From the IMG/VR virus record IMGVR_UViG_3300036832_000974, positions 24,796-88,795 of that record: DNA of 64,000 bases; one strand, 5' to 3'. The notes below the pieces were generated by a model, which worked only from the letters and a program-made list of their open reading frames with translations, made no database searches and was not told the DNA's origin. Origin of the DNA: a virus. A program made the position numbers and the translations under genes. Below, in pieces: positions 1 to 64,000 of this stretch; position 1 is the first letter of the stretch; every line of letters begins with the position of its first letter.

Positions 1-2683
1 TACGCGTCGTCGGATAGGCGCCGAACGCTCCCGCCCGCGCAGCCAGAACACCTGACCAGTCGGTGGTGCCGTCAACATTGGTGCCGGGCGGGAATGAAGC
101 AGCCCAGTTAACCGTCGCCTGATATGTGTAGCTCACCTGCGCCTGCAGGTCACTGATCTCGATCTTCTGAAAGCTGATCTGCGAGGAGTTGGCCGAAGCG
201 CGCTTCTCGACCGCGTCCATGCGGCCCTTTAGCTCGGCAATGTCACGCGCGATGCCGCCGAGCGTGGTGGTGGTGGTGGCCGCCGCGCCGCTGATACCGA
301 ACAGCGCCTCGTTGATCTTGCCGAGCAGCGCATCCTGATCGATGACGAGGCTGCCGTCGCCGTCGATGACGAGCGGCGCCTTGATCTCGACCGCCAGCGA
401 TCCATCCGGCTCGACCACCAGCGGATTGGCGAGATCAAGGCCGAGCTTTTGCTCGGCCAGGGCGAGCGGTGGCTGCGCCCAGATGATCTGCGCCGGGCCA
501 CGGCCGGGATCGGTGCGGCCGACGAGATTCGGCCCCGGCCAGCACTCCAGCTCGAAGAAGGCGTTGTAGTTGGCGTGGATCGACGGCATCGAGGTCGGAT
601 CATCGCGGTCGACGAGACAGATGACCTCGGGGTTCTGATCGAACGCGAAGAACACCGGCAGCGGGGGCAGGTTTGGCGGCCCACCGAACTCGGGCGAATG
701 CACGGTGAGATTGGCCGACCTGATCCGCTGCACCTGCGTCATCGTCGGCCCGCCAAGGTCCGGCCGGGCGATCAGGATCGACAGCGGGTGAAACACCGGG
801 TTGGTGCCCACCAGCGGGCTTCCCAGAACCGGGCCGACCGTCGGCGCCAACGACTGCGCCGTCATGGCGTACATGAAGCGCGCTTCGAGCGGCCGCCCCA
901 GCACCGGCGACCCCACCGTCAGCGGCTGCGCCGACAGCCCCACCACCCGTTTCATGGCCGGGGTACCAAGCGCGGGCGGCAACACCGCCACGTCGATGGC
1001 GGTCATGCCGTAGACCAGCCGGGCCAGTGCCGGCTGCCCGAGCGCGGGCGGCGCCACCACCTTGTCGAACGCCAGCATGTAGTGGTGCTGCCGCAGCGTC
1101 GGCGCCGTGAAGGTGGGCGGCCCGACCGTCAGCGGGATTGGCGCCACGTAGGGCAGCAGCAGCGATGGCCGGTCAATGACCGGCGGGGCCACCGCGAAGC
1201 CGATGGCAGTAAACTTCGGGGTGACCGTCAGCACCGGTGCAACCGGAGCGATGTCGGGGCGCCCGAGCGAGAGGTCGAAGGCGGTGAGGTGCTGGACCGG
1301 TGCCGTCGACGGTGTGCCGAGCACGGGTGAGCCAACCGAGAACCCGAGCGGCGAGGGAAGGGTCTGCTTTCCGCCTACCCTTGGGCTTCCTATCGCCAGG
1401 GCGGTGGGTGCCAGCGAGATCGCGGTGATGTAGTGGTGCTGGCCTAGCGCCGGGCTATCCAGCGCCGGCGAGGCCGGTATCAGCGGCAGCGGCTCGATCT
1501 GGTCGCCGACCACAAAGCCGGTGACGTCACCAAGCGCCAGGGCCCCGATCGGGGCGTCGGCCGCCGAAGCGAGGGCAGGCGACACCGCCACGACCTCGGG
1601 CGCCGCCACGGCGCCGACCGCGCTGGAACCCATGGCTGGCGAGCCCAGCGCCAGCGACGTCTTCCCCGGGAAGACGGCCGCTCGCCCCATGACCGGGCCG
1701 CCGATGACGGGCTGGCCCGCGGCCACGGGCACCGCCGCCAGGGCTGCCTTGGTGCTCTTGGCCAGCACCGGCACGGCAAAAGCCGGGTGGCCGACCGTCA
1801 ACCCGGGGGTGGCTACAGCATGCCGCTGCCTCAGCGCCGGGGTGCCAATGACGGGCGAGGCCGTCGCCAGCACCGACACCGCCGTCAGCTTGACCGTCGG
1901 CAGCAGCGTCGGACCGCCGAGGACGGGCGGCGGCACGGCAAAGCCGATCGCCGTCATCCCGTAGCGCTGTGCAAACACCGGGGCGCCGAGCCCAAGGGCA
2001 GCGGTTGCAAAAGCGCCAGCGCCCAGCACATCTGGCGCCACCGGCCACCCCACCATGAAGGCGGCCCACGGATTGGTGGCGATGGTGGCGCTGAAGATCT
2101 TCGACGCTGTGGTGGTTGAGGCTAGATTGCCGCCGCGAACGCGCGCAAACCCGGAGTTGGTCGCATCGGTAAACGGCGGCGTCGCGGTCAGGTTGCCGGT
2201 GATCGTGAAGGTGTCGGCGGTCGCCGCCCCAGCGATAGCAGCACCGCCAAGCAGCGCGGTGAGAACATCGGGAATAACTCCCGAGGCCACCGACGGTGTC
2301 GTTCCAGTCCCGGTCGCGTTGACGCTGACCGTCGGCGCCACGTCCTTGACGCCGGTGATGTACGCCGCCGACATCACGCAGCGGCCGCTGGCCTGCTTGT
2401 TATAGGTGAGCGTTGCGCCGGTCAGTGCTGCCGAATTGCGCCGATAGTGAATCTGCGCATAGCCGTTGGCAGTCAGTGCGTTGGGATTGGCCCTGAGCGT
2501 GGCATCGCTGGTATAGTTGCCAGCGTTCACGCCATCGGTAACGGTGCCCGCTACGGCACTGGTGTTTCGCTCATAGATAAAAACAACGATGTGGGCGCCA
2601 GCCGGGACGGTGACGCCAGTGATGGCTAGCGTGGCGCCGCTGTTGTTATTGTTGGTGCCGAGGCTGGTGAAGACAGCGGCCAT
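1..2683 (-). CDS. Large repeat-containing virion or fibre protein, 3' end cut by the window
   Basis: An open frame runs from ATG at 2683 off the left edge, about 894 codons with no stop. Residues 1-200 look like a beta-sandwich start (short strands, Gly/Thr/Asn-rich), similar in style to the 224-residue protein at 25823-26497. Residues of roughly 220-640 are a degenerate tandem repeat of about 20-27 residues with core pattern L-x-V-G-x-P-x-L-G-x-P-x-L, often preceded by a Y-x-M-T-A block. A short coiled segment rich in Glu/Lys follows near residues 815-850 and then the sequence continues past the edge. It is the last gene seen in the fibre cassette. No enzyme motif was recognised. A structural adhesin or fibre role is inferred from position. 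Confidence 0.8.
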   Translation of the reverse strand, partial: MAAVFTSLGTNNNNSGATLAITGVTVPAGAHIVVFIYERNTSAVAGTVTDGVNAGNYTSDATLRANPNALTANGYAQIHYRRNSAALTGATLTYNKQASGRCVMSAAYITGVKDVAPTVSVNATGTGTTPSVASGVIPDVLTALLGGAAIAGAATADTFTITGNLTATPPFTDATNSGFARVRGGNLASTTTASKIFSATIATNPWAAFMVGWPVAPDVLGAGAFATAALGLGAPVFAQRYGMTAIGFAVPPPVLGGPTLLPTVKLTAVSVLATASPVIGTPALRQRHAVATPGLTVGHPAFAVPVLAKSTKAALAAVPVAAGQPVIGGPVMGRAAVFPGKTSLALGSPAMGSSAVGAVAAPEVVAVSPALASAADAPIGALALGDVTGFVVGDQIEPLPLIPASPALDSPALGQHHYITAISLAPTALAIGSPRVGGKQTLPSPLGFSVGSPVLGTPSTAPVQHLTAFDLSLGRPDIAPVAPVLTVTPKFTAIGFAVAPPVIDRPSLLLPYVAPIPLTVGPPTFTAPTLRQHHYMLAFDKVVAPPALGQPALARLVYGMTAIDVAVLPPALGTPAMKRVVGLSAQPLTVGSPVLGRPLEARFMYAMTAQSLAPTVGPVLGSPLVGTNPVFHPLSILIARPDLGGPTMTQVQRIRSANLTVHSPEFGGPPNLPPLPVFFAFDQNPEVICLVDRDDPTSMPSIHANYNAFFELECWPGPNLVGRTDPGRGPAQIIWAQPPLALAEQKLGLDLANPLVVEPDGSLAVEIKAPLVIDGDGSLVIDQDALLGKINEALFGISGAAATTTTTLGGIARDIAELKGRMDAVEKRASANSSQISFQKIEISDLQAQVSYTYQATVNWAASFPPGTNVDGTTDWSGVLAARAGAFGAYPTTR

Positions 2684-2702
2684 GTCCCAGGCCCACCCAT
2701 CC

Positions 2703-5333
2703 TCAACGGAACATCATGAAGATGTAATTCGACGGCACCGACAATGTCGTATCAGCCGTAAACACCCCTCCTACCGTGCTTCCAGCAAACGTGTTCGGGG
2801 TTGACGTCGTGTCCACATTCTTGGAGTGGGCCACGAAGATCGATTGTTGAGATGCTGTCTTCGAAAGGCACCAAGGCTGGCCAGCCCCATCGGCTTGCCC
2901 GCCCTGCGAGTGCGTCCCGCAGTACGTTGTATCGAACCCAGCTATGAACGGCTCGGTGTTGTTGTTAACGCAATCGTTCCCAGTCACTGATGCGGTGTCA
3001 GCGCTGATCAGCGTTATGCATAAGCCAGCGGCGTTGGTTATGAAGTTGTTGGATATCTGCAAATTTTTGAACGGGAAACCGGATGGCGAGAACCCGCCAT
3101 CTTGAGTGGTGCCCCACACGAAGATGGCCGCTCCGTTCCACCCCGACGCACCTGCCCCGTTAGAGATAGATAACGGGTCCCAGACATGCGAGAAGTCGCC
3201 GCCTCCTACCCCCACGATTGAATTGTTGCGGACAATGATGTTGCTTGAACCTGAGCCGGCAAGGGTCTCCAGAGACGGAGTGTTGAAACTCCAGCTCATT
3301 TCAATCGGCCCATAATAATTATTGCCAAACACATTGTTCTCGATAAGGACGTTTTCATTGTAAGCAAGAATACGTCCATGGTTGTCATGGAAGCACGAGT
3401 CACGGATGATGACATTCGGAGAAGACAGCCCCGGGAACGCTATCGCCGGAAGCTGTGTGCCGGTAAGCCCAATGTACGGGGTTAGCTCCGGGACTGATGG
3501 ATAGGTCACGGTCCAGGTCCATATGCCAGTCCCCGCATTATACGACTGGGAGAATGATCCGATCGTTCTGCCGATCTCTGCATAGGTGTTCGGATCGATG
3601 AACTTGATCGTGTTGCCGACCCCTGTCGTCATCGGATATTGAAATGTCGTGTCCAGCGTGAAGCCGGTGGTTGACGTAAGAGACGTCAGGTTCTTCACCA
3701 TGAGCCCACGCATCCAGAAATCGTCATCATCTTGGAAACCAAAGTCGCTGTTCTCGATCAGAATGTTTCCGTAATTGAACGCCGAATCGGAATCGCCAAC
3801 GAACGAGACGTAACGCGGCTGCTCCCCAGATGCGAGGGCAGAATCCGGCTTCCGGGTCAGTGCGATATTACTCAGCCTCACATTCGAAGACTGCGAACCA
3901 ACTATGAGCCCGGTTCCTCCACCACCATAGCAGGCAACATTCTCGAACGTGGAGTTGGTCGCGGCCGAGCCGATATCGATGCATCCGGCAGTCTTGACGA
4001 ACAGAACAGCTTCGGTCCCATCCGGCAGATTGAAACCACCTGACAAATTGTAATAGTACAATCCATCCGAGGCGAAGTTGGAATTGAACCCGGTGCCATT
4101 TGGTCCTGTCGCAGTAGGTACAATCCCAACACGAGCGCCACCACGAAAGTCATAGGTGTAGTTGGACAGACGGTAGCCGTCCAATGTCTTGAGCGTAGGC
4201 GGGTTGGTCGGATCGGGAATGTAGTAAGAAGGATTGTTGACCGTGAACCGCTGCGATGAAACAGCTGTCATCACCGTAGGCGTCGATACATTCGTTGATG
4301 GGTTTATTCCATAGGTGAGATTATAGGTCCCCGTTCCGCCGGTCCCCGTTCCCCCGGGATAGATACGAGCCCAGCTGCCAATCGCTCCTGACGCATCATA
4401 GATGTACTGATCGTTGGCAAGCGCGCCGCTCGTCACACTGGACACTGTCAGGATGCCGCTGCCAGCATTAGGCGGCCCACCGGCAGCAATGGTGCCGGTG
4501 AACGTTGCGCCAACCACATTGTGAACAACTCCGGGGATTGCGGCGCGAAAGTCCCGGTCGAACTGAATGTCCCTCACGAGGGTCCGGTTGGTGAGACCGA
4601 CCACAAGTCCCTGAACAGCCCCAATCGTCGACGGCGTCTGATTGAAGAGGACGCGGGTCAGCGGAATGATGTGCCCCTTGGCATCGGTGGTGTGACCAGC
4701 GTCACCGATCAACGAGGTGTCATTGGCGGTCATCATAATGTTGTAATTGAACGTACTGGTGCTCCACGACGGATTGTTCAGATGATAATCGCCAGCAGCG
4801 AGATGCACCGCGGTGCCGGCAACCTTCAGGGCATTGTCTATGTTGGTGAAGTCACTACACCCTACCGCGCCATTGCAGGGCGACAGCATTACCGTTGACG
4901 TGGTGACAGGGACCTGGACCGTGAACGATATCGTGTCACCATTGGCCGCTTCGAATGATTCCGTCCGGTCCACCCCGAGCTTAGGCGCCGGGATTTGCTG
5001 CATCGGCGGACAATTGAATGGCAATGTCATGTCCGAGATCGCGGCACGCATTGGGTTGGTTTGACTCGCGCCATTCACGACCTGATAGACGTAAACCGTA
5101 TTCACGACCGCCGTTGTGTCGGTGAACGTCGCGCCCGCTGTCGTGCCGATCGTAGTGGTGGAACCCGGCACACCGAACGCCGAGCGCTGCACCGTGTTGG
5201 TCCCGGACGGTGACGATCCCCAGGACAATGCAATGTTGGTCCCCGACGGTATTGCTGACAGCGTTCCGAACGACTGCCCGAAAGCGCCGGATGTTGGGAT
5301 GACAAGGCACGCCAGCGCGAGCAGGTGTTTCAT
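2703..5333 (-). CDS. Right-handed beta-helix tail-spike-like protein with signal-like N terminus
   Basis: The 876-residue product starts at ATG 5333, chosen because it overlaps the previous stop as ATGA and follows a strong GGAGGT. The N terminus is signal-peptide-like (MKHLLALACLV, small residues, then AFGQ). Near residues 640-770 there are repeated short strands of the type N-x-x-I-R-x-N-x, for example NIIVRNNSIVG and NLQISNNFITN, the hallmark of pectate-lyase or tailspike beta-helices. A Gly/Thr-rich insert of a type common in phage fibres lies near residues 290-340. It probably binds or cuts a surface polysaccharide. A signal peptide on a spike is odd; it may simply be a hydrophobic anchor. 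Catalytic residues cannot be assigned by eye. Confidence 0.75.
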   Translation of the reverse strand: MKHLLALACLVIPTSGAFGQSFGTLSAIPSGTNIALSWGSSPSGTNTVQRSAFGVPGSTTTIGTTAGATFTDTTAVVNTVYVYQVVNGASQTNPMRAAISDMTLPFNCPPMQQIPAPKLGVDRTESFEAANGDTISFTVQVPVTTSTVMLSPCNGAVGCSDFTNIDNALKVAGTAVHLAAGDYHLNNPSWSTSTFNYNIMMTANDTSLIGDAGHTTDAKGHIIPLTRVLFNQTPSTIGAVQGLVVGLTNRTLVRDIQFDRDFRAAIPGVVHNVVGATFTGTIAAGGPPNAGSGILTVSSVTSGALANDQYIYDASGAIGSWARIYPGGTGTGGTGTYNLTYGINPSTNVSTPTVMTAVSSQRFTVNNPSYYIPDPTNPPTLKTLDGYRLSNYTYDFRGGARVGIVPTATGPNGTGFNSNFASDGLYYYNLSGGFNLPDGTEAVLFVKTAGCIDIGSAATNSTFENVACYGGGGTGLIVGSQSSNVRLSNIALTRKPDSALASGEQPRYVSFVGDSDSAFNYGNILIENSDFGFQDDDDFWMRGLMVKNLTSLTSTTGFTLDTTFQYPMTTGVGNTIKFIDPNTYAEIGRTIGSFSQSYNAGTGIWTWTVTYPSVPELTPYIGLTGTQLPAIAFPGLSSPNVIIRDSCFHDNHGRILAYNENVLIENNVFGNNYYGPIEMSWSFNTPSLETLAGSGSSNIIVRNNSIVGVGGGDFSHVWDPLSISNGAGASGWNGAAIFVWGTTQDGGFSPSGFPFKNLQISNNFITNAAGLCITLISADTASVTGNDCVNNNTEPFIAGFDTTYCGTHSQGGQADGAGQPWCLSKTASQQSIFVAHSKNVDTTSTPNTFAGSTVGGVFTADTTLSVPSNYIFMMFR

Positions 5334-6286
5334 CGGCACACCTCCAGCTTTTCGAGCCGGGATTTCAGCTCCCTTACTGCACCAACCAGCTCGGCGATCA
5401 TCCCAGGTTGCGACCACCCTCTGGGTTTTCCCTCAGTATCATACGCGACCAACCTGGACTCGACGGCTTCAACATCCTCGGCGATCAGCCCGATCTGCTG
5501 ACGATTGGAAACATCATCGTTCCGCACAAACGTCTTGGGCTGCAGCGCAGCGATGCGGTCCAGGGAGCCACCGAGCGGTGCGATGTCGTGCTTGACCCTG
5601 GCGGTCGAGGTGAGACACCCAAGCGTCGCATCGTAAGTGATGGCACCGCTGGTGCCGAAACAAACCGTGCCGAGCTGAGCCGCTGCCGTCTGAGTCATGG
5701 CCGGAACGAAGAGTTGGCCCACAAAATGAGCCGATTGAGAAGTATCTAAGGTCAAAGCCAGATTTGGGCCACCAGTGCCAAAAGCAAGTTGGCCATTACT
5801 ACGGAACGCTAGATCAGTGCCGTATGAGCCAGTAACGAGCGCTCCACCACTTCCTATGTAGCCGAAGGTCCCAAAGGGAGCGTTTGCCATCGAAAAATAG
5901 GTGTCAGCCTGCGGAGACGTCAGCACCAAGACTTGCTGCCATCCGTTCGAAATCACGCTTGGCTGGGTGCTGGACCCACCGACATTGATCCTGTCACCAA
6001 CTCCGAGCCCCTGATCGATGATGACGGCCCCGGTTGTTGGCGACGTCGATGCTGTCCCATTGGTGAAGTGAAACGGCTGCGAGAGATCAAGCGACAGCGT
6101 TGGCGGCGCCGTCCCGGTTACCTGCAAGGGAGACTGCGTAGCCGTTGCCGGACATGGTTGCAGCGCCGCTGGGGTACCTGTCGGATTGCAGAAGATGCTG
6201 AATGGCGGGACCTGACCGGGAAAAGTCTGCGCAGCCGCAGGAATGACGAACAGCGCGAGCAGCGCCGCGAGCAGGGAACGTCTCAT
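5330..6286 (-). CDS. Fibre/spike protein with C-terminal S74 intramolecular chaperone domain
   Basis: The 318-residue product starts at ATG 6286, which overlaps the upstream stop as ATGA and has GGAG six bases before it; an ATG at 6298 lacks a good site. The N terminus is signal-like (MRRSLLAALLALFVIPAAAQ). The last ~90 residues match the peptidase S74 / endosialidase chaperone family: the block STARVKHDIAPLGG, then LQPKTFVRND, IGLIAEDVE and a C-terminal helix VGAVRELKSRLEKLE. In that family the domain trimerises the fibre and then cleaves itself off. The middle part resembles tail-fibre shaft sequence. Its stop overlaps the start of the beta-helix gene, so the two are translationally coupled. 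Confidence 0.82.
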   Translation of the reverse strand: MRRSLLAALLALFVIPAAAQTFPGQVPPFSIFCNPTGTPAALQPCPATATQSPLQVTGTAPPTLSLDLSQPFHFTNGTASTSPTTGAVIIDQGLGVGDRINVGGSSTQPSVISNGWQQVLVLTSPQADTYFSMANAPFGTFGYIGSGGALVTGSYGTDLAFRSNGQLAFGTGGPNLALTLDTSQSAHFVGQLFVPAMTQTAAAQLGTVCFGTSGAITYDATLGCLTSTARVKHDIAPLGGSLDRIAALQPKTFVRNDDVSNRQQIGLIAEDVEAVESRLVAYDTEGKPRGWSQPGMIAELVGAVRELKSRLEKLEVCR

Positions 6287-7644
6287 TGGATGCTCCATCC
6301 AGCGTTCACGCCGTCATTGAAAGGCACGAGCGTGATGGCTGCATAATTGTTGCTGAGGACAAAACTTGGCAGCCCGTCGATAAGGTCCGGCGACGTGGTG
6401 GTGATCGTAATCGGGTGAGCCGCTGCTTGCCCCAAGTCCTTGAACGTCACCGGTCTGCCGGACCGGCTCGACGCCAGCGGCAGCGTGCAAGAAGCAGTCC
6501 CAGCAATGTTGCAGTTGATGATATTGTCGGTTGGGTTGACGACAATCGGTGACGCCGTCACCGCGCGCTGCTTCCTAACACCGAGCACCTGCGTCGCACT
6601 ACCGATCCGAACGTTGATGGCAGCACCGTCATTCCACACGTCGCCATCAACCGGTGACGTCGGCGCCGCACCCGAAGGAATGCTGATCCCCGATCGCGCC
6701 GCCGTGCTTGGCGATGTCCTGACCTGCCCGCCGAACCAGCTTGGCGTATCACCGGCAACGTAGACCCCCCATGAGTTGGTCGGTGCGTTGGGGGCAGGCG
6801 GCGGATCGACATAGACGCCGTACCAGTTCGTGATCGCACCGCCTTGGTTGAATCCAGTAGCAGCATAAAGGCAGCGGGCGTCGTCAATGGTGCCGCTGGC
6901 ATTGAGGTTCTGTATGCCGCCTTGCGTGGCCCACGCCTGAACAATCCTGCCCGCGCCAGTATTGTAAATAGTGCCTATGACTCCGTACGCAGTGAAGACA
7001 ATCCCGGTACCTCCCGGTTGAACCTGACCTTGAAGCGCGGTCAAACCTTGCTGGTAGTTGTAATCGCCTCCGGGATTGATGCCGAAAGATCCACCAGTGA
7101 CACCGGCGTTGCAAACCGTATCAATGTAGGGGACGACGAGAAGATACTGGGCCGTGGTCCAATCTGTAGGATTATAAAGGGCAGACTGCATGTGCAGCCT
7201 GACGGCGGACTGCGGCGCCTGATTGCCAATCGATACAGGCACATCACGAAACCACGTTGGTGCGTGATACACCCAAGCGTCAGGACTCGTGATGTTGTAG
7301 TCGGCGTGGTCGAGCTGGGTGAGCAGATTGGTTCCCGACGACAGGCTAGCAAGATCCTCGGCCAGGAGCACGAGAGCAACCCGGGCATTGCCGGAGAGCG
7401 CGAGCGCGGCGCCGCCGCTGCTCGACCCGAGCGGGCCGCGCGTCAGCGTGGTGCCGCTGCCACCGATGGTGCCGTGGCCGTACTCGTAAGCGGTGCCGTC
7501 AGAGATCGAGTAGGACACCGACGAGCCATCGGGGACCGAAGCCTGCGCGGGCGTGCGCCGCCCCGGAATCGCCGCGCCGACGGTGATGGTGCCGGTGCCG
7601 GTGGTCGGCGTCGAGAACTCGACGAGATTGAACAGTGCTGTCAT
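6283..7644 (-). CDS. Tail fibre protein with shared N-terminal anchor domain
   Basis: The 453-residue product begins with an ~110-residue domain (STPTTGTGTITVG, then RRTPAQA, YEYGHGTIG, TRGPLGSS, VALVLLAEDL) nearly the same as the start of the 1,953-residue protein encoded just upstream and related to that of the 440-residue protein at 32219-33541. This points to a common attachment module for the virion. The middle (residues ~110-330) is Gly/Tyr/Asn-rich and variable. The end (residues ~350-453) resembles a small C-terminal beta domain (VNPTDNIINCN, TFKDLG, GLPSFVLSNNYAAITLVPF) common at fibre tips. TGATG coupling joins it to the gene before it. Confidence 0.75.
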   Translation of the reverse strand: MTALFNLVEFSTPTTGTGTITVGAAIPGRRTPAQASVPDGSSVSYSISDGTAYEYGHGTIGGSGTTLTRGPLGSSSGGAALALSGNARVALVLLAEDLASLSSGTNLLTQLDHADYNITSPDAWVYHAPTWFRDVPVSIGNQAPQSAVRLHMQSALYNPTDWTTAQYLLVVPYIDTVCNAGVTGGSFGINPGGDYNYQQGLTALQGQVQPGGTGIVFTAYGVIGTIYNTGAGRIVQAWATQGGIQNLNASGTIDDARCLYAATGFNQGGAITNWYGVYVDPPPAPNAPTNSWGVYVAGDTPSWFGGQVRTSPSTAARSGISIPSGAAPTSPVDGDVWNDGAAINVRIGSATQVLGVRKQRAVTASPIVVNPTDNIINCNIAGTASCTLPLASSRSGRPVTFKDLGQAAAHPITITTTSPDLIDGLPSFVLSNNYAAITLVPFNDGVNAGWSIQ

Positions 7645-10600
7645 CAGTGATACCGCCGCGTCGAGATGTAGATGGTCACCGACCCGTCAGTCAGTCCGGT
7701 AAGGGCAGTCGCCCCAATGAATCGAACGCTCATCTGCATAGTACCAGTCGGCCCGTCCCATCCCGGGCAGAATCCATCTGCAGTGGGCATCGTCGCCTTG
7801 GCGAGGTTAACCCCGTAGTCGGCATCGGCGATACCCTTGACGTTACCCTTCGTGCCGCCCCTCACTACGGTCGTGCAGTCGAACGCCTTGAGCAGATCGG
7901 TTCCACCCGAAGTGGTGCCGACCTGCATCGTGCAGGTGCCCGCGCCGGTGAACACTCGTGCCACATCGGCAACGATACCGGTGATCTTCGAGCGCATGGG
8001 TATGGCGCCCAGTGAGATATCAACGGTTGTGACCCCGGCGGAATTGATGGAGGTGAACGGTATTGTTATGGATGTGACGCCATCGGTCAGGATGCCCTGC
8101 GAGTGCGCTATCAGCCCGCTGCCCTGAACATTCTGTCCCAGGCCAGTCGAGAGGGTCTGAAGAGCACCGAACGATGTAGGAATTTTACCGGTGTCTCCGT
8201 AGTCGTTGATCTGCTGCACAGCCCACTTGGAGTGAGGGAATGTCGATGTGGGGAACTCATCATTGGGATCGTAGGGATTCATGGAGCCATCGTAGTAGAC
8301 CGGCACACCCTGCGTTCCACCGGTGTTCGCAAAGGAATTGCCGATGGACGTCACCCCTCCAGGCTCCTGCGCGCCTAGTATCTGCACGACCGTCATCCCC
8401 TTGGACGATACAGTGCCCATGTCCCGGTCGAGAGTGTATGTCCCAACCCCTCCGCTCCCAGTTCCGTAGTTGGAAATCTGGGCGGTCTCCATCGAGTTCC
8501 CTGACCCAGGAGACCTGTAGAACCTGATCTGCCACGTAGGACCGAACCCCGGGAAGCCAGCAGCGACCGCCGTGACGTTGAGAGTCGACACCCCTCCCGT
8601 CGTCGATATAGATGCGGTGATTGGAATAACTGGATGCGAGTTCAAACTGGAAATATCAGTGCAAACTATTTTTGGTGACATTCCAACGGCTGGGTTCTCA
8701 AGAAAGCAAGCGTCTCGTGCCCCATTCATGAAAACGTTGTTGATCATGGTCAGATTGCCCGGCCACTGGATGACAACACCATCGGCTGGCATTGTGCACT
8801 GATAAGAGTTCTGCACCAGCGTCGCATTGATCTGCCCGGCGCCACCAACGGCCGTTAAGAACATGCCGCAGCTCTCTGTCTCCGCGGACGTGATGTGGAT
8901 GTTCGATGCACCATTGGCACGGATGTCAGAGAGCGTGTCGCCAGCGAAAGATGGGAAGAACAGCTCGCAGCTCCCCGACACTGGGTCACCATCAAAGCCG
9001 TAGTCCAAGTGTCCGAACACAGTGTTGAAGATGAAGAAATTCTTGATGTTGCCACCGACGATGGTTCTGAAACCGGAGTGGCCCTTGATCGACCGAACTG
9101 TGGTTCCCGACCTCGTGGTGCCAACAAGCGGCACCTTACCGGCAAAGACTTTATGATTGCCATATTGCGTGCCAGTGAAGTTGATGCTGGCGCCGCCGGG
9201 CGTCGCCGACACCTGGAACGTGTCGGTAGCGAGTCCAGTGGCGCTGACGTAGTAATTATTGCCGTGGGTAATATCGGTCGAGTACAGCGGCCCACCGACG
9301 ATGGTCGATGGCAGCGATCCGTCAGTCTGAAACACCACCGGAGTATTAGCCGCTAGTCCATGCCCGGGCCAGTGAACCACGCCGGGACTAGCGTTGGGCA
9401 TCAACGTCGCGAACGCGTCAGTGATGGTCGGGAACTGGAAGTTGTAGACCGGGAGAGCGAGGTGATAGTGGTCGGCATCAATCGGGATGGCATAGTATGT
9501 CAGGCCAGAGTTGGCATCGTCGATCTTCACGGCACGACCCATGGTCAGCCCGTGGGCCGTGTCGGTTACGACGAGGGGATTGCCAGCGGCGATGGTCACC
9601 GTCGCATTCTTGATGCCGCCCAGCACCTCGCAGGAGTCAAAAATGATCTGAGCCGCTTGAACTGTCTGCTGTATTTGGTTGCCGCACAATACAGCAGTAC
9701 TGTTATGAGCTAACACCCCAGTCGCAAACACGCACCTGTTGAAAGTGATGTTGTTGCACGGCGTCCCGCCGCCGACCTTCTCGCCCACAGCATGGTCGTT
9801 GACGCAGTCGGCAACGAATGCATATTGGCTGACGATCGCCTTCACATAGACAATCTCGAACGCGGCGGTGCCGAGACCAACGCCGACACTTGCACCCGGT
9901 TGCACGCCAGGAGACGTCCACGGGTGGTCGTTGATCATCATATCGCAGGTGAAGGTCCGATTCGTACCAGCCGTCACCGCGGCGGCAAGATGGATTGCCC
10001 CGAAGTTGTTCATCGTGTTGTCGGCGGTGATGTGGACCGTGTTCACGAGGTCGCTGAAGGTCGTGTAGTCCATGCCGATGGAGACAAAGTTGACGGCTTC
10101 GATGATGATCTGGTTGGCGCCATAGATGATGAACATCGATGGGTAGCCAGACCCCTGCCACGCGAAGCAGCTGCTGACCGTACCGCCGGATGCTGATTGA
10201 GACTGGCCGAGTATCTTGATGCTGATGCCGTTGTTGCCGCACAGGATCACTGGGTGCTTCAACATCATGACAGAAGGTGGCAGCAGCAGCGTCGCCGTTA
10301 GGCTACCGCCGTTCAGGATGGTGCCGGGGTCCTGGAACGGCAGAAGCGCGGCGTTCAGGGTAGCCGAGTCGTCAGTGGACTGATCAGCGTAGACGCCCGC
10401 CACCTTGGCGTTCCAGCCGATCGCCTCCGGGATGTACTCCCAGTGCGCGCCATCGGCGCTGGTGAATGAGTAGGGCGCCTTGGACGGGTTGATCGAGGAG
10501 ACCCTCTTGTAGTTCGCGCCGCCGCCGTCACCGACGGTGCGGTAGCCAGAGGTGTGGATCGCGTTGAGAGAGGGCGCGATGTTTGCGGCCATCGCCACGG

Positions 10601-13505
10601 TTCGCGTGTCAAAGGTCGATGCCATCAATGACGATGATGCACCGCCACCACTGCCCCTGAGCTCGTACGGGAAGATCGGAAACACACCGCTGCATATCGC
10701 TGGCGTGTCGAGCGTGATCGTCCCCGGCGAGCCCACCGCCCCGGCAGTTACGGAAGCGATCCGGGTCCCGTCAGCGATCGGCCATCGCGCGTCGTCGCCC
10801 GCATTGTAGCGCGGCGAGAAGAACGGGTCGCCCGCCGCGTAGTAGGTGGCAAGCTCGCCGCCGTTGCCGTCGCCAAGATTGACGTTAGTGACGCTGGTGC
10901 TGCCCTTCTCGAAGGTGCCGAAGAACAGCTTGAGCGGGATCACCGCGCCGGTCTTGACGAGGACAGTGTATCCCGACAGCGCGAGATCGGTGTTCGCGTT
11001 GGAAAGGAAGTTGTAGGCGTCAGAGCCGTAGCCACCCACCGTCCTGATGTTGTTCTGCTGCTGGGTCGTGATGACATAGTGATTGTCTGCACCGGTCGGG
11101 CCAGCCACAGCGGTGACGACAAAGCTCGTGCCGGTATTGATATGGTAGAGAATGTCGCCGACATCGATCCGGTACATCGCACCGACCGAAGTCTGATAGG
11201 CGCCGAAATAGCCGAACGTCATCACGTCACCAGCGTAGGATGGAGCTACTGGCGTCGCGCCGCTGTCAGTCATCGCGATGAGCGCTTCCGACGGCACCGT
11301 GATCTGCCACTCGCGACCCTGGCTGTCGACGTAACGCTTGACATATTGGGACATCGGCGTCCGAAAACCGGTCGCAATAGAAACTTCGTCCTTGTTGAAG
11401 AACTGAACGCTTCCGCCATCCGCGGGATAATAGCTTGATCGCATCGCCTCACTGGCGTGGGAGACGTCATTAAAGTTGGCATAGTTGCCAATGGTGCTGT
11501 TGAAGCGGCCACCGCCCAACAGCATGCCACCGCAGTAGTTGATGGCCTGCCTCAAGGCTGGCGTTGAAAAATTCTGCGTCGCCCCGTACTGCAAGCCACC
11601 GCGGAACGACAGCGCCGCGCCTTGGGCAGCGAGAGTTGAGATGCGGGAATGGCCAACCCAAGTCGTGCCGATGAAAGTGATCGAAGTGTAGGAAGTGGAC
11701 GTGAGGATCGATGGTGGTATGAAATTCTGCACGCCATCCTGAAGATCGATCAGCCCACCGGTGAAGACGACGCTGCTACCTACCGGTGAGCCAGCCATTA
11801 ACGTGCCAAGACGGACCGTCGACTCGCAGTAGAGCTGGTTGATCACCAGCGGACCGGAAGACATTCCGATATCGAAAATCTGATAGGAAGCGCCGCCCGA
11901 GCAGTTGTCGATCGGCCCACCAAGGATACCGTTCGCGACACCGAAATGGGTGTTAGTTAGGAAGGTGTGACTCACATTGAAATTGTTGTTGCGTAGCTCG
12001 ACGTTGCGCGACTGCGTGTGGCACACCGCGATGTGATAGACGTTCCCCCACAGATTGTTGTTGCGGATGCGGGTGAAGTCGGCGTTGCCGTCGGCGTTGG
12101 GCTTGACGCAGATGCCGACGCCGAAGCCCTCGATGCTGCATTCTTCGATCGTCACGTCAGACGACGCCCCGTCACCATACTGCGTGGTTCGTCCCGTCCA
12201 TGCAGGGTAGATGCGGTCAGGGTAGTGGTCGGTCGGCTGAGACCCGCAGTAGGCGTCGATGGTCACGCCAGCGTAGGGCGAGTGCTGCTGCAGTCCGCCG
12301 GGATTTGATCCCGACGGCGTCAATCCCGGCGCCAGCCAATCGTCGCGATTCGGCGAGAGCGGATACGGGACGAGACCTGTTTGGGTCTGAGTAGCCCACA
12401 GGAAATTTCTGCCCTTGATGCGGAAGCCGCGAAGCAGCCCCATCCGCATGCCCATGAAATTGATGCAGGGCCGATCGGTCTTCGACGGGATCAGCAGGGT
12501 GCCACCGCCAACGTAGCTGCCACGTAAATTGGCAGCAACCAGTTGCAGTGAAGTGAGACCATTCCAGCCGAGATGGATAGTCTCATCGAGCCTGAACGGC
12601 CCATCTGGCACTCTCACCACGTTGTGGTAATTCTGCAGCGCGAAGTCGACGGCAGCCTGCAGCATCGGCGCATTATCGGTGCCGGTCACTGTATCGCGCC
12701 AGCACAAGAACTTCAGGTTAGTGCCAGCCGGAACGGCGCGCGAGACCGTGATGCTGGTGTTGGTGACAACGCTGACAACGGTGGCGTCGGTCGCCATCGC
12801 GTTGGCACCCATGCTCGCCCAGTTGAAGTTGCCGATGTGCATGCCGGACACCACACCGGTGGTGTCCGAAGTGGTTATCACCGTGGTGCCGTTAGCCGTC
12901 GCCGTGATGATGCCAACACCCCAGTCCATCGTCTGGGCGCCGTCCGGCACCATGCCGAACTCACCGGCGTTGACCGGACTGGTCGAGTACATCGGCGCGA
13001 ACAGCTGCCCGCCGACCGTGACCTCGCCGTACAGCCCGAGCGTCGATGCCACCGGCTTGAAGCTTAGTGGCACTGCCTCTTGGTATGCCGGCGGCGGCCA
13101 CGTCCCCATCATGTTGCGGATGCGGACCTCGGTGACATTGGCCGGAATGGTGCCTGACGCCAGAAAGTCGGCCTTGGTGTTGAACGCCATCACCGACGAC
13201 GACAGGCTGGTGAGATCCTCGGCGAGCAGCACGAACGCCACCCGCGCGGCACCTGAGAGCACGATCGCTGCGTTGCTGTTGCTGGACCCGATCGGGCCCC
13301 GCGTCATCACCGTGCCACCGCTGCCAATGATGCCGCGCCCGTACTCGTAGTTCGATCCGTCGATGATGGAATAGGAAACCTCGGTGCCGTCAGCGACGCC
13401 AGCTTGCGACGGCGTCCGCTTGCCGGTGAGCGGCAGCCCAACGGTGAGCGAACCGGTGCCCGTCGTTGGCGTACTGAACTGAACCAGATCGACGAATGCG
13501 GACAT
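7644..13505 (-). CDS. Giant tail fibre/spike with two beta-helix modules
   Basis: The product is 1,953 residues. ATG 13505 fits the GGAGG spacing better than the adjacent ATG at 13508. Residues 1-110 are the anchor domain shared with the gene at 6283-7644. A first pectate-lyase-superfamily-like module begins near residue 185 (MVPDGAQTMDWG, then DNAPMLQAAVDFA and VVRVPDGPFRL). A second module of the same type begins near residue 1035 (VAGVYADQSTDDSATLNAAL, then LLLPPSV). The last ~110 residues form a Gly/Thr-rich tip. Two depolymerase-like modules in one chain suggest recognition of two glycans or a long spike. A third of the fibre cassette is this one gene. Enzymatic activity is unproven. Confidence 0.8.
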   Translation of the reverse strand: MSAFVDLVQFSTPTTGTGSLTVGLPLTGKRTPSQAGVADGTEVSYSIIDGSNYEYGRGIIGSGGTVMTRGPIGSSNSNAAIVLSGAARVAFVLLAEDLTSLSSSVMAFNTKADFLASGTIPANVTEVRIRNMMGTWPPPAYQEAVPLSFKPVASTLGLYGEVTVGGQLFAPMYSTSPVNAGEFGMVPDGAQTMDWGVGIITATANGTTVITTSDTTGVVSGMHIGNFNWASMGANAMATDATVVSVVTNTSITVSRAVPAGTNLKFLCWRDTVTGTDNAPMLQAAVDFALQNYHNVVRVPDGPFRLDETIHLGWNGLTSLQLVAANLRGSYVGGGTLLIPSKTDRPCINFMGMRMGLLRGFRIKGRNFLWATQTQTGLVPYPLSPNRDDWLAPGLTPSGSNPGGLQQHSPYAGVTIDAYCGSQPTDHYPDRIYPAWTGRTTQYGDGASSDVTIEECSIEGFGVGICVKPNADGNADFTRIRNNNLWGNVYHIAVCHTQSRNVELRNNNFNVSHTFLTNTHFGVANGILGGPIDNCSGGASYQIFDIGMSSGPLVINQLYCESTVRLGTLMAGSPVGSSVVFTGGLIDLQDGVQNFIPPSILTSTSYTSITFIGTTWVGHSRISTLAAQGAALSFRGGLQYGATQNFSTPALRQAINYCGGMLLGGGRFNSTIGNYANFNDVSHASEAMRSSYYPADGGSVQFFNKDEVSIATGFRTPMSQYVKRYVDSQGREWQITVPSEALIAMTDSGATPVAPSYAGDVMTFGYFGAYQTSVGAMYRIDVGDILYHINTGTSFVVTAVAGPTGADNHYVITTQQQNNIRTVGGYGSDAYNFLSNANTDLALSGYTVLVKTGAVIPLKLFFGTFEKGSTSVTNVNLGDGNGGELATYYAAGDPFFSPRYNAGDDARWPIADGTRIASVTAGAVGSPGTITLDTPAICSGVFPIFPYELRGSGGGASSSLMASTFDTRTVAMAANIAPSLNAIHTSGYRTVGDGGGANYKRVSSINPSKAPYSFTSADGAHWEYIPEAIGWNAKVAGVYADQSTDDSATLNAALLPFQDPGTILNGGSLTATLLLPPSVMMLKHPVILCGNNGISIKILGQSQSASGGTVSSCFAWQGSGYPSMFIIYGANQIIIEAVNFVSIGMDYTTFSDLVNTVHITADNTMNNFGAIHLAAAVTAGTNRTFTCDMMINDHPWTSPGVQPGASVGVGLGTAAFEIVYVKAIVSQYAFVADCVNDHAVGEKVGGGTPCNNITFNRCVFATGVLAHNSTAVLCGNQIQQTVQAAQIIFDSCEVLGGIKNATVTIAAGNPLVVTDTAHGLTMGRAVKIDDANSGLTYYAIPIDADHYHLALPVYNFQFPTITDAFATLMPNASPGVVHWPGHGLAANTPVVFQTDGSLPSTIVGGPLYSTDITHGNNYYVSATGLATDTFQVSATPGGASINFTGTQYGNHKVFAGKVPLVGTTRSGTTVRSIKGHSGFRTIVGGNIKNFFIFNTVFGHLDYGFDGDPVSGSCELFFPSFAGDTLSDIRANGASNIHITSAETESCGMFLTAVGGAGQINATLVQNSYQCTMPADGVVIQWPGNLTMINNVFMNGARDACFLENPAVGMSPKIVCTDISSLNSHPVIPITASISTTGGVSTLNVTAVAAGFPGFGPTWQIRFYRSPGSGNSMETAQISNYGTGSGGVGTYTLDRDMGTVSSKGMTVVQILGAQEPGGVTSIGNSFANTGGTQGVPVYYDGSMNPYDPNDEFPTSTFPHSKWAVQQINDYGDTGKIPTSFGALQTLSTGLGQNVQGSGLIAHSQGILTDGVTSITIPFTSINSAGVTTVDISLGAIPMRSKITGIVADVARVFTGAGTCTMQVGTTSGGTDLLKAFDCTTVVRGGTKGNVKGIADADYGVNLAKATMPTADGFCPGWDGPTGTMQMSVRFIGATALTGLTDGSVTIYISTRRYH

Positions 13506-15466
13506 CATCCCTCCAGCGCGGCCGACACCGCGTCAATCACCGCTGGCCAGTCGCGGAAACGCGGCTGCCGGAAGATCTTCATTCGCGGATACCAGATCGT
13601 GGTTTCGCCGCTGAGCCCCCACCGGAAGTCAGGATCGTAGGAAAGCAACAGCCACGTCGGCACGCCGAGCGCTCCGGCAAGATGCGCAATCACGGTGTCG
13701 ACGGTGATGACGAGATCAAGCGCCTTGATCGCCGCCGCGGTGGTGGCGAAGCTTTCAAACTGCCCGGTGTTCTCCAGCGAGAAAAACGGCCCGTGCTTCT
13801 TGACCAGTGGCGCCAGCAGCTTCTGCGGAATGTCGCGGGTGTAGGGCCGCTCGCTGGTGGCGCTGCCGACGCCGCACAGCCCGATCCTCGCCTCGTTCAT
13901 CGGGTGGCGACCGAACGCAAACGAATGGTTGCCCTGGCCGCGCCAGTTGTCGACCAGCATCGGATCGACCTTGAGATAGGGCGCATCAATCCGAATGAGA
14001 TCCTCGTCGGCATCAAGCACGCTCGGCACCGACGGCAACGGCAGGTGGAAACCATAGCGCGGCAGCGATCGCCGCAGCCGGTGGATTGCGTACTGCGGCA
14101 GGCCGAGCAGACCGCGCGAATCCTCGAACAGCTCGTAAAGCTCGGGCTGCACCTCAAGAACAGCGTTCGGCGCACGCTGCAACACGTAGCGCATGAACCG
14201 CGCAAACATGATGGTATCGCCATAGCCCTGTTCCGACCAGATCAGCACCGGCGCTTGCGTCGGCGTGCCGTCCCACGGCGGGCAATCGTGCACGCGGTTT
14301 GCCCCGATCAGATGCGGATGCGGCTGGCCACTGCGCAGCTCGTAGCCCTTCCAGCCCTGCCGCCAGCGACCAGCTTGCAGATCGTGCAACGCTCGCACGT
14401 GCAGGGTCGGCTTGTGCTCTGGATTGATCCGCAGATTGGTCTCGATCAGCGCCGCCGCCTTGTCGGTGCGCTGCATCAGCTGCTCGTAATGCGCCACCAG
14501 CAGCCGCGACATCAGGTCGTTCGGATCGCGCTCGATCACCCGGCTGAACCGGGCGATTTCGCGGTCGAACATCTGATCGTCCTGGCGGATGTCCGCGACC
14601 TCATCGAGATTGTTGACGCTCCACGGCTTGCCGTCACTAGCGCCCTCCTCGGGAACGCACAGCATCATGATCGACATCAGCACGCCGAAGATGTTGCGCT
14701 TCTCGCCGCGGAAGTTGCCGGGATTGAAGTGATACGGCCGGTGCCAATACATGCGATAGCCGTACTCGACCAGCTGCGCGATCAGCGCTTCGGACAGGTC
14801 CGGATCCTCGTTCTCGATGTAGATGATCGGCCGGCAGCGCTTGATGGTCTGCTCGGCGCCGCGCAGCACCTGCAGCTCATGGCGATCGACATCGATCTTG
14901 ATGAACTGCAGCCGCTGCAGGCCGAGGCTGTCGATCGTCATGCAGTTGATTTCAAAATCGCCAGTGTTGATCTCAGGGCGGCAGTAGGCGTGCAACGCGT
15001 CCTGCTTTGACACCTTGATGGTGCCGGTATGGTCGCTCGCCGCACACGGGATCACCCGCGCCTGCCGCAGATTGTTGTTGGCGAGGTTCGACATCAGCAG
15101 CGGCACGTTGGTCGGCGACGCCTCGAATGCAATCACTTGCCCGGTCCATCCGACCAGCTTCGCCATCGGCACCGTGAATGCGCCGATGTTGGCGCCGACG
15201 TCGATGGCAACATGGCCGGGCCGCAAGCACTTCTTGAAGACGACGACCTCGCCCTCAGAGTATTCGCCATAGGTCGCCAGCGAGAGCCCGACCAGCTCGT
15301 CCTCGTCATAGATCGAGAAGGTGCCGTGGCGGGCCTCGATCTTGCGCGGGGAGAAGAACGTGGTCGGCAGTGGCTCGGGCTTCTGTCCCGGCCCTGGCAA
15401 CACCCCCATGGTGGGGATATCGAACACCGCGCCGCCGTTGACATACTCGACCTGTGGTTCCGACAT
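13505..15466 (-). CDS. FkbM-type methyltransferase fused to TPR/GT9-like glycosyltransferase
   Basis: The 653-residue product starts at ATG 15466, with AAGG four bases upstream; a GTG at 15487 has no ribosome site. Residues 35-260 look like an FkbM SAM-dependent methyltransferase: IDVGANIGAFT at 88-98 (SAM motif I), FEASP at 114-118 and IKIDVDRHE at 189-197. Residues ~300-380 are TPR-like helices (DPNDLMSRLLVAHYEQ, GRWRQGWKGYELRSG). Residues 395-653 match TPR-linked GT9/heptosyltransferase-like proteins: SEQGYGDTIMFARF at 411-424, VDTVIAHLAGALGVPTW at 589-605, WYPRMKIFRQ near 625-634. It leads the fibre cassette behind a terminator. It may decorate fibres or alter host surface sugar; substrate unknown. 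Confidence 0.83.
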   Translation of the reverse strand: MSEPQVEYVNGGAVFDIPTMGVLPGPGQKPEPLPTTFFSPRKIEARHGTFSIYDEDELVGLSLATYGEYSEGEVVVFKKCLRPGHVAIDVGANIGAFTVPMAKLVGWTGQVIAFEASPTNVPLLMSNLANNNLRQARVIPCAASDHTGTIKVSKQDALHAYCRPEINTGDFEINCMTIDSLGLQRLQFIKIDVDRHELQVLRGAEQTIKRCRPIIYIENEDPDLSEALIAQLVEYGYRMYWHRPYHFNPGNFRGEKRNIFGVLMSIMMLCVPEEGASDGKPWSVNNLDEVADIRQDDQMFDREIARFSRVIERDPNDLMSRLLVAHYEQLMQRTDKAAALIETNLRINPEHKPTLHVRALHDLQAGRWRQGWKGYELRSGQPHPHLIGANRVHDCPPWDGTPTQAPVLIWSEQGYGDTIMFARFMRYVLQRAPNAVLEVQPELYELFEDSRGLLGLPQYAIHRLRRSLPRYGFHLPLPSVPSVLDADEDLIRIDAPYLKVDPMLVDNWRGQGNHSFAFGRHPMNEARIGLCGVGSATSERPYTRDIPQKLLAPLVKKHGPFFSLENTGQFESFATTAAAIKALDLVITVDTVIAHLAGALGVPTWLLLSYDPDFRWGLSGETTIWYPRMKIFRQPRFRDWPAVIDAVSAALEG

Positions 15467-15487
15467 ATGACCTTGTCCCTGACGCAC

Positions 15488-15511
15488 AAAAAAACCGGCT
15501 CAAAGGCCGGT
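15488..15511 (-). terminator. Rho-independent terminator between tail block and fibre cassette
   Basis: Read on the minus strand, a 6-bp GC-rich stem ACCGGC/GCCGGT (15506-15511 and 15494-15499) with a six-base loop is followed by seven T residues (15494-15488). It stands 29 bases after the stop of the gene at 15541-15915 and 22 bases before the FkbM-GT start. It should reduce read-through from the tail operon into the fibre cassette. Confidence 0.85.
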
Positions 15512-15540
15512 CGAATGTCACAGATTGAGTTTGAGCTAAG

Positions 15541-15915
15541 TCATTGAGACGGTATGCGTATGTCAAAAGGCGTGAGCGTGAAGGTGTTCCCGGCGGTGAC
15601 CACTTGGGTTGCGCTCAACGTCCCGTGCGCGTGCAGGGTGCCTGCGGCATAGACCGCCCACCATGACGCCGTGCCGGACGTGGTAATGGTGCCGTCGCTG
15701 ACCGCCGTCGCCGTCACCCGGCGCCCGTTGGGCGTTCCAGCCGATGGCGCGCCGAACACCGCGCCAGCGCCCCAGCTCTTGAAGCCAAGCAGGCCGGTGG
15801 TTGCCGCGATCGCGATCGTGGTCGGCTCAGCCGAACAGACCGACAAGAATGCGCTTTCGGTGTCGAGGACATTGAGACCGAAGTCGAGGACACGATCTTC
15901 AAGCGAAGCAGCCAT
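15541..15915 (-). CDS. Small Ala/Thr/Gly-rich virion-associated protein, unknown
   Basis: The product has 124 residues and starts at ATG 15915 with AGGAG ten bases upstream. It is rich in Ala, Thr and Gly, lacks charged helices, and the C-terminal half looks like short beta strands (GTASWWAVYAAGTLHAHG, FTLTPFDIRIPSQ). No family was recognised. It follows the DUF3606 gene and ends just before a strong terminator, so it is probably the last gene of the tail operon. A minor tail or fibre-cap role is a guess from position. Confidence 0.7.
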   Translation of the reverse strand: MAASLEDRVLDFGLNVLDTESAFLSVCSAEPTTIAIAATTGLLGFKSWGAGAVFGAPSAGTPNGRRVTATAVSDGTITTSGTASWWAVYAAGTLHAHGTLSATQVVTAGNTFTLTPFDIRIPSQ

Positions 15916-15936
15916 GGTGTTTGCTCTCCTTGTGGA

Positions 15937-16104
15937 TTACGCGCGGCCAGCCAGCTCTTGCTCGGCCGCTTTGACCGAGGTGCCGACCTTGTTGACTACA
16001 GCCCTCAGCTCGTCCGGCGTGATGCCGAACTTGTCAGCCCAGTAGCGCAGATCATGCGGCTGATTAATGTTGATGTGCGCGCGCTTCGATAGATCATCAG
16101 GCAT
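15937..16104 (-). CDS. DUF3606 small protein
   Basis: The 55-residue product starts at ATG 16104 with GGAG upstream and ends in TAA at 15937. It begins MPDDLSKRAHININQPHD and continues with LRYWADKFGITPDELRAVV and KVGTSVKAAEQEL. This matches the DUF3606 family: a short strand followed by two helices, the W-x-x-K-F-G-I/V-x-x-x-x-L core and the K-V-G-x-S-V tail. Function is unknown. Such proteins are common in Bradyrhizobium and related Rhizobiales, so the gene hints at the host group. It sits 12 bases after gpD and 21 bases before the next gene. Confidence 0.85.
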   Translation of the reverse strand: MPDDLSKRAHININQPHDLRYWADKFGITPDELRAVVNKVGTSVKAAEQELAGRA

Positions 16105-16116
16105 GGGCTGCTGCTC

Positions 16117-17358
16117 CTATGGAACGTTGCCGAATACAGGTGGCGTCGGCGGCAGCGGCACGCCGCCAGGAAATTCTTTCTGCAGAAACTTCTCGTTCAT
16201 GGTGTAGGGCGGGGAGACGCCGTCCATGCCGGTGAGCTGCACGGCCTGCACGTCGAGCCACGTGATGTAGCCCTGGCGCGAATAGATGTGCTCGGCGACC
16301 TTGCACCAGTACACACCGTCGACCCCGGGCCGAGCACCGACGATCTGCACCGCGCAATTGCCCTGCGCGGTCGGCTCGCCGTTGATGACGATACGGCCGG
16401 TCCCTTGCTCTTGCCCCAAGCTTTCGTCGACGCCTTCGTTGTCGCCGCCAGCCTGCTGCTTGTTGGGCGCCGGGACTGGCAACCTGAACTTGGACGTACC
16501 GAGGTTGAACGGCGCGTTCTGGGTGACCTGCTGGGCCACCTCGTTCCACTTGCCAGCACCGACGTCGAAGAAATGCTGCGATGCTTCCTTCCACATCGAC
16601 GCCGCCGACAACGGCCTCAATCGCCAGCCGATCAGGTTCTTGCCCCACACCGCCTCGACCGACGGCGTAAAGGTGCCGTCGACGTTCTGGAAGTTTTGGG
16701 TGAACTCGCCGTTGGTGCCGCCCTTGACCCGAAACAACGCGCCCATCTCCTTCGCCAAGCGAGTGGCGAAGTGGTAATACGGCTCACCGGCTTGCTGCCA
16801 GTAATCGCGCTGCAGGTTCTTCCCATCAAAAAAAGAATGCACTTCGATGGTGTGGCCAGCTTTCTGTGCGGCCTCCTTGAGCACCTTCGAAACCGGAAGC
16901 GTTTCGCCCTGCTCGCCCTCTTTGGCACCTTCGCCCCAGCTTCTGTTCTTCTGCTCCTTGCCGCCGCGGAATTGCTCGGCGCCCCTGCCGTGGATCCACA
17001 TGCGGCGGCCACCCTGCTTGCGGCCAAAGCCGTGCTCGACGTCATGCACGACACCGTCCCACACCAGCATGTTTGTGCTGCTCTCACCGACCCAGCCGAA
17101 GAAAATCTTGAGGCTGGAGTCGAGCGGCGGAATCGGCAGGCGGCCATCGCGATCGTCCAGCTCGATCTCGGCTTGGTAATCAGCAACGTTCATGCCGGTC
17201 ATGGCCCGCACCTGAATCAAATGCGGGTCGAGCTTGTGGGTAACGTTGAGGCCGTTGACGACGATGGCGCAATACGCGCGCAAGCGGTTGCTCTGAACCT
17301 GATCGCCAATGAAGGGATCGTAAAGCTGGCCGAAAGCAGGGTCGCTCAGCGTTGGCAT
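16117..17358 (-). CDS. Baseplate hub / late control protein gpD-like
   Basis: The product has 413 residues and starts at ATG 17358 (MPTLSDPAFGQ), with GAGG five bases before. Residues ~25-110 follow the P2 gpD/VgrG N-terminal barrel (VTHKLDPHLIQVRAMTG, DYQAEIELDDRDGRLPIPPL, FGWVGE). Residues ~160-280 hold the second part (SKVLKEAAQKAGHTIEVH, YYHFATRLAKEMGALFRVKGG). The C terminus is Pro-rich. In P2, gpD is the trimeric hub linking tube and spike. The order gpU-gpX-gpD seen here is the P2 order, which supports the call. Confidence 0.85.
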   Translation of the reverse strand: MPTLSDPAFGQLYDPFIGDQVQSNRLRAYCAIVVNGLNVTHKLDPHLIQVRAMTGMNVADYQAEIELDDRDGRLPIPPLDSSLKIFFGWVGESSTNMLVWDGVVHDVEHGFGRKQGGRRMWIHGRGAEQFRGGKEQKNRSWGEGAKEGEQGETLPVSKVLKEAAQKAGHTIEVHSFFDGKNLQRDYWQQAGEPYYHFATRLAKEMGALFRVKGGTNGEFTQNFQNVDGTFTPSVEAVWGKNLIGWRLRPLSAASMWKEASQHFFDVGAGKWNEVAQQVTQNAPFNLGTSKFRLPVPAPNKQQAGGDNEGVDESLGQEQGTGRIVINGEPTAQGNCAVQIVGARPGVDGVYWCKVAEHIYSRQGYITWLDVQAVQLTGMDGVSPPYTMNEKFLQKEFPGGVPLPPTPPVFGNVP

Positions 17359-17365
17359 GATGACC

Positions 17366-17638
17366 TCATAGACGATATCCAAACTTGTCGGTCCACAGCG
17401 TGTCCTGCGCCATCGGTATTGGCTTTCCGGCAATCAAGGTTGGGTCGATGGGAACGCGAAGGTAGGTACCGACAGGAATGAACGGCGTCACCCGGTGGGC
17501 GAACGCCAGCTGCGGATTGAGGTCGAGCATCTGCTCGACAATGCCCGGCGCTTTGTTTCTGTACCGTTTCCACGCAATAAGATCGGCGGTGACGTATTCG
17601 CTTTCGACCTTCCATAGCTCGAAGCTGGTGATCGCCAT
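17366..17638 (-). CDS. Tail protein X (gpX, LysM-like)
   Basis: This 90-residue protein carries the short LysM-like pattern of P2 gpX: V-T-A-D-L-I-A-W-K-R-Y near residues 16-26, GIVEQMLDLNPQLA at 32-45 and IPVGTYLRVPI at 54-64. gpX homologues bind or complete the tail tube or hub. TGATG coupling to gpU upstream and a 7-base gap to gpD downstream fit the P2 gene order. Confidence 0.85.
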   Translation of the reverse strand: MAITSFELWKVESEYVTADLIAWKRYRNKAPGIVEQMLDLNPQLAFAHRVTPFIPVGTYLRVPIDPTLIAGKPIPMAQDTLWTDKFGYRL

Positions 17639-18180
17639 CAGCTGCCAGCTCCCGTGGTGCGCCAGATCTGGTTGAGATAGCCGTCAGCCTCTGGCACCGG
17701 CACCCGCGCCATCGTCGCCTCGAACGCGATCTGCTGACCAACACCTTCGGACGACAGGAATGTATGGGCGCGCACCAACCGCTCGCAGATGAACCAACCG
17801 AGAATCTCGCCGTTGCCGCGGACCAGCTGGTGAGCAACACCAGCGCGGCGCATGGCGTTGAAGTGCTCCAGCTCGTTCATGCCGCCGATGCGATATGGGA
17901 AAATCTTGCCACGTAGAAAAATCTGCTCGTCGTTCTCGCCAACCCACTCACGATAGATCGCCGCGCCAGCGATTTCCTTGTGAGCCCAATCCGATGCGGT
18001 CTCGTGGTCCAGCTCATGGATGTTGAGGGGAAAGACCTGAATCTGGACCGTTCCCCACTGGTACAACGTCGAGATATCGCCGCCCTCGCTGGTCGTGGTC
18101 GGCGCATACCAGCCGCTGCCATCCGGCTTGGTCGATTGGTAGTTCGGCTTGGTGGTGGTAGGGGTTGTCGTGAGCGCCAT
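17638..18180 (-). CDS. Tail protein U (gpU)
   Basis: The 180-residue product matches the P2 gpU family: LYQWGTVQIQVFPLNIHELD near residues 39-58, DWAHKEIAGAAIYREWVGEN at 64-83, FLRGKIFPYRIGGMNELE, HQLVRGNGEILGWFI and EGVGQQIAFEATMARVPVPE near 144-163. An extra Thr/Pro-rich N terminus of ~35 residues precedes the core. gpU forms a ring at the tail end in P2-like phages. It starts immediately after the tape-measure stop. Confidence 0.88.
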   Translation of the reverse strand: MALTTTPTTTKPNYQSTKPDGSGWYAPTTTSEGGDISTLYQWGTVQIQVFPLNIHELDHETASDWAHKEIAGAAIYREWVGENDEQIFLRGKIFPYRIGGMNELEHFNAMRRAGVAHQLVRGNGEILGWFICERLVRAHTFLSSEGVGQQIAFEATMARVPVPEADGYLNQIWRTTGAGS

Positions 18181-21100
18181 TTATGCAAACCCCAGATTAG
18201 CTGCACTGTTACGCCGGTCGGCCGCATCCTGCGACATGCGGTCAATCCGCGAGCTATGCCGGGTCGACGAGCGCCGCTGAGCTGGAGACGGATGCTCAAT
18301 CTCGATCTTGGTCTTGATCGGCTTCGACAGCTCATCGCGTGCCGCACGCACCTGAGTGTGAAGATTGGATTCGCCGATGTCACCGCTGACACCAGTGGTA
18401 GCGCTGCCAGCAGCGCCAACGATATGGCCGGGACTCTTGGTCCAGTCGATCGCCGTCTGAGTGGCTGGCGCACTAGGACGTGCCTGCCCTTCGCCGGGCG
18501 GATGGCGGAAAGTGTATCGGTCGATGCGCTCTTGCCGACGCCATGGCCCCTGATTGCCGCCGAGCATCGTGAACTTGCCGGTCTTCGGATCGACGCTCTC
18601 GGCAATAGCAACATGCGATCCTGGTTGACCAACTTGCGCGCCGCCGCCAAAGCGGCTGCTCTTGCGCACGACGATGTCGCCAGCATGCGGTGCGCCGCCG
18701 CCTGTTCCATACCTGAGCCAGTTGGAAGCCACCGCCGCGCCTTCCACAGGCACGCCGCCGGACCGCTTCACGGCCGCGGCAACGAAGTCGCCGCACCAGT
18801 TGTCGTCCATGCGGTAGCCCTTCGCCGCCAGCATGCGCTTGACCGCGCTCGGGCTACCCATGGTCGCCAATGCAGCAGCCTCTTTGAGAATATCGCTCGG
18901 AACATTGCTGGCCGTCGCCTGCGCTGGATCCCATGGCTTGTAGCCACCAGCGCCTACGGCGCCGGTAGCGCCCGTGGTCGTGTCGCCAGCCCGCATCCGC
19001 TGCGCCCATTTGGCAGCGCCTGCCCCCATGTCGCTGTACCACTCGCCACCGATGTTCGCGAGCCGCGCTCCCGCTGCGCCGACCTGCTTGGCGTAAGGGT
19101 GCTCATAATGCCCCGGCTGCCACATGCCTTGATCAGTGCGGTAGTCGATCAAATTGCTGCCGCCTCTGACAGCCTCGTACGCCGCCAGCGCCGCGGTCCG
19201 CTCAGCACCGCCGAGCGGCGTCGTCTGACCGCGATTCACCGGCCCGAAAAAACCACCATAGAGAATCTTCGATGCCGACTGTCCGGTCATGGCGGCGCGG
19301 TTCGCTGCGGCTTCGAGCGGCCCCTGCGCATGACCACGCAACTCGGTGTTGGTCGCCCGCAGCATCGCTTCCTTCAGCTGCGGATTAGCATCCAGCTCCT
19401 TAAAGAATTTGGCGCGCGCCGTTGCCAGATTGGTGCTGCCGCCGGGTCCAGCACCGCCAGCACTGGTTTGCCCCGCACCGGTGCCGCCGGGACCTCCAAT
19501 GTAGCCTTCCGGCAACGTCCCACCACCCGCCTTGAGATCCTCGGTCAAGAGCCCGAGCGGCTTCTTGAAGTCAGCAGTCTCAGAGCCCTTGAGCCATTCT
19601 GGCGATGAGCGGTCCTCGCCAGAGCCGCCCGCGCCAGTGCCACCATCGCCACTACCGCCCGCACCGGTACCACCACCACCGCCACCGCCGCCACCGCCGC
19701 CACCACGACCACCACCGCCGCCGCTGCCCGGTCCCCAACCGCCGCCACCGCCAGCGCCAGGAAGCCCGCCCATCACGGCGGTCGGATCGATCCCCGGCCG
19801 GTAGCCGCGGTTGCGCGAAAGCGCGCGCCACAGCCCCGCCATCGCCGGATCGGGCTTATCGATGTACTGCGTCGAGCCGCCCGGCCCTGGCGCTGCACCT
19901 TCGCCTGCGCCCATCGCCTGACCAAGCGGCACCACGGCCTCGGGCCCGGCCTCGCCGATCATCGCCAGCGTCGGCGAGGTGACGACACCGCCAGATGCAT
20001 ACGGCTTAATCCGGCTGGTCCATGGCACACTGGTCGCTGGCTTGTTGCCACCACCACCCTGGCCGTAAACGTCATTGAGGTATTTGTTGATGGCCGATCC
20101 GGCCCGGTTTGTGCCGATATTGTTGGGGTCGCCGGTCTTCTTGCTGGGGTCGTATCCAATCAAGGTGTTGAGGTATTCAATTCCCTTGTTGATGCCTTTG
20201 ACCGCTGCATCGATCGACTCGAACTCACCGGCAAGCGTATGAATCAATTCGCTACCACCAAGCAGGTGGAGAAGCTTGCCAAACTCCTCATAGAGCGTTT
20301 TGACACTGGTCCCTAAGTGGTCAAGCGCCTCTGACGCTTGCGCCTTAAACAGCGCGCTGTCATCGACCGCCTTGTTGAGCCGCTTTTGCTCCTCGATATT
20401 CGCAACAAGCTGGCTCCGTATCCGTGGGTACAGATGCAGCCACTCGCGCAGCTCCGGCAGCTCACCGAACATCTGGCGCCGCGCTTCTTCCGATTTTGGC
20501 GCGCGCTCAAGCAAAGTGTCGGAGAACTGAACAATGTCGCTTCTGCCTTGCTGCCAGCTGCGCAAGGCGTCCTCGATCGGAAGCGCCGACTTCATCCGAT
20601 AGGCTTGATCGATGATGTTGGCGAACAGCCCACCGCCTCGACCGGGATCGCCGCTGATCTGAGCCAGCGTCTGAACCAGCGCGGCTGATTGCTCGTCGGC
20701 GTCCTTGGCGGCGATCCCAGCTTCTCTGAACGCCTTGGACAGATTGCCGTGCACCTCCAGCGCACCGCTGCCCAGGTTCTTCAATGAGCCACCAAGCCGG
20801 TTGAGATATTCCGGCATGTCATCGAGATCGATCCCGCCAGCACTGCGCGCAACGTTGACGACCTTCATGACATCGCCAAACGTCGAGCGCGTGACGGTGG
20901 AAAAGCGCTCCATCGTCGGGAACAGCTTTTCCAGCTGCTCGTTGGTCATCGCGGTGTGGCTGCGCAGGTCGACGAAGTCTTTGGTTAGCTGCTCGACCGG
21001 CTTGCCGACCGTTGGTGCCAGCTTCTCAAAACTTTCGACCAGATGATCGGCTTCGTGGGCGGTCAGCTTGCTGGTTGCTTCCAGCGCTTTCAGTCCCTTC

Positions 21101-21342
21101 TCAGCTTCGGCAAACGCCTTGTAGGCTTCCTTGCCGAACTCAACGACTTTATCGCTTGCCTTCCCAAGACTGGGAATGAGGGTGGACCCGATACCAGCCG
21201 CGAGGCCGGTCATTGCCGCTTGGGTCAGACCGAAGCCCTTGGTCATGGCATCGGAGGCGGCCTTGGCATTCTTCGCTGCGCTCTCGAACCCCTGCTTGGT
21301 TTTATCAGTTACGCCTATATTCAGGTTGACGTCGTCGGTCAT
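18181..21342 (-). CDS. Tail tape measure protein with Gly-rich linker and C-terminal CHAP/NlpC-P60-like domain
   Basis: The product has 1,053 residues; its start overlaps the chaperone stop as ATGA. Residues 1-420 are helical and Ala/Lys-rich with a hydrophobic stretch near 40-60, typical of tape measures. Residues ~529-577 are a near-pure Gly linker. The C terminus carries a papain-like hydrolase signature: NWCGDFVAAAV with Cys850 and QPGSHVAIAES with His910, followed by a Gly-rich strand region (FTMLGGNQG). An unassigned domain with FFGPVNRG and QGMWQPGHYEHPYAKQ lies between. The enzyme probably opens peptidoglycan during DNA entry. No separate endolysin with catalytic residues was found elsewhere, so this domain may be the only one here. 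Confidence 0.87.
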   Translation of the reverse strand: MTDDVNLNIGVTDKTKQGFESAAKNAKAASDAMTKGFGLTQAAMTGLAAGIGSTLIPSLGKASDKVVEFGKEAYKAFAEAEKGLKALEATSKLTAHEADHLVESFEKLAPTVGKPVEQLTKDFVDLRSHTAMTNEQLEKLFPTMERFSTVTRSTFGDVMKVVNVARSAGGIDLDDMPEYLNRLGGSLKNLGSGALEVHGNLSKAFREAGIAAKDADEQSAALVQTLAQISGDPGRGGGLFANIIDQAYRMKSALPIEDALRSWQQGRSDIVQFSDTLLERAPKSEEARRQMFGELPELREWLHLYPRIRSQLVANIEEQKRLNKAVDDSALFKAQASEALDHLGTSVKTLYEEFGKLLHLLGGSELIHTLAGEFESIDAAVKGINKGIEYLNTLIGYDPSKKTGDPNNIGTNRAGSAINKYLNDVYGQGGGGNKPATSVPWTSRIKPYASGGVVTSPTLAMIGEAGPEAVVPLGQAMGAGEGAAPGPGGSTQYIDKPDPAMAGLWRALSRNRGYRPGIDPTAVMGGLPGAGGGGGWGPGSGGGGGRGGGGGGGGGGGGTGAGGSGDGGTGAGGSGEDRSSPEWLKGSETADFKKPLGLLTEDLKAGGGTLPEGYIGGPGGTGAGQTSAGGAGPGGSTNLATARAKFFKELDANPQLKEAMLRATNTELRGHAQGPLEAAANRAAMTGQSASKILYGGFFGPVNRGQTTPLGGAERTAALAAYEAVRGGSNLIDYRTDQGMWQPGHYEHPYAKQVGAAGARLANIGGEWYSDMGAGAAKWAQRMRAGDTTTGATGAVGAGGYKPWDPAQATASNVPSDILKEAAALATMGSPSAVKRMLAAKGYRMDDNWCGDFVAAAVKRSGGVPVEGAAVASNWLRYGTGGGAPHAGDIVVRKSSRFGGGAQVGQPGSHVAIAESVDPKTGKFTMLGGNQGPWRRQERIDRYTFRHPPGEGQARPSAPATQTAIDWTKSPGHIVGAAGSATTGVSGDIGESNLHTQVRAARDELSKPIKTKIEIEHPSPAQRRSSTRHSSRIDRMSQDAADRRNSAANLGFA
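19655..19748. repeat. Low-complexity GCC/ACC triplet tract encoding the poly-Gly linker
   Basis: The plus strand here is almost wholly made of CCA, CCG and CCC triplets, encoding runs of Gly on the minus strand within the tape measure gene. Triplet slippage could change linker length between isolates. Confidence 0.75.
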
Positions 21343-21809
21343 GACACCCGCCTAGCAGCTGGGTCTGGCATATCGAGCGCCATACCTGGACCGCCCTCCG
21401 GCGGCGGCCGTATCGGCAGCACTGTCGTCTCAGCTGGGAAGCGCGGGTCGTTCTGATCGACAGCCCGGGCGCCCGGCTCCTCCGGCGGTACTGCATCGGC
21501 TGGCGTCGCCATCGGCCGCACCCCGTTGGTGAGGTCGTCTTTGAGCGCCTGCGGCACCACGTTGTAGAGCGCCAGCATGACGCGGTCGGCATCGGGATAG
21601 GAGATCTGGCGCAGCACCATCTCGGGAATGCCGGACAGCTCGGCAAGCAGTGCCAGCGATGACGGAAACTGGCCGCTGCTCCACCGCACCATGGTCTCGA
21701 TCGTGAGCGGCCTGATCTCGACGACCTCGATGGTTTGGTTGGCGTGCTTGATCGGTGTGGCCAGCTCCACCGCCCAGCCGCCGGTGCGCCGCATGATATC
21801 GAATGCCAT
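21339..21809 (-). CDS. Tail assembly chaperone (gpE-like)
   Basis: The product has 156 residues and lies between the tube gene and the tape measure, the canonical chaperone slot. Residues 15-75 (VELATPIKHANQTIEVVEIRP, then TMVRWSSG and LLAELSGIPEMVLRQIS) fit the gpE/gp41-type chaperone pattern of strands followed by helices. The C-terminal 60 residues are Pro/Ala-rich and probably disordered. Many such genes make a longer product by -1 frameshifting; no clear slippery heptamer was seen, and the stop overlaps the tape measure start directly. Confidence 0.75.
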   Translation of the reverse strand: MAFDIMRRTGGWAVELATPIKHANQTIEVVEIRPLTIETMVRWSSGQFPSSLALLAELSGIPEMVLRQISYPDADRVMLALYNVVPQALKDDLTNGVRPMATPADAVPPEEPGARAVDQNDPRFPAETTVLPIRPPPEGGPGMALDMPDPAARRVS

Positions 21810-21820
21810 TGGCTACACCG

Positions 21821-22411
21821 TTACGGGATCGTGCCCTGCAATATCCCCGCTGGCAGCACTGGCGCCGCGCTCGGCGTCGGGATGTTGAGAATGCGGTTAA
21901 TGTCGGCGTTACGGTCGTAGGTGCCGACGATGAATCGATTCTCGAAGAACGACCAGTCATAGATCGGCGTCACACCAATCGAGAGCTGGTAGAGCGTGAT
22001 TCCCTTGATGCCGTAATTCCAATGCTGGGCGGCGCCGAGATTCCAGTTCTGCGGATCGGCAAGACCGAGACGCCCTCTCATCTTCGCAGTAACGCGCGAC
22101 GTCGCCGCAGTCATGCGATCACGCAGCAGGCCGTAGACCCAGAACACATTCTGCTCGGCGATCCACGACGCAATCAGTGTCGCCACCTGCGCATTCCATC
22201 CCATCAGCTGGAATGTCGCTTCCATCTTGGCAAACTGGGTATCCACCTCGATGCCGATCGGCGTGCCAGCAGCGCGATGATCGACATATTGCTCGTTCAT
22301 CGCCGGAAGCTTGAACTCGGTCAGCTCCAAGTAAAGACCAGCATTGGTGTCGGTCGGCTCACGACCGCAAAACATGTTCGCCTTCTCAAGCGTGAGGATG
22401 GTGTCTGACAT
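21821..22411 (-). CDS. Major tail tube protein, copy 1 (FII-like)
   Basis: The product has 196 residues from ATG 22411 (AGGAG upstream). It matches the P2 FII-type tube family: ILTLEKANMFCG, GLYLELTEFKLPAMNEQYVD, GTPIGIEVDTQFAKMEATF, then NVFWVYGLLRDRM. It is clearly paralogous to the gene immediately upstream (22492-22998) and carries ~30 extra residues at the C terminus (NADINRILNIPTPSAAPVLP). One copy may build the tube and the other a terminal ring, or both may co-assemble. Confidence 0.85.
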   Translation of the reverse strand: MSDTILTLEKANMFCGREPTDTNAGLYLELTEFKLPAMNEQYVDHRAAGTPIGIEVDTQFAKMEATFQLMGWNAQVATLIASWIAEQNVFWVYGLLRDRMTAATSRVTAKMRGRLGLADPQNWNLGAAQHWNYGIKGITLYQLSIGVTPIYDWSFFENRFIVGTYDRNADINRILNIPTPSAAPVLPAGILQGTIP

Positions 22412-22491
22412 TGCCTTGCTCCTGATAGATTGCGAAATAGCTCGACGCACGGTCAGACGACCGTTTCATCGACGTTGGTGATGCGGGGTGG

Positions 22492-22998
22492 TTAAGCTGC
22501 GTCGCGCGCGACGATCAGTCGGTTCTCGAAGAAGTTCCAGTCAAAGACAACGGTTTCATCGACCGTCAGTCGGTAGGCGATGATGCCTTTGATCTCGTAA
22601 GTGATGTGCTGCAGGGCACCGAGACTCCACGGCTCTGGCTCGACACTGCCAAGACGGCCGCGTAGCATCGCTTCGATGGTCTTTGGTTTCCTAGACATAC
22701 GATCGCGCAGCAGGCCATAAATCCAGAACACGTTCTGCTCAACCTTCCACGCATCGATCAGGGTCGCCACCTCGACATTCCACCCGAGCAGCCGGAACTG
22801 AGTTTCCAGCTTGCCGAACACAACATCGACCTCGATCCCCATCGGCGCGCCGCCGGGCCGATGATCGACGTAGTTTTCCTTGAAGGCCGGCAGCTTAAAA
22901 TCGGTAAGCTCAAGATAGAGACCGTGGCTTTCGCGGGTGGGCGCGGTCATGCCGCAGAACATGTTGGCCTTCTCAAGGGTGAGAAGCATGTCGGTCAT
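22492..22998 (-). CDS. Major tail tube protein, copy 2 (FII-like)
   Basis: The 168-residue product aligns along its whole length with copy 1: MLLTLEKANMFCG, GLYLELTDFKLPAFKENYVD, APMGIEVDVVFGKLETQF, NVFWIYGLLRDRM, ENRLIVA. It ends where copy 1 begins its extra tail. It starts by ATGA overlap with the gene before it. An 80-base gap separates the two copies. Confidence 0.85.
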   Translation of the reverse strand: MTDMLLTLEKANMFCGMTAPTRESHGLYLELTDFKLPAFKENYVDHRPGGAPMGIEVDVVFGKLETQFRLLGWNVEVATLIDAWKVEQNVFWIYGLLRDRMSRKPKTIEAMLRGRLGSVEPEPWSLGALQHITYEIKGIIAYRLTVDETVVFDWNFFENRLIVARDAA

Positions 22999-23207
22999 TT
23001 AGGCACCCCGACGATGAGCGTGTGAAGGCGCTGGCTCGGCATGGTGGTCTGCTTCGGCAGTGGACCGTAGCAGTCAGAGCAGCGCCGCTTGATGCGGGTT
23101 TTGTCGTTCTGCTCGCAACCGCGTCCGGTCATGCGACAGCCATACAGCTGGTAATCGTCGGCCGCGCCACTCGGGCCGTACACGACGATCGTCCGCATCT
23201 CGGTCAT
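22995..23207 (-). CDS. Small Cys-rich protein, unknown
   Basis: The 70-residue product starts at ATG 23207 by TGATG coupling. It has four Cys in two pairs (CRMTGRGC and RRCSDCYG), which could bind a metal, embedded in a basic segment (KTRIKRR). No family was recognised. It lies between the sheath-linked gene and the tube genes, so it is probably a virion or assembly factor. Confidence 0.7.
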   Translation of the reverse strand: MTEMRTIVVYGPSGAADDYQLYGCRMTGRGCEQNDKTRIKRRCSDCYGPLPKQTTMPSQRLHTLIVGVPK

Positions 23208-23542
23208 CAATCCGGATCCTTGCAGTACAACGAGTTTACGCCCGCGCGATCGGCCAGCTCGCGGACGTCGTAGCCATAGAGCGGGTCACCATCGGGATCG
23301 TCGACCACCGCGCGCGCATAAGCTTGAAGTGCAGCCAGGGCGTACCTGTCTTTGAGCATGATCACGAAAAACTCGCCGGGCGTTTTCGGCACGCCCCATT
23401 CCAGCATGCCGTGGCGCTCCAACGTCGCAAACGCATAGTCAACATCGGCACGTGCGCCAGGATCATCTGGCAGCTTGGCCATGCGGACGACCGCGTACTT
23501 GCCGCGGCCGTCCTTGGTGATGTTGCGGATGAGGCGGGTCAT
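23207..23542 (-). CDS. Conserved small tail-region protein, unknown
   Basis: The product has 111 residues and begins MTRLIRNITKDGRGKYAVVR. It contains FATLERHGMLEWGVPKTPGEFFVIMLKDRYA and DVRELADRAG. The central segment looks like a compact alpha/beta domain. It is coupled by ATGA to the sheath gene upstream. No function can be assigned; position between sheath and tube suggests a tail assembly role. Confidence 0.72.
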   Translation of the reverse strand: MTRLIRNITKDGRGKYAVVRMAKLPDDPGARADVDYAFATLERHGMLEWGVPKTPGEFFVIMLKDRYALAALQAYARAVVDDPDGDPLYGYDVRELADRAGVNSLYCKDPD

Positions 23543-25449
23543 CCGACGAAGGTGAGCTGCTCTGCGAGCTGAGCCACCATCGCATCGATGGCTGGCTTGT
23601 AGCGCGCGCTCATGGTGGTGATGCGCTTCAAGACCGGAGGCTCTTCGGCCGCGAAGCTGACAGTGAGATGGCCCAGCCGGATCTCTTCGGCGCTGTTGAG
23701 GTTGCCTTGGAAGCTGACCTTGTAGCCGAGGATCTGCTGCTGCGCCGTGAGCTGGCCAAGGAAGTTGGCGATCGTCTCTTCGATGTTCGCCACGGTTTGA
23801 CGATCGATGTTGGTTCGGCCAAGATAGGTGCGCAACGCCGGCATTAAACTCAAGTGAATATAGTCGCGCCCTCTTTTCACATTATACATTCTCCAGAGTT
23901 CATCATCTCCCATATTATCAGTGGCAATGAGGATAAACCCACCAGAACTAATTGCCGTTTCCACACCCACCAATCCGCGCACCATGACACCGAGGTTTGC
24001 TGCCAGCAGCAGCTGGCCTTCGGTAGCGCCGTCGGTGAGCGAGAACGCGATGCTGCGCGCCGGCCCGACGATGCCCTGCACCGCGCGGTTGGCAAACGAG
24101 TGGAACGGAAAGCCGGTGCGGAAGTCCTCCGCGACCATGCAGCCCGCCGCACGCGGCGCCAGCGGCATCACCATGATGTTGCCGCTTGCGGGATCAATCA
24201 CCTTGCAGCCACCGGACAGACCGATCAGCCGCTGGCTGTTCAACGTGTCGCGCCAGTTCTCATCAGCAATGGTCGAGGTGCCAGAGCTTTCCACGATCGC
24301 ATGCGCAATCAGGGTGTCGAGCACGCCGGTCAGCTCGGCACAAACCGGATTGGCACCAAGCGCCATGGTGGCGGTGAGTGTGCAGTCGGCTGCCACCTGC
24401 GCATCGACGCCACCGGTGAGATGCGGTGGCCACGACGCGCCGGTCACGGTCGATCCGATGGTGAAGCTGTTGCCAGCCACGCCGGGCATCTGTGCAGTGA
24501 TATTGAGCGCGAATAGCGTACCCAGCACCTTCTCATAGCTGCACAGCCCAATGTTGGGATCGGCCTGCGCGGTGGTGCCTTCCAGATACGCCACAAGGTT
24601 ATCGAGCGTGTCTGACAGGTTGGCGCCAAGCTTGACCTGATGCGCCGCGGGCGTCCCGGTCGCGGCAATGAAGGTGACGTCCTGCGAGTTGAGGGTAATC
24701 TTGGATCCGACCCCGGGCATGCCCTGGAACAGGATCTGGCCGGTAGCCGCCTGTGCTTCCTGCGCTTCGCCGTCGTGCGCTGGCAGCGTCGCGGTCGGTG
24801 CCACCGTGAACCACGCACCCCAGCTGTCGATGAAGATATCGCGATCGTGGATCTCGCCATTAGCGTCGGCAACCGCGTGCGCCTGCGGCAGCACCACGTT
24901 GGCACCGTTGGTCTCGCCGCCGCCGAGCCCGAACGTCACCGTGTAAGTCTGGCCAGGGATGTAGCCAACACCGACAATATCGGTCAGCAGGGTATCGAGT
25001 GAGTTCGCCATCTGCCCGGTGTAGCCGGGCGCGATGATAATCCGCGGCGTGCAGTACAGCGTGTTAGGCGCCTTCAAGAACGCATGCACCCCGGTGCCCT
25101 GCACGCTGTTGCCCATGATCCGCGCGATGGTCTGCTGCAGTTTGAGGTTAGCGTCGCTCTGGCTGCCGTAGTCGGTGCGCACGATCACCAGCTGAGCCGC
25201 GATCTCAAAGTCCGCCAGCTGGTCATTGATTGCATCAATAGCATCTGGGATGTAACCGTCTGTGCCGAGCTTCTTGAGGGTAGGTAGGTCGTTCGAGAAG
25301 ACGAGGACAGGCGTGTCGAGCGGAAAGATGGTCGGATCAGCCTGCGCGGCCGGGCCGATGATTCCCACCACGTCCATGTTGGCGCCGAGGATCGGCTGGG
25401 GTTGATCGTCAACTTGTATAAACTGCAGGCCAAACGTGGGGTTCGCCAT
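23539..25449 (-). CDS. Contractile tail sheath protein with inserted beta domain
   Basis: The 636-residue product is a sheath (P2 FI-like). The N terminus has DMVVGIIGPAA-type and PLDTPVLVFSNDLPTLKKLGTDG segments; the C terminus has YIHLSLMPALRTYLGRTNIDR, VANIEETIANFLGQL and a final strand (LTVSFAAEEPPVLKRITT). Residues ~235-347 are an insertion (GSKITLNSQDVTF, QVKLGANLSDTLDNLVAYLEG, MPGVAGNSFTI) that resembles the insert in the head decoration protein at 41477-42346. The insert probably faces outward. GGAG precedes ATG 25449. Confidence 0.9.
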   Translation of the reverse strand: MANPTFGLQFIQVDDQPQPILGANMDVVGIIGPAAQADPTIFPLDTPVLVFSNDLPTLKKLGTDGYIPDAIDAINDQLADFEIAAQLVIVRTDYGSQSDANLKLQQTIARIMGNSVQGTGVHAFLKAPNTLYCTPRIIIAPGYTGQMANSLDTLLTDIVGVGYIPGQTYTVTFGLGGGETNGANVVLPQAHAVADANGEIHDRDIFIDSWGAWFTVAPTATLPAHDGEAQEAQAATGQILFQGMPGVGSKITLNSQDVTFIAATGTPAAHQVKLGANLSDTLDNLVAYLEGTTAQADPNIGLCSYEKVLGTLFALNITAQMPGVAGNSFTIGSTVTGASWPPHLTGGVDAQVAADCTLTATMALGANPVCAELTGVLDTLIAHAIVESSGTSTIADENWRDTLNSQRLIGLSGGCKVIDPASGNIMVMPLAPRAAGCMVAEDFRTGFPFHSFANRAVQGIVGPARSIAFSLTDGATEGQLLLAANLGVMVRGLVGVETAISSGGFILIATDNMGDDELWRMYNVKRGRDYIHLSLMPALRTYLGRTNIDRQTVANIEETIANFLGQLTAQQQILGYKVSFQGNLNSAEEIRLGHLTVSFAAEEPPVLKRITTMSARYKPAIDAMVAQLAEQLTFVG

Positions 25450-25576
25450 TTACATCTCCATGAGTTTGATAGGTTAACCGGTCGACCTCACCGTCACAGT
25501 GACGAGCTGCACGTAGTCAGGCCGTCTCGGCCGCCGGTACGACCGCTTCGAAGCCGGACAAGCACGGGCCTCGGAG
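25450..25576. other. Intergenic gap with clustered short palindromes
   Basis: This 127-base gap upstream of the sheath gene contains GGTTAACC (25472-25479) and CGTCACAGTGACG (25492-25504). No T-tract terminator and no convincing promoter were seen. A small minus-strand reading frame ending near 25478 lacks a good start. Confidence 0.4.
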
Positions 25577-25813
25577 TTAGAATTCAATCCCCGACGGTAT
25601 GAGGATTTCGAGCTGGGTTTTGTCGTTAACGGTTTGATCGCCGCCGTAAACCGCGATCTCCAACACAGGTCGTCGGTTCGTGGTGGTCGGCGGGTCGGTG
25701 TAGAGCTGGATCAACCGCACATACTGCGTGCCCGCTTGGTCGGGCTGGATCGGCGAAATCTCGATGCTCTGCACGCCGTCGATGCGCAGATTGCTGCGGT
25801 CGAATGTGAACAT
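25577..25813 (-). CDS. Small beta-rich tail-region protein, unknown
   Basis: The 78-residue product starts at ATG 25813 (MFTFDRSNLRIDGVQ). Alternating hydrophobic residues (VRLIQLYTD, PVLEIAVYGG, TQLEILIPSG) suggest a small beta protein. GGGGA lies about eight bases before the start. It follows the 224-residue protein and precedes the gap before the sheath gene. It may be a fibre tip or adaptor. Confidence 0.7.
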   Translation of the reverse strand: MFTFDRSNLRIDGVQSIEISPIQPDQAGTQYVRLIQLYTDPPTTTNRRPVLEIAVYGGDQTVNDKTQLEILIPSGIEF

Positions 25814-25822
25814 GCTTTCCCC

Positions 25823-26497
25823 TTACAGATGGAAGGCTGCGATATTGGCCCGACCAAGCTTGATCGCGCTCAGAACTGGCGTGAAGGTGACGGCGCTTGC
25901 CACGGCATTGACCCGGCTCCCCGCCGTGAACGGCAGAACATTCGTCGATGTGCCGGTGACGAAGCCGTCGTCTTCCCATGCCGGATCGCAAGTCGGCGTC
26001 GTCACGTTTGACGGCCCTGCCCAGAACGCAAAGAACAGCCGTCCCGGACCGCTCGGCGTGCCCGACGTGATCGTCGGTGCGACCGTGCCCGAGTTGGCGG
26101 CCGTGGCATAAGCCGCCGCGTCGTAGGGCGATGGCGCAGCACCCGCGGCCCACATGCCGCCAGCGCTCATGATGGACGTAGAGCCAGAGCGCGCCGTGGC
26201 GGTGATTGTCCCACCCACCAGAAGATTGGTGATCCGCGACCAGAAGATGCTACAGCCGCCCGCGCTGTTGTCCGTCCATCCGGTGTTATTCCAGGTATTG
26301 CCGGATGTATCTGATACGACACCCATCGCCGAGGTGGCGCTCTGGTCAGCGACGCCGATCGCAACCAGTGCTCCTACCGGAATGATGAGGCCGGAGAACA
26401 CCACGGAGCCAGTGCTGTGACGCGCCGAGAGCGCGGTGCGAGGTCCCCATGCCTGCGCGCCGCCGATGAAGCCGCGCGCCGCGGGTAGGATGATCAC
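25823..26497 (-). CDS. Beta-sandwich-like fibre-associated protein, GTG start
   Basis: The product has 224 residues. GTG 26497 is chosen because it overlaps the upstream stop as GTGA; upstream in-frame sequence is out of character (His/Arg-rich). The chain is Ala/Gly/Thr-rich (VVFSGLIIPVGALVAIGV, DTSGNTWNNTGWTDN, SGPGRLFFAFWAGP). Its layout resembles residues 1-200 of the left-edge protein at 1-2683. It probably is a receptor-binding or accessory fibre part coupled to the fibre gene before it. Confidence 0.68.
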   Translation of the reverse strand: MIILPAARGFIGGAQAWGPRTALSARHSTGSVVFSGLIIPVGALVAIGVADQSATSAMGVVSDTSGNTWNNTGWTDNSAGGCSIFWSRITNLLVGGTITATARSGSTSIMSAGGMWAAGAAPSPYDAAAYATAANSGTVAPTITSGTPSGPGRLFFAFWAGPSNVTTPTCDPAWEDDGFVTGTSTNVLPFTAGSRVNAVASAVTFTPVLSAIKLGRANIAAFHL

Positions 26498-27867
26498 GCG
26501 GTGTCGCCGCCGAGCACGAACACCGCATTGGTGCCAGTGGTGTTCGACATGCACATGATACTGACCATGGCGTACTGGCCTGCGGTCTTGCTCTGGCCCT
26601 GGCGGTTGCGCAAAGCCGCACCAGTCGCGGGCGCAAAGCTGATCTGCCCGGTGCCGCCCTGCCACACAATCGCGTTCCAGCCTTTAGCGATGTTGTTCGG
26701 CAGGATCGCATTGATGGCGGAAGCATTGGTTATCGTTACTGCACGGCCGTTGTCACTTGGCGCGAAGGTGTAGTTCGTCCCGGTCTGGTCATCGAACATG
26801 GCGCCGATCTGCGACGAGGCGATCAGCGCCGAGCTGAGCGCATTGGTGATCGCAGTGTTGACCTGATCTGCAGTCTGATACGGCGCCACTGCGGTGGCGA
26901 CGCTCGCCGGTGTGGCAAAGTCCGAGGCCGGATGCACCGCGGCGTCGCCGAGCCCGAGCGCAGTGCGCACGCTCGCGGCGTCGGCGCAGGCGTCGAGCGC
27001 CCGGGCAAACGCCGTGTAGGTCGCCAGCGTCATGGCACCGACGCCGGTGAAGTATGGCAGGCGATCCGTCGCGCCGCCGAGGCCGGCGAAAGTCGTCAGC
27101 AACGAGCTTATTGGCTGCTTGCCATTGAGCTGAGTATTGAACGTGGTGGTCAGCACCCGAGCTGCCAGCGCATCGCTGAGCCCGACCACGTCGGCAAGCT
27201 GCAGAATCACAACGCCGGTCTTGCCAGCAACACTCGCCACCGGGCCCGACTGCACCGCCGCGATGAGCGACTCAAGATCGCCAATCTGTCCGGAAACGCT
27301 AGTCTCAGCGGCTACCGCGGCGTTGGCTGCTGTCTGCGCCTGCGTGAGCAGATCCGCCATCGCTGATGGCAGCGCGCTGTTGCACGACAGTGACCATTGC
27401 GTCGACGACTGGGTCTTGGTGCAGAACACGCAATGGCCGGCAAACACACCGGTCGTGCCGGAATAGGCATTGAGCGACAGCACACCCCAGTTGGTGCTGT
27501 CGAGAATATCGATCGCCAGTATGTAGGGTGTCGGCGTAAACAGCGACTTGCCATCCGAGGTTACCGTGAACTGGGTGTCGATCCCAACCACCAGCGACAC
27601 CGGCGGCCCGGACGCCTCGGCAACAAGGAAGCCGATCTGTGCCGCCTCTTCGAGCACGGTAAGCAGCGGCCCGAGCACATCGTTGATGCGCGTCAGCCCA
27701 ACTTGCACCAGTGTCGCTTCGGTCTTGTCGAAGGTGTCCTGGCGCGCAGCAACGCCGTTGATGGCGTTGACGATGTTCGCGAACCGCTTGTTAAAAAAGA
27801 TGTAGTCGAGATCCTCGCCGCGCGGCGCAACCTGCAGATCCTTGAACTGGATGACCTCGCCTGACAT
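26494..27867 (-). CDS. Tail fibre protein with AGKTG-type shaft motif
   Basis: The product has 457 residues. The N-terminal third looks helical (NKRFANIVNAINGVAARQDTF). Near residues 210-235 it carries VASVAGKTGVVILQLADV, a motif seen again and again in phage tail fibre shafts, followed by LPYFTGVGAMTLATYTAFAR and a short Ala-rich helical neck. The end (TNYTFAPSDNGRAVTIT, ISFAPATGAALRNRQG) resembles fibre tip domains found in phage and prophage fibres. ATG 27867 has GAGG nine bases upstream. Confidence 0.78.
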   Translation of the reverse strand: MSGEVIQFKDLQVAPRGEDLDYIFFNKRFANIVNAINGVAARQDTFDKTEATLVQVGLTRINDVLGPLLTVLEEAAQIGFLVAEASGPPVSLVVGIDTQFTVTSDGKSLFTPTPYILAIDILDSTNWGVLSLNAYSGTTGVFAGHCVFCTKTQSSTQWSLSCNSALPSAMADLLTQAQTAANAAVAAETSVSGQIGDLESLIAAVQSGPVASVAGKTGVVILQLADVVGLSDALAARVLTTTFNTQLNGKQPISSLLTTFAGLGGATDRLPYFTGVGAMTLATYTAFARALDACADAASVRTALGLGDAAVHPASDFATPASVATAVAPYQTADQVNTAITNALSSALIASSQIGAMFDDQTGTNYTFAPSDNGRAVTITNASAINAILPNNIAKGWNAIVWQGGTGQISFAPATGAALRNRQGQSKTAGQYAMVSIMCMSNTTGTNAVFVLGGDTA

Positions 27868-27878
27868 CGATCAATGCC

Positions 27879-28058
27879 TCATGGACTGGTGTACGCCTCG
27901 TTTGCCGTGATGCAGTGACTGGCAAACGTCGAGCCGTCATCGAGCGTCGAGTTATAGATGTCTGGCGATACCCAGTAGGTCTTGCCCGGCACGAAGTCCG
28001 TTTGAGCAACGGTAAATGCCGTGTTCACCGTCACTAGGTAATAGAGTGGATCGGCCAT
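27879..28058 (-). CDS. Small 59-residue protein in fibre block, unknown
   Basis: A strong AAAGGAGG eight bases before ATG 28058 and tight packing between two structural genes support this short gene. The product reads MADPLYYLVTVNTAFTVAQ and then FVPGKTYWVSPDIYNSTL. A small beta domain is plausible, but no family was recognised. Confidence 0.7.
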   Translation of the reverse strand: MADPLYYLVTVNTAFTVAQTDFVPGKTYWVSPDIYNSTLDDGSTFASHCITANEAYTSP

Positions 28059-28072
28059 TCAGCTTTCCTCCT

Positions 28073-30547
28073 TTATGGCGAAGCGTAGGCGATGCGCTGG
28101 CCGACAACAAAATCATCGCCGGTGCCATCGGTGGTGCCATCGATCTCGATGTAAAAGCCGTCGGGGATCGATGCGGTGTTGAACGTCCACGTGCGTTCAA
28201 CACTGCCGTCGTCGAGTGTCACGTCAGCAACGACGTCAGCCGACTTGTGAACCGTGGTCAGGTAGTGCAGCGACGCGGTGCAGGTGTGATGCGCGGTGAC
28301 GAACTGATACAGCTTGCAAATCACCTTCACGTGGGTGATCGCGGAAGCAACCGGGATGAAGGTCGAGATGTGGTGGTAAGTGTTCGAGCGAATGCCGTGA
28401 AGAATGACCTGCGATCGTGACTGCAATGCCACCCCTGGCATCAGATCGGTGGTCCCCATGAACACCACCTTGAACGGCATCATCGGCGGGCCGCCGGTGA
28501 AGGTCACCGACGCGTTCGGATCAGCGTCGAACTTCTGCCAGACGCCCGCGACCTGCACCTGATAGGACAGGCTGGTCGCGGGCGGCTCGACCGCCTCGGC
28601 CAAGATGTCGATGCCACCAATGCCGCCAGCGAGCTGCAACGGCTGCATCTGCACCTCGGCGACCACGGTGCCGCCCGCCCCTTGGTTGTTGCCCTGCCAC
28701 TGTCCCCACGTCGCATAGTGCAGCATGAAGCGCAGCGATTTCGGATTGGTGGTCGACGGCCAGCGATACAGCCCGGTGTTGCCGCTGACCCAGTAGACGC
28801 CCTGATGCACCGCGAACAAGTCCCACTGGTCGCTGATGCAGAAACGGTGATCAAACGCAGACAGGAAATGCAGCCCGTAGCGCTTGCCGCTCTCAAGAAA
28901 CACCGGCGGGAACGTGATGCGGCACGGATAGACGTAAATCGGCGGACCGGTCTTGATGGTGACACGCGTGACCGTGCCAGTTCTGTTGGTTCGCGACGTC
29001 ACCGATTCCAAGTCGCCGATCAGCACCGGATTATCGAAACACGCCTGCACCCCCGGCCCGTCGAGCGCTACCTGCCGGATGGTCTGATGCAGATGGTCTG
29101 GCGTACCGTCGTCCAGCGTCCCCGCGATCAGCACCGCCAGCGGCTGCGCTAAAGGCGACATCATGTAGATGGTAACGCCCGACAGCCAGCCGTCCTGCGC
29201 GTTGAGGAATGTCTGACAGATGTGCTGACCCGACTGGGGATAAAGATCGACAATTTTGGCCCAGTGATAGACGTCGACACGATCGAGCCAATAAAACCGC
29301 AAGCGATCAAACTTATGCTGCGGATAATCCGGCGAGCCCTCGGGATGCTGGGCCACGTCCCGCAACGTCGTGACCGCCCATGACTCACCGGTAAAGGCGA
29401 GAATCCCAAGCGTCGGGTCGAGCTGCGCTTGATACCAGAGCACCTGCGCCAGCGGCGATGGCAAAAACGGAAAACCGAACCGGCGCCGCAACCTCGCTAT
29501 GCGCAGATGGCGAATCGTGAAGCTGCCGTTGAAGATGTACTGCAGAATGCGCTCTTCAATCCACGGCAACGAGTTGAACGAGCAGTCGAGCCGCACCCGT
29601 GCGCCCGATGGCGTCGGCAGCATGAATCCGTCCAGTGAAATGGTAGCGCCAGGATCGCTCGGATTGAGCAGCTGCAGCGTTGTGGTCGACGAGGTGTTGC
29701 TGCCGGGAAACCGCAGACCCTCACGAACGCTGGCATTATAAGCGCCGTCGACGTTGCCGGTGAGGAACGACTGGCTGTTGTCGAGGAAATTATCGGTGCC
29801 ATAGAACATATACGCCGCTGGCTGGTGAATGAGATCCCAGATCTCTTTGACCAGCGTGACCAGCTTTTGATAATCGGCGAGCAGCACATAGTTACGCAGC
29901 TGATCCGCCAGCGCCGCAAGTGCGGTCGTCAGCGTTGACACCTGCCCGGCAATCTGAGCATCAAACACCTCGATCGACGACACCCGGTCGGTGAGATCAC
30001 GCAGGTTGTCGATCGCGTTGACGGTGACCTGCTGCACCGAAACGATGCCAGTAGGGTCGACCAGCACGTAAGCAATCAAGAGATCGGTGGCATCGATAGC
30101 CGGATACTGCGGTGATGGACCTTCGACTCCCGGCACCACATCAACGTTGCAGTAGCGGGTCGTCGTCATCGCTACCGATTGCGGCTGCGATTGCCCGGTG
30201 TCAGCATCAATGATGAAGTCACGCGGCTGAATATCCTGCGTGATAGTAGAGCCCCAGCACACCACCGCAATCTGCTTCTTCTGGGTCACCGGCAGGCTGT
30301 TGAACAGGTCGATGGTCACAACATCGTTGCGCGCGTAAACCTGACCGGCGTTGTAAAGCCGCCCCGCAGAGACGTTAATCTGGGTCGGCGCCACCTTCGA
30401 AACAGTGAAGCCGTAATAGGACATCTGCGGTTCGATGGCGTCGTTGACCACATGATCCAGCGAACCGCCGAGATAATCCTGCATATTGTTGAAATCTGCA
30501 GCCTGCGTTTCCTGATTGTCACGGAAGATGACTGCGTTCTCGGCCAT
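28073..30547 (-). CDS. Large baseplate or fibre-base structural protein (DUF4815-like)
   Basis: The product has 824 residues. The N terminus (FRDNQETQAADFNNMQDYLG, then VSAGRLYNAGQVY and NVSAG motifs) is like DUF4815 and baseplate-associated proteins of myophages. Residues 190-260 have a coiled-coil look (DQLRNYVLLADYQKLVTLVKE). The rest is beta-rich. It follows gpI and precedes fibres, so it probably connects fibre to baseplate. The assignment to DUF4815 rests on visual memory only. Confidence 0.65.
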   Translation of the reverse strand: MAENAVIFRDNQETQAADFNNMQDYLGGSLDHVVNDAIEPQMSYYGFTVSKVAPTQINVSAGRLYNAGQVYARNDVVTIDLFNSLPVTQKKQIAVVCWGSTITQDIQPRDFIIDADTGQSQPQSVAMTTTRYCNVDVVPGVEGPSPQYPAIDATDLLIAYVLVDPTGIVSVQQVTVNAIDNLRDLTDRVSSIEVFDAQIAGQVSTLTTALAALADQLRNYVLLADYQKLVTLVKEIWDLIHQPAAYMFYGTDNFLDNSQSFLTGNVDGAYNASVREGLRFPGSNTSSTTTLQLLNPSDPGATISLDGFMLPTPSGARVRLDCSFNSLPWIEERILQYIFNGSFTIRHLRIARLRRRFGFPFLPSPLAQVLWYQAQLDPTLGILAFTGESWAVTTLRDVAQHPEGSPDYPQHKFDRLRFYWLDRVDVYHWAKIVDLYPQSGQHICQTFLNAQDGWLSGVTIYMMSPLAQPLAVLIAGTLDDGTPDHLHQTIRQVALDGPGVQACFDNPVLIGDLESVTSRTNRTGTVTRVTIKTGPPIYVYPCRITFPPVFLESGKRYGLHFLSAFDHRFCISDQWDLFAVHQGVYWVSGNTGLYRWPSTTNPKSLRFMLHYATWGQWQGNNQGAGGTVVAEVQMQPLQLAGGIGGIDILAEAVEPPATSLSYQVQVAGVWQKFDADPNASVTFTGGPPMMPFKVVFMGTTDLMPGVALQSRSQVILHGIRSNTYHHISTFIPVASAITHVKVICKLYQFVTAHHTCTASLHYLTTVHKSADVVADVTLDDGSVERTWTFNTASIPDGFYIEIDGTTDGTGDDFVVGQRIAYASP

Positions 30548-30559
30548 CGAGATGATCTC

Positions 30560-32215
30560 CTAATCGTTGATGTACTGACCGACGGTGTAGTTGCCGTCGA
30601 CCGGCAGGCTGTCGTTGGTAGAGATGACGCGCTTCACCTTGGTGTCGATGCCAACGGTATCGCGCACCGCCATCGACGCGGTGACAGCGCGGCGCAGCTT
30701 CTGAATTGTCTTGGTGTCAGGCGCGCGCAGAAAACCGCGCAGGTAGCCGGTGGTGTTCAAAAACCATGGGCGCCATGGCCTGAACATCTGGATCTTAAGC
30801 TCGGCGCTGTAGCGCTTGATCCCGAACCGCGCCACGCCCATGAAGGTGTAGCCCTTGCGATAGTCAGGCGCGCGATTGCGATCGAGGATGTACCAGCGCT
30901 CATAGATGAACTGCCACGCCGTTGAGGTCGGTAGAAATTTGCGGGTGAGATAATTCGGATTGCCCGGCGGTACCGGCAGCGTGTCGGGCGCGTTCGAACT
31001 GAGGAACTGCTTGGCGGGCCGCTTCGCCGCGTACAGCTTGCGCTTCGACATCGGATGAACTTCTGAAACATATTCGGGCTGCAGATTGATCAGCTCGCCG
31101 CCCGGCACGAGGGTCTGGTAAATCGCCTTCGCCTGCGAAAGATCGAGGCGGCCATCACGCGGGATACGAACCAAGCGCGCTTCGGTGCCATCATCGGCGC
31201 CAAGGAAGATGCCGTGCTTGTTGCTCGCCAGCGGATGGTCCTTGGGCAGCGGCCACTTGCCTTCCTCGCCCATGTAGTAGTGATTGTTCAGCCGCGCGGG
31301 CAGCATCACCTCGTCGTAAGTGGTGGCGCCGTACTTGGTGTTCAGGTCAGTGACGGTGCGAAACGTCAGCGGTGTCTCGATGCCGCGATCCCACAGTGTC
31401 GCGGTGCGGGTGAACTTGCCGCCAGCGGTCTGGCTGGTCGGATAGAACTTGCGGGTCGGCCCGGTGAAGCTGCCGTTCTTGGTGAACTTCTTGACCGTGT
31501 CTGGCGGCAGACCACTGATGAATTTAGCCGGATAGCACAGCCACGGCAGCTTCACCCGCTCAACAAACGGATAGAGCCGCAGCTGCGGAAACCGCGCCAC
31601 GTACGCCGCGCGCTCGTCGTTGGAGTAGCTCTTGGTCGGAAAGAACTTCGCGGGCGGCACGATCGCCTTGACGACCTTGCCGCCGACCGCCTCGACGAAC
31701 CGCTTGGTGCCGAGCAGGCTGCCGCGCTGCGATTTCAGTTCCCACTGGTTGGCGGTCCACCAGCGCCGAAACGTCTCGTCCCAGTCGTCTTCCCACAGGT
31801 TGACGCCCATCGCCCACGCCAGATAGGGCAGGTTGGCGTAGCGGATCGCGTACGGATCCCACTGGTCGCGAATGATCTCGGCATAGGTGACGGTGAGCCG
31901 GTAGGCGTCGACGTCTGCCAGTGCCTTCTCCAGGCCCGTGGCTTGGCGGTACAGCACGTCTTCGCCCGCGGTGACCAGAATGCCGGGCGTGATCGGATCG
32001 GCTTGCTGGAGCAGCGGCACGCCGAACACGGGGCGTCCTGCGGCCACCCCGAGGGCGAACAGATCGCGGGTCGGCCCGGTCGGCCTGCCGAACTCCGGCT
32101 TGTCGACCGCAAAGCCCTGCGCCCGCAGACTAACGGTGACGCCATACGCTGGATCAGGCGAAACGAACGGCCCGCCAATGGCGGCGCCGCCACCGAGGAA
32201 ATCACGACCAAGCAT
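30560..32215 (-). CDS. Tail protein I-like baseplate protein with repeat-bearing N terminus
   Basis: The product has 551 residues. Residues ~105-190 follow the gpI pattern (RYANLPYLAWAMGVNLWED, WDETFRRWW, KSQRGSLLGTKRFVEAVGG). The order gpV, gpW/gp25, gpJ, fibre, gpI supports this. Residues ~25-75 hold two units of the P-x-F-G-x-P repeat (AVDKPEFGRP and AAGRPVFGVPLLQQ) that dominates the left-edge protein at 1-2683. The C-terminal 350 residues are much longer than in P2 gpI and unassigned. Confidence 0.78.
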   Translation of the reverse strand: MLGRDFLGGGAAIGGPFVSPDPAYGVTVSLRAQGFAVDKPEFGRPTGPTRDLFALGVAAGRPVFGVPLLQQADPITPGILVTAGEDVLYRQATGLEKALADVDAYRLTVTYAEIIRDQWDPYAIRYANLPYLAWAMGVNLWEDDWDETFRRWWTANQWELKSQRGSLLGTKRFVEAVGGKVVKAIVPPAKFFPTKSYSNDERAAYVARFPQLRLYPFVERVKLPWLCYPAKFISGLPPDTVKKFTKNGSFTGPTRKFYPTSQTAGGKFTRTATLWDRGIETPLTFRTVTDLNTKYGATTYDEVMLPARLNNHYYMGEEGKWPLPKDHPLASNKHGIFLGADDGTEARLVRIPRDGRLDLSQAKAIYQTLVPGGELINLQPEYVSEVHPMSKRKLYAAKRPAKQFLSSNAPDTLPVPPGNPNYLTRKFLPTSTAWQFIYERWYILDRNRAPDYRKGYTFMGVARFGIKRYSAELKIQMFRPWRPWFLNTTGYLRGFLRAPDTKTIQKLRRAVTASMAVRDTVGIDTKVKRVISTNDSLPVDGNYTVGQYIND

Positions 32216-32218
32216 GGA

Positions 32219-33541
32219 TCAGCCGATGACCCAGGCCGAAGCGGTGCGATAGACCGGCACGAAGTTGGTGCCGCCGCCGACCACCGTGGTGCCGAACGTG
32301 GTCACCGTGGCATCGGTGACGAATGCCCGTGTGCCAGCGCTGGCCGTGGGAAGGTTCGCCACCGTCACCCCCGCCATAAGCGACGCCACGATAGCGCTCG
32401 GGGCAATGATTCGACTACCGCTAGGGAGAGTCCCACCGGCATTATCGAGGATGGAGCCGGTGGAAACACTGTAGGCGGGGCCGTTGATGGTCCCAGTGAA
32501 GCTGCTGAAGAGCAAGAACAATGCGCCATCGGAGAGGAGTATGAAGGCAGTATTATAAGTCGGGTTGCCTACGATGGTGATGGCAGCTTGACAGTTGATC
32601 TCCCCGAATCCAGACCCAGAGGCAAATGCATACTGACCTGCCGCTCCGGGCGTCATAGTCATGTTGCCATTCAGCACAATTTGCGCTCCTACCGCCGTGG
32701 CCTGAAACCCGGTTGCGTGGTTGGCGAGCGTTCCCAGGATGACGTGGCCGCCGTACTTTCCGACGTTGACCTTGCACTCAGAAACCACAGATACATAGCC
32801 ACCCCAGGCAACCGTGGGAGACACCAGCGTCACTTCAGCAATGGTGATTGGTGAGAGTATAGGTATGCCGCCAAAATAGAAGCAAAGCCCCCAGCCAAGA
32901 CTGGCAGCGCCTTCGGCGTCAGCGTCGATGACCACTTTCGTTGCGTCAGCGGAATTGCCAAGGATGAAGATGTTGCCAGACCCGATCGGAGTCACCCACA
33001 CGGTGCTCCATTGGTCACCTGACATGACAACCGGCCCGTAGTGCGCCGTCGCGTCCTGAAGCTGGACGGTGATGTCGAAGCCATTCAAGTCGTATGAGCA
33101 CAGGGTGTTCCAGGCTTTCGCCATCGTCTTGAACGGAGCGGTACTGGTGCCAGCGTTGCTGTCGTTGCCGGTATCGGCATTGACGTAGATCGTCAGCGCT
33201 GCCTGCAGCAACGGCCGCGACGGCGCGGACGGCGGTGGTGCAAAGTCTTCCGCTAGCGCGTCGATCATCACCGTCGGCGGCGCCGAGAAGTTCACCTTGG
33301 CGTTGGCGGCCGACGACATCAGCACAGTGGTGCGAGCGAATACCGGCCCGGTGCTCGAATAGGTGCCGCGGCCGATCTCCCACTGCGAATTGTCGTTCGA
33401 TCGAGCGTTGTAGCTGTACACCCCGCCGGTTACTGCGCCCGACTGCGCTGGCGTCAGTGACCCAACCTTCGCCGCCGCGATGCCGAAATCTCCGGTGCCG
33501 CCCGCAACCGCAGCGAACGCGACGTTGTTGAGAAGACTCAT
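32219..33541 (-). CDS. Tail fibre with anchor-like N terminus and VTDA-type tip
   Basis: The product has 440 residues. Residues 1-105 are related to the anchor of the two left-end fibres (GSLTPAQSGAV, YSYNARSNDNSQWEIGRGTY, ARTTVLMSS, MIDALAEDF). The middle is parallel-beta-like (IYVNADTGNDSNAGTSTAPF, a start often seen in pectate-lyase-type spikes). The C terminus ends in LPTASAGTRAFVTDATVTTF and VPVYRTASAWVIG, a short tip found at the end of many alphaproteobacterial phage fibres. It is coupled to gpJ by ATGA. Confidence 0.8.
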   Translation of the reverse strand: MSLLNNVAFAAVAGGTGDFGIAAAKVGSLTPAQSGAVTGGVYSYNARSNDNSQWEIGRGTYSSTGPVFARTTVLMSSAANAKVNFSAPPTVMIDALAEDFAPPPSAPSRPLLQAALTIYVNADTGNDSNAGTSTAPFKTMAKAWNTLCSYDLNGFDITVQLQDATAHYGPVVMSGDQWSTVWVTPIGSGNIFILGNSADATKVVIDADAEGAASLGWGLCFYFGGIPILSPITIAEVTLVSPTVAWGGYVSVVSECKVNVGKYGGHVILGTLANHATGFQATAVGAQIVLNGNMTMTPGAAGQYAFASGSGFGEINCQAAITIVGNPTYNTAFILLSDGALFLLFSSFTGTINGPAYSVSTGSILDNAGGTLPSGSRIIAPSAIVASLMAGVTVANLPTASAGTRAFVTDATVTTFGTTVVGGGTNFVPVYRTASAWVIG

Positions 33542-34551
33542 TCGCCTTGCCCCATGTAACGCAGCGTTGCGCTGACGATGTTCACGCAGCCATCGACATC
33601 AACGATGGTGTCTGTGGTCGGTGATGTGATCTTGGTGTTGTAGACGCCCGCCTGCGCCAGCGCGCCCTGCAACGTCAGCATCGTGAGATCGGCGCCGAGC
33701 CAGCGCAGCGCCTCGATCAGATCGGCGATCGCCTGCGCCACCGTCGCCATCAGCGTGTTGCGATCGACGCCGTTGAACAGCCAGATCTGAATATCGAGCA
33801 TCACCGGCGCGACCTTCGGCGGGATCACATTGATGACGTCGGTGAGTCCCTTTCGCGCCGTGTCAGGCTCGGTAATGTACTCGTACACGGCTTCAATCTG
33901 CGTTGGCGTCGGCACCGGATGGGTGCCAGGAACGAGCGTCCATACATTGCCGTCGAGCGAGACCGACCACACGTAGTCAGGATTGTCGATCGCCGACGAC
34001 AGGATCGGAATGTAAACGTTGCCGGTGTACGGCTTGGTCAGCGCCGCGGCATGCTTCAGCCCGACATCATTGGGAAACATCGGCGCCGACAGCGCCCAGA
34101 ACACATAGCTTTCGAACGTGCCCATGCCGGGCCCGCCGAGGCTGAGAATGTTCGGCGACAGCCACACCCGGCGCCGGTACATCTCGTCGCTCTCGCCGAG
34201 ATTGCGCGGCATGCCGTAAGGATAGCGCGAGCCGATCGCATCGAGATCGCTACCAACCGCAAACGCCAGCGTTACCGCGCGGCACGCCTGATTGACCCGA
34301 TCGCGCACCAGCAGCTCAAAGAAAGCGTTCAGCTCCTGATTGATCCGGATCGGATCGAATTCGAGCGCGCCAACATCGTACTGCGCCGCATGGGGCGGAT
34401 CGTGCGCCGCCCAGATCTCGACCAGCTTGGTCATGCGCTGGTCAATCAGCGCCTCGGTGTCGATCCGCTGCAGCACCGCCATCGGCGGCAACAGCTCGGG
34501 ACGAATGACGCTGAACCTCGACGGCGTAGTGGTGACGAGGTTCGTCGGCAT
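33538..34551 (-). CDS. Baseplate J-like protein
   Basis: The product has 337 residues. The segments VNQACRAVTLAFAVGSDLDAIG (central helix before the conserved domain), SPNILSLGGPGMGTFESYVFWAL and AVYEYITEPDTARKGLTDVI with VAPVMLDIQIWLFNGVD are the gpJ layout. The last part (VYNTKITSPTTD, NIVSATLRYMGQ) also fits. The protein forms the baseplate wedge together with gpW and gpI homologues. AAGGGAAG lies before ATG 34551. Confidence 0.88.
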   Translation of the reverse strand: MPTNLVTTTPSRFSVIRPELLPPMAVLQRIDTEALIDQRMTKLVEIWAAHDPPHAAQYDVGALEFDPIRINQELNAFFELLVRDRVNQACRAVTLAFAVGSDLDAIGSRYPYGMPRNLGESDEMYRRRVWLSPNILSLGGPGMGTFESYVFWALSAPMFPNDVGLKHAAALTKPYTGNVYIPILSSAIDNPDYVWSVSLDGNVWTLVPGTHPVPTPTQIEAVYEYITEPDTARKGLTDVINVIPPKVAPVMLDIQIWLFNGVDRNTLMATVAQAIADLIEALRWLGADLTMLTLQGALAQAGVYNTKITSPTTDTIVDVDGCVNIVSATLRYMGQGE

Positions 34552-34561
34552 CGTGCTTCCC

Positions 34562-35176
34562 TTACGTGAACGGCTGGACGTCCCACAGCTGATCGCCGCG
34601 TCCGATCAGCCCGGATTGCTTTTGCATGTACTGGGTAAAGTCGCCGAGATGCGCGCGCGGGCGGTAGATCCCCTCGTTGCGGAAGATCGCCTGCCCGAGA
34701 CGGATCATGTCGGCGGCGCTTGCCGTGGTCAGCGGCGACCACTGCTGCAGCGCATCACCCATGTAGTAGATCTGCTTGATGCGGTAGTTCGGCTCCCACA
34801 GATCGATCGACGACGCGATCGCCCAGTAGAACCGGGTGACGATGCGGGCGACGTAGGTCTCGCCGAGCAGCACCGGCACGAATGACCCGACCCAGCGCCG
34901 CAGCACCCGCTCATGAAACGGGGTGGCGAAGATCACTTCCATCGATTGCTGAACGTGATCCCAGCCCTGCTTGAGCTTCCCGGTCCGACGATCCATGCCG
35001 TTGCGCGCTGGCGAGATGATGACCTTGCCGCCGAGCAGGTCCGGCCAGATCGCGTTAACCGAGCGATAAAACTGGTTGTCGACCACCGGAAAGTCGACAC
35101 CCGACCTGACCCGCAGCTGCTGCGACGCCAGCACATCGGCGGGCAGCGGATCAGGGATGACGTCGCCATTACCCAC
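34562..35176 (-). CDS. Baseplate wedge protein, GPW/gp25-like
   Basis: The product has 204 residues from GTG 35176. The pattern KLKQGWDHVQQSMEVIFATP and ERVLRRWVGSFVPVLLGE near residues 67-107 is the gp25/gpW lysozyme-like baseplate fold signature. It precedes gpJ directly, as in P2. The weak ribosome site (GGCGGC) makes the start uncertain by a few codons. Confidence 0.83.
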   Translation of the reverse strand: MGNGDVIPDPLPADVLASQQLRVRSGVDFPVVDNQFYRSVNAIWPDLLGGKVIISPARNGMDRRTGKLKQGWDHVQQSMEVIFATPFHERVLRRWVGSFVPVLLGETYVARIVTRFYWAIASSIDLWEPNYRIKQIYYMGDALQQWSPLTTASAADMIRLGQAIFRNEGIYRPRAHLGDFTQYMQKQSGLIGRGDQLWDVQPFT

Positions 35177-35179
35177 CGC

Positions 35180-35428
35180 TTAAGCCGCCGGCTCTTCCGG
35201 CGCTTCCGACAGCAGCGGCTTGATCGCACCAGCATCAAGATAATACTTGGCCTGCTTGTCGGTCAGATCGACCAGCTGCTGCAAACCCATCTTGCGCACC
35301 TTGGCGCCCGCGAACTCACCGCGCATGTCGGGCCGATGGTACGGATCGGTGATGACATAGGTCTTGCGCTCCGGTGGCTGAGCCCCGGCCTTCTTGGCGG
35401 CGCGTTGATGACGTGGCGATAACGGCAT
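35180..35428 (-). CDS. Small protein before gpW, unknown
   Basis: The product has 82 residues and starts at ATG 35428 with AGGAG upstream. A basic N terminus is followed by VITDPYHRPDMRGEFAGAKVRK and DLTDKQAKYYLDAGAIKPL, then an acidic Pro end. The core looks like a small alpha/beta module found in some phage tail or head-tail proteins. Function unknown. Confidence 0.7.
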   Translation of the reverse strand: MPLSPRHQRAAKKAGAQPPERKTYVITDPYHRPDMRGEFAGAKVRKMGLQQLVDLTDKQAKYYLDAGAIKPLLSEAPEEPAA

Positions 35429-35438
35429 GATTGCTCTC

Positions 35439-35585
35439 CTATGTTGGAATGATGCTTGCGATCCATTTCACGATCACGACAACGCCAATCCAGAACGGCA
35501 CACAGAAACCGATGGCGATCGCATAAAACAGCGCACGCGAGCGCTTCTCGCGGCGGTAGTCATCGAGCTGATAAACCACGGCCAC
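35439..35585 (-). CDS. Small single-span membrane protein
   Basis: From GTG 35585 the product has 48 residues; in-frame ATGs at 35621 and 35639 would add 12 or 18 residues but overlap the previous gene. One membrane segment, ALFYAIAIGFCVPFWIGVVV, follows a basic stretch (YRREKRSR), then VIVKWIASII. The start is uncertain because no candidate has a good ribosome site. It could be a holin-like or superinfection factor, but nothing specific supports that. Confidence 0.5.
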   Translation of the reverse strand: MAVVYQLDDYRREKRSRALFYAIAIGFCVPFWIGVVVIVKWIASIIPT

Positions 35586-35592
35586 GGCGCGG

Positions 35593-35820
35593 TCAGCTTT
35601 TGGCGATCTTGATCCAGTCATTGGCAAGCAGATCGCCATGACGAGGGCACCACGGGACCTTGCTGCCGTCGGAATAGTGAATGTAGATGTACTGCTCAGT
35701 CATCTTGGAGTTGGTGCCCGGCTCCAAGATTCCGATCCACACATCCTTGCCCTTGTTCTCGCGATAGCACGTGCCACCGCTCTTCATGTGTTCGAGCGCA
35801 CCACCAAAGCTCATTGCCAT
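35593..35820 (-). CDS. DUF2829 / Tad2-like protein, probable cyclic-nucleotide sponge
   Basis: The product has 75 residues. It starts MSFGGALEHMKSGG and ends with DGSKVPWCPRHGDLLANDW, matching DUF2829: M-x-F-G-x-A-L at the start, one central strand region, then P-W-x-P-x-x-x-D-L-L-A-x-D-W. The family includes Tad2, which sequesters the signal of the Thoeris defence system. The gene lies between gpV and the gpW-region genes, in the middle of baseplate genes, so it would be made late unless it has its own promoter, which was not seen. Binding residues cannot be verified by eye. AGGGG six bases upstream supports ATG 35820. Confidence 0.8.
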   Translation of the reverse strand: MAMSFGGALEHMKSGGTCYRENKGKDVWIGILEPGTNSKMTEQYIYIHYSDGSKVPWCPRHGDLLANDWIKIAKS

Positions 35821-35829
35821 CGCCAGCCC

Positions 35830-36459
35830 CTATTTGTAATCGTCGTCAAACTTCAGCATGTTCTTGTCGATCTTGAGCGGTTCAGTGCAGAACAGCCCGT
35901 CCTTGGTGATCCAGATCGACTTCTCGCCTTTGCCCTTGCTGATGTGCACACCCTTGTCGGTGGCGGCAAAACGAAACGAGTTGCCGCCGGTGCCAACCCG
36001 GCCGGTCAGGAAGCCGTCCTGCGAAGCGCGATAGATCATCGCTGGCTGCCCGCCACCATCGAGCCACACATTGTGCGATCCATTCTCATCGATCGTGGTG
36101 CGCACCGGGCCCGATGCCAGTGTCTTCGAATCAGGACCAGCATTGTCAGCCTGTGGTGGCGGACCGAACTGCTTGTTGGGCGCATAGGGCGACACCGTCG
36201 CCTGCCGGAAATCGCCGCCAACCGCGGACAGCCGGACGTTCTGACCCGGCTTGTAGTTGTCGCGCTCGGTGGTGCCGCCGCGGTGGTCGGTGGTATGAAG
36301 CCACGGCGATAGCCACGGCTGGCCATCGTCCTGCAGCCCCATGTTCACCCGCATCTTGTCGCCCTTGACCTCGTGCACTGTACCCATGCGGTCGCTGATC
36401 GAGGTCTTGCGGCGATGCTCTGCCAGCTCGAACAGAATCTTCTGCATGGGGTCGAGCAT
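35830..36459 (-). CDS. Baseplate assembly protein V (spike)
   Basis: The product has 209 residues and a strong AAGGAGG before ATG 36459. The N terminus has MQKILFELAEHRRK and GTVHEVKGDKMRVNMG, an OB-fold start as in P2 gpV, followed by WLSPWLHTTD and YKPGQNVRLSAVGGDFRQATV. The C terminus is a series of short strands (GSHNVWLDGGGQ, NSFRFAATDKGVHISKG) consistent with a beta-helical spike. It forms the tail tip that pierces the membrane. Confidence 0.87.
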   Translation of the reverse strand: MLDPMQKILFELAEHRRKTSISDRMGTVHEVKGDKMRVNMGLQDDGQPWLSPWLHTTDHRGGTTERDNYKPGQNVRLSAVGGDFRQATVSPYAPNKQFGPPPQADNAGPDSKTLASGPVRTTIDENGSHNVWLDGGGQPAMIYRASQDGFLTGRVGTGGNSFRFAATDKGVHISKGKGEKSIWITKDGLFCTEPLKIDKNMLKFDDDYK

Positions 36460-37064
36460 TATTCTTCCTCCTTCTTGAAATCGCGGGCGGTCAGCGTGGT
36501 CTTCAGCTCTTTGGCGACCGCATCACCGAGCTGCTTCATGGTGAACAGCTGCACCGGAGCGCCCTTGCCGAACGTCACCGGCATCTGACGCGTCGCGTGC
36601 CACGTTTCGGTCCAGCAGTGGCAGTTCGGATGCACGAGGCCGTTGTTGTACGGATTCATCCCCATGAGTTCTTCGAGCGTGTAGGGCGAGTGCGCCGCGA
36701 CCTCGATGCACTTGTCGCACACAGTGCCGTCATCACGGGTGATAACCTTGAGCAGCGTGCGATCGTCGAAGCCGGTGCGCTTGTCCCACGGCCGGGACCA
36801 GTCCATCTGCTCCGACTGAAACACCTTGCTGGTGTCCATCGACCAGTTGAGATCATCGGGCGTCGCTTTCTTCACCCCGATCAGATCGAACACGTCGTTG
36901 GGATCGAGCCCGGTCTCTTGCGCCACAGCATGTGCGGCTTCGTGGAGAATGTTGTCGCCAACTGTGTTGAGAGCGCGCGCGATGGCAGCGCCGGTCCGTC
37001 TCGGCACGCGATTCATATAGCGCGCCCACTTCAGCAGCTCAGTGGTATCTAATGAGACGTCCAT
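36459..37064 (-). CDS. gpZ/MuF-like minor tail or head-completion protein
   Basis: The product has 201 residues from ATG 37064. Residues 1-60 (LDTTELLKWARYMNRVPRRTG, AIARALNTVGDNILHEAAHAVA) resemble phage minor tail protein Z. Residues ~110-170 hold DDGTVCDKCIEVAAHSP, YTLEELMGMNPYNNG and HPNCHCW, the C-x-x-C ... H-P-x-C-x-C pattern seen in MuF/SPP1 gp7-type proteins and also in the portal fusion of this genome. It overlaps the previous gene by 16 bases. In-frame upstream sequence is Arg/Ala-rich and probably not coding. Confidence 0.72.
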   Translation of the reverse strand: MDVSLDTTELLKWARYMNRVPRRTGAAIARALNTVGDNILHEAAHAVAQETGLDPNDVFDLIGVKKATPDDLNWSMDTSKVFQSEQMDWSRPWDKRTGFDDRTLLKVITRDDGTVCDKCIEVAAHSPYTLEELMGMNPYNNGLVHPNCHCWTETWHATRQMPVTFGKGAPVQLFTMKQLGDAVAKELKTTLTARDFKKEEE

Positions 37065-37288
37065 GGTCGCGACAGCATGTCGATGATCAGTAAAACCAGC
37101 ATCACGAACAGCGCGAAACCGGCAAGCGCCACGGCGCGGCCGAACCCCCAGCCCGGCGGTGGCGGCCGCAGCTGCGGTACCGCCTTGAGGTACCCACACG
37201 CCGGACAGGTGCCATTGTGATGGGTGATGGTATGGCCGCCGCAGCCACGACATGGCGTAGCGCGCGGCGGGAAGTTGTCTTCAAACAC
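37049..37288 (-). CDS. Zinc-ribbon plus membrane-helix protein
   Basis: The product has 79 residues from GTG 37288. Residues 13-33 carry a zinc-ribbon-like CRGCGG and CPACG pair. Residues 52-70 form a membrane helix (VALAGFALFVMLVLLIIDM). The function is unknown; a small envelope protein. GGAAG lies six bases before the GTG. Confidence 0.65.
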   Translation of the reverse strand: MFEDNFPPRATPCRGCGGHTITHHNGTCPACGYLKAVPQLRPPPPGWGFGRAVALAGFALFVMLVLLIIDMLSRPWTSH

Positions 37289-37397
37289 GTTGCTTCCGTC
37301 GTAACTGCAAGCCCCGGAAAATCCAGCGCCATGTCACGCGCCGCCAGTAGCCTCGGCCGGTTGGCTTAATATACCAGTAGTATGTTTTGCCCAGCAT
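37281..37397 (-). CDS. Possible 38-residue Trp/Arg-rich peptide
   Basis: A short frame MLGKTYYWYIKPTGRGYW followed by RRVTWRWIFRG and a basic end lies between two small membrane protein genes and overlaps the next start by 8 bases. The amphipathic, aromatic and basic composition suggests a membrane-active peptide. No clear ribosome site; kept as a weak call. Confidence 0.38.
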   Translation of the reverse strand: MLGKTYYWYIKPTGRGYWRRVTWRWIFRGLQLRRKQRV

Positions 37398-37403
37398 GCG
37401 GCA

Positions 37404-37643
37404 TCAGTGAAAGAAACGCGGCAACGCCGGGCCGCCGAGCAAGCACGAGATCAGCTCAAAGATCAGATAGACAACGACGATCGCCATGACCGCCCACAGC
37501 ACGATGTTGATGATCTGTGGCAGCGGACCGGGAAGCACGCTGGTCAAATACGGAACCAGAACGCGGATGATCGCAAAGATCGCCGAGACCACGATGATGT
37601 AGACGATCAGCTGGACAAGAAATGCGGTGCTCAAGCATGCCAT
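37404..37643 (-). CDS. Small two-span membrane protein
   Basis: From ATG 37643 (GGAGG nine bases upstream) the product has 79 residues. Two membrane segments are evident: FLVQLIVYIIVVSAIFAI and IINIVLWAVMAIVVVYLIF. There is a short Pro-rich turn between them. It has holin-like size and topology but no supporting lysis neighbours. A GTG at 37649 overlapping the previous stop is an alternative start. Confidence 0.68.
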   Translation of the reverse strand: MACLSTAFLVQLIVYIIVVSAIFAIIRVLVPYLTSVLPGPLPQIINIVLWAVMAIVVVYLIFELISCLLGGPALPRFFH

Positions 37644-37645
37644 GA

Positions 37646-38530
37646 TCACGGCCCTCCAAGGTCATCTTGGTCCGACGGATTAGCTTGCGGTGTCGTCTGC
37701 GGCGCCATGTCGGCGTCGTGCAGCGTGATATCGGTGAGCGGCGGCACGAACTCATTCGGGTCGGAATAGTCGAGCGGCGGCTCTTCGATGTACGGATCGG
37801 GCAGCGGTACCGCCGCATTGATCGCCTCGATACCTTCCTTGGTCAGACCGAGCTGGCCCTGGATCACGCGCCAATCCGGCGCCGCAGTTGCCACCACCAG
37901 CAGACCCTCGATGATACCAGCGTAGTCAATCTGATTGCTCAACGGCTGCGAGCGCGCCAGCGTAACAAAGTCGTAGACGGGATGACCGACCTTCGGTATG
38001 AGACCGGGCGAAAAGTCGTACATCGGCTCGACCACGAAGATGATCCGCCGCGCCGCATAGCGCACACCCTGCGATGCCTGTCCGCCACGCCGCGACGGCA
38101 CCCGTCGAATGTTGACGGTGAAGCGCTTGAACAGCTCGCCCCACGCGCTCTTGTAATCACCCGACAGCGCCGCGAATACCTGCGCGCTGACAACGTCGCA
38201 TGCCCATTCCATGCCGACATCGGTGGCGGCGAACTTCAGCACCAGCGGCGACAGCGGATCGCCTTTCGTGGCACGCACCGCGCCCGCAATGCCAATCTCA
38301 ACCGCGAGCGACAGCGCGCGATTACGACCATCGTAGATTTCACCAACACCAGTAACCGGTTGAACATCGTCTTGATCCGTATAAACCACGCAGTACGGTT
38401 TTGCCGGACCACCATAAACCGCCTGTGCCAGAGGCGTTAAATCGCTATCATAAACGCGTTCCTCGGCCCACGTCTTGTCGCGCAGCGCGCCGACCGCGCA
38501 GGCTCGAATCATCGCGCGCAGCAGACTCAT
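37646..38530 (-). CDS. Head-tail or tail-terminator region protein, unknown family
   Basis: The product has 294 residues and starts at ATG 38530 with GGGAG seven bases upstream. Segments such as VYDSDLTPLAQAVYGG, PYCVVYTDQDDVQPV and RNRALSLAVEIGIAGAV fit tail terminator or minor tail proteins that lie after the connector genes. The last 50 residues are acidic and Pro-rich. No exact family was assigned. Confidence 0.65.
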   Translation of the reverse strand: MSLLRAMIRACAVGALRDKTWAEERVYDSDLTPLAQAVYGGPAKPYCVVYTDQDDVQPVTGVGEIYDGRNRALSLAVEIGIAGAVRATKGDPLSPLVLKFAATDVGMEWACDVVSAQVFAALSGDYKSAWGELFKRFTVNIRRVPSRRGGQASQGVRYAARRIIFVVEPMYDFSPGLIPKVGHPVYDFVTLARSQPLSNQIDYAGIIEGLLVVATAAPDWRVIQGQLGLTKEGIEAINAAVPLPDPYIEEPPLDYSDPNEFVPPLTDITLHDADMAPQTTPQANPSDQDDLGGP

Positions 38531-38645
38531 AATAGAACTCCCTCACTGCGCGCTCGATCGCGTGGCGCATGCGGCGATGGCAATGGTCCTCGCGCATCAC
38601 ACTGGTGAGATGACGAAGGAAGCGGCGCAGTTCACGCGCTGTCAT
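38448..38645 (-). CDS. Possible small basic helical protein overlapping the next gene
   Basis: ATG 38645 overlaps the preceding stop as ATGA and the frame runs 65 residues (MTARELRRFLRHLTSVMRE, then RHAIERAVREFYYES). It would overlap the first 83 bases of the gene at 37646-38530. It fills an otherwise empty 111-base gap. The coupling supports it; the long overlap argues against it. Confidence 0.45.
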   Translation of the reverse strand: MTARELRRFLRHLTSVMREDHCHRRMRHAIERAVREFYYESAARDDSSLRGRRAARQDVGRGTRL

Positions 38646-39085
38646 CGCGGCGGCGTCCACGTCTCCGGCTCGGCCTGCCAGCCCGGGCCCTGCTGCAGCC
38701 GGATCAGCATCACGTGGTAGCGCTTGGTCGCATCAGGGATGACCGATTGAATGGTGTGCCATTGCTGGTTCGGCAGCTGATCAGGCAAGAAGACGCGATC
38801 GTAGGCGTTCCAGTTGCCGGGATCGCCCATGTTGTATTCGGTGATCTCGACCCACTCCTGTGCCACTTGCGTATTCGCATTGATGCCGGGCGCCTCGACA
38901 TCAGCCGTCGGCGCTCCCGAGGTGCGATAGACGCCAACAGTGCGGATCACGACCCGCTGCGAGTCCTGTTGGCCCTCGTCGGACACCCGCTGCCCGCCAC
39001 TCCAGGGTATCAAGTGCACCGGCTCGGCGAACTGATCATCAACGATACCGTCCATGCGCTGCTGCAGCACCCGCCAGTCCAGCAT
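38642..39085 (-). CDS. Head-tail joining protein candidate
   Basis: The product has 147 residues from ATG 39085 (a GTG at 39088 is equally coupled to the previous stop). It begins MLDWRVLQQRMDGIVDDQF and has beta-rich segments (RVVIRTVGVYRTSG, WHTIQSVIPDATKRYHVMLI). Position after the DUF4054-like connector suggests a head closure or neck protein. The family was not recognised. Confidence 0.62.
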   Translation of the reverse strand: MLDWRVLQQRMDGIVDDQFAEPVHLIPWSGGQRVSDEGQQDSQRVVIRTVGVYRTSGAPTADVEAPGINANTQVAQEWVEITEYNMGDPGNWNAYDRVFLPDQLPNQQWHTIQSVIPDATKRYHVMLIRLQQGPGWQAEPETWTPPR

Positions 39086-39495
39086 CACACCACCATGATC
39101 GGAATGATGTTGCGATTACGAAGGTTCAGAAACATCTGGCCGTACAGCGTCAGCGGCAGCGTCTCTTCACCGGATCCCGCCATGCCCTTGATCGTTCCCC
39201 AGTTCGCTCTGGTGCCATAGCTCACCGAGCGCTCGCCGAAGCTGATGTTATTAACGAACAGGTCGAGCGGACCAACCCCATGCTGGGCATTGGCCGCCTG
39301 CGTTGCCTGCATCGTTATCAGATGCGCCGCGTACATCATCCGCGCATTGGCGAAGTCGACCAAGTTCGGCCACACGCTGGGATCCAGCAACATGTCGACG
39401 ATGTTGATGGCCGACGCCACGACCGCATCCGGATAGGTGCTGAAGTCGGCAAACTCTGCCTTGAGCATCAGCACGTCCTGCGCCGTCGCGGACAC
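39085..39495 (-). CDS. DUF4054-like head-tail connector
   Basis: The product has 136 residues. The layout DVLMLKAEFADFSTYPD, IVDMLLDPSVWPNLVDFANARMMYAAHLI, then VSYGTRANWGTIKG and LPLTLYGQMFLNLR matches the DUF4054 family, small helical head-completion proteins found between capsid and tail genes. It is coupled to the next gene and lies four bases after the previous one. Confidence 0.78.
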   Translation of the reverse strand: MSATAQDVLMLKAEFADFSTYPDAVVASAINIVDMLLDPSVWPNLVDFANARMMYAAHLITMQATQAANAQHGVGPLDLFVNNISFGERSVSYGTRANWGTIKGMAGSGEETLPLTLYGQMFLNLRNRNIIPIMVV

Positions 39496-39498
39496 GGG

Positions 39499-39984
39499 TC
39501 AGCCCCGGCGCGCAACCGCCGCAGCGGCCGCCGCAACCGGATCCATGACCGCCATCGGCGGCGGCACGTCATTGCGAGCCGACGGCAGATCGTCGACGTC
39601 GACAAACCGCACCGGATGCAACGGCAGCGGCTGACCGTAGAAATGGCCGGTCATGAAGTAACCGCGGTCAGGCCGCGTCTTCTCGCGATGCGCAGCAATC
39701 TGGCTCACCGTCATTTCAATGCGCTTGCTCTGGGTGGGCTGCAGCGCATGCTGGTTGTTGTAGCGATCGATCATGATGTGGGTTTGCGCCGGGTGAAAGT
39801 TGCGCAGCGTCACCCACTGTGACTCCTCCTGGAGCTGCCTTGCATCCGGCGGAATGGTGTACTGCGGCACCAGCTGCGGTCGGTGCGGCTGATCGAGCGT
39901 CGGCGCAAGAGCGAGATTTGGCGGCGCCTGCGGCTGACGGCCCTTCGCCGCCAGCGCGTCCAGGTCGACGGGACCTTCCATCAT
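39499..39984 (-). CDS. Head-region protein, unknown
   Basis: The product has 161 residues with a strong GGAGGT before ATG 39984. The first 55 residues are Pro/Gln-rich; then WVTLRNFHPAQTHIMIDRYNN and RIEMTVSQIAAHREKTRP, and DRGYFMTGHFYGQPLPLHPVRF appear. The C terminus is an Ala-rich stretch. It could be a head fibre or spacer protein. Function unknown. Confidence 0.68.
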   Translation of the reverse strand: MMEGPVDLDALAAKGRQPQAPPNLALAPTLDQPHRPQLVPQYTIPPDARQLQEESQWVTLRNFHPAQTHIMIDRYNNQHALQPTQSKRIEMTVSQIAAHREKTRPDRGYFMTGHFYGQPLPLHPVRFVDVDDLPSARNDVPPPMAVMDPVAAAAAAVARRG

Positions 39985-40097
39985 TGCGTTACCTCCGATT
40001 TAGGATATGGTGGCTGCGCTGGCCGCCCGCGCTCTCGCAGAGCTGATGTCGCTACCGAGGCTCCATCAACTGCCGACCGCGGTCGCGGCCAGCGTTC

Positions 40098-40421
40098 TCA
40101 CAGAACCGCACCGTTGAGCAGCTCGATCGCTGCCGCGCGCGTCATCGCCACCTTGACGTCGCCAGCATTGCTCTTGATCGTCACGGTCTCGGGCTTCGCG
40201 GGCACCGCGGGCTTAGCTTCAACGGCGGGATGACCGGCACGCGGCGGACGGCCAGGATTGTCACCGCTGGCAGGCTCGCCGGGATCATCCTCAACCGCGT
40301 CCTGCGCTTCCACCGCGGGCTGCGCCGGCTCGCCCGGCTCGATCTCAGCCCCAGTGACCTGCGATAGCACGATGATGTGCGGCTTGCCGTCAACGTCGTT
40401 CACGAGCACTGCATTCTTCAT
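40098..40421 (-). CDS. Pro/Ala-rich head-region protein, unknown
   Basis: The product has 107 residues from ATG 40421 (GGAGG eight bases upstream). An N-terminal strand region (NAVLVNDVDGKPHIIVLSQV) and a C-terminal segment (TVTIKSNAGDVKVAMTRAAAIELL) flank a ~45-residue Pro/Ala/Glu linker. It follows the capsid gene. A minor capsid or decoration role is possible. Confidence 0.66.
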   Translation of the reverse strand: MKNAVLVNDVDGKPHIIVLSQVTGAEIEPGEPAQPAVEAQDAVEDDPGEPASGDNPGRPPRAGHPAVEAKPAVPAKPETVTIKSNAGDVKVAMTRAAAIELLNGAVL

Positions 40422-40453
40422 GATCATGTCCTCCGGAATCTGTTGGCTATCGA

Positions 40454-41401
40454 TCAGCAGATGCCGTCGACGTAGCGGATCGCGGCTGGTCGTCTGATCT
40501 CGACGCCACCGGTTCGGAAGATGCCCGGCACGTCATAGACCAGCGGGCCGCGCTGCCACACCGGCAAGAAGCGATGCGGCATCGGCACGTGCATCTTGAT
40601 GATCTCGGGATCCTTGCGATACGCCACCATGCGACCGCCACCCGATGCGCCCGCCGTATCAAGACCGCGCACCGCGCGCACGGTGAGAGCGCCGCCCGTT
40701 TGCTGGGTGTAAATGTTGTTCTTCATCAGCCATTCGAGCAGGTTCATCGTGGTGTTCGGTAGCTGCGCGATGTTGATCGCCGACATCGCCGAGAACGGCA
40801 ACAGCAGTGTGTCGGCCGTCTCGATGCCGAGCGATCCCTGCCAGATGTTGGTGAGACACATGTTGACGTCGTTGAGAATCGCCTGCGTCAACGGCGGTGC
40901 CTGCGCCATGTCATAGGCCCAGGTGTGCGAAGTATTGATAACGGCAGGCAGAGTATGATTGGTCAATCCCAACCAGCTCTTAACAGTATTGCCGTAGAGG
41001 GCGATATTATGAAGAAACTCCTCGCTGGCCCGACGCGCAGCGCTGGCGCGCTCGGTCGAAAGCGAGAAATTGGGTATCATCATCGATTGCGCCAGCTCCT
41101 CGGTATTATACCGATAGCCGATCGCACCCATCTCGATCGCAACCTCACCCTTGGCGCGAACGACGTCTGCCAGGGGCACATCTGATGCCTGTGCGTGGAA
41201 CCAATCCGCGGCACCGACTTGGTCGATCGAAAAGAAGGTGACGCTTTTTGCCCATTCAGTACCGGTCGAATCTACTGGCATTAACTCGCGCCAAATCAAA
41301 TCCGGATACTTAATCCGGTAAACTGTCGGTTCGATGTAAGTGATTTGGCTGACCAAGAAGCTCAGGGCCGCCTGTTCGTTAGGCATATCACGGAAAAACA
41401 T
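40454..41401 (-). CDS. Major capsid protein (DUF2184-like)
   Basis: The product has 315 residues and a TAGGAG ribosome site. Segments SQITYIEPTVYRIKYPDLIWRE, LMPVDSTGTEWAKSVTFFSID, GAADWFHAQASDVPLADV and VAIEMGAIGYRYNTEELAQSM match the DUF2184 family of HK97-fold capsids. The C-terminal part (LPNTTMNLLEWLMKNN, VYDVPGIFRTGGVEIRRP) follows the same layout. It sits after the decoration and protease-scaffold genes, the expected head order. Confidence 0.87.
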   Translation of the reverse strand: MFFRDMPNEQAALSFLVSQITYIEPTVYRIKYPDLIWRELMPVDSTGTEWAKSVTFFSIDQVGAADWFHAQASDVPLADVVRAKGEVAIEMGAIGYRYNTEELAQSMMIPNFSLSTERASAARRASEEFLHNIALYGNTVKSWLGLTNHTLPAVINTSHTWAYDMAQAPPLTQAILNDVNMCLTNIWQGSLGIETADTLLLPFSAMSAINIAQLPNTTMNLLEWLMKNNIYTQQTGGALTVRAVRGLDTAGASGGGRMVAYRKDPEIIKMHVPMPHRFLPVWQRGPLVYDVPGIFRTGGVEIRRPAAIRYVDGIC

Positions 41402-41441
41402 GACGATCTCCTATTACGTCGTTTGTTGTGGATCGCCCGTT

Positions 41442-41464
41442 CCCGCGGGCCCTGAAACCGCGGG
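41442..41464. other. Stem-loop between decoration and capsid genes
   Basis: CCCGCGG (41442-41448) pairs with CCGCGGG (41458-41464) across a nine-base loop. There is no T-tract, so it is more likely an mRNA processing or stability element before the capsid gene than a terminator. Confidence 0.5.
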
Positions 41465-41476
41465 CGCGAGCGGAAT

Positions 41477-42346
41477 TTAGAACTGCATCGACAGCGAAGC
41501 GCGCGCGATGTTGCCCGCCACGTTCTTGTCAAGCCAGCGGCCGCCGGTGACAGCCGTCGCTGATGCGGTACCGCCAGCGAGCGTCGCACCCGACTTGGTG
41601 GCGCCGGGCGGCACCGTAGTGATGGCAAGCGCGTTGCCAGCAGTGCCGGGCGCAACCGCCGCAATCAGGATGGTGTCGGCGCCGGACCCCTGCGCCGCGC
41701 CGCCGGGCGAAGCCGGAGAAGCGGTGAAGTTGAGCGCGGCAAAGCCCGCGGTAGCCGACCCTTCGAGCACAGCCGCCGCCGCCGCAACGGTGTCGCCCAG
41801 CGTCGGACCGATGTTGACCTGATCGCCGGTCGCGCCAGACGTCTTGAAGGTGAAGGTCGCGCCATTGATGACGAGGGTGTCGCCATCGCTCGGCTGCCGC
41901 GAGAACGTCACCGAACCGGTCGCACTGGTGCCGGACGCGCTGTTCGCAAATGCGCCGGTGGTGGTGTTGTAGAACAGCGGATCGTTGGGATTGACCGGCG
42001 AACCAGCCGTCACCCAGATGCGGCCGCGCGTCAGCACGGCAACATTGGTGCGTAGCCCATAAGCGTCAACGGGATTGAGTGTGTTGGAATACGGATCAAC
42101 CGGCGACAGCGACAGCGTGATGTCGCGAATGCTGATGCCGATGAAGGCCGAGCCACCAAGCACGCAGCCGCGGGTGCGGCCATAAAAGTCACTGGTGACG
42201 CCCCAGCCGACCGCAGCACCAAACGGAATGCCTGCAGCCGTCTCGTTGACCCACGTGCTGATCGACCGCTCGGTCATATCAGCCAGCATGCCCGGCAACG
42301 CGGGACGAATTTGCGGGGCATAACTTCTCTGGAGTACGACAGTCAT
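41477..42346 (-). CDS. Head decoration / structural cement protein with inserted beta domain
   Basis: The product has 289 residues with AGGAG before ATG 42346. The N terminus (PALPGMLADMTERSISTWVNET, AAVGWGVTSD) and FIGISIRDITLSLSP, VAVLTRGRIWVTAG are like the cement or decoration proteins encoded next to DUF2184 capsids. Residues ~141-270 are an insert (TLVINGATFTF, QVNIGPTLGDTVAAAAAVLEG, APGTAGNALAITTVP) like the insert in the sheath. The core resumes at the end (GGRWLDKNVAGN). Confidence 0.8.
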   Translation of the reverse strand: MTVVLQRSYAPQIRPALPGMLADMTERSISTWVNETAAGIPFGAAVGWGVTSDFYGRTRGCVLGGSAFIGISIRDITLSLSPVDPYSNTLNPVDAYGLRTNVAVLTRGRIWVTAGSPVNPNDPLFYNTTTGAFANSASGTSATGSVTFSRQPSDGDTLVINGATFTFKTSGATGDQVNIGPTLGDTVAAAAAVLEGSATAGFAALNFTASPASPGGAAQGSGADTILIAAVAPGTAGNALAITTVPPGATKSGATLAGGTASATAVTGGRWLDKNVAGNIARASLSMQF

Positions 42347-42385
42347 TTGAATCTCCTATTTGCGGTGTTGCGTAAATGCGCGCGC

Positions 42386-43042
42386 TTAGGCTTGAAAGCC
42401 CTGCGCCGCGGCGGCCGCCTTGCGCTGCTCGGGCGTCATCCACGCATGCGTCATGTCGAACACGCTCTGCGCATAGGCGGCGTCGCGGATGTGCTGAGGG
42501 TTGCTGCCATCGAACTGCGGCATTGGCGCGTAACCATTGCCGGGCCGCCCCGCGAACACCCGCACCGCATCAGCCACACCACCAGCGGTCGGAGCGGTGG
42601 CGGTGAGCGTGTCAAAGCTCGCCCTGATCTGCTCGTCGCTCCAACCCTGCGCAGCGGCGCCGAGCTTGGCGTCGACCACCTGCTTGCGCATGTCCTCGAT
42701 GGTCTTGCCGTCGACCATCAGCTTATCGCCGAGCACCCGGCGCGCCTTCTCGACCGCGGCGTGGCGATCCTTCACCAGCGCATCGAGCTGCTGTGGCGTC
42801 AGCTTGGCATCGGCCAGCTGCTTCTTGAGTGTGACGATCTCGGCGTCCTTGGTGCCGAGCTGCGTGGCCATCTCGGTGATCTTCACCGCGGCGTCCTTGC
42901 AGTCCTCGTCCTTCTTCTTGCCGTTCTTCTTCTCTTCCTCGAACGCATCCTGCAGTGCGCTGATGGTGCGTTGGACCAGCGCGGCAGCGGTGTCGGTCAT
43001 CTGGCATTCGATGCCGTCAACCATCACGGTCTTGAGGTTCAT
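42386..43042 (-). CDS. Nested in-frame scaffold protein (internal start)
   Basis: Within the protease gene an AAGGAG sits six bases before an in-frame ATG at 43042, exactly where the scaffold domain begins (MNLKTVMVDGIECQMTD). The predicted 218-residue product would be the scaffold alone, with a coiled coil (AEIVTLKKQLADAKLTPQQ). The same protease-scaffold nesting is established in lambda (C and Nu3). Whether this start is used is inference. Confidence 0.65.
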   Translation of the reverse strand: MNLKTVMVDGIECQMTDTAAALVQRTISALQDAFEEEKKNGKKKDEDCKDAAVKITEMATQLGTKDAEIVTLKKQLADAKLTPQQLDALVKDRHAAVEKARRVLGDKLMVDGKTIEDMRKQVVDAKLGAAAQGWSDEQIRASFDTLTATAPTAGGVADAVRVFAGRPGNGYAPMPQFDGSNPQHIRDAAYAQSVFDMTHAWMTPEQRKAAAAAQGFQA

Positions 43043-44068
43043 TGCATTCTCCTTCGGATGATTGTGATCGCCGATCTTCAAAGTCGGACCACCTCGCGCC
43101 ACGGCGACAACGGCTAGATGGTTTGCCCTGATGTTTCGCTGGACGGCGTCGTAGTGCTCGCCCTTGGGCGTGACGCCCGGCGACCATTCAAGGTCGCAGG
43201 TGTAGCCAACCGAAAGCTGATTGGTGCCAGCCTTGAATGCGGCGATCGCAGCCTTGTCCATCAGCGTCATTGGCACGCGGATCGCATCGCCCTCGCGCAG
43301 CACCTCATCGCCGATCGAGCCGACCGAATATTCCTTCCAGTTGTCGGCAGTGACCGCCACCGGCGGATGATCGAGCGTCACCGGCTTGTGCGCGAAGGTC
43401 TTCAGCGCGTCCGTCGAGAACACCGTGGACTCGGGCCGATACACCCGCACCACGTCCATGTCGGCAATGCCGCATTCCTCGCCGTGGTAGAGCTGGATCC
43501 CGACCTTCGCGACACGCGGTGTCGCCGTCATGTAGCCGTCCTTGGTGAAGGTGACTTTCGCCGCGTCGTCGAACTCGACCTTGTCGGCAAGCTGCAGCGT
43601 CGTCGGAAGCGGTATGGCATCACCAACAATGCGGAACAGCGCGGACATGGAGTCTTCCTCCTCGTACTCGTTCAGCAGACGGCCCATCGGGTCGCGCCGG
43701 GTCACGCGCTTGCCGCTGCCGGGATTGGCTTTGAACTCGGAAACCAGCCGACCCATCGGGTCGCGCTCGGTGGTGTTGCTGCCGCTGCGCGGGCGCGTCG
43801 CCCCGGTGATCGGGTCGTAATAGAGAAGATCCCGCTGCGGGAACGTGCGGAAAATTGCGGGAACTTGCGCATCATTGCGCTTGCGGTTGTTGTAGGTCTC
43901 GCCGTAGTAGCCGCCCGTGGTTGTCGTCCGCTTGCGGGAATTGCACTTGTCGACGCCACTGATCGTCCCGGCGTTCTTGCTCGCGTAAAAGACCCGCTCG
44001 CCTTCCTCCTCGCCGTACTGCTCACGCATCGACGCAAGAATCTTGCGTCCCTTCTCGGTGAGGGGCAT
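42386..44068 (-). CDS. DUF2213 prohead protease with C-terminal scaffold
   Basis: The product has 560 residues from ATG 44068 (GGAG eight bases upstream); in-frame sequence up to 44326 is non-coding in character. Residues 1-40 (MPLTEKGRKILASMREQYG, GERVFYASKNAGTISGVD) are a short domain seen at the start of phage head proteins. A duplicated RDPMGRL block lies near 101-130. DUF2213 starts near residue 137 (VGDAIPLPTTLQ ... KPVTLDHPPVAVT ... NQLSVGYTCDLEW ... NHLAVVAVARGGPTLKIGD). From residue 343 it is a helical, Lys/Glu-rich scaffold with a coiled coil. Domain order is protease then scaffold. Confidence 0.82.
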   Translation of the reverse strand: MPLTEKGRKILASMREQYGEEEGERVFYASKNAGTISGVDKCNSRKRTTTTGGYYGETYNNRKRNDAQVPAIFRTFPQRDLLYYDPITGATRPRSGSNTTERDPMGRLVSEFKANPGSGKRVTRRDPMGRLLNEYEEEDSMSALFRIVGDAIPLPTTLQLADKVEFDDAAKVTFTKDGYMTATPRVAKVGIQLYHGEECGIADMDVVRVYRPESTVFSTDALKTFAHKPVTLDHPPVAVTADNWKEYSVGSIGDEVLREGDAIRVPMTLMDKAAIAAFKAGTNQLSVGYTCDLEWSPGVTPKGEHYDAVQRNIRANHLAVVAVARGGPTLKIGDHNHPKENAMNLKTVMVDGIECQMTDTAAALVQRTISALQDAFEEEKKNGKKKDEDCKDAAVKITEMATQLGTKDAEIVTLKKQLADAKLTPQQLDALVKDRHAAVEKARRVLGDKLMVDGKTIEDMRKQVVDAKLGAAAQGWSDEQIRASFDTLTATAPTAGGVADAVRVFAGRPGNGYAPMPQFDGSNPQHIRDAAYAQSVFDMTHAWMTPEQRKAAAAAQGFQA

Positions 44069-44339
44069 CGGTGCGGCTCCGTGCAGAATTTTGCGTGAAT
44101 TTGCGGCGACGCATTTTGTGCGTCGGATTTGTGCGTCGGATTGTCGGATTGTCGGGATTGATTGATGCCGGACGCTTCCAGTCGCCCCAACAGTTTGAAG
44201 CACGTCAGTTCGTGCTGGCATCAAGCCGTCAGATTTTACCGGATATCTGCCCGCAACCGTAGACACCGGTATTGCGTTGCAGTAAGCACCTGCCCGCCGC
44301 ACGTCAGCGGCAGACAGCAACCCCAATGGGAGGACCTCG
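44069..44339. promoter_or_regulatory. Divergent intergenic region with GTGCGTCGGATT repeats
   Basis: This 271-base stretch separates the minus-strand protease gene from a plus-strand gene. It holds two exact copies of GTGCGTCGGATT (44118-44129 and 44131-44142) followed by two shortened copies (to 44159). Promoters for both directions are expected here, but no -35/-10 pair stood out. Confidence 0.45.
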
Positions 44340-44600
44340 ATGGATCAGACCCGTCGCGACATCGACTATAATCACGACTTCGGGCACGACATCAGACGCT
44401 TACAGCAAGCTCCTATCGCTTTACTTGGAGGCTGGCTGGAAGTCTGGCGCGGCTACACCCAAGCGGCGCACGCCATGTTCAACGTCATGTCCGAAGCGAT
44501 GCACTCGAACGTCCGCCACATCACCAACACCATCGACGAGGTCCGCGATCAGGCTGACCAACGTCGCCCGATCGGTACCGGCCCGTCTGCGAAGCCGTAA
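44340..44600 (+). CDS. Plus-strand small protein inside the head operon (moron-like)
   Basis: The product has 86 residues. A strong GGGAGG six bases before ATG 44340 supports it. It begins MDQTRRDIDYNHDFGHDIRR and continues with APIALLGGWLEVWRGYTQAAH and a helix (MSEAMHSNVRHITNTIDEV). It is likely an amphipathic helical protein. It stands alone, opposite to the surrounding operon, which is typical of phage morons carrying host-interaction functions. No family was recognised. Confidence 0.7.
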   Translation: MDQTRRDIDYNHDFGHDIRRLQQAPIALLGGWLEVWRGYTQAAHAMFNVMSEAMHSNVRHITNTIDEVRDQADQRRPIGTGPSAKP

Positions 44601-44604
44601 GGCT

Positions 44605-44790
44605 TCAGTCGCGAGGGGGTGCCACGCCCCCTCGCTTCCGGCCCCGCAACGCCAACGGCCAGATCAGCGCGCACAGCGCCAGCGCCGCGAGCTTGAAGGC
44701 CGGATGCATCGGCACCTTGAACCACGTCAGAACCGCAGGCCACGTACCGATCGCCAGATAGGCGACCGCCGCATAGCCAAGCATGGTCAC
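44605..44790 (-). CDS. Small two-span membrane protein
   Basis: The product has 61 residues from GTG 44790, coupled as GTGA to the previous stop; ATG 44784 is the alternative. Two membrane segments (MLGYAAVAYLAIGTWPAVLTW and AALALCALIWPLAL) end in a basic tail. Position after the peptidoglycan-binding protein makes a holin or lysis-accessory role possible but unproven. Confidence 0.65.
   Translation of the reverse strand: MTMLGYAAVAYLAIGTWPAVLTWFKVPMHPAFKLAALALCALIWPLALRGRKRGGVAPPRD
44611..44635. terminator. Strong hairpin between convergent genes
   Basis: GCGAGGGGG (44611-44619) pairs with CCCCCTCGC (44627-44635) over a seven-base loop. It lies just after the plus-strand gene's stop and inside the 3' end of the convergent minus-strand gene. 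T-tracts are poor, so termination strength is uncertain. Confidence 0.5.
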
Positions 44791-45182
44791 TTGGTAAGCT
44801 TCTTCAGCTCAGCATCGAGCTTGGCCGCCGTCAGTGGACCCATCCAGCCGTCGGCGGTCAGGCCAAACTTGGTCTGGAACGCACTGATCGCTTCGTGAGT
44901 CTTCGGCCCCATGTCGCCATCGACAACCAGCTTGGGCAAGCCGAGGTCGAACTGATTGAGCCCGTCCTGTACCCACCGCACGTCATACTGCGGCGTCGAC
45001 GTTCCCGCTGGCAGAAACAGCGCCAGCAGCTCCTTGACCTGCGGCGCGATCGCCGGAATATCCCGCTGCAGCATCTCGATGTAGGGCTTCGCTGCAGCGA
45101 TCAACGCATTGATCTTGTCGCGGTTCTGCAGCAGCTTGAACACCATCTGCATGGTGTTGCCGATGTCACCAATCGTGCTCAT
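44787..45182 (-). CDS. Peptidoglycan-binding domain protein
   Basis: The product has 131 residues. Residues 1-60 are helical (KLLQNRDKINALIAAAKPYIE, PAIAPQVKELLALFLPAG). Residues ~68-125 are a PG_binding_1 domain: VRWVQDGLNQF, LVVDGDMGPKTHEAISAFQ and TADGWMGPLTAAKLD. No catalytic domain is present, so it is not a complete endolysin. It may be a virion or lysis partner binding the cell wall. ATGA overlap links it to the gene upstream. Confidence 0.82.
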   Translation of the reverse strand: MSTIGDIGNTMQMVFKLLQNRDKINALIAAAKPYIEMLQRDIPAIAPQVKELLALFLPAGTSTPQYDVRWVQDGLNQFDLGLPKLVVDGDMGPKTHEAISAFQTKFGLTADGWMGPLTAAKLDAELKKLTK

Positions 45183-45379
45183 GGCTTACTCCTCCCCCTC
45201 GGGATCAAGCGGTCGATAGTCGCGTCATCGTAGCCCTTCGCTTTGAGCCGCGCGCGCGACACCTCGGCAGCGGCGTCGTGATCGCCATCGTCGAGAATCG
45301 CATTGTGCAGCTCGGCATCCGCCCGCAGCGGGCCATCACGATAGAAGAACTCTTTAGCCGGCTGGCTTGGCTTCGGCAC
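45179..45379 (-). CDS. Small protein between portal and PG-binding gene, unknown
   Basis: From GTG 45379 (AAGG seven bases upstream) the product has 66 residues; ATG 45397 would add six. It reads VPKPSQPAKEFFYRDGPLR, then DAAAEVSRARLKAKGYDD and ATIDRLIPRGRSKP. It overlaps the end of the portal gene by 26 bases. A helical, charged protein of unknown role. Confidence 0.6.
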   Translation of the reverse strand: MPKPSQPAKEFFYRDGPLRADAELHNAILDDGDHDAAAEVSRARLKAKGYDDATIDRLIPRGRSKP

Positions 45380-48300
45380 GTTTGGCCTTTCCGACATAGG
45401 CGTTGAAGCGCTTCATCGTCTCTTCATCGTGCAGATCAAGCTCGCCGTACCAGTCGCTGCCGAGCAGCAGCTCCTTGCCATGCTCGGAATCGGCAATCGC
45501 CCACACCGCTTTCGGATCACTGTCGTCGATCAGCTCGCGCAACGTTGAGGCATCGCCCTCGTCAATCTCGCCGCTGCCTTCAGCCTCGCCAATCTGTGGC
45601 AGCTCGCCATTATCGCGAGCCCACGCGAACTTGTCGCGCGCACGCATGCTGTCCCAATATTCGCGCTGGTACTCGGTAATATTCTCGCTGATGTAATCCG
45701 TTGGATCGAGATCGCCGCGGCGGTTCTCAGCCTCCTTGTTGAAGACCTCCTTGACCATGTCTTCAAGCTGGCTGCGCTCGTCGTCAGTCAATTCCTTGGT
45801 CTGCTCTGGCTCAATGGTGACGTCCGGGTCCTCTTCCCCGTCACCACGGCGATCGTCGTAGGTGATCGTCGTGTTGTGGAGTACGTGCTCCAGACTGGTA
45901 CCCTTGCTGATCAGATACTGACCGACCGACGGGCTCTTCACGTCTTCGCCTTCGCCAATCACCAGAGCGTGCCCAAGCATGCCCTTCGATGCCCACACAT
46001 AGACGTCCTTCTCGTCGGCCAGCTGCGTCTTCGCAACGGCGAGGTCCTGGCCACTATCGCGCCAGCTCTCAGACTCGCTGTCGATGAAATCCTGCTCGGT
46101 GTAGTCGGCCCAGGCACGGAAAATCCGCTCCTGCTCATCGTCGCCGATCTCATCCCAGCTTTCCGGCTCATAGCCGCTGCGGCCACCGCCTAGCTCGTCG
46201 AGCTTCTCGGTCATCCAGACGTTGAGATCGTTCTGCCACGACCTTTCAGTTGGCACGTAGCCGTACTTCGCCCAGGCATAGCCGCCGACATCGATGTCGG
46301 CGTGCACCTCAACGGCATCAAGGCCCATCTTCTGGTACATCGCGACATTGCCAGCGAGCAGCTGCTTGCCAACGTCCTTGCCCTGCGAACTGTTGTAAAG
46401 CTTGAAGTAGTCGCTGCTCGCCTTATTCGTCTCGAAATCGATCGTGCGTGTATACTCGCCAATGGTAATGCCATCGGCGTTCTCAAGCTTGCCACTAATA
46501 TTCCACGAGGAACGGTCCTCCTCCTGGATGACCATCGTGCCGGGCGTGCCACCAAGAAATTCCTGCCTGAACTGCTCGGGCGCTTCCTTCACACGCTCAC
46601 CCCACAGATCAAGAAACTTCTTGAGCTTCCCTGGATCGCCCTTGATGTCGTTGCCGATCTCGACCTTGCCCTTGTCAAAGTCTGGCAGTGAGACCTTCTC
46701 GCCGGGGATCGGCGGAAACACGCCGGGGAATAGCTCTTTCTGCGCTGGCTTCGGTTGCGAAGACGCAGCTGCAGCTGCGGCCACCCTTTGCGCCTCGGCC
46801 TCCACCGCCAACCCTGTCTTGTACGCCGCCGCCCGCCGCGCTTCTGCGGCTTCCCGCTGGCGCTTCCAATAGGGATCGCTCGCGGGCTTGTTCGTCCACC
46901 GGCCGCCAGCAGCGCGCGGATGCTTGCCTTCCTCATACTCGGGCTGCGGCGGCGCATCAGCCCACCAGCGCCAATCAACGACCATCCGCGCACGCGGTGC
47001 GCTGTCCTCCTTGGCGTAACGCTGGTCAAGCCACGGGAACGGTCGGCACCGACACCGCGGGTGCGCCGGGAATTGGCCGATGTACTCGGCGAGCGTGTAC
47101 GGCGCAGCGTCAGCGAGATCTTCGCAGATCTGGCACACGAACTCATCGCCAGCGGTGCGCACACCAACGAAGCCAACCCGCGCCATGCTCTTAGGGATAG
47201 CAGCCTGCTGCAGCTCCTCGAAGCGCTCCATCGCCTCGACGACGTTGGGGTCATCCGGCTCGATATCATCACGCACCCGGCGCCGAGAGCGGGGGGCATC
47301 GCGCGGGGAAGCAGACGCTGCCGCGCCGCTCTCGGGCACAACGCCCACCGCCCCAATGCCATGAGACCGGTAGACGCTGATCAAAGCCCGGGTGAACGCC
47401 AGCACCGGCGCTGTGTCGGCCAGGAGCGGCAGCCGCTGGTCGGCCACCTTGCCCAGCTCGACATCGAGCTGATTGAACGCCCGGATCGGCGTGATGGTCT
47501 GGTGCGCGCTGGCGGCAATGATGCCGTCGGCAACGCGCACCAGCCGTTGCTGAATGGCTGCGCCGATACCATCCAGCTCGCGCTTCGCCAGGGTAACGAG
47601 ACCCTCAAACTCATCATCATTGTGAACGGCGGCGACCCCCGTCTCGGAAGCCGCCGCCGCCACACCATCCTGCCAAGCCCGGTGTAGAAAAACGCGTGTC
47701 CAGTCACCAGTCGTCACACCCATCATGGCGACATGAAGCGAATGTCCGAAGGCGTCGAGCCGAGTGTTAGCAGGATGAAACGCCATCGGGCCGGATTGGC
47801 CCAATGCCAGCACGTCATGTTCAACCACCAGCCGCCGCATCTGCGCCCGCACCTGCCGCAGCCGCATCGCGGCATCAGCACGGAAGCGGGCCCGGACCGG
47901 ACCGGTGCCAGTGGGGTCGCTCTCGCGTTCCTCATCCCCAAAAAAGCGGGACCGCGAACCTGCGGTCCCAGTCAGGGAGGAAACTCTCGGCGCCCTCGCC
48001 GAGCTGTCAGCGGCGAAAGGGCGGCGCGAATCGCGCGCGCCTCCCCCGCCGTTACCTTTGGGTGGACCGATCTGCTTGGGCGGCGGGTCCGGCGCATACT
48101 GCTTACCCATTTTCGCCTTGTGCTCGACCACCTGTGGATCGTTCGGATCGAGCATGCCGCCGGACATGCCGAGCTGCATGCCTTCCTCAGCATCCCAGTC
48201 CGCCTCATCGTCGATCGCTTGCTCGATGCCGGGATACAGGAAGCCGTCTTCCATCAGGAAGTTCTGCCGCCCGGTCTGCAGCACATGCGGCGAGATGATG

Positions 48301-49574
48301 CCGGAGCCAACATCGATCTGATGCGCCTGCGCCGCCTTCAGGTTCATGTCGGCCTTCTCGGTCGCCGACAATTGCCAGAGCGGATTCCACTCGTAGCGAA
48401 TGCTATCGTCGCGCTCGCCGAATGTGTGCCGGATCAGCACCTCATCGAGCCGCGTCAACAGCGGCGTGTATTTCACCTTCTGATCGGACGACAAGCGATC
48501 GTAGTAATTCCTCAGATCGCTCTCGCCCGTCGCATTCATGCCATCGGGCGACTTGCCCATGAAGCGCGTCGCCGGAATATCCGCGGCCGCGCATGCCAGC
48601 ATGTAGTAGATGCTGATGACCTTGTCGTAGTTCGACAGCTGCGGCGTGATGCGCTCAAACTCTTCCGCCATATCGACCAACAATGCATTGATCGTCGATT
48701 TGCCAATGTTGCCCTGAGCAAACCGATTGAACAGCTCTTGCGTTCCGATCTCGGTCATCATCTTCGCGGTGAGGTTCGGCACCTTGAAGATGTCGAGCTT
48801 CGCCTCACTGATCAGCGTCGCGATCGACGACGAGGCCATGCCGGCCGCCTTCAACGCGTCCTGCACCACCTGCAGCACGCTGTCGCCCCACGCATCAGGT
48901 GCATTCTCGATGTCGGGATATTGCGCACCCACCAACCGGATCACCCGCGACGGATGGATCATCAGCATGTCACCGGGTGCCTGCCCCATCGTCGGCAAGC
49001 CAACGTTGGCAATGCGCGAATCGGGCGGATCGACCGTCACCGTGTTGCTGCGCTGGTAATAGGTCGGCTCACCAAACCACGCCGAGGTGATCTCACGCAC
49101 CGGCGGCCCAGCCGCAATGAAGTTCTTCGACACCACGTGCACGAACTTCAGATCGCCCTCGCGGATCGCGTCGAGATCCAGCTCGTCCTGAAAGGTGCCC
49201 TGGTCAACACCCATGACCATCGCAGCGCCGCCATAGAGCCGCGCCATCTTCAGCGCCAGCAACATCTTGCCGGGGATATCGAACATGCGCTCGGTGTCTT
49301 CGAGTGCCGACACCTGCTCCTTGTCGGCCTGCCACTGCCGCCACGCCCGCGTCATGTCGAATGCAGGAATGTCAATGATCTTGCGCGCCGCCCAGTCGCC
49401 ACGATACGCAGCTTCGAGCTGTCCGTTGTCGAGCGGACATAGCCACCACTGCTGGCCCAGCGACTTGTCGCGGCCGGGCACACCGAAGCCTGCAAGGAAA
49501 TTGCGGAAGCTGTCGCCGGTCATCCGGTCGAACACCGCGCGCGGGAATCGGACGATGTTCGAGAGATCAACCAC
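45354..49574 (-). CDS. Portal-MuF-GNAT-like polyvalent fusion protein
   Basis: The product has 1,406 residues from GTG 49574, preceded by AAAGGAGG at six bases. Residues ~10-490 are a DUF1073-like portal (PGRDKSLGQQWWLCPLDNGQ, AWRQWQADKEQ, MLALKMARLYGGAAMVMGVD, IPATRFMGKSPDGMNATGES). A Pro/Gly linker near 500-515 leads to a MuF/SPP1 gp7-like part with VCQICEDLADAAPYTLAEY and HPRCRC near 811-845. Residues ~1053-1107 look like a GNAT fold (NSSQGKDVGKQLLAGNVA, QKMGLDAVEVHADIDVGGYA). The final 300 residues are very acidic and unassigned. It is about three times a normal portal; part may be ejected with DNA. Confidence 0.85.
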   Translation of the reverse strand: MVDLSNIVRFPRAVFDRMTGDSFRNFLAGFGVPGRDKSLGQQWWLCPLDNGQLEAAYRGDWAARKIIDIPAFDMTRAWRQWQADKEQVSALEDTERMFDIPGKMLLALKMARLYGGAAMVMGVDQGTFQDELDLDAIREGDLKFVHVVSKNFIAAGPPVREITSAWFGEPTYYQRSNTVTVDPPDSRIANVGLPTMGQAPGDMLMIHPSRVIRLVGAQYPDIENAPDAWGDSVLQVVQDALKAAGMASSSIATLISEAKLDIFKVPNLTAKMMTEIGTQELFNRFAQGNIGKSTINALLVDMAEEFERITPQLSNYDKVISIYYMLACAAADIPATRFMGKSPDGMNATGESDLRNYYDRLSSDQKVKYTPLLTRLDEVLIRHTFGERDDSIRYEWNPLWQLSATEKADMNLKAAQAHQIDVGSGIISPHVLQTGRQNFLMEDGFLYPGIEQAIDDEADWDAEEGMQLGMSGGMLDPNDPQVVEHKAKMGKQYAPDPPPKQIGPPKGNGGGGARDSRRPFAADSSARAPRVSSLTGTAGSRSRFFGDEERESDPTGTGPVRARFRADAAMRLRQVRAQMRRLVVEHDVLALGQSGPMAFHPANTRLDAFGHSLHVAMMGVTTGDWTRVFLHRAWQDGVAAAASETGVAAVHNDDEFEGLVTLAKRELDGIGAAIQQRLVRVADGIIAASAHQTITPIRAFNQLDVELGKVADQRLPLLADTAPVLAFTRALISVYRSHGIGAVGVVPESGAAASASPRDAPRSRRRVRDDIEPDDPNVVEAMERFEELQQAAIPKSMARVGFVGVRTAGDEFVCQICEDLADAAPYTLAEYIGQFPAHPRCRCRPFPWLDQRYAKEDSAPRARMVVDWRWWADAPPQPEYEEGKHPRAAGGRWTNKPASDPYWKRQREAAEARRAAAYKTGLAVEAEAQRVAAAAAASSQPKPAQKELFPGVFPPIPGEKVSLPDFDKGKVEIGNDIKGDPGKLKKFLDLWGERVKEAPEQFRQEFLGGTPGTMVIQEEDRSSWNISGKLENADGITIGEYTRTIDFETNKASSDYFKLYNSSQGKDVGKQLLAGNVAMYQKMGLDAVEVHADIDVGGYAWAKYGYVPTERSWQNDLNVWMTEKLDELGGGRSGYEPESWDEIGDDEQERIFRAWADYTEQDFIDSESESWRDSGQDLAVAKTQLADEKDVYVWASKGMLGHALVIGEGEDVKSPSVGQYLISKGTSLEHVLHNTTITYDDRRGDGEEDPDVTIEPEQTKELTDDERSQLEDMVKEVFNKEAENRRGDLDPTDYISENITEYQREYWDSMRARDKFAWARDNGELPQIGEAEGSGEIDEGDASTLRELIDDSDPKAVWAIADSEHGKELLLGSDWYGELDLHDEETMKRFNAYVGKAKRAEAKPAG

Positions 49575-49693
49575 GCAAAGCCTCCTTTCCTGATTTGCGA
49601 CATAACCGCGCGGAAAATACTCAATGACTATGGACGATACTCGCCCATAACCCATTGACCATTTCCGCAAACTCAAAGTGCAGTTTTCGAGCA

Positions 49694-49702
49694 TGGTATA
49701 AT
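49694..49702 (+). promoter_or_regulatory. Extended -10 promoter for the plus-strand gene at 49761
   Basis: TGGTATAAT at 49694-49702 is a perfect TGnTATAAT extended -10. No good -35 lies 16-18 bases upstream, which extended -10 promoters tolerate. Transcription would start near 49709 and run into the gene at 49761. Confidence 0.6.
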
Positions 49703-49710
49703 GCGCGCAC

Positions 49711-49734
49711 AGCCGTCGGAATGGTCCGGCGGCT
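49711..49734 (+). other. Leader stem-loop or operator after the promoter
   Basis: AGCCGTCGGA (49711-49720) pairs with TCCGGCGGCT (49725-49734) with one G-T wobble and a four-base loop. It begins just after the predicted start point, so it could be an operator or a 5' stabilising hairpin. Confidence 0.5.
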
Positions 49735-49760
49735 GGGCTGTTTGAAAACTGGAGAAAGCT

Positions 49761-50159
49761 ATGGCGATTTACACGCGCCTCGGCGCACCCGTACGCATCG
49801 TCGCCGCCGAGCGGCGCACCCGATGGTGGATCATGAAACGCGGTCGATCTTACGTGCTCGACCGTGAGCCCACCGCCACCCAGCGCAAAGGCGCGAAGGA
49901 GGAAAGCCGGTTCGCAATCTGGTGGATCAAGGCCGAGCAGATCGGCGCCTATCCCGACGGGACCGGGACCGAAGGTATCGGCAAATTCCTACATGCCCCC
50001 GAGGACAAGACGCGGCGCGGCTACCTCGATGAAACGTTCTTCCGTGCGGACGACGGCATCAGGGAGATATACGCCGAGTGCAGGAAGCAAGCGAAACCCT
50101 CCCCGACGGTGTCAGACGTCGGAGAGGGCGAGACAACCCAAAGAGAGGAAGAAATCTAA
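49761..50159 (+). CDS. Plus-strand 132-residue protein with own promoter (moron-like)
   Basis: GGAG six bases before ATG 49761 and the extended -10 promoter upstream support it. The product reads MAIYTRLGAPVRIVAAERRT, then RFAIWWIKAEQIGAYPDGTG and GYLDETFFRADDGIREIYAEC, and ends in a charged tail. It looks like a small alpha/beta protein. It interrupts the minus-strand operon between the portal and the unknown block. No family was recognised; host-interaction or anti-defence roles are possible from context only. Confidence 0.75.
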   Translation: MAIYTRLGAPVRIVAAERRTRWWIMKRGRSYVLDREPTATQRKGAKEESRFAIWWIKAEQIGAYPDGTGTEGIGKFLHAPEDKTRRGYLDETFFRADDGIREIYAECRKQAKPSPTVSDVGEGETTQREEEI

Positions 50160-50172
50160 CCTACCACGCCCG

Positions 50173-50196
50173 CGGCCGCCTCGAAAGGGGCGGCCG
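50173..50196. terminator. Hairpin between convergent genes
   Basis: CGGCCGCC (50173-50180) pairs perfectly with GGCGGCCG (50189-50196) over eight bases. It lies between the plus-strand stop at 50159 and the minus-strand stop at 50198. No T-tract in either direction. Confidence 0.5.
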
Positions 50197-50197
50197 T

Positions 50198-50470
50198 TCA
50201 AGCATGCCCCGATCGCTCGCTCTCCGGGACGTCCTCTTCAGCGAAGACTGGGGTGCTGCCGATCGACTGTTCGATCGCGAACTTCATGACGGCCGTCACA
50301 AAGTCGAGAAACTGGCGCTTGAGAACAGGGTTGCTCTGGATCGGACCGATCATCGTCGACGCGATCAGCTTCGCGTTCTCCATGGTGCCAACCTGAGCCA
50401 GATAGGCGTTCCACCACTCACCCTCCTCGCGAAGAGCTAAGCGAACGGGAAGCTTGCGCATCTTGTCCAT
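50198..50470 (-). CDS. Small helical protein, unknown
   Basis: The product has 90 residues from ATG 50470; a GTG at 50485 is an alternative. It contains PVRLALREEGEWWNAYLAQV and AKLIASTMIGPIQSNPVL, then KRQFLDFVTAVMKFAIEQS. Helix-rich, mixed charge. It ends at the hairpin facing the plus-strand gene. Function unknown. Confidence 0.65.
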   Translation of the reverse strand: MDKMRKLPVRLALREEGEWWNAYLAQVGTMENAKLIASTMIGPIQSNPVLKRQFLDFVTAVMKFAIEQSIGSTPVFAEEDVPESERSGHA

Positions 50471-50478
50471 TCGGCTTT

Positions 50479-50655
50479 CTACCACGCTCGCGGGCGCCTC
50501 GGAAGTTGCATCTGCTTGAGCATGCGCCGCTGGCGGCGCCGGGTCTCACGCAAATAGCTCATCCAACGGCGCCGACGCTGCTCGCGCCATTCCATCACGA
50601 CTGCCATCGTCAATGCGATCGCCATGATAACCAGCGCAACAAAGGCACAGCTCAT
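50479..50655 (-). CDS. Small type II membrane protein with Arg-rich tail
   Basis: From ATG 50655 the product has 58 residues: a membrane helix (CAFVALVIMAIALTMAVV) followed by a strongly basic helix (REQRRRRWMSYLRETRRRQ). Upstream in-frame sequence overlaps the previous gene and is not used. It looks like a spanin or holin-accessory in size, but no other sign supports that. Confidence 0.55.
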   Translation of the reverse strand: MSCAFVALVIMAIALTMAVVMEWREQRRRRWMSYLRETRRRQRRMLKQMQLPRRPRAW

Positions 50656-50665
50656 CCGACGTTGT

Positions 50666-50917
50666 TCATATCGGCGCGCCCCTCGGCACCCGAAACTCAC
50701 GCTGGTCGACGTTGACGATCGCAGCATAGGTGCCAATACGCACGCCGAACCGAAACGGGCCGAGACGCGGATCCACATTCGGCGGCGTGGTCGCGCCATC
50801 AGGCAGCATCAGAACAACGTCACACGTCGGCCCCCTGATCCGGCCGATCCCGACCACCTCGGTACCGTGGTGCTCGATCATCAGCGCGCACAGGCCGGCG
50901 ACCAGCGAGGTGAACAT
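50666..50917 (-). CDS. Small beta-rich protein, unknown
   Basis: The product has 83 residues from ATG 50917. The N terminus is hydrophobic (MFTSLVAGLCALMIEHHG), followed by VVGIGRIRGPTCDVVLMLPDG and GPFRFGVRIGTYAAIVNVD. A beta-rich fold is likely. It directly follows the Cys/Tyr-rich gene at 50918. Function unknown. Confidence 0.62.
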   Translation of the reverse strand: MFTSLVAGLCALMIEHHGTEVVGIGRIRGPTCDVVLMLPDGATTPPNVDPRLGPFRFGVRIGTYAAIVNVDQREFRVPRGAPI

Positions 50918-51112
50918 CTATGGCGCCTGTCCTAGCTCGTACATGCAGCTGCGATACCAGAAATTCTGCTGGCTGTCGTAGTCGTAGTATTTCCCTGGCG
51001 GGTGCCGCTTGCTCTCGACGTTGCAGTAGCGCAGCGCCGCATCACGGCCGTGGATCACCGGCGGCAGCGTCGACGACCAGCACGTGAAGAAGATCATGCA
51101 GGGCACCCACAT
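50918..51112 (-). CDS. Cys/Tyr-rich small exported-type protein, paralogue A
   Basis: The product has 64 residues. A hydrophobic N terminus (MWVPCMIFFTCWSSTLPP) is followed by the core YCNVESKRHPPGKYYDYD and a Cys-containing end (RSCMYELGQAP). The core and end match the product of the gene at 51249-51437, and the two ribosome sites are also alike (GGGAG then AATTGCA before ATG). The N terminus suggests export or membrane insertion, and two Cys could pair. No known family. Confidence 0.72.
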   Translation of the reverse strand: MWVPCMIFFTCWSSTLPPVIHGRDAALRYCNVESKRHPPGKYYDYDSQQNFWYRSCMYELGQAP

Positions 51113-51127
51113 TGCAATTCTCCCATG

Positions 51128-51150
51128 AAAAAAGGCCGCACAATGCGGCC
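51128..51150 (-). terminator. Rho-independent terminator just upstream of paralogue A
   Basis: On the minus strand GGCCGCA and TGCGGCC (51150-51144 and 51140-51134) form a 7-bp stem with a three-base loop and six T residues follow (51133-51128). It ends only 15 bases before the start codon at 51112, so it may act as an attenuator for that gene. Confidence 0.8.
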
Positions 51151-51198
51151 GCTGAAAAGCCCTGACTAGAGCACCAAAGCAACACTTCTAATTAATTG

Positions 51199-51229
51199 CT
51201 CGCGGCGCAGGTCAAGGGTGCGCCGCGAG
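51199..51229. other. Long perfect stem-loop downstream of paralogue B
   Basis: CTCGCGGCGCA (51199-51209) pairs with TGCGCCGCGAG (51219-51229), 11 bp, over a nine-base loop. It stands about 20 bases after the stop at 51249. No T-tract follows directly on the minus strand, only an AT-rich stretch (CAATTAATTAG). Confidence 0.6.
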
Positions 51230-51248
51230 GACCTCTCACTCTACGTGC

Positions 51249-51437
51249 TTACGGCACGTAGCCCGCGCTGTACATGCACTGCTGATAGTAGTGACTCCAC
51301 GCCATGTCGTAGTCGTAATACTTCCCGCGTGGGTGATTACGACTCTCGACATTACAGTGCTGGATCGCCAGCTCGCGCGGCGTGAGCTTCACGTCGACAA
51401 GGTGGCACTGGATCAGCAATGCACAGACTTCCAACAT
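51249..51437 (-). CDS. Cys/Tyr-rich small exported-type protein, paralogue B
   Basis: From ATG 51437 (GGGAG seven bases upstream) the product has 62 residues. Hydrophobic N terminus MLEVCALLIQCHLVDVKL, then HCNVESRNHPRGKYYDYD and QQCMYSAGYVP. It shares the C-N-V-E-S-x-x-H-P-x-G-K-Y-Y-D-Y-D core with paralogue A. The intervening 136 bases hold two hairpins. Function unknown; the conserved core implies selection. Confidence 0.72.
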   Translation of the reverse strand: MLEVCALLIQCHLVDVKLTPRELAIQHCNVESRNHPRGKYYDYDMAWSHYYQQCMYSAGYVP

Positions 51438-51453
51438 CGCAATACTCCCTTTG

Positions 51454-51479
51454 AAAATGCCGCACCCAGTGGGCGGCAT
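51454..51479 (-). terminator. Terminator-like hairpin just upstream of paralogue B
   Basis: On the minus strand ATGCCGC and GCGGCAT (51479-51473 and 51463-51457) pair over nine bases and TTTT follows. It lies about 16 bases before the start codon at 51437, the same layout as for paralogue A, and may attenuate that gene. Confidence 0.6.
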
Positions 51480-51507
51480 CGGGAGTCTTACCCGCCATCG
51501 GTTCCAT

Positions 51508-51529
51508 CTGTGTGAAATACTTCACACAG
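51508..51529. promoter_or_regulatory. Perfect CRP/FNR-like palindrome
   Basis: CTGTGTGAA (51508-51516) and TTCACACAG (51521-51529) are perfect inverted arms, containing TGTGA-N6-TCACA, the classical CRP half-site arrangement. It sits 71 bases upstream of the start of paralogue B. It could be an operator for a CRP/FNR-family regulator; a hairpin role cannot be excluded. Confidence 0.5.
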
Positions 51530-51548
51530 CATTGCCAACAAGTTCTCG

Positions 51549-51659
51549 TCACCCACTCCAAACTTTTTCGGCAAGAAGGCCGAGCACCATAATCCAGGTC
51601 AGGACCACCACCGCCACACTCACAGCCGTCAGCCAGTTTTCGCCGCTGCCCAGTCTCAC
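51549..51659 (-). CDS. Possible 36-residue single-span membrane protein
   Basis: GTG 51659 overlaps the previous stop as GTGA. The short frame reads VRLGSGENWLTAVSVAVVVL, then TWIMVLGLLAEKVWSG, which is one clear membrane helix. The coupling and hydrophobic content support it; length alone is weak evidence. Confidence 0.5.
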   Translation of the reverse strand: MRLGSGENWLTAVSVAVVVLTWIMVLGLLAEKVWSG

Positions 51660-51946
51660 CGTCTACGCTCCACGCCCGAGTCAATGTCGTGGCCGGCCAT
51701 CAGCCGATACTTGTTCGCTAGCCACTTGGCGAACGCCGCATCGTTCCTCGGCTTGCACAGATAGCGCACCCGCGGCCGCAGCGATCTGTAATCGGCAACA
51801 ATGTCCTTGACCGACAGCTCACGCGGCGACTCGTTGAACATCCGGCGCGCCAGCGGCCCGAGACTATCAACCGCGCGCATCTCGGCACGGACATCGAAGT
51901 AGCCCGCCTGACTACGCAAGGCGGCGATAACGGCTTTTATCTTCAT
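51656..51946 (-). CDS. Small basic protein, unknown
   Basis: From ATG 51946 (ATGA overlap with the previous stop) the product has 96 residues: MKIKAVIAALRSQAGYFDVR, SLGPLARRMFNESPREL, VKDIVADYRSLRPRVRYLCK and FAKWLANKYRLMAGHD. Basic and helical. The product may bind nucleic acid, but no domain was recognised. Confidence 0.66.
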   Translation of the reverse strand: MKIKAVIAALRSQAGYFDVRAEMRAVDSLGPLARRMFNESPRELSVKDIVADYRSLRPRVRYLCKPRNDAAFAKWLANKYRLMAGHDIDSGVERRR

Positions 51947-52467
51947 GGCGGCGGCACCACGATGCGCGCCAGCCCGGCGCCGTATTGCTCGTAATGCGTC
52001 CACTCGCTGACCGCGACCCACGGGCGCCCCATGCGCTCGGTGGTCAGCGTATTAACGGTCTCGCCGGTCTCCAGCGACGTCCACCTGATCATCCTGATAG
52101 GAACTAAGCTCTTGTCCTCAACGAGCTGCGGCGCCGACCAGCGCCGCTCAAAGATGCGCGGGCGGCCGTTCCATTCACCCCAGTACAGATGACGCGCCAA
52201 CTCGATCGTCGGCGTCGACCACCCGCATTCGCACTCCTCACGCCACGCCCGCTCGATCCTCTCCTGACGCTTACGCGCCTCGCGATCGATAGCCTGCGAC
52301 AACCGCAGCATCGGAATCGGCTCAGGCCACGTGCGCGTGTCGCTGATGTCGCCGAGCGAACGCGTATGGATGGTGCCGCACCGTCGCAGCTGCTCGATGA
52401 CATCAAGCGGCGCGAAGTCGTCGAAGTCCTCATCGATCGGTTCTGCAAAACCAAAGATGCCAGCCAT
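51943..52467 (-). CDS. 174-residue protein, unknown
   Basis: The product begins MAGIFGFAEPIDEDFDDFAP and includes LSQAIDREARKRQERIERAW, then CECGWSTPTIELARHLYWGEW and TGETVNTLTTERMGRPWV. A single C-x-C motif is present. It has no recognised family. No strong ribosome site was seen at ATG 52467, so the start may be off by some codons. Confidence 0.65.
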   Translation of the reverse strand: MAGIFGFAEPIDEDFDDFAPLDVIEQLRRCGTIHTRSLGDISDTRTWPEPIPMLRLSQAIDREARKRQERIERAWREECECGWSTPTIELARHLYWGEWNGRPRIFERRWSAPQLVEDKSLVPIRMIRWTSLETGETVNTLTTERMGRPWVAVSEWTHYEQYGAGLARIVVPPP

Positions 52468-52485
52468 GGCGGCAGCATAGCAAGA

Positions 52486-52740
52486 TCAGCTTTCAACGTC
52501 TTCGGGATCGACGCTCTTGCCTTCCGCACACCGCTTCAATGCCGCGTACTGCTTGGGCGTCAGCCGTTCCCATTGCTGGACCGCCGCATACATCGCTGCA
52601 CTAAAGGCGAGATGCGGGTTCGCCTTGATCCACCGCGCCTCGCGCGGATAGTCGCGGCAGAACGTCTGCCATCGCCGATCATGGATGGCATAGACCCGGT
52701 GTCGAGCCCGCTCCATGAACTGAACGAATTCACTGCTCAT
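52486..52740 (-). CDS. 84-residue helical protein, unknown
   Basis: The product reads MSSEFVQFMERARHRVYAIH, then QTFCRDYPREARWIKANPH and SAAMYAAVQQWERLTPKQYA. Helical and basic. It lies between the Cys-rich gene after TerL and the 174-residue gene. Function unknown. Confidence 0.65.
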   Translation of the reverse strand: MSSEFVQFMERARHRVYAIHDRRWQTFCRDYPREARWIKANPHLAFSAAMYAAVQQWERLTPKQYAALKRCAEGKSVDPEDVES

Positions 52741-52756
52741 TTAGTGAACAATGTTT

Positions 52757-53053
52757 TCAGGGCTTGTCATCTGGTTCAACCCATTCTTCCATGCAGGATT
52801 TGCAGAGGCGAGCCGAGGCCCCGCGCGCGTCCCAAATTATTAAAGGGATGTCCAGCAACGGCCCCGCGCAAATTGCGCAAAGCTCGCGCGGTTGACTCTC
52901 AGGTAAGCCCCAAGCGCAGAAGCGGTCAAACCCCGCCTTGAAGCGCAGCTTCATTGAATCTTCACTGAAGACATGCGGCAGCCCGCCTTCACACGGCCCA
53001 TCACACATTCCGCAGCCGTGATAACCACGACACCACGGCGTGATGGTTCTCAT
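52757..53053 (-). CDS. Cys-rich zinc-binding-type protein after TerL
   Basis: From ATG 53053 (ATGA overlap with the TerL stop) the product has 98 residues. It contains WCRGYHGCGMCDGPCEGG near the start and CAICAG plus CKSCMEEW near the end, so two metal-binding clusters are likely. It might bind nucleic acid or terminase, which is inference from position. Confidence 0.7.
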   Translation of the reverse strand: MRTITPWCRGYHGCGMCDGPCEGGLPHVFSEDSMKLRFKAGFDRFCAWGLPESQPRELCAICAGPLLDIPLIIWDARGASARLCKSCMEEWVEPDDKP

Positions 53054-54507
53054 TGAAACCCTGCGTACGTTGTGTCGTAAATCGGCCCCATGGTCAGGTG
53101 CTGGAACGCCATCGCCGCAGCGTCGCCCTGATCGAGCGTCTTCGAGAACGGCCACCCTTCCAGCTCTTCAAGGAAACCCTCGACCCAACGCCCTGCCACC
53201 AACAGCACATTCGACGCCTGCACCTGCGCCGCAAACGGCTCGGCGCGCACCGTCTTCTCGCCGGTCACCTTGTCGAGCACGACAACGAAGCCAGCGAGGT
53301 TGCGAGCGGTTGCCTCGGCTGACTCCTTGCCGCCACTGCCGGGCTCCTGCTCGACAACGATCTTAAAATTCCACTGCATGTGACCCAGCGACGTCCGCGC
53401 CGCTTCGGCAGCTCCCTTGATCACCTGCTCACGCTCCAGCGCCCCCCAGCGCCCTCGGAGCACAGCCTCAATAAGAAACTGGCCGTTCTTGAGACTGTGC
53501 ATCAACACAATCGCGGTGCAGGCGCCATCACCATCCTTGGTACCCGCCTTGTCGATCGCCAGCACGCTGGCGGTGATCTGCGAACGATCGAACACCGGAA
53601 TGATGTGGAGCTTCTCGATGGGAAACATCCCACCGCCGACAAGGTACGGCTCTTGCTGGTACTCAGCTTCCCAGCTCGCCTCGCTCATCAGCCGCTGCTG
53701 CGAGCGCAGCATCGCCAGCGGCTTGAACTCCGGAAACAACGGCTCGCCGCGCTTGCGGTGACGCTCGTCCTGCTCGGCGATCGCCTTGAACTTCAGGACG
53801 CGGATGTCAGCGCCCTCTTTCTCCAGCGCGCGACCGAGCGGATCATCGATGTGCCACCGCGTCATGATCCACAGCATGCCGCTGTTCGCAGCAAACCGCG
53901 GCCGGAATACGTCGGTGTACCAGTTCCAAATCTTGTCGCGCATCACAATCGAGTTGGCGTCGGCGCGATCCTTCACCGGATCGTCGATGATGCCGAGATG
54001 CAATTCCAGCCCGTTGATGCCTCCGCTCACCGTGACGTTGCGAAAGCTGCCGCTGTGGCCAACGTACTCAACGAGGCTGGTGTTGCGCACCCAGCCCTTC
54101 GCCCCGATCGTGGTCTTGAACACGTTCTGATAGCGCTCGGACTCCATCATGCGCTGCATGCCGAGATTGCAGCGCTCGCCGAGATTGTCCAAGTGCGACG
54201 CGTAAATCGTTTTCATGTCGGGCGCCTTGCCAGCGAGCCACGACACGAAGTCCTCGGCCGCGAGGCTCTTGCCATGCTGCGGCGGCGCCATGATCGCAAG
54301 CTTCGGCCGCTTGCCGTTGACCATATCCCGGTAGAACTGCTGCAGCGCGTCGGACAGCGCCTGCGTGAACCAGTTCCACTTCATGGTCGGCCGCATCATC
54401 TTGCGATATGCGGCGAAGCTGTTGCGCGAGTTCTGGTATTCGCGAAGCTCGATCGCCTCGGTCTTCTCGTCAGGCCAGATCAGCGGCGGCTTGATGTTGA
54501 GGTTCAT
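53050..54507 (-). CDS. terL: Terminase large subunit
   Basis: The product has 485 residues from ATG 54507; a GTG at 54519 has AAG directly before it and is less likely. Walker A is PPQHGKS at 75-81 and Walker B is LGIIDDP at 171-177. The coupling motif region contains LWIMTRWHIDDPLG near 212-225. The RNase H-like nuclease starts near VLAIDKAGTKDGDG (Asp319) and continues with IVVEQEPGSGGKESAE. It packages DNA by ATP hydrolysis and cuts it. Length is normal for the family. Confidence 0.93.
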   Translation of the reverse strand: MNLNIKPPLIWPDEKTEAIELREYQNSRNSFAAYRKMMRPTMKWNWFTQALSDALQQFYRDMVNGKRPKLAIMAPPQHGKSLAAEDFVSWLAGKAPDMKTIYASHLDNLGERCNLGMQRMMESERYQNVFKTTIGAKGWVRNTSLVEYVGHSGSFRNVTVSGGINGLELHLGIIDDPVKDRADANSIVMRDKIWNWYTDVFRPRFAANSGMLWIMTRWHIDDPLGRALEKEGADIRVLKFKAIAEQDERHRKRGEPLFPEFKPLAMLRSQQRLMSEASWEAEYQQEPYLVGGGMFPIEKLHIIPVFDRSQITASVLAIDKAGTKDGDGACTAIVLMHSLKNGQFLIEAVLRGRWGALEREQVIKGAAEAARTSLGHMQWNFKIVVEQEPGSGGKESAEATARNLAGFVVVLDKVTGEKTVRAEPFAAQVQASNVLLVAGRWVEGFLEELEGWPFSKTLDQGDAAAMAFQHLTMGPIYDTTYAGFQ

Positions 54508-54638
54508 TGGTGGCCACACCTTAGGATCGTAATATGCGCAGTGTGGCCAGCTGGCCGCTCCCTTCGTTCGATCCCGCCAACACGGACGTCACAGGATGTC
54601 GACAAATCCTCAGTCCGATAACCGAACTTATACCACGG

Positions 54639-54857
54639 TCACTCGTCGAAAACAGTCACCCCACACCTGCGCATCGCCGCCACCAGCTCGTCAAATGTTT
54701 CGGTAACCCGCCAATGATAGCCCTGGCAGAACAGCACCGCGTTGACGTTGTCTTGCTGCTTCTCGCTCGGCGTCGCGGGCCGCACCATGGTCGCCGCGGC
54801 GAGGTCAACCAGCAGCGTCTCGCCGTCCGGCGCTGTGAGGATCACGCGTGTCGACAC
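54639..54857 (-). CDS. Small FlbD-like beta protein, unknown
   Basis: The product has 72 residues from GTG 54857. It reads VILTAPDGETLLVDLAAATM, then FCQGYHWRVTETFDELVAAM. The layout (strand-rich domain ending in V-T-E-x-x-D-E-L) resembles short FlbD-like domains found in phage and flagellar loci; this link is weak. Followed by 131 bases without a gene up to TerL. Confidence 0.58.
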   Translation of the reverse strand: MSTRVILTAPDGETLLVDLAAATMVRPATPSEKQQDNVNAVLFCQGYHWRVTETFDELVAAMRRCGVTVFDE

Positions 54858-55017
54858 GATCAGGTCTCTTGTACTTCGACAGTAGCCAGTCGGCGGGCGA
54901 TTCCGAGCTTATCTTGCGCTCGTTGAGCCGGTTTGCTGGCCGTTTCTCTGGCCACTTCTTCTCGAACCTACCCCTTATGCTGTAATGCCTGCCGACGTAT
55001 TTCTTGGCCATCGTCAT
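54805..55017 (-). CDS. Small basic protein, unknown
   Basis: From ATG 55017 (AAGG four bases upstream) the product has 70 residues and is Lys/Arg-rich (MAKKYVGRHYSIRGRFEKK, then NRLNERKISSESPADW). It overlaps the next gene by 53 bases, which lowers confidence in its C-terminal part. It starts by overlap with the Acb2-like gene's stop. Confidence 0.5.
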   Translation of the reverse strand: MTMAKKYVGRHYSIRGRFEKKWPEKRPANRLNERKISSESPADWLLSKYKRPDRVDTRDPHSAGRRDAAG

Positions 55018-55211
55018 TGATCCTTGCACAGCTTAGCCCGCACGGCGCAATCCTTGGCTTCGAGCAACTTGCGCAAGCCGGCGGTGCGCTCAGCATTCGA
55101 TGGCAAATTGTCGACCGCCCAATGCGCCAGCTCAGCAAACTTTCGGCTGATGTCCTGCAAATGCTCCGGCAAATGCGCGTAGTCAAAAAACTGCAGCATC
55201 CGATCACTCAT
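55014..55211 (-). CDS. Acb2/Tad1-hairpin family protein, probable anti-CBASS/Thoeris sponge
   Basis: The product has 65 residues: FFDYAHLPEHLQDISRKFAE, LAHWAVDNLPSNAERTAGL and RKLLEAKDCAVRAKL. The pattern F-x-Y-x-x-L-P-x-x-L-x-x-I-S-x-x-F-x-x-L-A, then L-P-x-x-x-E-R, then K-L-L-E-A-K-D-x-A-V-R-A is that of the Acb2/Tad1 hairpin family. Members form helical oligomers that bind cyclic nucleotides and blunt CBASS or Thoeris. It lies in the terminase-proximal small-gene block, and ATGA coupling links it upstream. Ligand unproven. Confidence 0.82.
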   Translation of the reverse strand: MSDRMLQFFDYAHLPEHLQDISRKFAELAHWAVDNLPSNAERTAGLRKLLEAKDCAVRAKLCKDQ

Positions 55212-55504
55212 TCGCTTCCCCCATCATAGACGCAGTTCTGTGTCAGTGAAATCGGATCGTCTGGGCGCCCAGCTGTGGTGATGACGGTCCGACTATGGCA
55301 GCGATTGCAAACCACAACCAGCAGCCCGATCCCACGCCATGGCCACATGATGTAAGGCAGCTCGCCGTGACAACTCGGCCGCTTCGGATCATGCGCTTCT
55401 AGCGCCTTACCGTTGGGATAGGCAGGGTCAGGTGCCACGCGGGGCTGCCGACCGCCCTCGCGTGGTACCCACGTGATATCCCAATCGGCAGGCTGTGGCT
55501 TCAT
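55208..55504 (-). CDS. 98-residue protein with zinc-type Cys pair, unknown
   Basis: The product starts MKPQPADWDITWVPREGGR and has GIGLLVVVCNRCHSRTVITT, with one C-x-x-C, plus a further Cys in SCHGELPYIMW. The middle looks like a beta ribbon. It abuts the previous stop with no gap. Function unknown. Confidence 0.66.
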   Translation of the reverse strand: MKPQPADWDITWVPREGGRQPRVAPDPAYPNGKALEAHDPKRPSCHGELPYIMWPWRGIGLLVVVCNRCHSRTVITTAGRPDDPISLTQNCVYDGGSE

Positions 55505-55954
55505 TCAGCGATTGAGCGGATTGACCTGCGGCGCATTCGGATCAACCGGCGGCGGCTGCTGGGGTGGCGTCGTCGGTGGCGCATTCGGATCGACCGGCGG
55601 CTTCGACGTGTTGGCGTCGATGGCGTCCTGGATCTCCTGCTTGCGCTGCTCGACCTCGTCAAAGATCGCATCGATCTTGTCCTGCGCCTCTGCTGGCAAG
55701 TCAACGTTCGCCAGCGCGTCTTCGAGCTTGCCCTGCAATCCTTTCACCAGCTCAACCATACCAGCAATGGGGCTTTTCAGTTCTCTGATGTTGGTAAGAA
55801 TCTCATCGAGTGACTTGTGTGCTTCTGCCATAGCTTCCTCCCATCCGGAGAGATCTGGAGACTGCGCAAGCAACTTTTTCACGTTGCGATCAATGCGCGT
55901 TGTCATCGCAACGAGGTAATCCCACTCGCTTCGGTCGACCCACAGATACGGCAT
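55505..55954 (-). CDS. Coiled-coil protein with Pro/Asn-rich tail, unknown
   Basis: The product has 149 residues. Residues 20-115 are strongly helical and charged (RIDRNVKKLLAQSPDLSGWE, DEILTNIRELKSPIAGMVEL, KIDAIFDEVEQRKQEIQDAI). The last 35 residues repeat PPVDPNAP and PQQ. It may be a scaffold-like or structural protein. No family recognised. Confidence 0.68.
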   Translation of the reverse strand: MPYLWVDRSEWDYLVAMTTRIDRNVKKLLAQSPDLSGWEEAMAEAHKSLDEILTNIRELKSPIAGMVELVKGLQGKLEDALANVDLPAEAQDKIDAIFDEVEQRKQEIQDAIDANTSKPPVDPNAPPTTPPQQPPPVDPNAPQVNPLNR

Positions 55955-55958
55955 GCGA

Positions 55959-56372
55959 TCACCTCGCTTTGCGCGACCGCTCTGCCTTCTTGGCCTTGCG
56001 GCGCTTGGTCGGCTTGGTCGCCACCGCTATGGCCCCCTCAAGCTCATCGTCGGAAAACGTGAACCTCTTCGGCGCCGGTGGCGGCGGCAGCAGCATCTGC
56101 TTGAGATGCTCGATCGCCTTGGATTTGCGCTCGCGCAGCTTCGGCACATCAGGACGCAACTCGGAAATATGCACCGGCGTGCTCAGTCCAGCAGGGTCGA
56201 ACATGGCCACCATCGCGCGCCGTAGCATTTCAGCGTAGTCCATCCTTGTGAACGGCATATTAAGCGCGCGCGACAACCGCTCGAACGTCTCACGATAGGC
56301 TGGATCCGGCACGTGCTTGCGGATCGGCCGCAAAATGAAATGCACAACCGCGTTGAACTCGGTGTCCGTCAT
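55959..56372 (-). CDS. 137-residue protein with basic tail, unknown
   Basis: The product reads MTDTEFNAVVHFILRPIRKH, LSRALNMPFTRMDYAEMLRR and a C-terminal basic stretch (TKPTKRRKAKKAERSRKAR). The end suggests nucleic-acid binding. Stop-start overlap with the following gene is ATGA. Function unknown. Confidence 0.68.
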   Translation of the reverse strand: MTDTEFNAVVHFILRPIRKHVPDPAYRETFERLSRALNMPFTRMDYAEMLRRAMVAMFDPAGLSTPVHISELRPDVPKLRERKSKAIEHLKQMLLPPPPAPKRFTFSDDELEGAIAVATKPTKRRKAKKAERSRKAR

Positions 56373-56611
56373 TTGGGGCCACCCTGATTCGGATCGAGCG
56401 GTGGTGGATGATCAGGTTGACCGCCGCCACCCGGCGCCGTGGCCGCCGCCAGCTTGCGCAGCGCCTTCTTCAGCGCGTTGCCGACCTCGACCTTGTTGGC
56501 CGCCGACAACGGACGCCCTTCGAGCAAATACTTGATCAGCAGGCCATGATCGTTGTGCTCGCGCAAGGCACCGACTGCCTCGGCAAAATCCATCTCGTCA
56601 CGCTTGGTCAT
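56369..56611 (-). CDS. 80-residue helical protein, unknown
   Basis: The product reads MTKRDEMDFAEAVGALREHN, LLIKYLLEGRPLSAANKVEV and GNALKKALRKLAAATAPGGGG with a Pro end. Helical and compact, with a flexible C terminus. It fits the small-gene block before TerL. Function unknown. Confidence 0.66.
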   Translation of the reverse strand: MTKRDEMDFAEAVGALREHNDHGLLIKYLLEGRPLSAANKVEVGNALKKALRKLAAATAPGGGGQPDHPPPLDPNQGGPK

Positions 56612-56629
56612 TGCTTCCCCTTGATCAGA

Positions 56630-56908
56630 TCACTTTGGCTTTCGGTACACGCTGTCCATGAACGCCATCCGCATCCGCTGCACATTGACGATCTTCGGAT
56701 CCTTTACAACGCTGAGCGTCTCATCGACGGTCAACTCGCGGATCGGCTTGCCATGCTCGTCGCACATCGTGATGTGACCGCAGTACAGGCAGATCGACAA
56801 ACAGTCTTTAGGTCTTTTGCCTTTGCCGATGGTGCCGAACTGCGCCGCCGCCTTAAGCGGCTTGCCGCACCCGAAGCACGGCGTCAGCTCATAGCGGTGG
56901 CGCTTCAT
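56630..56908 (-). CDS. Zinc-ribbon protein
   Basis: From ATG 56908 the product has 92 residues. CFGCGKPLKA and CLYCGHITMCDEHG give a four-Cys ribbon near residues 11-50. The C terminus is helical (IVNVQRMRMAFMDSVYRKPK). A DNA-binding or adaptor role is typical for such proteins. In-frame upstream sequence is in the HTH gene's shadow and was left out. Confidence 0.7.
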   Translation of the reverse strand: MKRHRYELTPCFGCGKPLKAAAQFGTIGKGKRPKDCLSICLYCGHITMCDEHGKPIRELTVDETLSVVKDPKIVNVQRMRMAFMDSVYRKPK

Positions 56909-56927
56909 GACGGCGCACCCGGACGCT

Positions 56928-57305
56928 TCATCTCGCCTTTTGCTGGCGATACCACGTCCGCCGCGACACCCCCGCAAGTTCCCATGGCTGACCATCCTTG
57001 GTGGCAGACTTTGGGCGACCACCCTTGGATGGTTTTGTGCCACGGGGTTTTGTGCCACGAGGTTTTGTGCCACGAGCAGGCTTTTGTGCCAACGGTTTTG
57101 TGCCAATGGCGGGCGCCGCCGACGCACGGCTGGGTGTGATTGGCGGGGCGGCGCCCTGGAGCTTCGCCTTTTTGGCCGGTACGGCGACGCTCGTCTGGAA
57201 CTGGCGGCCGATCTGCGTCGGCGGGATCTCTCCACCATACAGCTTCGGGCATACGCGCCCATAATGGCGCTCGTTGCATGCCTTGCACAGCGGCGCGAGC
57301 ATCAT
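56928..57305 (-). CDS. DNA-binding protein with Cys knuckle, GTKP repeats and HTH-like end
   Basis: The product has 125 residues. CKACNERHYGRVC near residues 7-19 is a metal knuckle. Residues ~68-92 repeat GTKP, encoded by several copies of TTTTGTGCCA on the plus strand. The end (KGGRPKSATKDGQPWELAGV, then SRRTWYRQQKAR) looks like a helix-turn-helix. It lies next to the probable small terminase, so it may take part in DNA recognition. Confidence 0.68.
   Translation of the reverse strand: MMLAPLCKACNERHYGRVCPKLYGGEIPPTQIGRQFQTSVAVPAKKAKLQGAAPPITPSRASAAPAIGTKPLAQKPARGTKPRGTKPRGTKPSKGGRPKSATKDGQPWELAGVSRRTWYRQQKAR
57028..57098. repeat. Tandem TTTTGTGCCA repeats
   Basis: Five copies of TTTTGTGCCA, spaced unevenly by 5-9 bases, encode the GTKP repeat in the HTH-like protein. 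Copy number could vary by slippage. Confidence 0.7.
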
Positions 57306-57760
57306 TCCCCCGGCTTCGGCGGCGTGATGTCGATCAGCTCGGGATCAGCCGGCTCGGCCGCCTCAAGCATGACATCGTAGGAAATGCCCCTCGCCATGCA
57401 CAGCGCCCGGATCTCATCCTCGGTCTTGTAGCGGTTGGTCTGCACCATGGCATGCACATGCATCGGCAGCACCTTGAGCGCAAACGGCGCAAACACCGTC
57501 TCATTGTGCAGCGCTAAGTGCAGCATATAGCCCAACAATCCCTCGTCGCCGGGGATGTCATAGGCGCCGGTATCCTTGTTGAAGATCTTGCGGCCAGCGA
57601 TCTCCATCGCCTGCACGACCGCATCCTTCATCGCGATCGTCATGTGGTTCGCCTGCCCTGGCTTGCGGCCAGCATTCGGATGCCTTGGCTCGCCCTTTTT
57701 GAAAGGCCGACCCGTAGCAGGTCGCTTTACGACGGCGTTCTTTTTAAGCGGCTTGATCAT
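57302..57760 (-). CDS. DUF5681-type protein, probable small terminase
   Basis: The product has 152 residues. The N-terminal ATGRPFKKGEPRHPNAGRK is the GRPxKxG-x-x-x-x-P-x-x-GRK motif of DUF5681. The rest (AMKDAVVQAMEIAGRKIFNK, GLLGYMLHLALHNETVFAPF, ALKVLPMHVHAM) follows a pattern common in proteins encoded next to phage terminases. It is the first minus-strand gene after the divergent switch at 57.8 kb and so the promoter-proximal gene of the late block. Confidence 0.7.
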   Translation of the reverse strand: MIKPLKKNAVVKRPATGRPFKKGEPRHPNAGRKPGQANHMTIAMKDAVVQAMEIAGRKIFNKDTGAYDIPGDEGLLGYMLHLALHNETVFAPFALKVLPMHVHAMVQTNRYKTEDEIRALCMARGISYDVMLEAAEPADPELIDITPPKPGE

Positions 57761-57777
57761 GGCTTCGCACGCTACGG

Positions 57778-57806
57778 CTTACACGGTTGCGTTGGCAATG
57801 CTATCG
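57778..57806 (+). promoter_or_regulatory. Possible early promoter for the plus-strand block
   Basis: CTTACA (57778-57783), a 17-base spacer and CTATCG (57801-57806) lie upstream of the gene at 57816. The pattern resembles the alphaproteobacterial consensus CTTGAC-N17-CTATAT and matches the candidate at 58880-58908. Confidence 0.35.
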
Positions 57807-57815
57807 TGAAAAGCC

Positions 57816-58139
57816 ATGAAAGCAAAACGACTTACGCGAAACAGAAATGTAAACCGAAGTGTGACATCGCGGGTTTGCGTCTGCGTCATCTGTGGCAATA
57901 GCTTCATGGCTCACCGTAGGCACGCCAGCACATGTGGCACGCGATGTCGCAAGCAACGCCAGCGCCAACGCGTATCGCCATCCATCGACGCTGGACGACT
58001 TGCGCGGTCGGGCGCGACTTGGACTTGCGCATGCTCACCCGATCTGGTGTGGCTAGCATCGGTGAATCGCAACAACATCATGTTCATCAATCACGCCACG
58101 CGCCATGCGGCGCTAACTTACAGGAGGATCGCACCATGA
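57816..58139 (+). CDS. Zinc-finger protein, first gene of the plus-strand block
   Basis: The product has 107 residues. CVCVICGNSFMAHRRHASTC near residues 21-40 and CRKQ just after give a four-Cys finger followed by a basic stretch (RKQRQRQR), typical of small phage DNA-binding fingers. The stop overlaps the next start as ATGA, which supports the frame. The C-terminal 50 residues show no recognisable domain. Confidence 0.68.
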   Translation: MKAKRLTRNRNVNRSVTSRVCVCVICGNSFMAHRRHASTCGTRCRKQRQRQRVSPSIDAGRLARSGATWTCACSPDLVWLASVNRNNIMFINHATRHAALTYRRIAP

Positions 58140-58372
58140 AAGACGCTAACGACGAGGCTCTCATCACCAATCTTGCAACCGGCTTGGTGCACGCTGCGGC
58201 CAGGACCCAAGGCGTCACCCATGACAGGATCATCGCTGCGCTGTTCCAGCTGATCGGCACGTCCTCGACCACAGAGATGAAGGCTGAACCCAAGCAGCGC
58301 CGCACCCGCCGCCCACGCACCCCTAAGGGCAATGGACCGCTGCTCGATCCACCGGCGGCATCCCCAGAATGA
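58136..58372 (+). CDS. 78-residue basic protein, unknown
   Basis: ATG 58136 has GGAGG eight bases upstream. The product reads MKDANDEALITNLATGLVHA, TQGVTHDRIIAALFQLIG and a Pro/Arg tail (KQRRTRRPRTPKGNGP). A helical N-terminal part with a basic flexible tail suggests nucleic-acid contact. Coupled on both sides by ATGA overlaps. Confidence 0.7.
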   Translation: MKDANDEALITNLATGLVHAAARTQGVTHDRIIAALFQLIGTSSTTEMKAEPKQRRTRRPRTPKGNGPLLDPPAASPE

Positions 58373-58572
58373 TCATTGCCGACGACGATGTGCAAAACGC
58401 AATGATCTCGATCGTTCAGCATCGAGACACCAAGCGCTGGCGCGTCCTCGTGCAATACGACGACGGCGAGGAGTTCCTGAGCCGTGAAGAATACGTCGAC
58501 GAGGCCGAGGCCACCCAAGTCGCCTTGGCGTGGGGACTCGCGAACTCACAGCCAGAGGGCCCGCCGCAGTGA
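58369..58572 (+). CDS. 67-residue acidic protein, unknown
   Basis: The product begins MIIADDDVQNAMISIVQHRD and continues VLVQYDDGEEFLSREEYVDE. Beta strands then a helix. Acidic, possibly a DNA-mimic or regulatory partner, but no evidence supports any function. The start overlaps the previous stop as ATGA. Confidence 0.68.
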   Translation: MIIADDDVQNAMISIVQHRDTKRWRVLVQYDDGEEFLSREEYVDEAEATQVALAWGLANSQPEGPPQ

Positions 58573-58620
58573 TGTGACTACGGCGGGCGGGGAAGTCTGT
58601 GTAAAGCGTGAGAAACAAAA

Positions 58621-58842
58621 TCACTCTGATAAGAAATCGAGGCTCTCGCAAGCCAAAATCACGGCGCCGTTGCGAGGTTGTCGTGACCTTCGTTTGCCCG
58701 ATCGCCGCTTGGTCGATTTGCGTTTGGTCGGATTACGTGGCGCCCGGATCCTGACACAGCGCGCGCATACCGGGCCGTCAGCTGCTTCAAACACCACCGT
58801 GGAAGCCTCGCCGCAGCGCTGGCAGCGCCACACCATCCCCAT
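58621..58842 (-). CDS. Minus-strand zinc-ribbon protein inside the plus-strand block
   Basis: The product has 73 residues: CQRCGEASTVVFEAADGPVC and CVRIR give a C-x-x-C ... C-x-x-C ribbon, followed by a Lys/Arg-rich stretch (RKSTKRRSGKRRSRQ). The complete four-Cys pattern supports a real gene, opposite to its neighbours. ATG 58842 has a weak GAG site seven bases upstream. Confidence 0.6.
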   Translation of the reverse strand: MGMVWRCQRCGEASTVVFEAADGPVCARCVRIRAPRNPTKRKSTKRRSGKRRSRQPRNGAVILACESLDFLSE

Positions 58843-58879
58843 ACAAACACTCGCTTTTTTAACTTTTCTGCAAGAAGCC

Positions 58880-58908
58880 CTTGCAAATTTGAGCCCGGTC
58901 CCCTATCT
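58880..58908 (+). promoter_or_regulatory. Probable alphaproteobacterial-type promoter
   Basis: CTTGCA (58880-58885), a 17-base spacer and CTATCT (58903-58908) are close to CTTGAC-N17-CTATAT. The start point would fall at the stem-loop at 58916, and the gene at 58978 follows. Confidence 0.5.
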
Positions 58909-58915
58909 CTAGGTC

Positions 58916-58934
58916 GTCGGGGCGACACCCCGAC
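58916..58934 (+). other. Stem-loop at predicted transcription start
   Basis: GTCGGGG (58916-58922) pairs with CCCCGAC (58928-58934) over five bases. It overlaps the expected start point of the promoter upstream, so it may be an operator or leader hairpin. Confidence 0.5.
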
Positions 58935-58977
58935 AGCCTGATCCTAACGGTGCGATGCACCACGAAAGGAATTTCAC

Positions 58978-59169
58978 GTGACCCGCAAGCACTTCGTCGA
59001 GATCGCCGACATCCTGTCGGCCGCTCGCCCCACCATGTCTGACGCCGCACACCACGCGCTCGTCAACGAGTTCGCCAGCTTCCTCGGTTCGCAGAACACG
59101 CGCTTCGATTACGCAAAGTTCAAGCTCGCCGCGAGCGACTTGCCCGAGACCATGCGAAAGGCCGCGTAA
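58978..59169 (+). CDS. 63-residue conserved-type small protein
   Basis: From GTG 58978 (AAAGGA upstream) the product reads VTRKHFVEIADILSAARP, DAAHHALVNEFASFLGSQN and FDYAKFKLAASDLPETM. The T-R-K-H-F start and the late N-x-R-F-x-x-x-K-F motif occur in small proteins of Rhizobiales plasmids and phages. Function unknown. Two stem-loops follow the gene. Confidence 0.72.
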   Translation: MTRKHFVEIADILSAARPTMSDAAHHALVNEFASFLGSQNTRFDYAKFKLAASDLPETMRKAA

Positions 59170-59178
59170 TTCAGCTGA

Positions 59179-59248
59179 TGCCCGCCGCCTCACCCGCGCC
59201 CCTAGGCGGGCATCCAGGAGCGGCTCTCGATCCCACGGGAGCCGCTCC
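59179..59248 (+). other. Two consecutive stem-loops
   Basis: TGCCCGCC (59179-59186) pairs with GGCGGGCA (59205-59212), and GGAGCGGCTC (59217-59226) pairs with GAGCCGCTCC (59239-59248). Neither is followed by a T-tract. They separate two genes and may act in mRNA processing or protection. Confidence 0.6.
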
Positions 59249-59271
59249 ACCTCTAACCCACGGAGACTGAC

Positions 59272-59460
59272 ATGACCACGATGAATCAACGCGAAGCCGA
59301 GCTGCTCGCCGTGAGTGACCGGAACTGGACTCCCCGCAAAATACGCGGCCGATGGGTCGTGTGGGACGCCGTGTCCGATCACGCCGTCGAGTTCGACGCC
59401 GACACCATGCGCGCCATCGCGCAGGTCGACTACGACCTGATCAAGGGCCACAGCCGATGA
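59272..59460 (+). CDS. 62-residue protein, unknown
   Basis: GGAG six bases upstream supports ATG 59272. The product reads MTTMNQREAELLAVSDRNWT, KIRGRWVVWDAVSDHAVEF and DADTMRAIAQVDYDLIKG. Short and mixed alpha/beta. The stop overlaps the next start as ATGA. Confidence 0.7.
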   Translation: MTTMNQREAELLAVSDRNWTPRKIRGRWVVWDAVSDHAVEFDADTMRAIAQVDYDLIKGHSR

Positions 59461-59645
59461 AAAAGAAACTCGTCGTTGCCCCGTGCGATTGCTGCAACAA
59501 GCGCGACTTCCTTGAGCAGTGCTGGCTCGGCGGACTTGAGACATGGGCATGCGACGCGTGCCGATCGCAGCCCGATGCCGCGCGTAAGACCGCGGCATCG
59601 ATCGGCGACCAGCCGACAACCGCAAAGAAAAGGAACACCCAATGA
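59457..59645 (+). CDS. Small zinc-ribbon protein
   Basis: The product has 62 residues: VVAPCDCCNKRDFLEQCW and ETWACDACR make a C-x-x-C ... C-x-x-C ribbon in the first 40 residues, then a flexible tail. It is coupled to the DUF932 gene downstream by ATGA. Role unknown. Confidence 0.7.
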   Translation: MKKKLVVAPCDCCNKRDFLEQCWLGGLETWACDACRSQPDAARKTAASIGDQPTTAKKRNTQ

Positions 59646-60736
59646 AAACCGGAAAGACCCTCACCCAGCTCGCTCAGGAAATCGAGCGTCGCGCCAATGC
59701 GAAGTCCGACCTCGTCGCCTCAACGCAGCACATGAACGTGCGCGCCACCGGCGATGGCGTCAAGATCGCAGTCGGCGATGAGTACGAATTCGCCGTCAAC
59801 AGCGTCGCCCACGACCAGATCGGCACGCACACCGGAATCCCTGCGGTGTACTACGACAAGATGCTGACCGAGGCGCCCGCGCTGCTCGCCAACAACGTTA
59901 ACGAATGGTTCCACAAATACCCAGCAACTCGCATGGTGCGCGTGCTCGATGATACCAACCGCGCGTTCCTGTCCGACAAATTCTGCCCGGACATGGAAAA
60001 CGAGGACCTCGCCGCCGCGGTGCTGCCGGTGATCGGTGATCTCGGGCTCGACGTCATGAGTTGCGACGTCACCGATCGTCGGCTTTACATCAAGGCGGTC
60101 GACAAGAAGGTGACTCGCGAGCTGGCCAAGCACGGCGCGCGGTTCGGCGACGGTGGTCACACCATCGTGCGGATCGTCTCGCCCTCGATCACCATCAGCA
60201 ATTCCGAGGTCGGCCTCGGTGCGCTGTCGATCCAGGGCGGCACCTATGACGCGTTCTGCAGCAATCTCGCCTCGTTCGGCGAGCGGTCGATGCGCCGCGC
60301 CCACGTCGGGCAGAAGCACTCGATCGAAGAGGGCGCGCTGTACGCAATGCTTTCCGACAAGACCAGACGGCTCGATCAGGCCGCGCTGTGGAGCAAGGTG
60401 CGCGACGTCGTGCGCGGTGTGTTCGATCAGGTCAAGTTCGACGCGCTGGTGAACAAGATCGAGGGCACTCGCCAGGAGCACATCGTCTCCGAGGACGTCG
60501 TGAAGGTCGTGAAGGTCGCGACCGTCAAGCTCGGCCTCAACGAGACCGAGGGCAAGTCGGTCTTGAAGCACCTGATCGAGGGCGGCGAGCTGTCGCGGTT
60601 CGGCCTCTACAACGCGGTGACCCGCATGTCGGCGGACGTCGAGTCCTACGATCGCGCGACCGAGCTGGAGCGGGTCGGCGCCAAAGTGATCGAGCTGCCT
60701 AAGAATGAATGGAAGGAAATCGCCGAAGCGGCGTGA
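59642..60736 (+). CDS. DUF932 family protein
   Basis: The product has 364 residues. Segments LAQEIERRANAKSDLVAST, AVNSVAHDQIGTHTGIPAVYYDKML, MVRVLDDTNRAFLSDKFCPD, IVRIVSPSITISNSEVGLGAL and AFCSNLASFGERSMRRAHVGQ match the DUF932 (TIGR03299-type) phage/plasmid family. Its function is not established; members often sit near replication or anti-restriction genes. It is the largest gene of the plus-strand block, and its stop is followed by a perfect hairpin. Confidence 0.82.
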   Translation: MKTGKTLTQLAQEIERRANAKSDLVASTQHMNVRATGDGVKIAVGDEYEFAVNSVAHDQIGTHTGIPAVYYDKMLTEAPALLANNVNEWFHKYPATRMVRVLDDTNRAFLSDKFCPDMENEDLAAAVLPVIGDLGLDVMSCDVTDRRLYIKAVDKKVTRELAKHGARFGDGGHTIVRIVSPSITISNSEVGLGALSIQGGTYDAFCSNLASFGERSMRRAHVGQKHSIEEGALYAMLSDKTRRLDQAALWSKVRDVVRGVFDQVKFDALVNKIEGTRQEHIVSEDVVKVVKVATVKLGLNETEGKSVLKHLIEGGELSRFGLYNAVTRMSADVESYDRATELERVGAKVIELPKNEWKEIAEAA

Positions 60737-60744
60737 TCACTCAC

Positions 60745-60770
60745 CGGGCAGGGCGCGAACGCCCTGCCCG
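60745..60770 (+). other. Perfect 11-bp hairpin after the DUF932 gene
   Basis: CGGGCAGGGCG (60745-60755) pairs with CGCCCTGCCCG (60760-60770) around a CGAA loop. It begins nine bases after the stop. No T-tract follows, so it may protect or process the transcript rather than end it. Confidence 0.6.
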
Positions 60771-60793
60771 CCACTACCCCGGGAGAATAACCC

Positions 60794-60976
60794 ATGTCGA
60801 AGAATGATCTGTTTTGGGTCCGCGTGCTGTGCATCGCGCTGCTGGCCGCCGTGTTCTTTCCGGCGGGCGTGATCGCCTTCATTGTCGAGCACCGGCGCTA
60901 TCGCGAGAACTCGATCTGGTCGAGCCTCACGAACACCCTTCGCCAAGCATGGAGGAAAGACAACGCGCAATGCTGA
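60794..60976 (+). CDS. Small membrane protein
   Basis: The product has 60 residues: LFWVRVLCIALLAAVFFPAG and VIAFIVEHRR give one long or two short membrane helices, followed by a basic end (LRQAWRKDN). GGGAGA lies before ATG 60794. It could be an early membrane protein such as a superinfection factor. Confidence 0.66.
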   Translation: MSKNDLFWVRVLCIALLAAVFFPAGVIAFIVEHRRYRENSIWSSLTNTLRQAWRKDNAQC

Positions 60977-61191
60977 TCGACGTCGTCGTCACCGTTGCCA
61001 AGCTCGATCTCGGTCACACTCGCCATCGATGGATCATCGGAAAGCACGACGCACGACGTCAACCTGACGACGTTCTGTTGACGGCGTGGGGCATCGACCC
61101 CGCCACCGTCATCATCTGCCGACGCCGCCGTATGTGGGGGCGTCGGGTCTGGCAAGTTGAAATCACCAAGAAAAGTAGGAGCACCCAATGA
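60970..61191 (+). CDS. 73-residue protein, unknown
   Basis: The product reads MLIDVVVTVAKLDLGHTRHR, WIIGKHDARRQPDDVLLTAW and WGRRVWQVEITKKSRSTQ. Beta-strand-like with a basic end. The start overlaps the previous stop by seven bases; the stop overlaps the next start as ATGA. Confidence 0.66.
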   Translation: MLIDVVVTVAKLDLGHTRHRWIIGKHDARRQPDDVLLTAWGIDPATVIICRRRRMWGRRVWQVEITKKSRSTQ

Positions 61192-61568
61192 CTATTACTG
61201 AAGCCCACATCTACCTGCGCGGACTAATGGAAGGTCGCCCCCGCGACGACCACGCGCGCATCCAACACGCCGCCCCTGTCAAAAATGCGACCTTTGCCAT
61301 CGCTGGCGCCATCCTGTGCTACTGCGATGACCCCGCGTACATCCACGTCCGCGAAAGCCACCTCGGTGGCACCAACACGGGGTGGTTCACCTGCGGGCGT
61401 AGGCGCCTCTGCGCTATCTACAATCACAACACCCAATCCATCGATATCCGCGACCGCAGCCATCGCGGCCCGACGTTGTTCTCGGTCAACGATAGCAACA
61501 TGCAAATCGTCCAGCCGAGCTTCGCCCTTCTCAAATCCGGCTACTTCCACAGAACGCGGGCGGCATGA
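61188..61568 (+). CDS. 126-residue protein, unknown
   Basis: TAGGAG six bases before ATG 61188. The product reads MTITEAHIYLRGLMEGRPRD, AIAGAILCYCDDPAYIHVRE and RRLCAIYNHNTQSIDIRD, with Cys residues spaced as Cys-x-Cys and single Cys. Beta-rich. No family was recognised. Confidence 0.68.
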   Translation: MTITEAHIYLRGLMEGRPRDDHARIQHAAPVKNATFAIAGAILCYCDDPAYIHVRESHLGGTNTGWFTCGRRRLCAIYNHNTQSIDIRDRSHRGPTLFSVNDSNMQIVQPSFALLKSGYFHRTRAA

Positions 61569-61597
61569 AGTAACCAAAAAAGAACAAGGGACACCCA

Positions 61598-61873
61598 ATG
61601 ACCAAGACACTCGAAGACTACTGGAACGACTACCGCGACACCGTGCTGACCCCCCACGACAAGGGCGGCGAACTGCGTACGCTCAAGGGCATCTTCTACA
61701 GCGGCGCAGTTGCAGCAACCAGAGTTCTCGCAGACGCTGCCAAGAAGGAGATCAGCGAAAAATTCGACAGCAGTGATGAACTCAATTGCTTCGGCGATCT
61801 CGCCGCACGCGTCCGGCTGTTCTTCGCGCATCTGCGAAGCGCGGAGCGCGGCGAGAACGGCGAGAACCACTGA
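61598..61873 (+). CDS. 91-residue helical protein, unknown
   Basis: AAGGG before ATG 61598. The product reads MTKTLEDYWNDYRDTVLTPH, GGELRTLKGIFYSGAVAATR and FDSSDELNCFGDLAARVRLF. The F-Y-S-G-A motif occurs in small early proteins of alphaproteobacterial phages. Function unknown. Confidence 0.68.
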   Translation: MTKTLEDYWNDYRDTVLTPHDKGGELRTLKGIFYSGAVAATRVLADAAKKEISEKFDSSDELNCFGDLAARVRLFFAHLRSAERGENGENH

Positions 61874-61947
61874 TCCCCTGGCGGCGGCCGCCCGCCAACA
61901 GCCGCCGCACACACACCCCACACAATCAGAAACGAAAGATCATCCCA

Positions 61948-62454
61948 ATGAGCACCACCACGCCACCATCATCGCCGACACAGCGTGACCTCAACAAGAA
62001 GTTCGTCGCTAGCGTCGGCGGCCTGCTCGGCATCGCCCTGCTGATCGGAATCGGCAACAGCAACAAGAGCCAACCGCCGCAGGCGACCGAACAGAACGAA
62101 CCTCAATTCGTGACGGTTCAAGACCTGCTGCTCGACGGCAGGAAACTGGCTCGCGCCCAAGCCAGAGTCACCTTTTCCGGTCAGTATTACCGAGACGGAA
62201 ACCTTGAAATGGTTTTCGGTTCAGGTGGCGACATGCTCAGGTCAACAGGGGCTTACGGACATGTTCGGGATACCTCAAGACGCCTGATCGTGAACACGGA
62301 TGATGCATCTCGCAAAACCAGAGAGTGGGTTCTGTCCTGCGGACAGAAGACTTACGGTTGCAGCGACATGACTCTCACCGGACACATGACCATGTGCACG
62401 ATCCAAAATGGATTCGGCGCCAAGCACGAAGAACCATGTCTGGCGGCTGACTGA
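61948..62454 (+). CDS. Membrane-anchored exported protein, unknown
   Basis: The product has 168 residues. After a short N terminus (PTQRDLNKKFVASVGG) comes one membrane segment (LLGIALLIGIGNS), then an extracytoplasmic domain with VTFSGQYYRDGNLEMVFGSG and a Cys pair set (LSCGQKTYGCSDMTLTGHMT, MCTIQNGFG). The Cys residues could form disulfides. It may face the periplasm and touch the host envelope. Confidence 0.7.
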   Translation: MSTTTPPSSPTQRDLNKKFVASVGGLLGIALLIGIGNSNKSQPPQATEQNEPQFVTVQDLLLDGRKLARAQARVTFSGQYYRDGNLEMVFGSGGDMLRSTGAYGHVRDTSRRLIVNTDDASRKTREWVLSCGQKTYGCSDMTLTGHMTMCTIQNGFGAKHEEPCLAAD

Positions 62455-62483
62455 GACGTGCACCGCAAGCAAACGAGGGCGTG

Positions 62484-62732
62484 ATGAGAAAGCAGCTCGA
62501 AAACGAATACAGCGGCATCAGCGCCGAGGCGCTAGCCGAGCTGATCGAGGGCGTCGGCATGACGTCGCGCAGTCTCGGCCGCTTCCTTGGTGTTCGCGAT
62601 GACACCGTACGCAGCTGGATGCGCGGCGATCAGGCACCGCCGATCCCCGTGGTGATGACGCTCAGCCTCATGCGCCACTTCAATCTGACCCAAGAGCAGG
62701 TCCGCGACATCAGCAGGGAGGAAGCAGAATGA
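62484..62732 (+). CDS. HTH-type transcriptional regulator candidate
   Basis: From ATG 62484 (GAGG five bases upstream; GTG 62481 alternative) the product has 82 residues. ALAELIEGVGMTSRSLGRFL, GVRDDTVRSWMRGDQAPPIP and MTLSLMRHFNLTQEQVRDIS form an XRE-like helix-turn-helix followed by a helix. It could be a Cro/CI-type early regulator of the divergent switch. DNA sites are unknown. Confidence 0.75.
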   Translation: MRKQLENEYSGISAEALAELIEGVGMTSRSLGRFLGVRDDTVRSWMRGDQAPPIPVVMTLSLMRHFNLTQEQVRDISREEAE

Positions 62733-63124
62733 GCACGTCATTACTTTTGAGCATCGAAAAACTGATCGAAAATCACATCGAAACGACGCTGCGCGAAGTA
62801 TGGGAAGACCCAGACGTCACCCGCATCTCGTTCCCGATTCTGTGGGGCGACACACCAAAAACGATGGTGAAAGCTTTTGGCGATGCCGCCGAAGGCATCG
62901 AATTCGATGACACCACGATCTTCCTCCTGCTGTGTCCGAACGGTGATGGTCCTGTCGCCATACGATCGATCTCTCTGAGCGACGAACTCAACTTCTGGCT
63001 GGACGAATGCGCCAGCGACGGCAGCTGGAAAGATGGGCTGACCAAACTGGCGGCTGGATTCCGCGATCTGGCCGACAAGATCGACGAGGCCATTAAACAA
63101 CACGAAGAGAAGATCTCCCCATGA
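62729..63124 (+). CDS. 131-residue acidic protein, unknown
   Basis: The product reads MSTSLLLSIEKLIENHIETT, ISFPILWGDTPKTMVKAFGD, TIFLLLCPNGDGPVAIRSIS and a C-terminal helix (FRDLADKIDEAIKQHEEK). ATGA overlaps on both sides. Mixed alpha/beta; no family recognised. Confidence 0.68.
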   Translation: MSTSLLLSIEKLIENHIETTLREVWEDPDVTRISFPILWGDTPKTMVKAFGDAAEGIEFDDTTIFLLLCPNGDGPVAIRSISLSDELNFWLDECASDGSWKDGLTKLAAGFRDLADKIDEAIKQHEEKISP

Positions 63125-63501
63125 TCAAATCGAAGACCCGACCGCTGTGCGGCTGCTGCGGCAAGCCGATCCAGAAGCTCACCGTGATGCACTGGGTGAC
63201 CAAGAAGAATCCCAGCGTAACCCGCGCACCATCCGCCACCGATCACATCGTCGACCAGCTGCCGGAGACGCGCGAGGATTGCCAGCGTCTCGTCGGCGAC
63301 ACGGTCGTCACCCTGCGCCGCACGGTGAATGGCGCCATTTCCAGATTCGGAACGTGGGACGGCGAAAGCTGGGACACCCGCTATCGATACTTCTGCAGCA
63401 ATAGCTGCGCCGCTGACTATGGCCAGCTCGCCTTCGAGAAGACCACGCTGCGCACCAAGGCGTGGTCCGAAGCAGCGAAAGAACGGGAGACGGCGTCGTG
63501 A
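63121..63501 (+). CDS. Cys-rich zinc-finger-type protein
   Basis: The product has 126 residues. LCGCCGKPIQKL near the start and FCSNSCAADYGQLAF near residues 91-105 form a split four-Cys site typical of phage proteins with an interrupted ribbon. The middle (TDHIVDQLPETREDCQRLVG) is helical. Coupled to the Rap1a-like gene downstream by GTGA. Confidence 0.7.
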   Translation: MIKSKTRPLCGCCGKPIQKLTVMHWVTKKNPSVTRAPSATDHIVDQLPETREDCQRLVGDTVVTLRRTVNGAISRFGTWDGESWDTRYRYFCSNSCAADYGQLAFEKTTLRTKAWSEAAKERETAS

Positions 63502-63872
63502 TCCGCTTTCTCGTCACCGCGGCGTTCATCGCCACCTCGCCCATCGAGGCGCAGGCGCAATACACTCGGACCCACCCATTCGTCACCGGGCCCGAGTTCC
63601 TGAACAACTGCACAGCCAAGGAGCGCGAGCGTCACATTGCCTGCGTCGGTTTCATCGCTGGTGTCACCGACGCCTATCTCAACGCTCAGCAGTTCTGCGT
63701 CCCCGACAACGTATCGCCTAACGCGATCGCGGACTTCGTGATCGAGTACGCACTGCGGATTGCCCGCGACCAGTCCCCGGTCGGCATGATCCTGCTGGCC
63801 CTCAAGGCTAAGTGGCCATGCATCGGCCGCGCCGGCTTCCCGCCGCCATTCCAGTGGCACAACGGGCGATGA
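63498..63872 (+). CDS. Rap1a/Tai-like exported protein
   Basis: From GTG 63498 (GTGA overlap) the product has 124 residues. A signal peptide (VIRFLVTAAFIATSPIEAQA) is followed by FVTGPEFLNNCTAKERERHI, ACVGFIAGVTDAYLNAQQFC and ALKAKWPC. The pattern F-x-x-G-x-x-x-L-x-x-C, C-x-G-F-I-x-G-V-x-D and the last W-P-C is that of Rap1a/Tai T6SS amidase immunity domains. In the host periplasm it might bind an amidase or alter lysis or competition. This role is inferred from the family. Confidence 0.78.
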   Translation: MIRFLVTAAFIATSPIEAQAQYTRTHPFVTGPEFLNNCTAKERERHIACVGFIAGVTDAYLNAQQFCVPDNVSPNAIADFVIEYALRIARDQSPVGMILLALKAKWPCIGRAGFPPPFQWHNGR

Positions 63873-63905
63873 CCCGCACGCGGATACGGACATGGGAGGG
63901 ACGAA

Positions 63906-64000
63906 ATGAGCAACGAGGGCCGTCACGAAGTGGTCTCTGTCCGGACAAGGTGGCGCCTCAGGCGACGCGACGACGGCCAGTTGATCGGGTGGTACGACAA
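63906..64000 (+). CDS. Partial gene at right edge, unknown
   Basis: ATG 63906 has a strong GGGAGG six bases upstream, and the frame stays open for 31 codons to the edge (MSNEGRHEVVSVRTRWRLRR then DDGQLIGWYD). It is basic. Nothing more can be said without the next sequence. Confidence 0.6.
   Translation, partial: MSNEGRHEVVSVRTRWRLRRRDDGQLIGWYD

Follow-up and report, generated by a model that had tools for sequence, protein, structure and literature searches.

An FkbM methyltransferase, TPR-like and glycosyltransferase fusion conserved in phage fibre loci, with a proposed role in virion glycosylation

Here we describe a phage gene in which an FkbM methyltransferase, a TPR-like helical stretch and a glycosyltransferase-like domain are joined in one polypeptide. 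The gene keeps both folds and both sets of active-site motifs, is under purifying selection, and is tightly linked to fibre genes and to the gene of a small virion-type protein, named S124. It lies in a window of 64,000 nucleotides (positions 24,796 to 88,795 of IMG/VR record IMGVR_UViG_3300036832_000974), part of an 88,795-base uncultured virus that carries terminase and tail sheath genes and is probably a contractile-tailed phage. We lean, with limited confidence, towards a role in the glycosylation of virion fibres or neck with methylation of the sugar, which would take place in the cytoplasm with a host-supplied sugar, in the manner of the bacterial enzyme FlmG.

Both enzyme families, phage virion glycosylation and fusions between glycosyltransferases and methyltransferases are already known. 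As far as our searches go, three things are new: a phage gene of this three-part make-up is conserved, it is paired with S124, and it has spread to differing phage backbones. In the literature that we read, the only phage virion proteins described as glycosylated are the capsid and tail tube of mycobacteriophages (PMC11256854, PMC12619734). Literature searches joining FkbM, phage, glycosyltransferase and tail fibre gave no description of such a module, and those combining FkbM with adhesins and type I secretion gave no relevant paper. The phages that carry the fusion may put sugars on their own fibres, as bacteria do on flagella and adhesins. If true, this would tie phage fibres to the way in which bacteria glycosylate flagella and giant adhesins, and it would provide a simple system in which to test how phages alter the structures by which they touch the host.

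The fusion gene and its protein

The gene is an open reading frame of 653 codons on the minus strand (Table 1). The initial annotation had placed a 653-residue gene in the same interval, and the frame stands; its strand is now given as minus, a plus-strand reading yielding an antisense frame only. This antisense frame (13496-15010, plus strand, 504 aa) is open, most likely as an effect of high GC content.

Reading with the fusion, the gene order is tape measure, late-control-D-like tail protein (a PHROG tail protein), S124, terminator-like hairpin, fusion, and four fibre-type genes. A terminator had been proposed beside the fusion gene, and indeed one well-placed hairpin with a T-tract is found there, although the count of such sites in the region does not rise above that of shuffled sequences. 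The four fibre genes had been called giant, which overstates three proteins of 453, 322 and 904 aa standing beside one of 1954 aa. The stop codon of the fusion overlaps the start of the first of them in an ATGA, which suggests translational coupling, and a similar stop/start overlap exists in the relatives L014, L016 and L017. Genes for nucleotide-sugar synthesis were not recognised in the record, as read by eye rather than by full annotation, so the sugar donor must come from the host.

Table 1. Features of the fibre locus (window coordinates)
Feature	Position	Strand	Remarks
S124, 124-aa virion-type protein, candidate acceptor or adaptor	15541..15915	-	PHROG virion structural families; linkage; fold
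Terminator-like hairpin and T-tract	15493..15512	-	between S124 and fusion gene; consensus match only
FkbM-TPR-GT fusion gene	13505..15466	-	ATG at 15466; alternative GTG at 15487
FkbM methyltransferase domain	14642..15349	-	aa about 40-275; SAM motif DVGANIG, KIDVDRHE; fold match 2py6
TPR-like helical stretch	14333..14575	-	aa about 298-378; five helices in model
GT9-like GT-B glycosyltransferase domain	13508..14266	-	aa about 401-653; motifs EQGYGD and VDTVIAHLAGAL
ATGA stop/start overlap, fusion gene to 1954-aa fibre gene	13505..13508	-	
1954-aa fibre-type gene	7644..13508	-	no Pfam or PHROG match
453-aa fibre-type gene	6283..7644	-	N-terminus resembles that of the 1954-aa gene, by inspection
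322-aa tail fibre gene	5330..6298	-	Peptidase_S74 fibre chaperone domain
904-aa fibre/tailspike-type gene	2703..5417	-	weak beta-helix match

On profile scores, the N-terminus is firmly assigned to the FkbM family, as first proposed, with 77.8 bits for PF05050 (cut-off 22.7) and 95.4 for TIGR01444 (cut-off 37.7). The motif IDVGANIGAFT, pointed out in the initial annotation, lies in this domain, and the glycosyltransferase motif VDTVIAHLAGALGVPTW lies in the C-terminal one. The latter had been described as GT9-like. It scores 18.5 bits against PF01075, under the 22-bit cut-off and over aa 580-611 only (GTG numbering), and it is for this reason termed GT9-like here and not filed as GT9. Structure prediction, a check suggested at the outset, gives an AlphaFold model of mean pLDDT 78 and pTM 0.67, in which the FkbM part finds its best PDB fold match in 2py6 (E 2.9e-7), and the GT-B fold of the C-terminal part matches the GT9 structures 3tov_A (E 8.6e-6) and 1psw (E 2.6e-5). 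A PDB sequence search with the glycosyltransferase alignment gave no significant match.

As to the TPR helices, also proposed initially, Pfam TPR models do not match the protein, but the model places a short stretch of five helices at aa 299-378, ahead of the glycosyltransferase domain, and predicted viral TPR proteins align with the model across about 380 columns; "TPR-like" is therefore a fair wording. Among the viral structures listed, none is a good match over the full 653-residue alignment, so no counterpart of the three-part architecture came to light in that library. The protein has no strongly hydrophobic segment.

Spread among phages and pairing with S124

Viral relatives were gathered by IMG/VR scans, with the FkbM alignment first and the full alignment next. 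The fusion is not unique to the phage of the window: contigs long enough carry it at 48-88% identity, with the exceptions of L025 and the remote L027, and about 20 distinct uncultured phage lineages were counted, several contigs being near-copies. Since the same fusion is found on so many contigs, a sequencing or assembly artefact is ruled out as its origin. A survey of fibre loci for linked FkbM and glycosyltransferase genes, recommended with the initial annotation, shows the fusion kept beside fibre genes in these lineages. In a quick tree, 21 phage proteins group by their FkbM domains into a single clade (SH-aLRT 98). Almost every phage relative has the motifs EQGxGD and VDTxxAHLxGA of the glycosyltransferase, together with GANIG and KIDxDxxE of the FkbM domain; a few distant members depart from one of the glycosyltransferase motifs. 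Each domain is under purifying selection, with dN/dS of 0.06-0.29 over the whole gene and per domain, the most distant pairs being near synonymous saturation. Among isolated phages, megablast of the region found no match, and tblastn of the enzyme found single-domain relatives only (23-56%).

The first reading held sugar-modifying enzymes to be rare inside virion operons. This proves too strong, because TPR-glycosyltransferases also occur in the head and packaging regions of other phages. An AT-rich phage carries one without FkbM between the small and large terminase genes (L004 7927-9147; L005 4376-5596). In a podovirus (L008 11305-14738, MW202512), a TPR-glycosyltransferase, an annotated "fkbm family methyltransferase" and a galT-like glycosyltransferase stand downstream of the major capsid protein. 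Furthermore, one phage has, besides the fusion, an FkbM gene standing alone upstream of its capsid gene (L125 312-998).

The linkage with S124 is seen from both sides. A search that began with S124 gave 26 loci. In one of them the contig breaks off within S124; all 25 others have FkbM or the fusion downstream, at a distance of about 0.05-2.2 kb. When the enzyme was searched first, S124 stood upstream in 22 of 22 loci, L025 being left out. The pair recurs on varied backbones, with a P2 GpU-like protein (L129), a TerL_nuclease and a Phage_connect_1 connector (L127), a Gp13-like capsid protein (L125) or a baseplate-wedge type (L122). In one further locus, a weakly GT9-like gene and a DUF5672 gene lie immediately upstream of S124, making three sugar-transfer-type genes around it (L141 5573-7573). 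HNH-like or homing-type frames lie between S124 and the fusion in L002 (8078-9829), L003 (9028-9825), L013 (2984-3481) and L122 (3311-3841), and are absent in the window.

Two isolated roseophages carry an S124 relative (43-45% identity) beside fibre genes with no such enzyme adjoining. An invariable pairing is thus ruled out for distant relatives, and S124 does not generally need the enzyme.

S124 is modelled with a pLDDT of 93.5. All nine of its top PDB hits come from tailed viruses, and most are neck, connector or fibre proteins, among them the Sf14 neck, the Bas63 connector, the tail fibres of Agrobacterium phage 7-7-1 and GP4 fiber I; their significance is modest, with a best E of 2.3e-3 and a TM, normalised by query, of 0.42-0.59. 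The S124 of the window matched nothing in Pfam, Gp80/GP4 fiber I (PF23140) included, and of 25 relatives three match PF23140 weakly (best E 0.002). Gp80 was rejected as an identity and S124 is not filed under it, because the profile comparison with the Gp80-like protein of L025 is insignificant. In L123, L127, L136 and L137, the S124 domain also opens downstream fibre-type genes. S124 and the fibres have the highest Ser and Thr content among the virion genes tested, S124 itself ranking first at 24%.

Relatives in bacterial operons

A scan of bacterial genomes gave 80 loci at 32-45% identity; both active-site signatures are also seen in bacterial homologues. Fusions of FkbM with a TPR-glycosyltransferase account for 12 of the loci; the phage order is seen in two (L055, L070), the reverse in the other ten. 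A further 23 or so have a TPR-glycosyltransferase as a near neighbour, which brings the fused or adjacent cases to about 35 of 80; the seven bacterial genomes tested have 1-4 such genes each, and the chance of one within 10 kb is, as a rough estimate, about 1-2%. The bacterial fusions are scattered over a quick tree, with 8 changes, which suggests repeated origins of the fusion.

In Campylobacterota, the order FkbM, TPR-glycosyltransferase, ABC transporter and HlyD recurs (L006, L088, L090, L097, L099, L105), and those contigs that show what lies upstream of it have a giant RTX or adhesin-like gene there (L006, L090, L097, L099). In L070, type I secretion genes are followed by a fused FkbM-TPR-glycosyltransferase, then by another TPR-glycosyltransferase and a probable surface protein. 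From these neighbourhoods, the pair repeatedly accompanies long adhesive proteins. The Campylobacterota arrangement, accompanied where visible by SapC and a giant RTX adhesin, is a candidate adhesin glycosylation cassette in its own right (L006 5288-12043, with L088, L090, L097, L099 and L105). A search for flagellin motifs near the bacterial homologues found none.

Proposed function, alternatives and known systems

The activity, sugar, acceptor, order of reactions and benefit that we propose would be as follows. The fusion would be a soluble two-enzyme protein, made late along with tail and fibre proteins. Its GT-B domain would take a sugar from a host-made nucleotide sugar and transfer it to Ser or Thr of a virion protein; the likeliest acceptor would be S124, the putative fibre/neck adaptor encoded next to it, or else the fibres whose translation follows straight on from the fusion. 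The TPR-like helices would hold the acceptor, as in FlmG. The N-terminal FkbM domain would then O-methylate the attached sugar; methylation of the sugar is likelier than that of the protein, because FkbM genes and methyltransferase-fused glycosyltransferases are recorded in flagellin islands (PMC4875605). The phage might benefit through a change in receptor binding, through stability, or because exposed fibres are protected. That S124 is the main acceptor is only tentatively suggested. Equally speculative is a broader proposal, in which S124 and the fusion would constitute a dedicated mobile glyco-module that sets a methylated sugar on the S124 domain and on the fibres beginning with it, and moves as one cassette between unrelated tailed phages, in parallel to the glycosylation of bacterial flagellins and adhesins.

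The target could instead be another virion protein (tube, sheath or capsid), or a host flagellin or adhesin. FlmG does act on flagellin (PMC7591256), and the mycobacteriophage targets named in the accounts cited above are capsid and tail tube. We consider this rather unlikely, as S124 and fibre genes are common to the carriers while backbone genes differ, and Ser and Thr content peaks in S124 and the fibres.

A somewhat more doubtful option is that a host surface polysaccharide is modified during infection, for example by methyl-sugar capping, with the result that rival phages are excluded or progeny kept off debris. GT9 enzymes include LPS heptosyltransferases, the glycosyltransferase fold matches 1psw, and one bacterial FkbM relative weakly matches RfbT of V. 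cholerae. Against it stand the tail and fibre location of the operon with its ATGA, the strict pairing with a virion protein, the TPR-like acceptor region and a sequence devoid of strongly hydrophobic segments. The initial annotation had left fibres and host surface side by side as targets of a possible adhesin-modification module; the module holds up as an idea, given the fibre and S124 linkage and the bacterial adhesin operons, but the host surface has less support, because the protein is soluble, its operon late, and its gene coupled to a fibre start codon.

It is improbable that the fusion is mainly a fibre assembly chaperone or a virion component that keeps its enzyme folds and is no longer an enzyme. 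The TPR-like helices and the strict S124 and fibre linkage would fit such a role too, whereas both active-site signatures persist in relatives down to 48% identity and in bacterial homologues. Hypermodification of the phage DNA with sugar and methyl groups against host nucleases, a kind of role often given to phage glycosyltransferases (discussed in PMC12619734), is very improbable in view of the late tail operon, the TPR-like region, the adhesin operons of the bacterial homologues, and a fusion with no base-modification partner adjoining.

Returning to glycosylation of fibres or neck, the nearest characterised protein would be FlmG of Caulobacter crescentus, compared here by its published description. 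It is a TPR and GT-B flagellin O-glycosyltransferase whose TPR part binds the acceptor (PMC7591256). Like the phage protein it is soluble, with a C-terminal GT-B domain, and it acts on a filament-forming protein in the cytoplasm; it differs in its longer TPR part and in having no methyltransferase domain, whereas the phage protein has an N-terminal FkbM domain and its gene lies in a fibre locus. Flagellin glycosylation islands, where FkbM genes and methyltransferase-GT41 fusions are recorded (PMC4875605; PMC5109656), likewise bring together sugar transfer and methylation in one protein or locus for a surface filament; their enzymes are of GT41 and serve bacterial flagella, while the window has a GT9-like domain and phage fibres.

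The Arcobacter plasmid CP146529 (L006), with its operon of SapC, FkbM, TPR-glycosyltransferase and type I secretion, shares the FkbM subfamily of the phage gene (about 37% identity) and its kind of TPR-glycosyltransferase, and both lie beside a very long adhesive protein, the giant RTX adhesin. There, the two enzymes are separate genes, the adhesin is a secreted bacterial one and the function is putative. Bacterial TPR-glycosyltransferase-FkbM fusions (L007 from Niveispirillum, L038-L041 and others) do have both domains in one polypeptide, but mostly in the opposite order, with longer TPR arrays and scattered in the tree. Finally, PMC11256854 and PMC12619734 cite work on mycobacteriophages (Freeman et al. 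2023) in which phage glycosyltransferases are described as decorating the phage's own structural proteins; the targets there are capsid and tail tube, and the citing accounts, as read here, mention neither an FkbM-TPR-glycosyltransferase fusion nor a linkage to S124.
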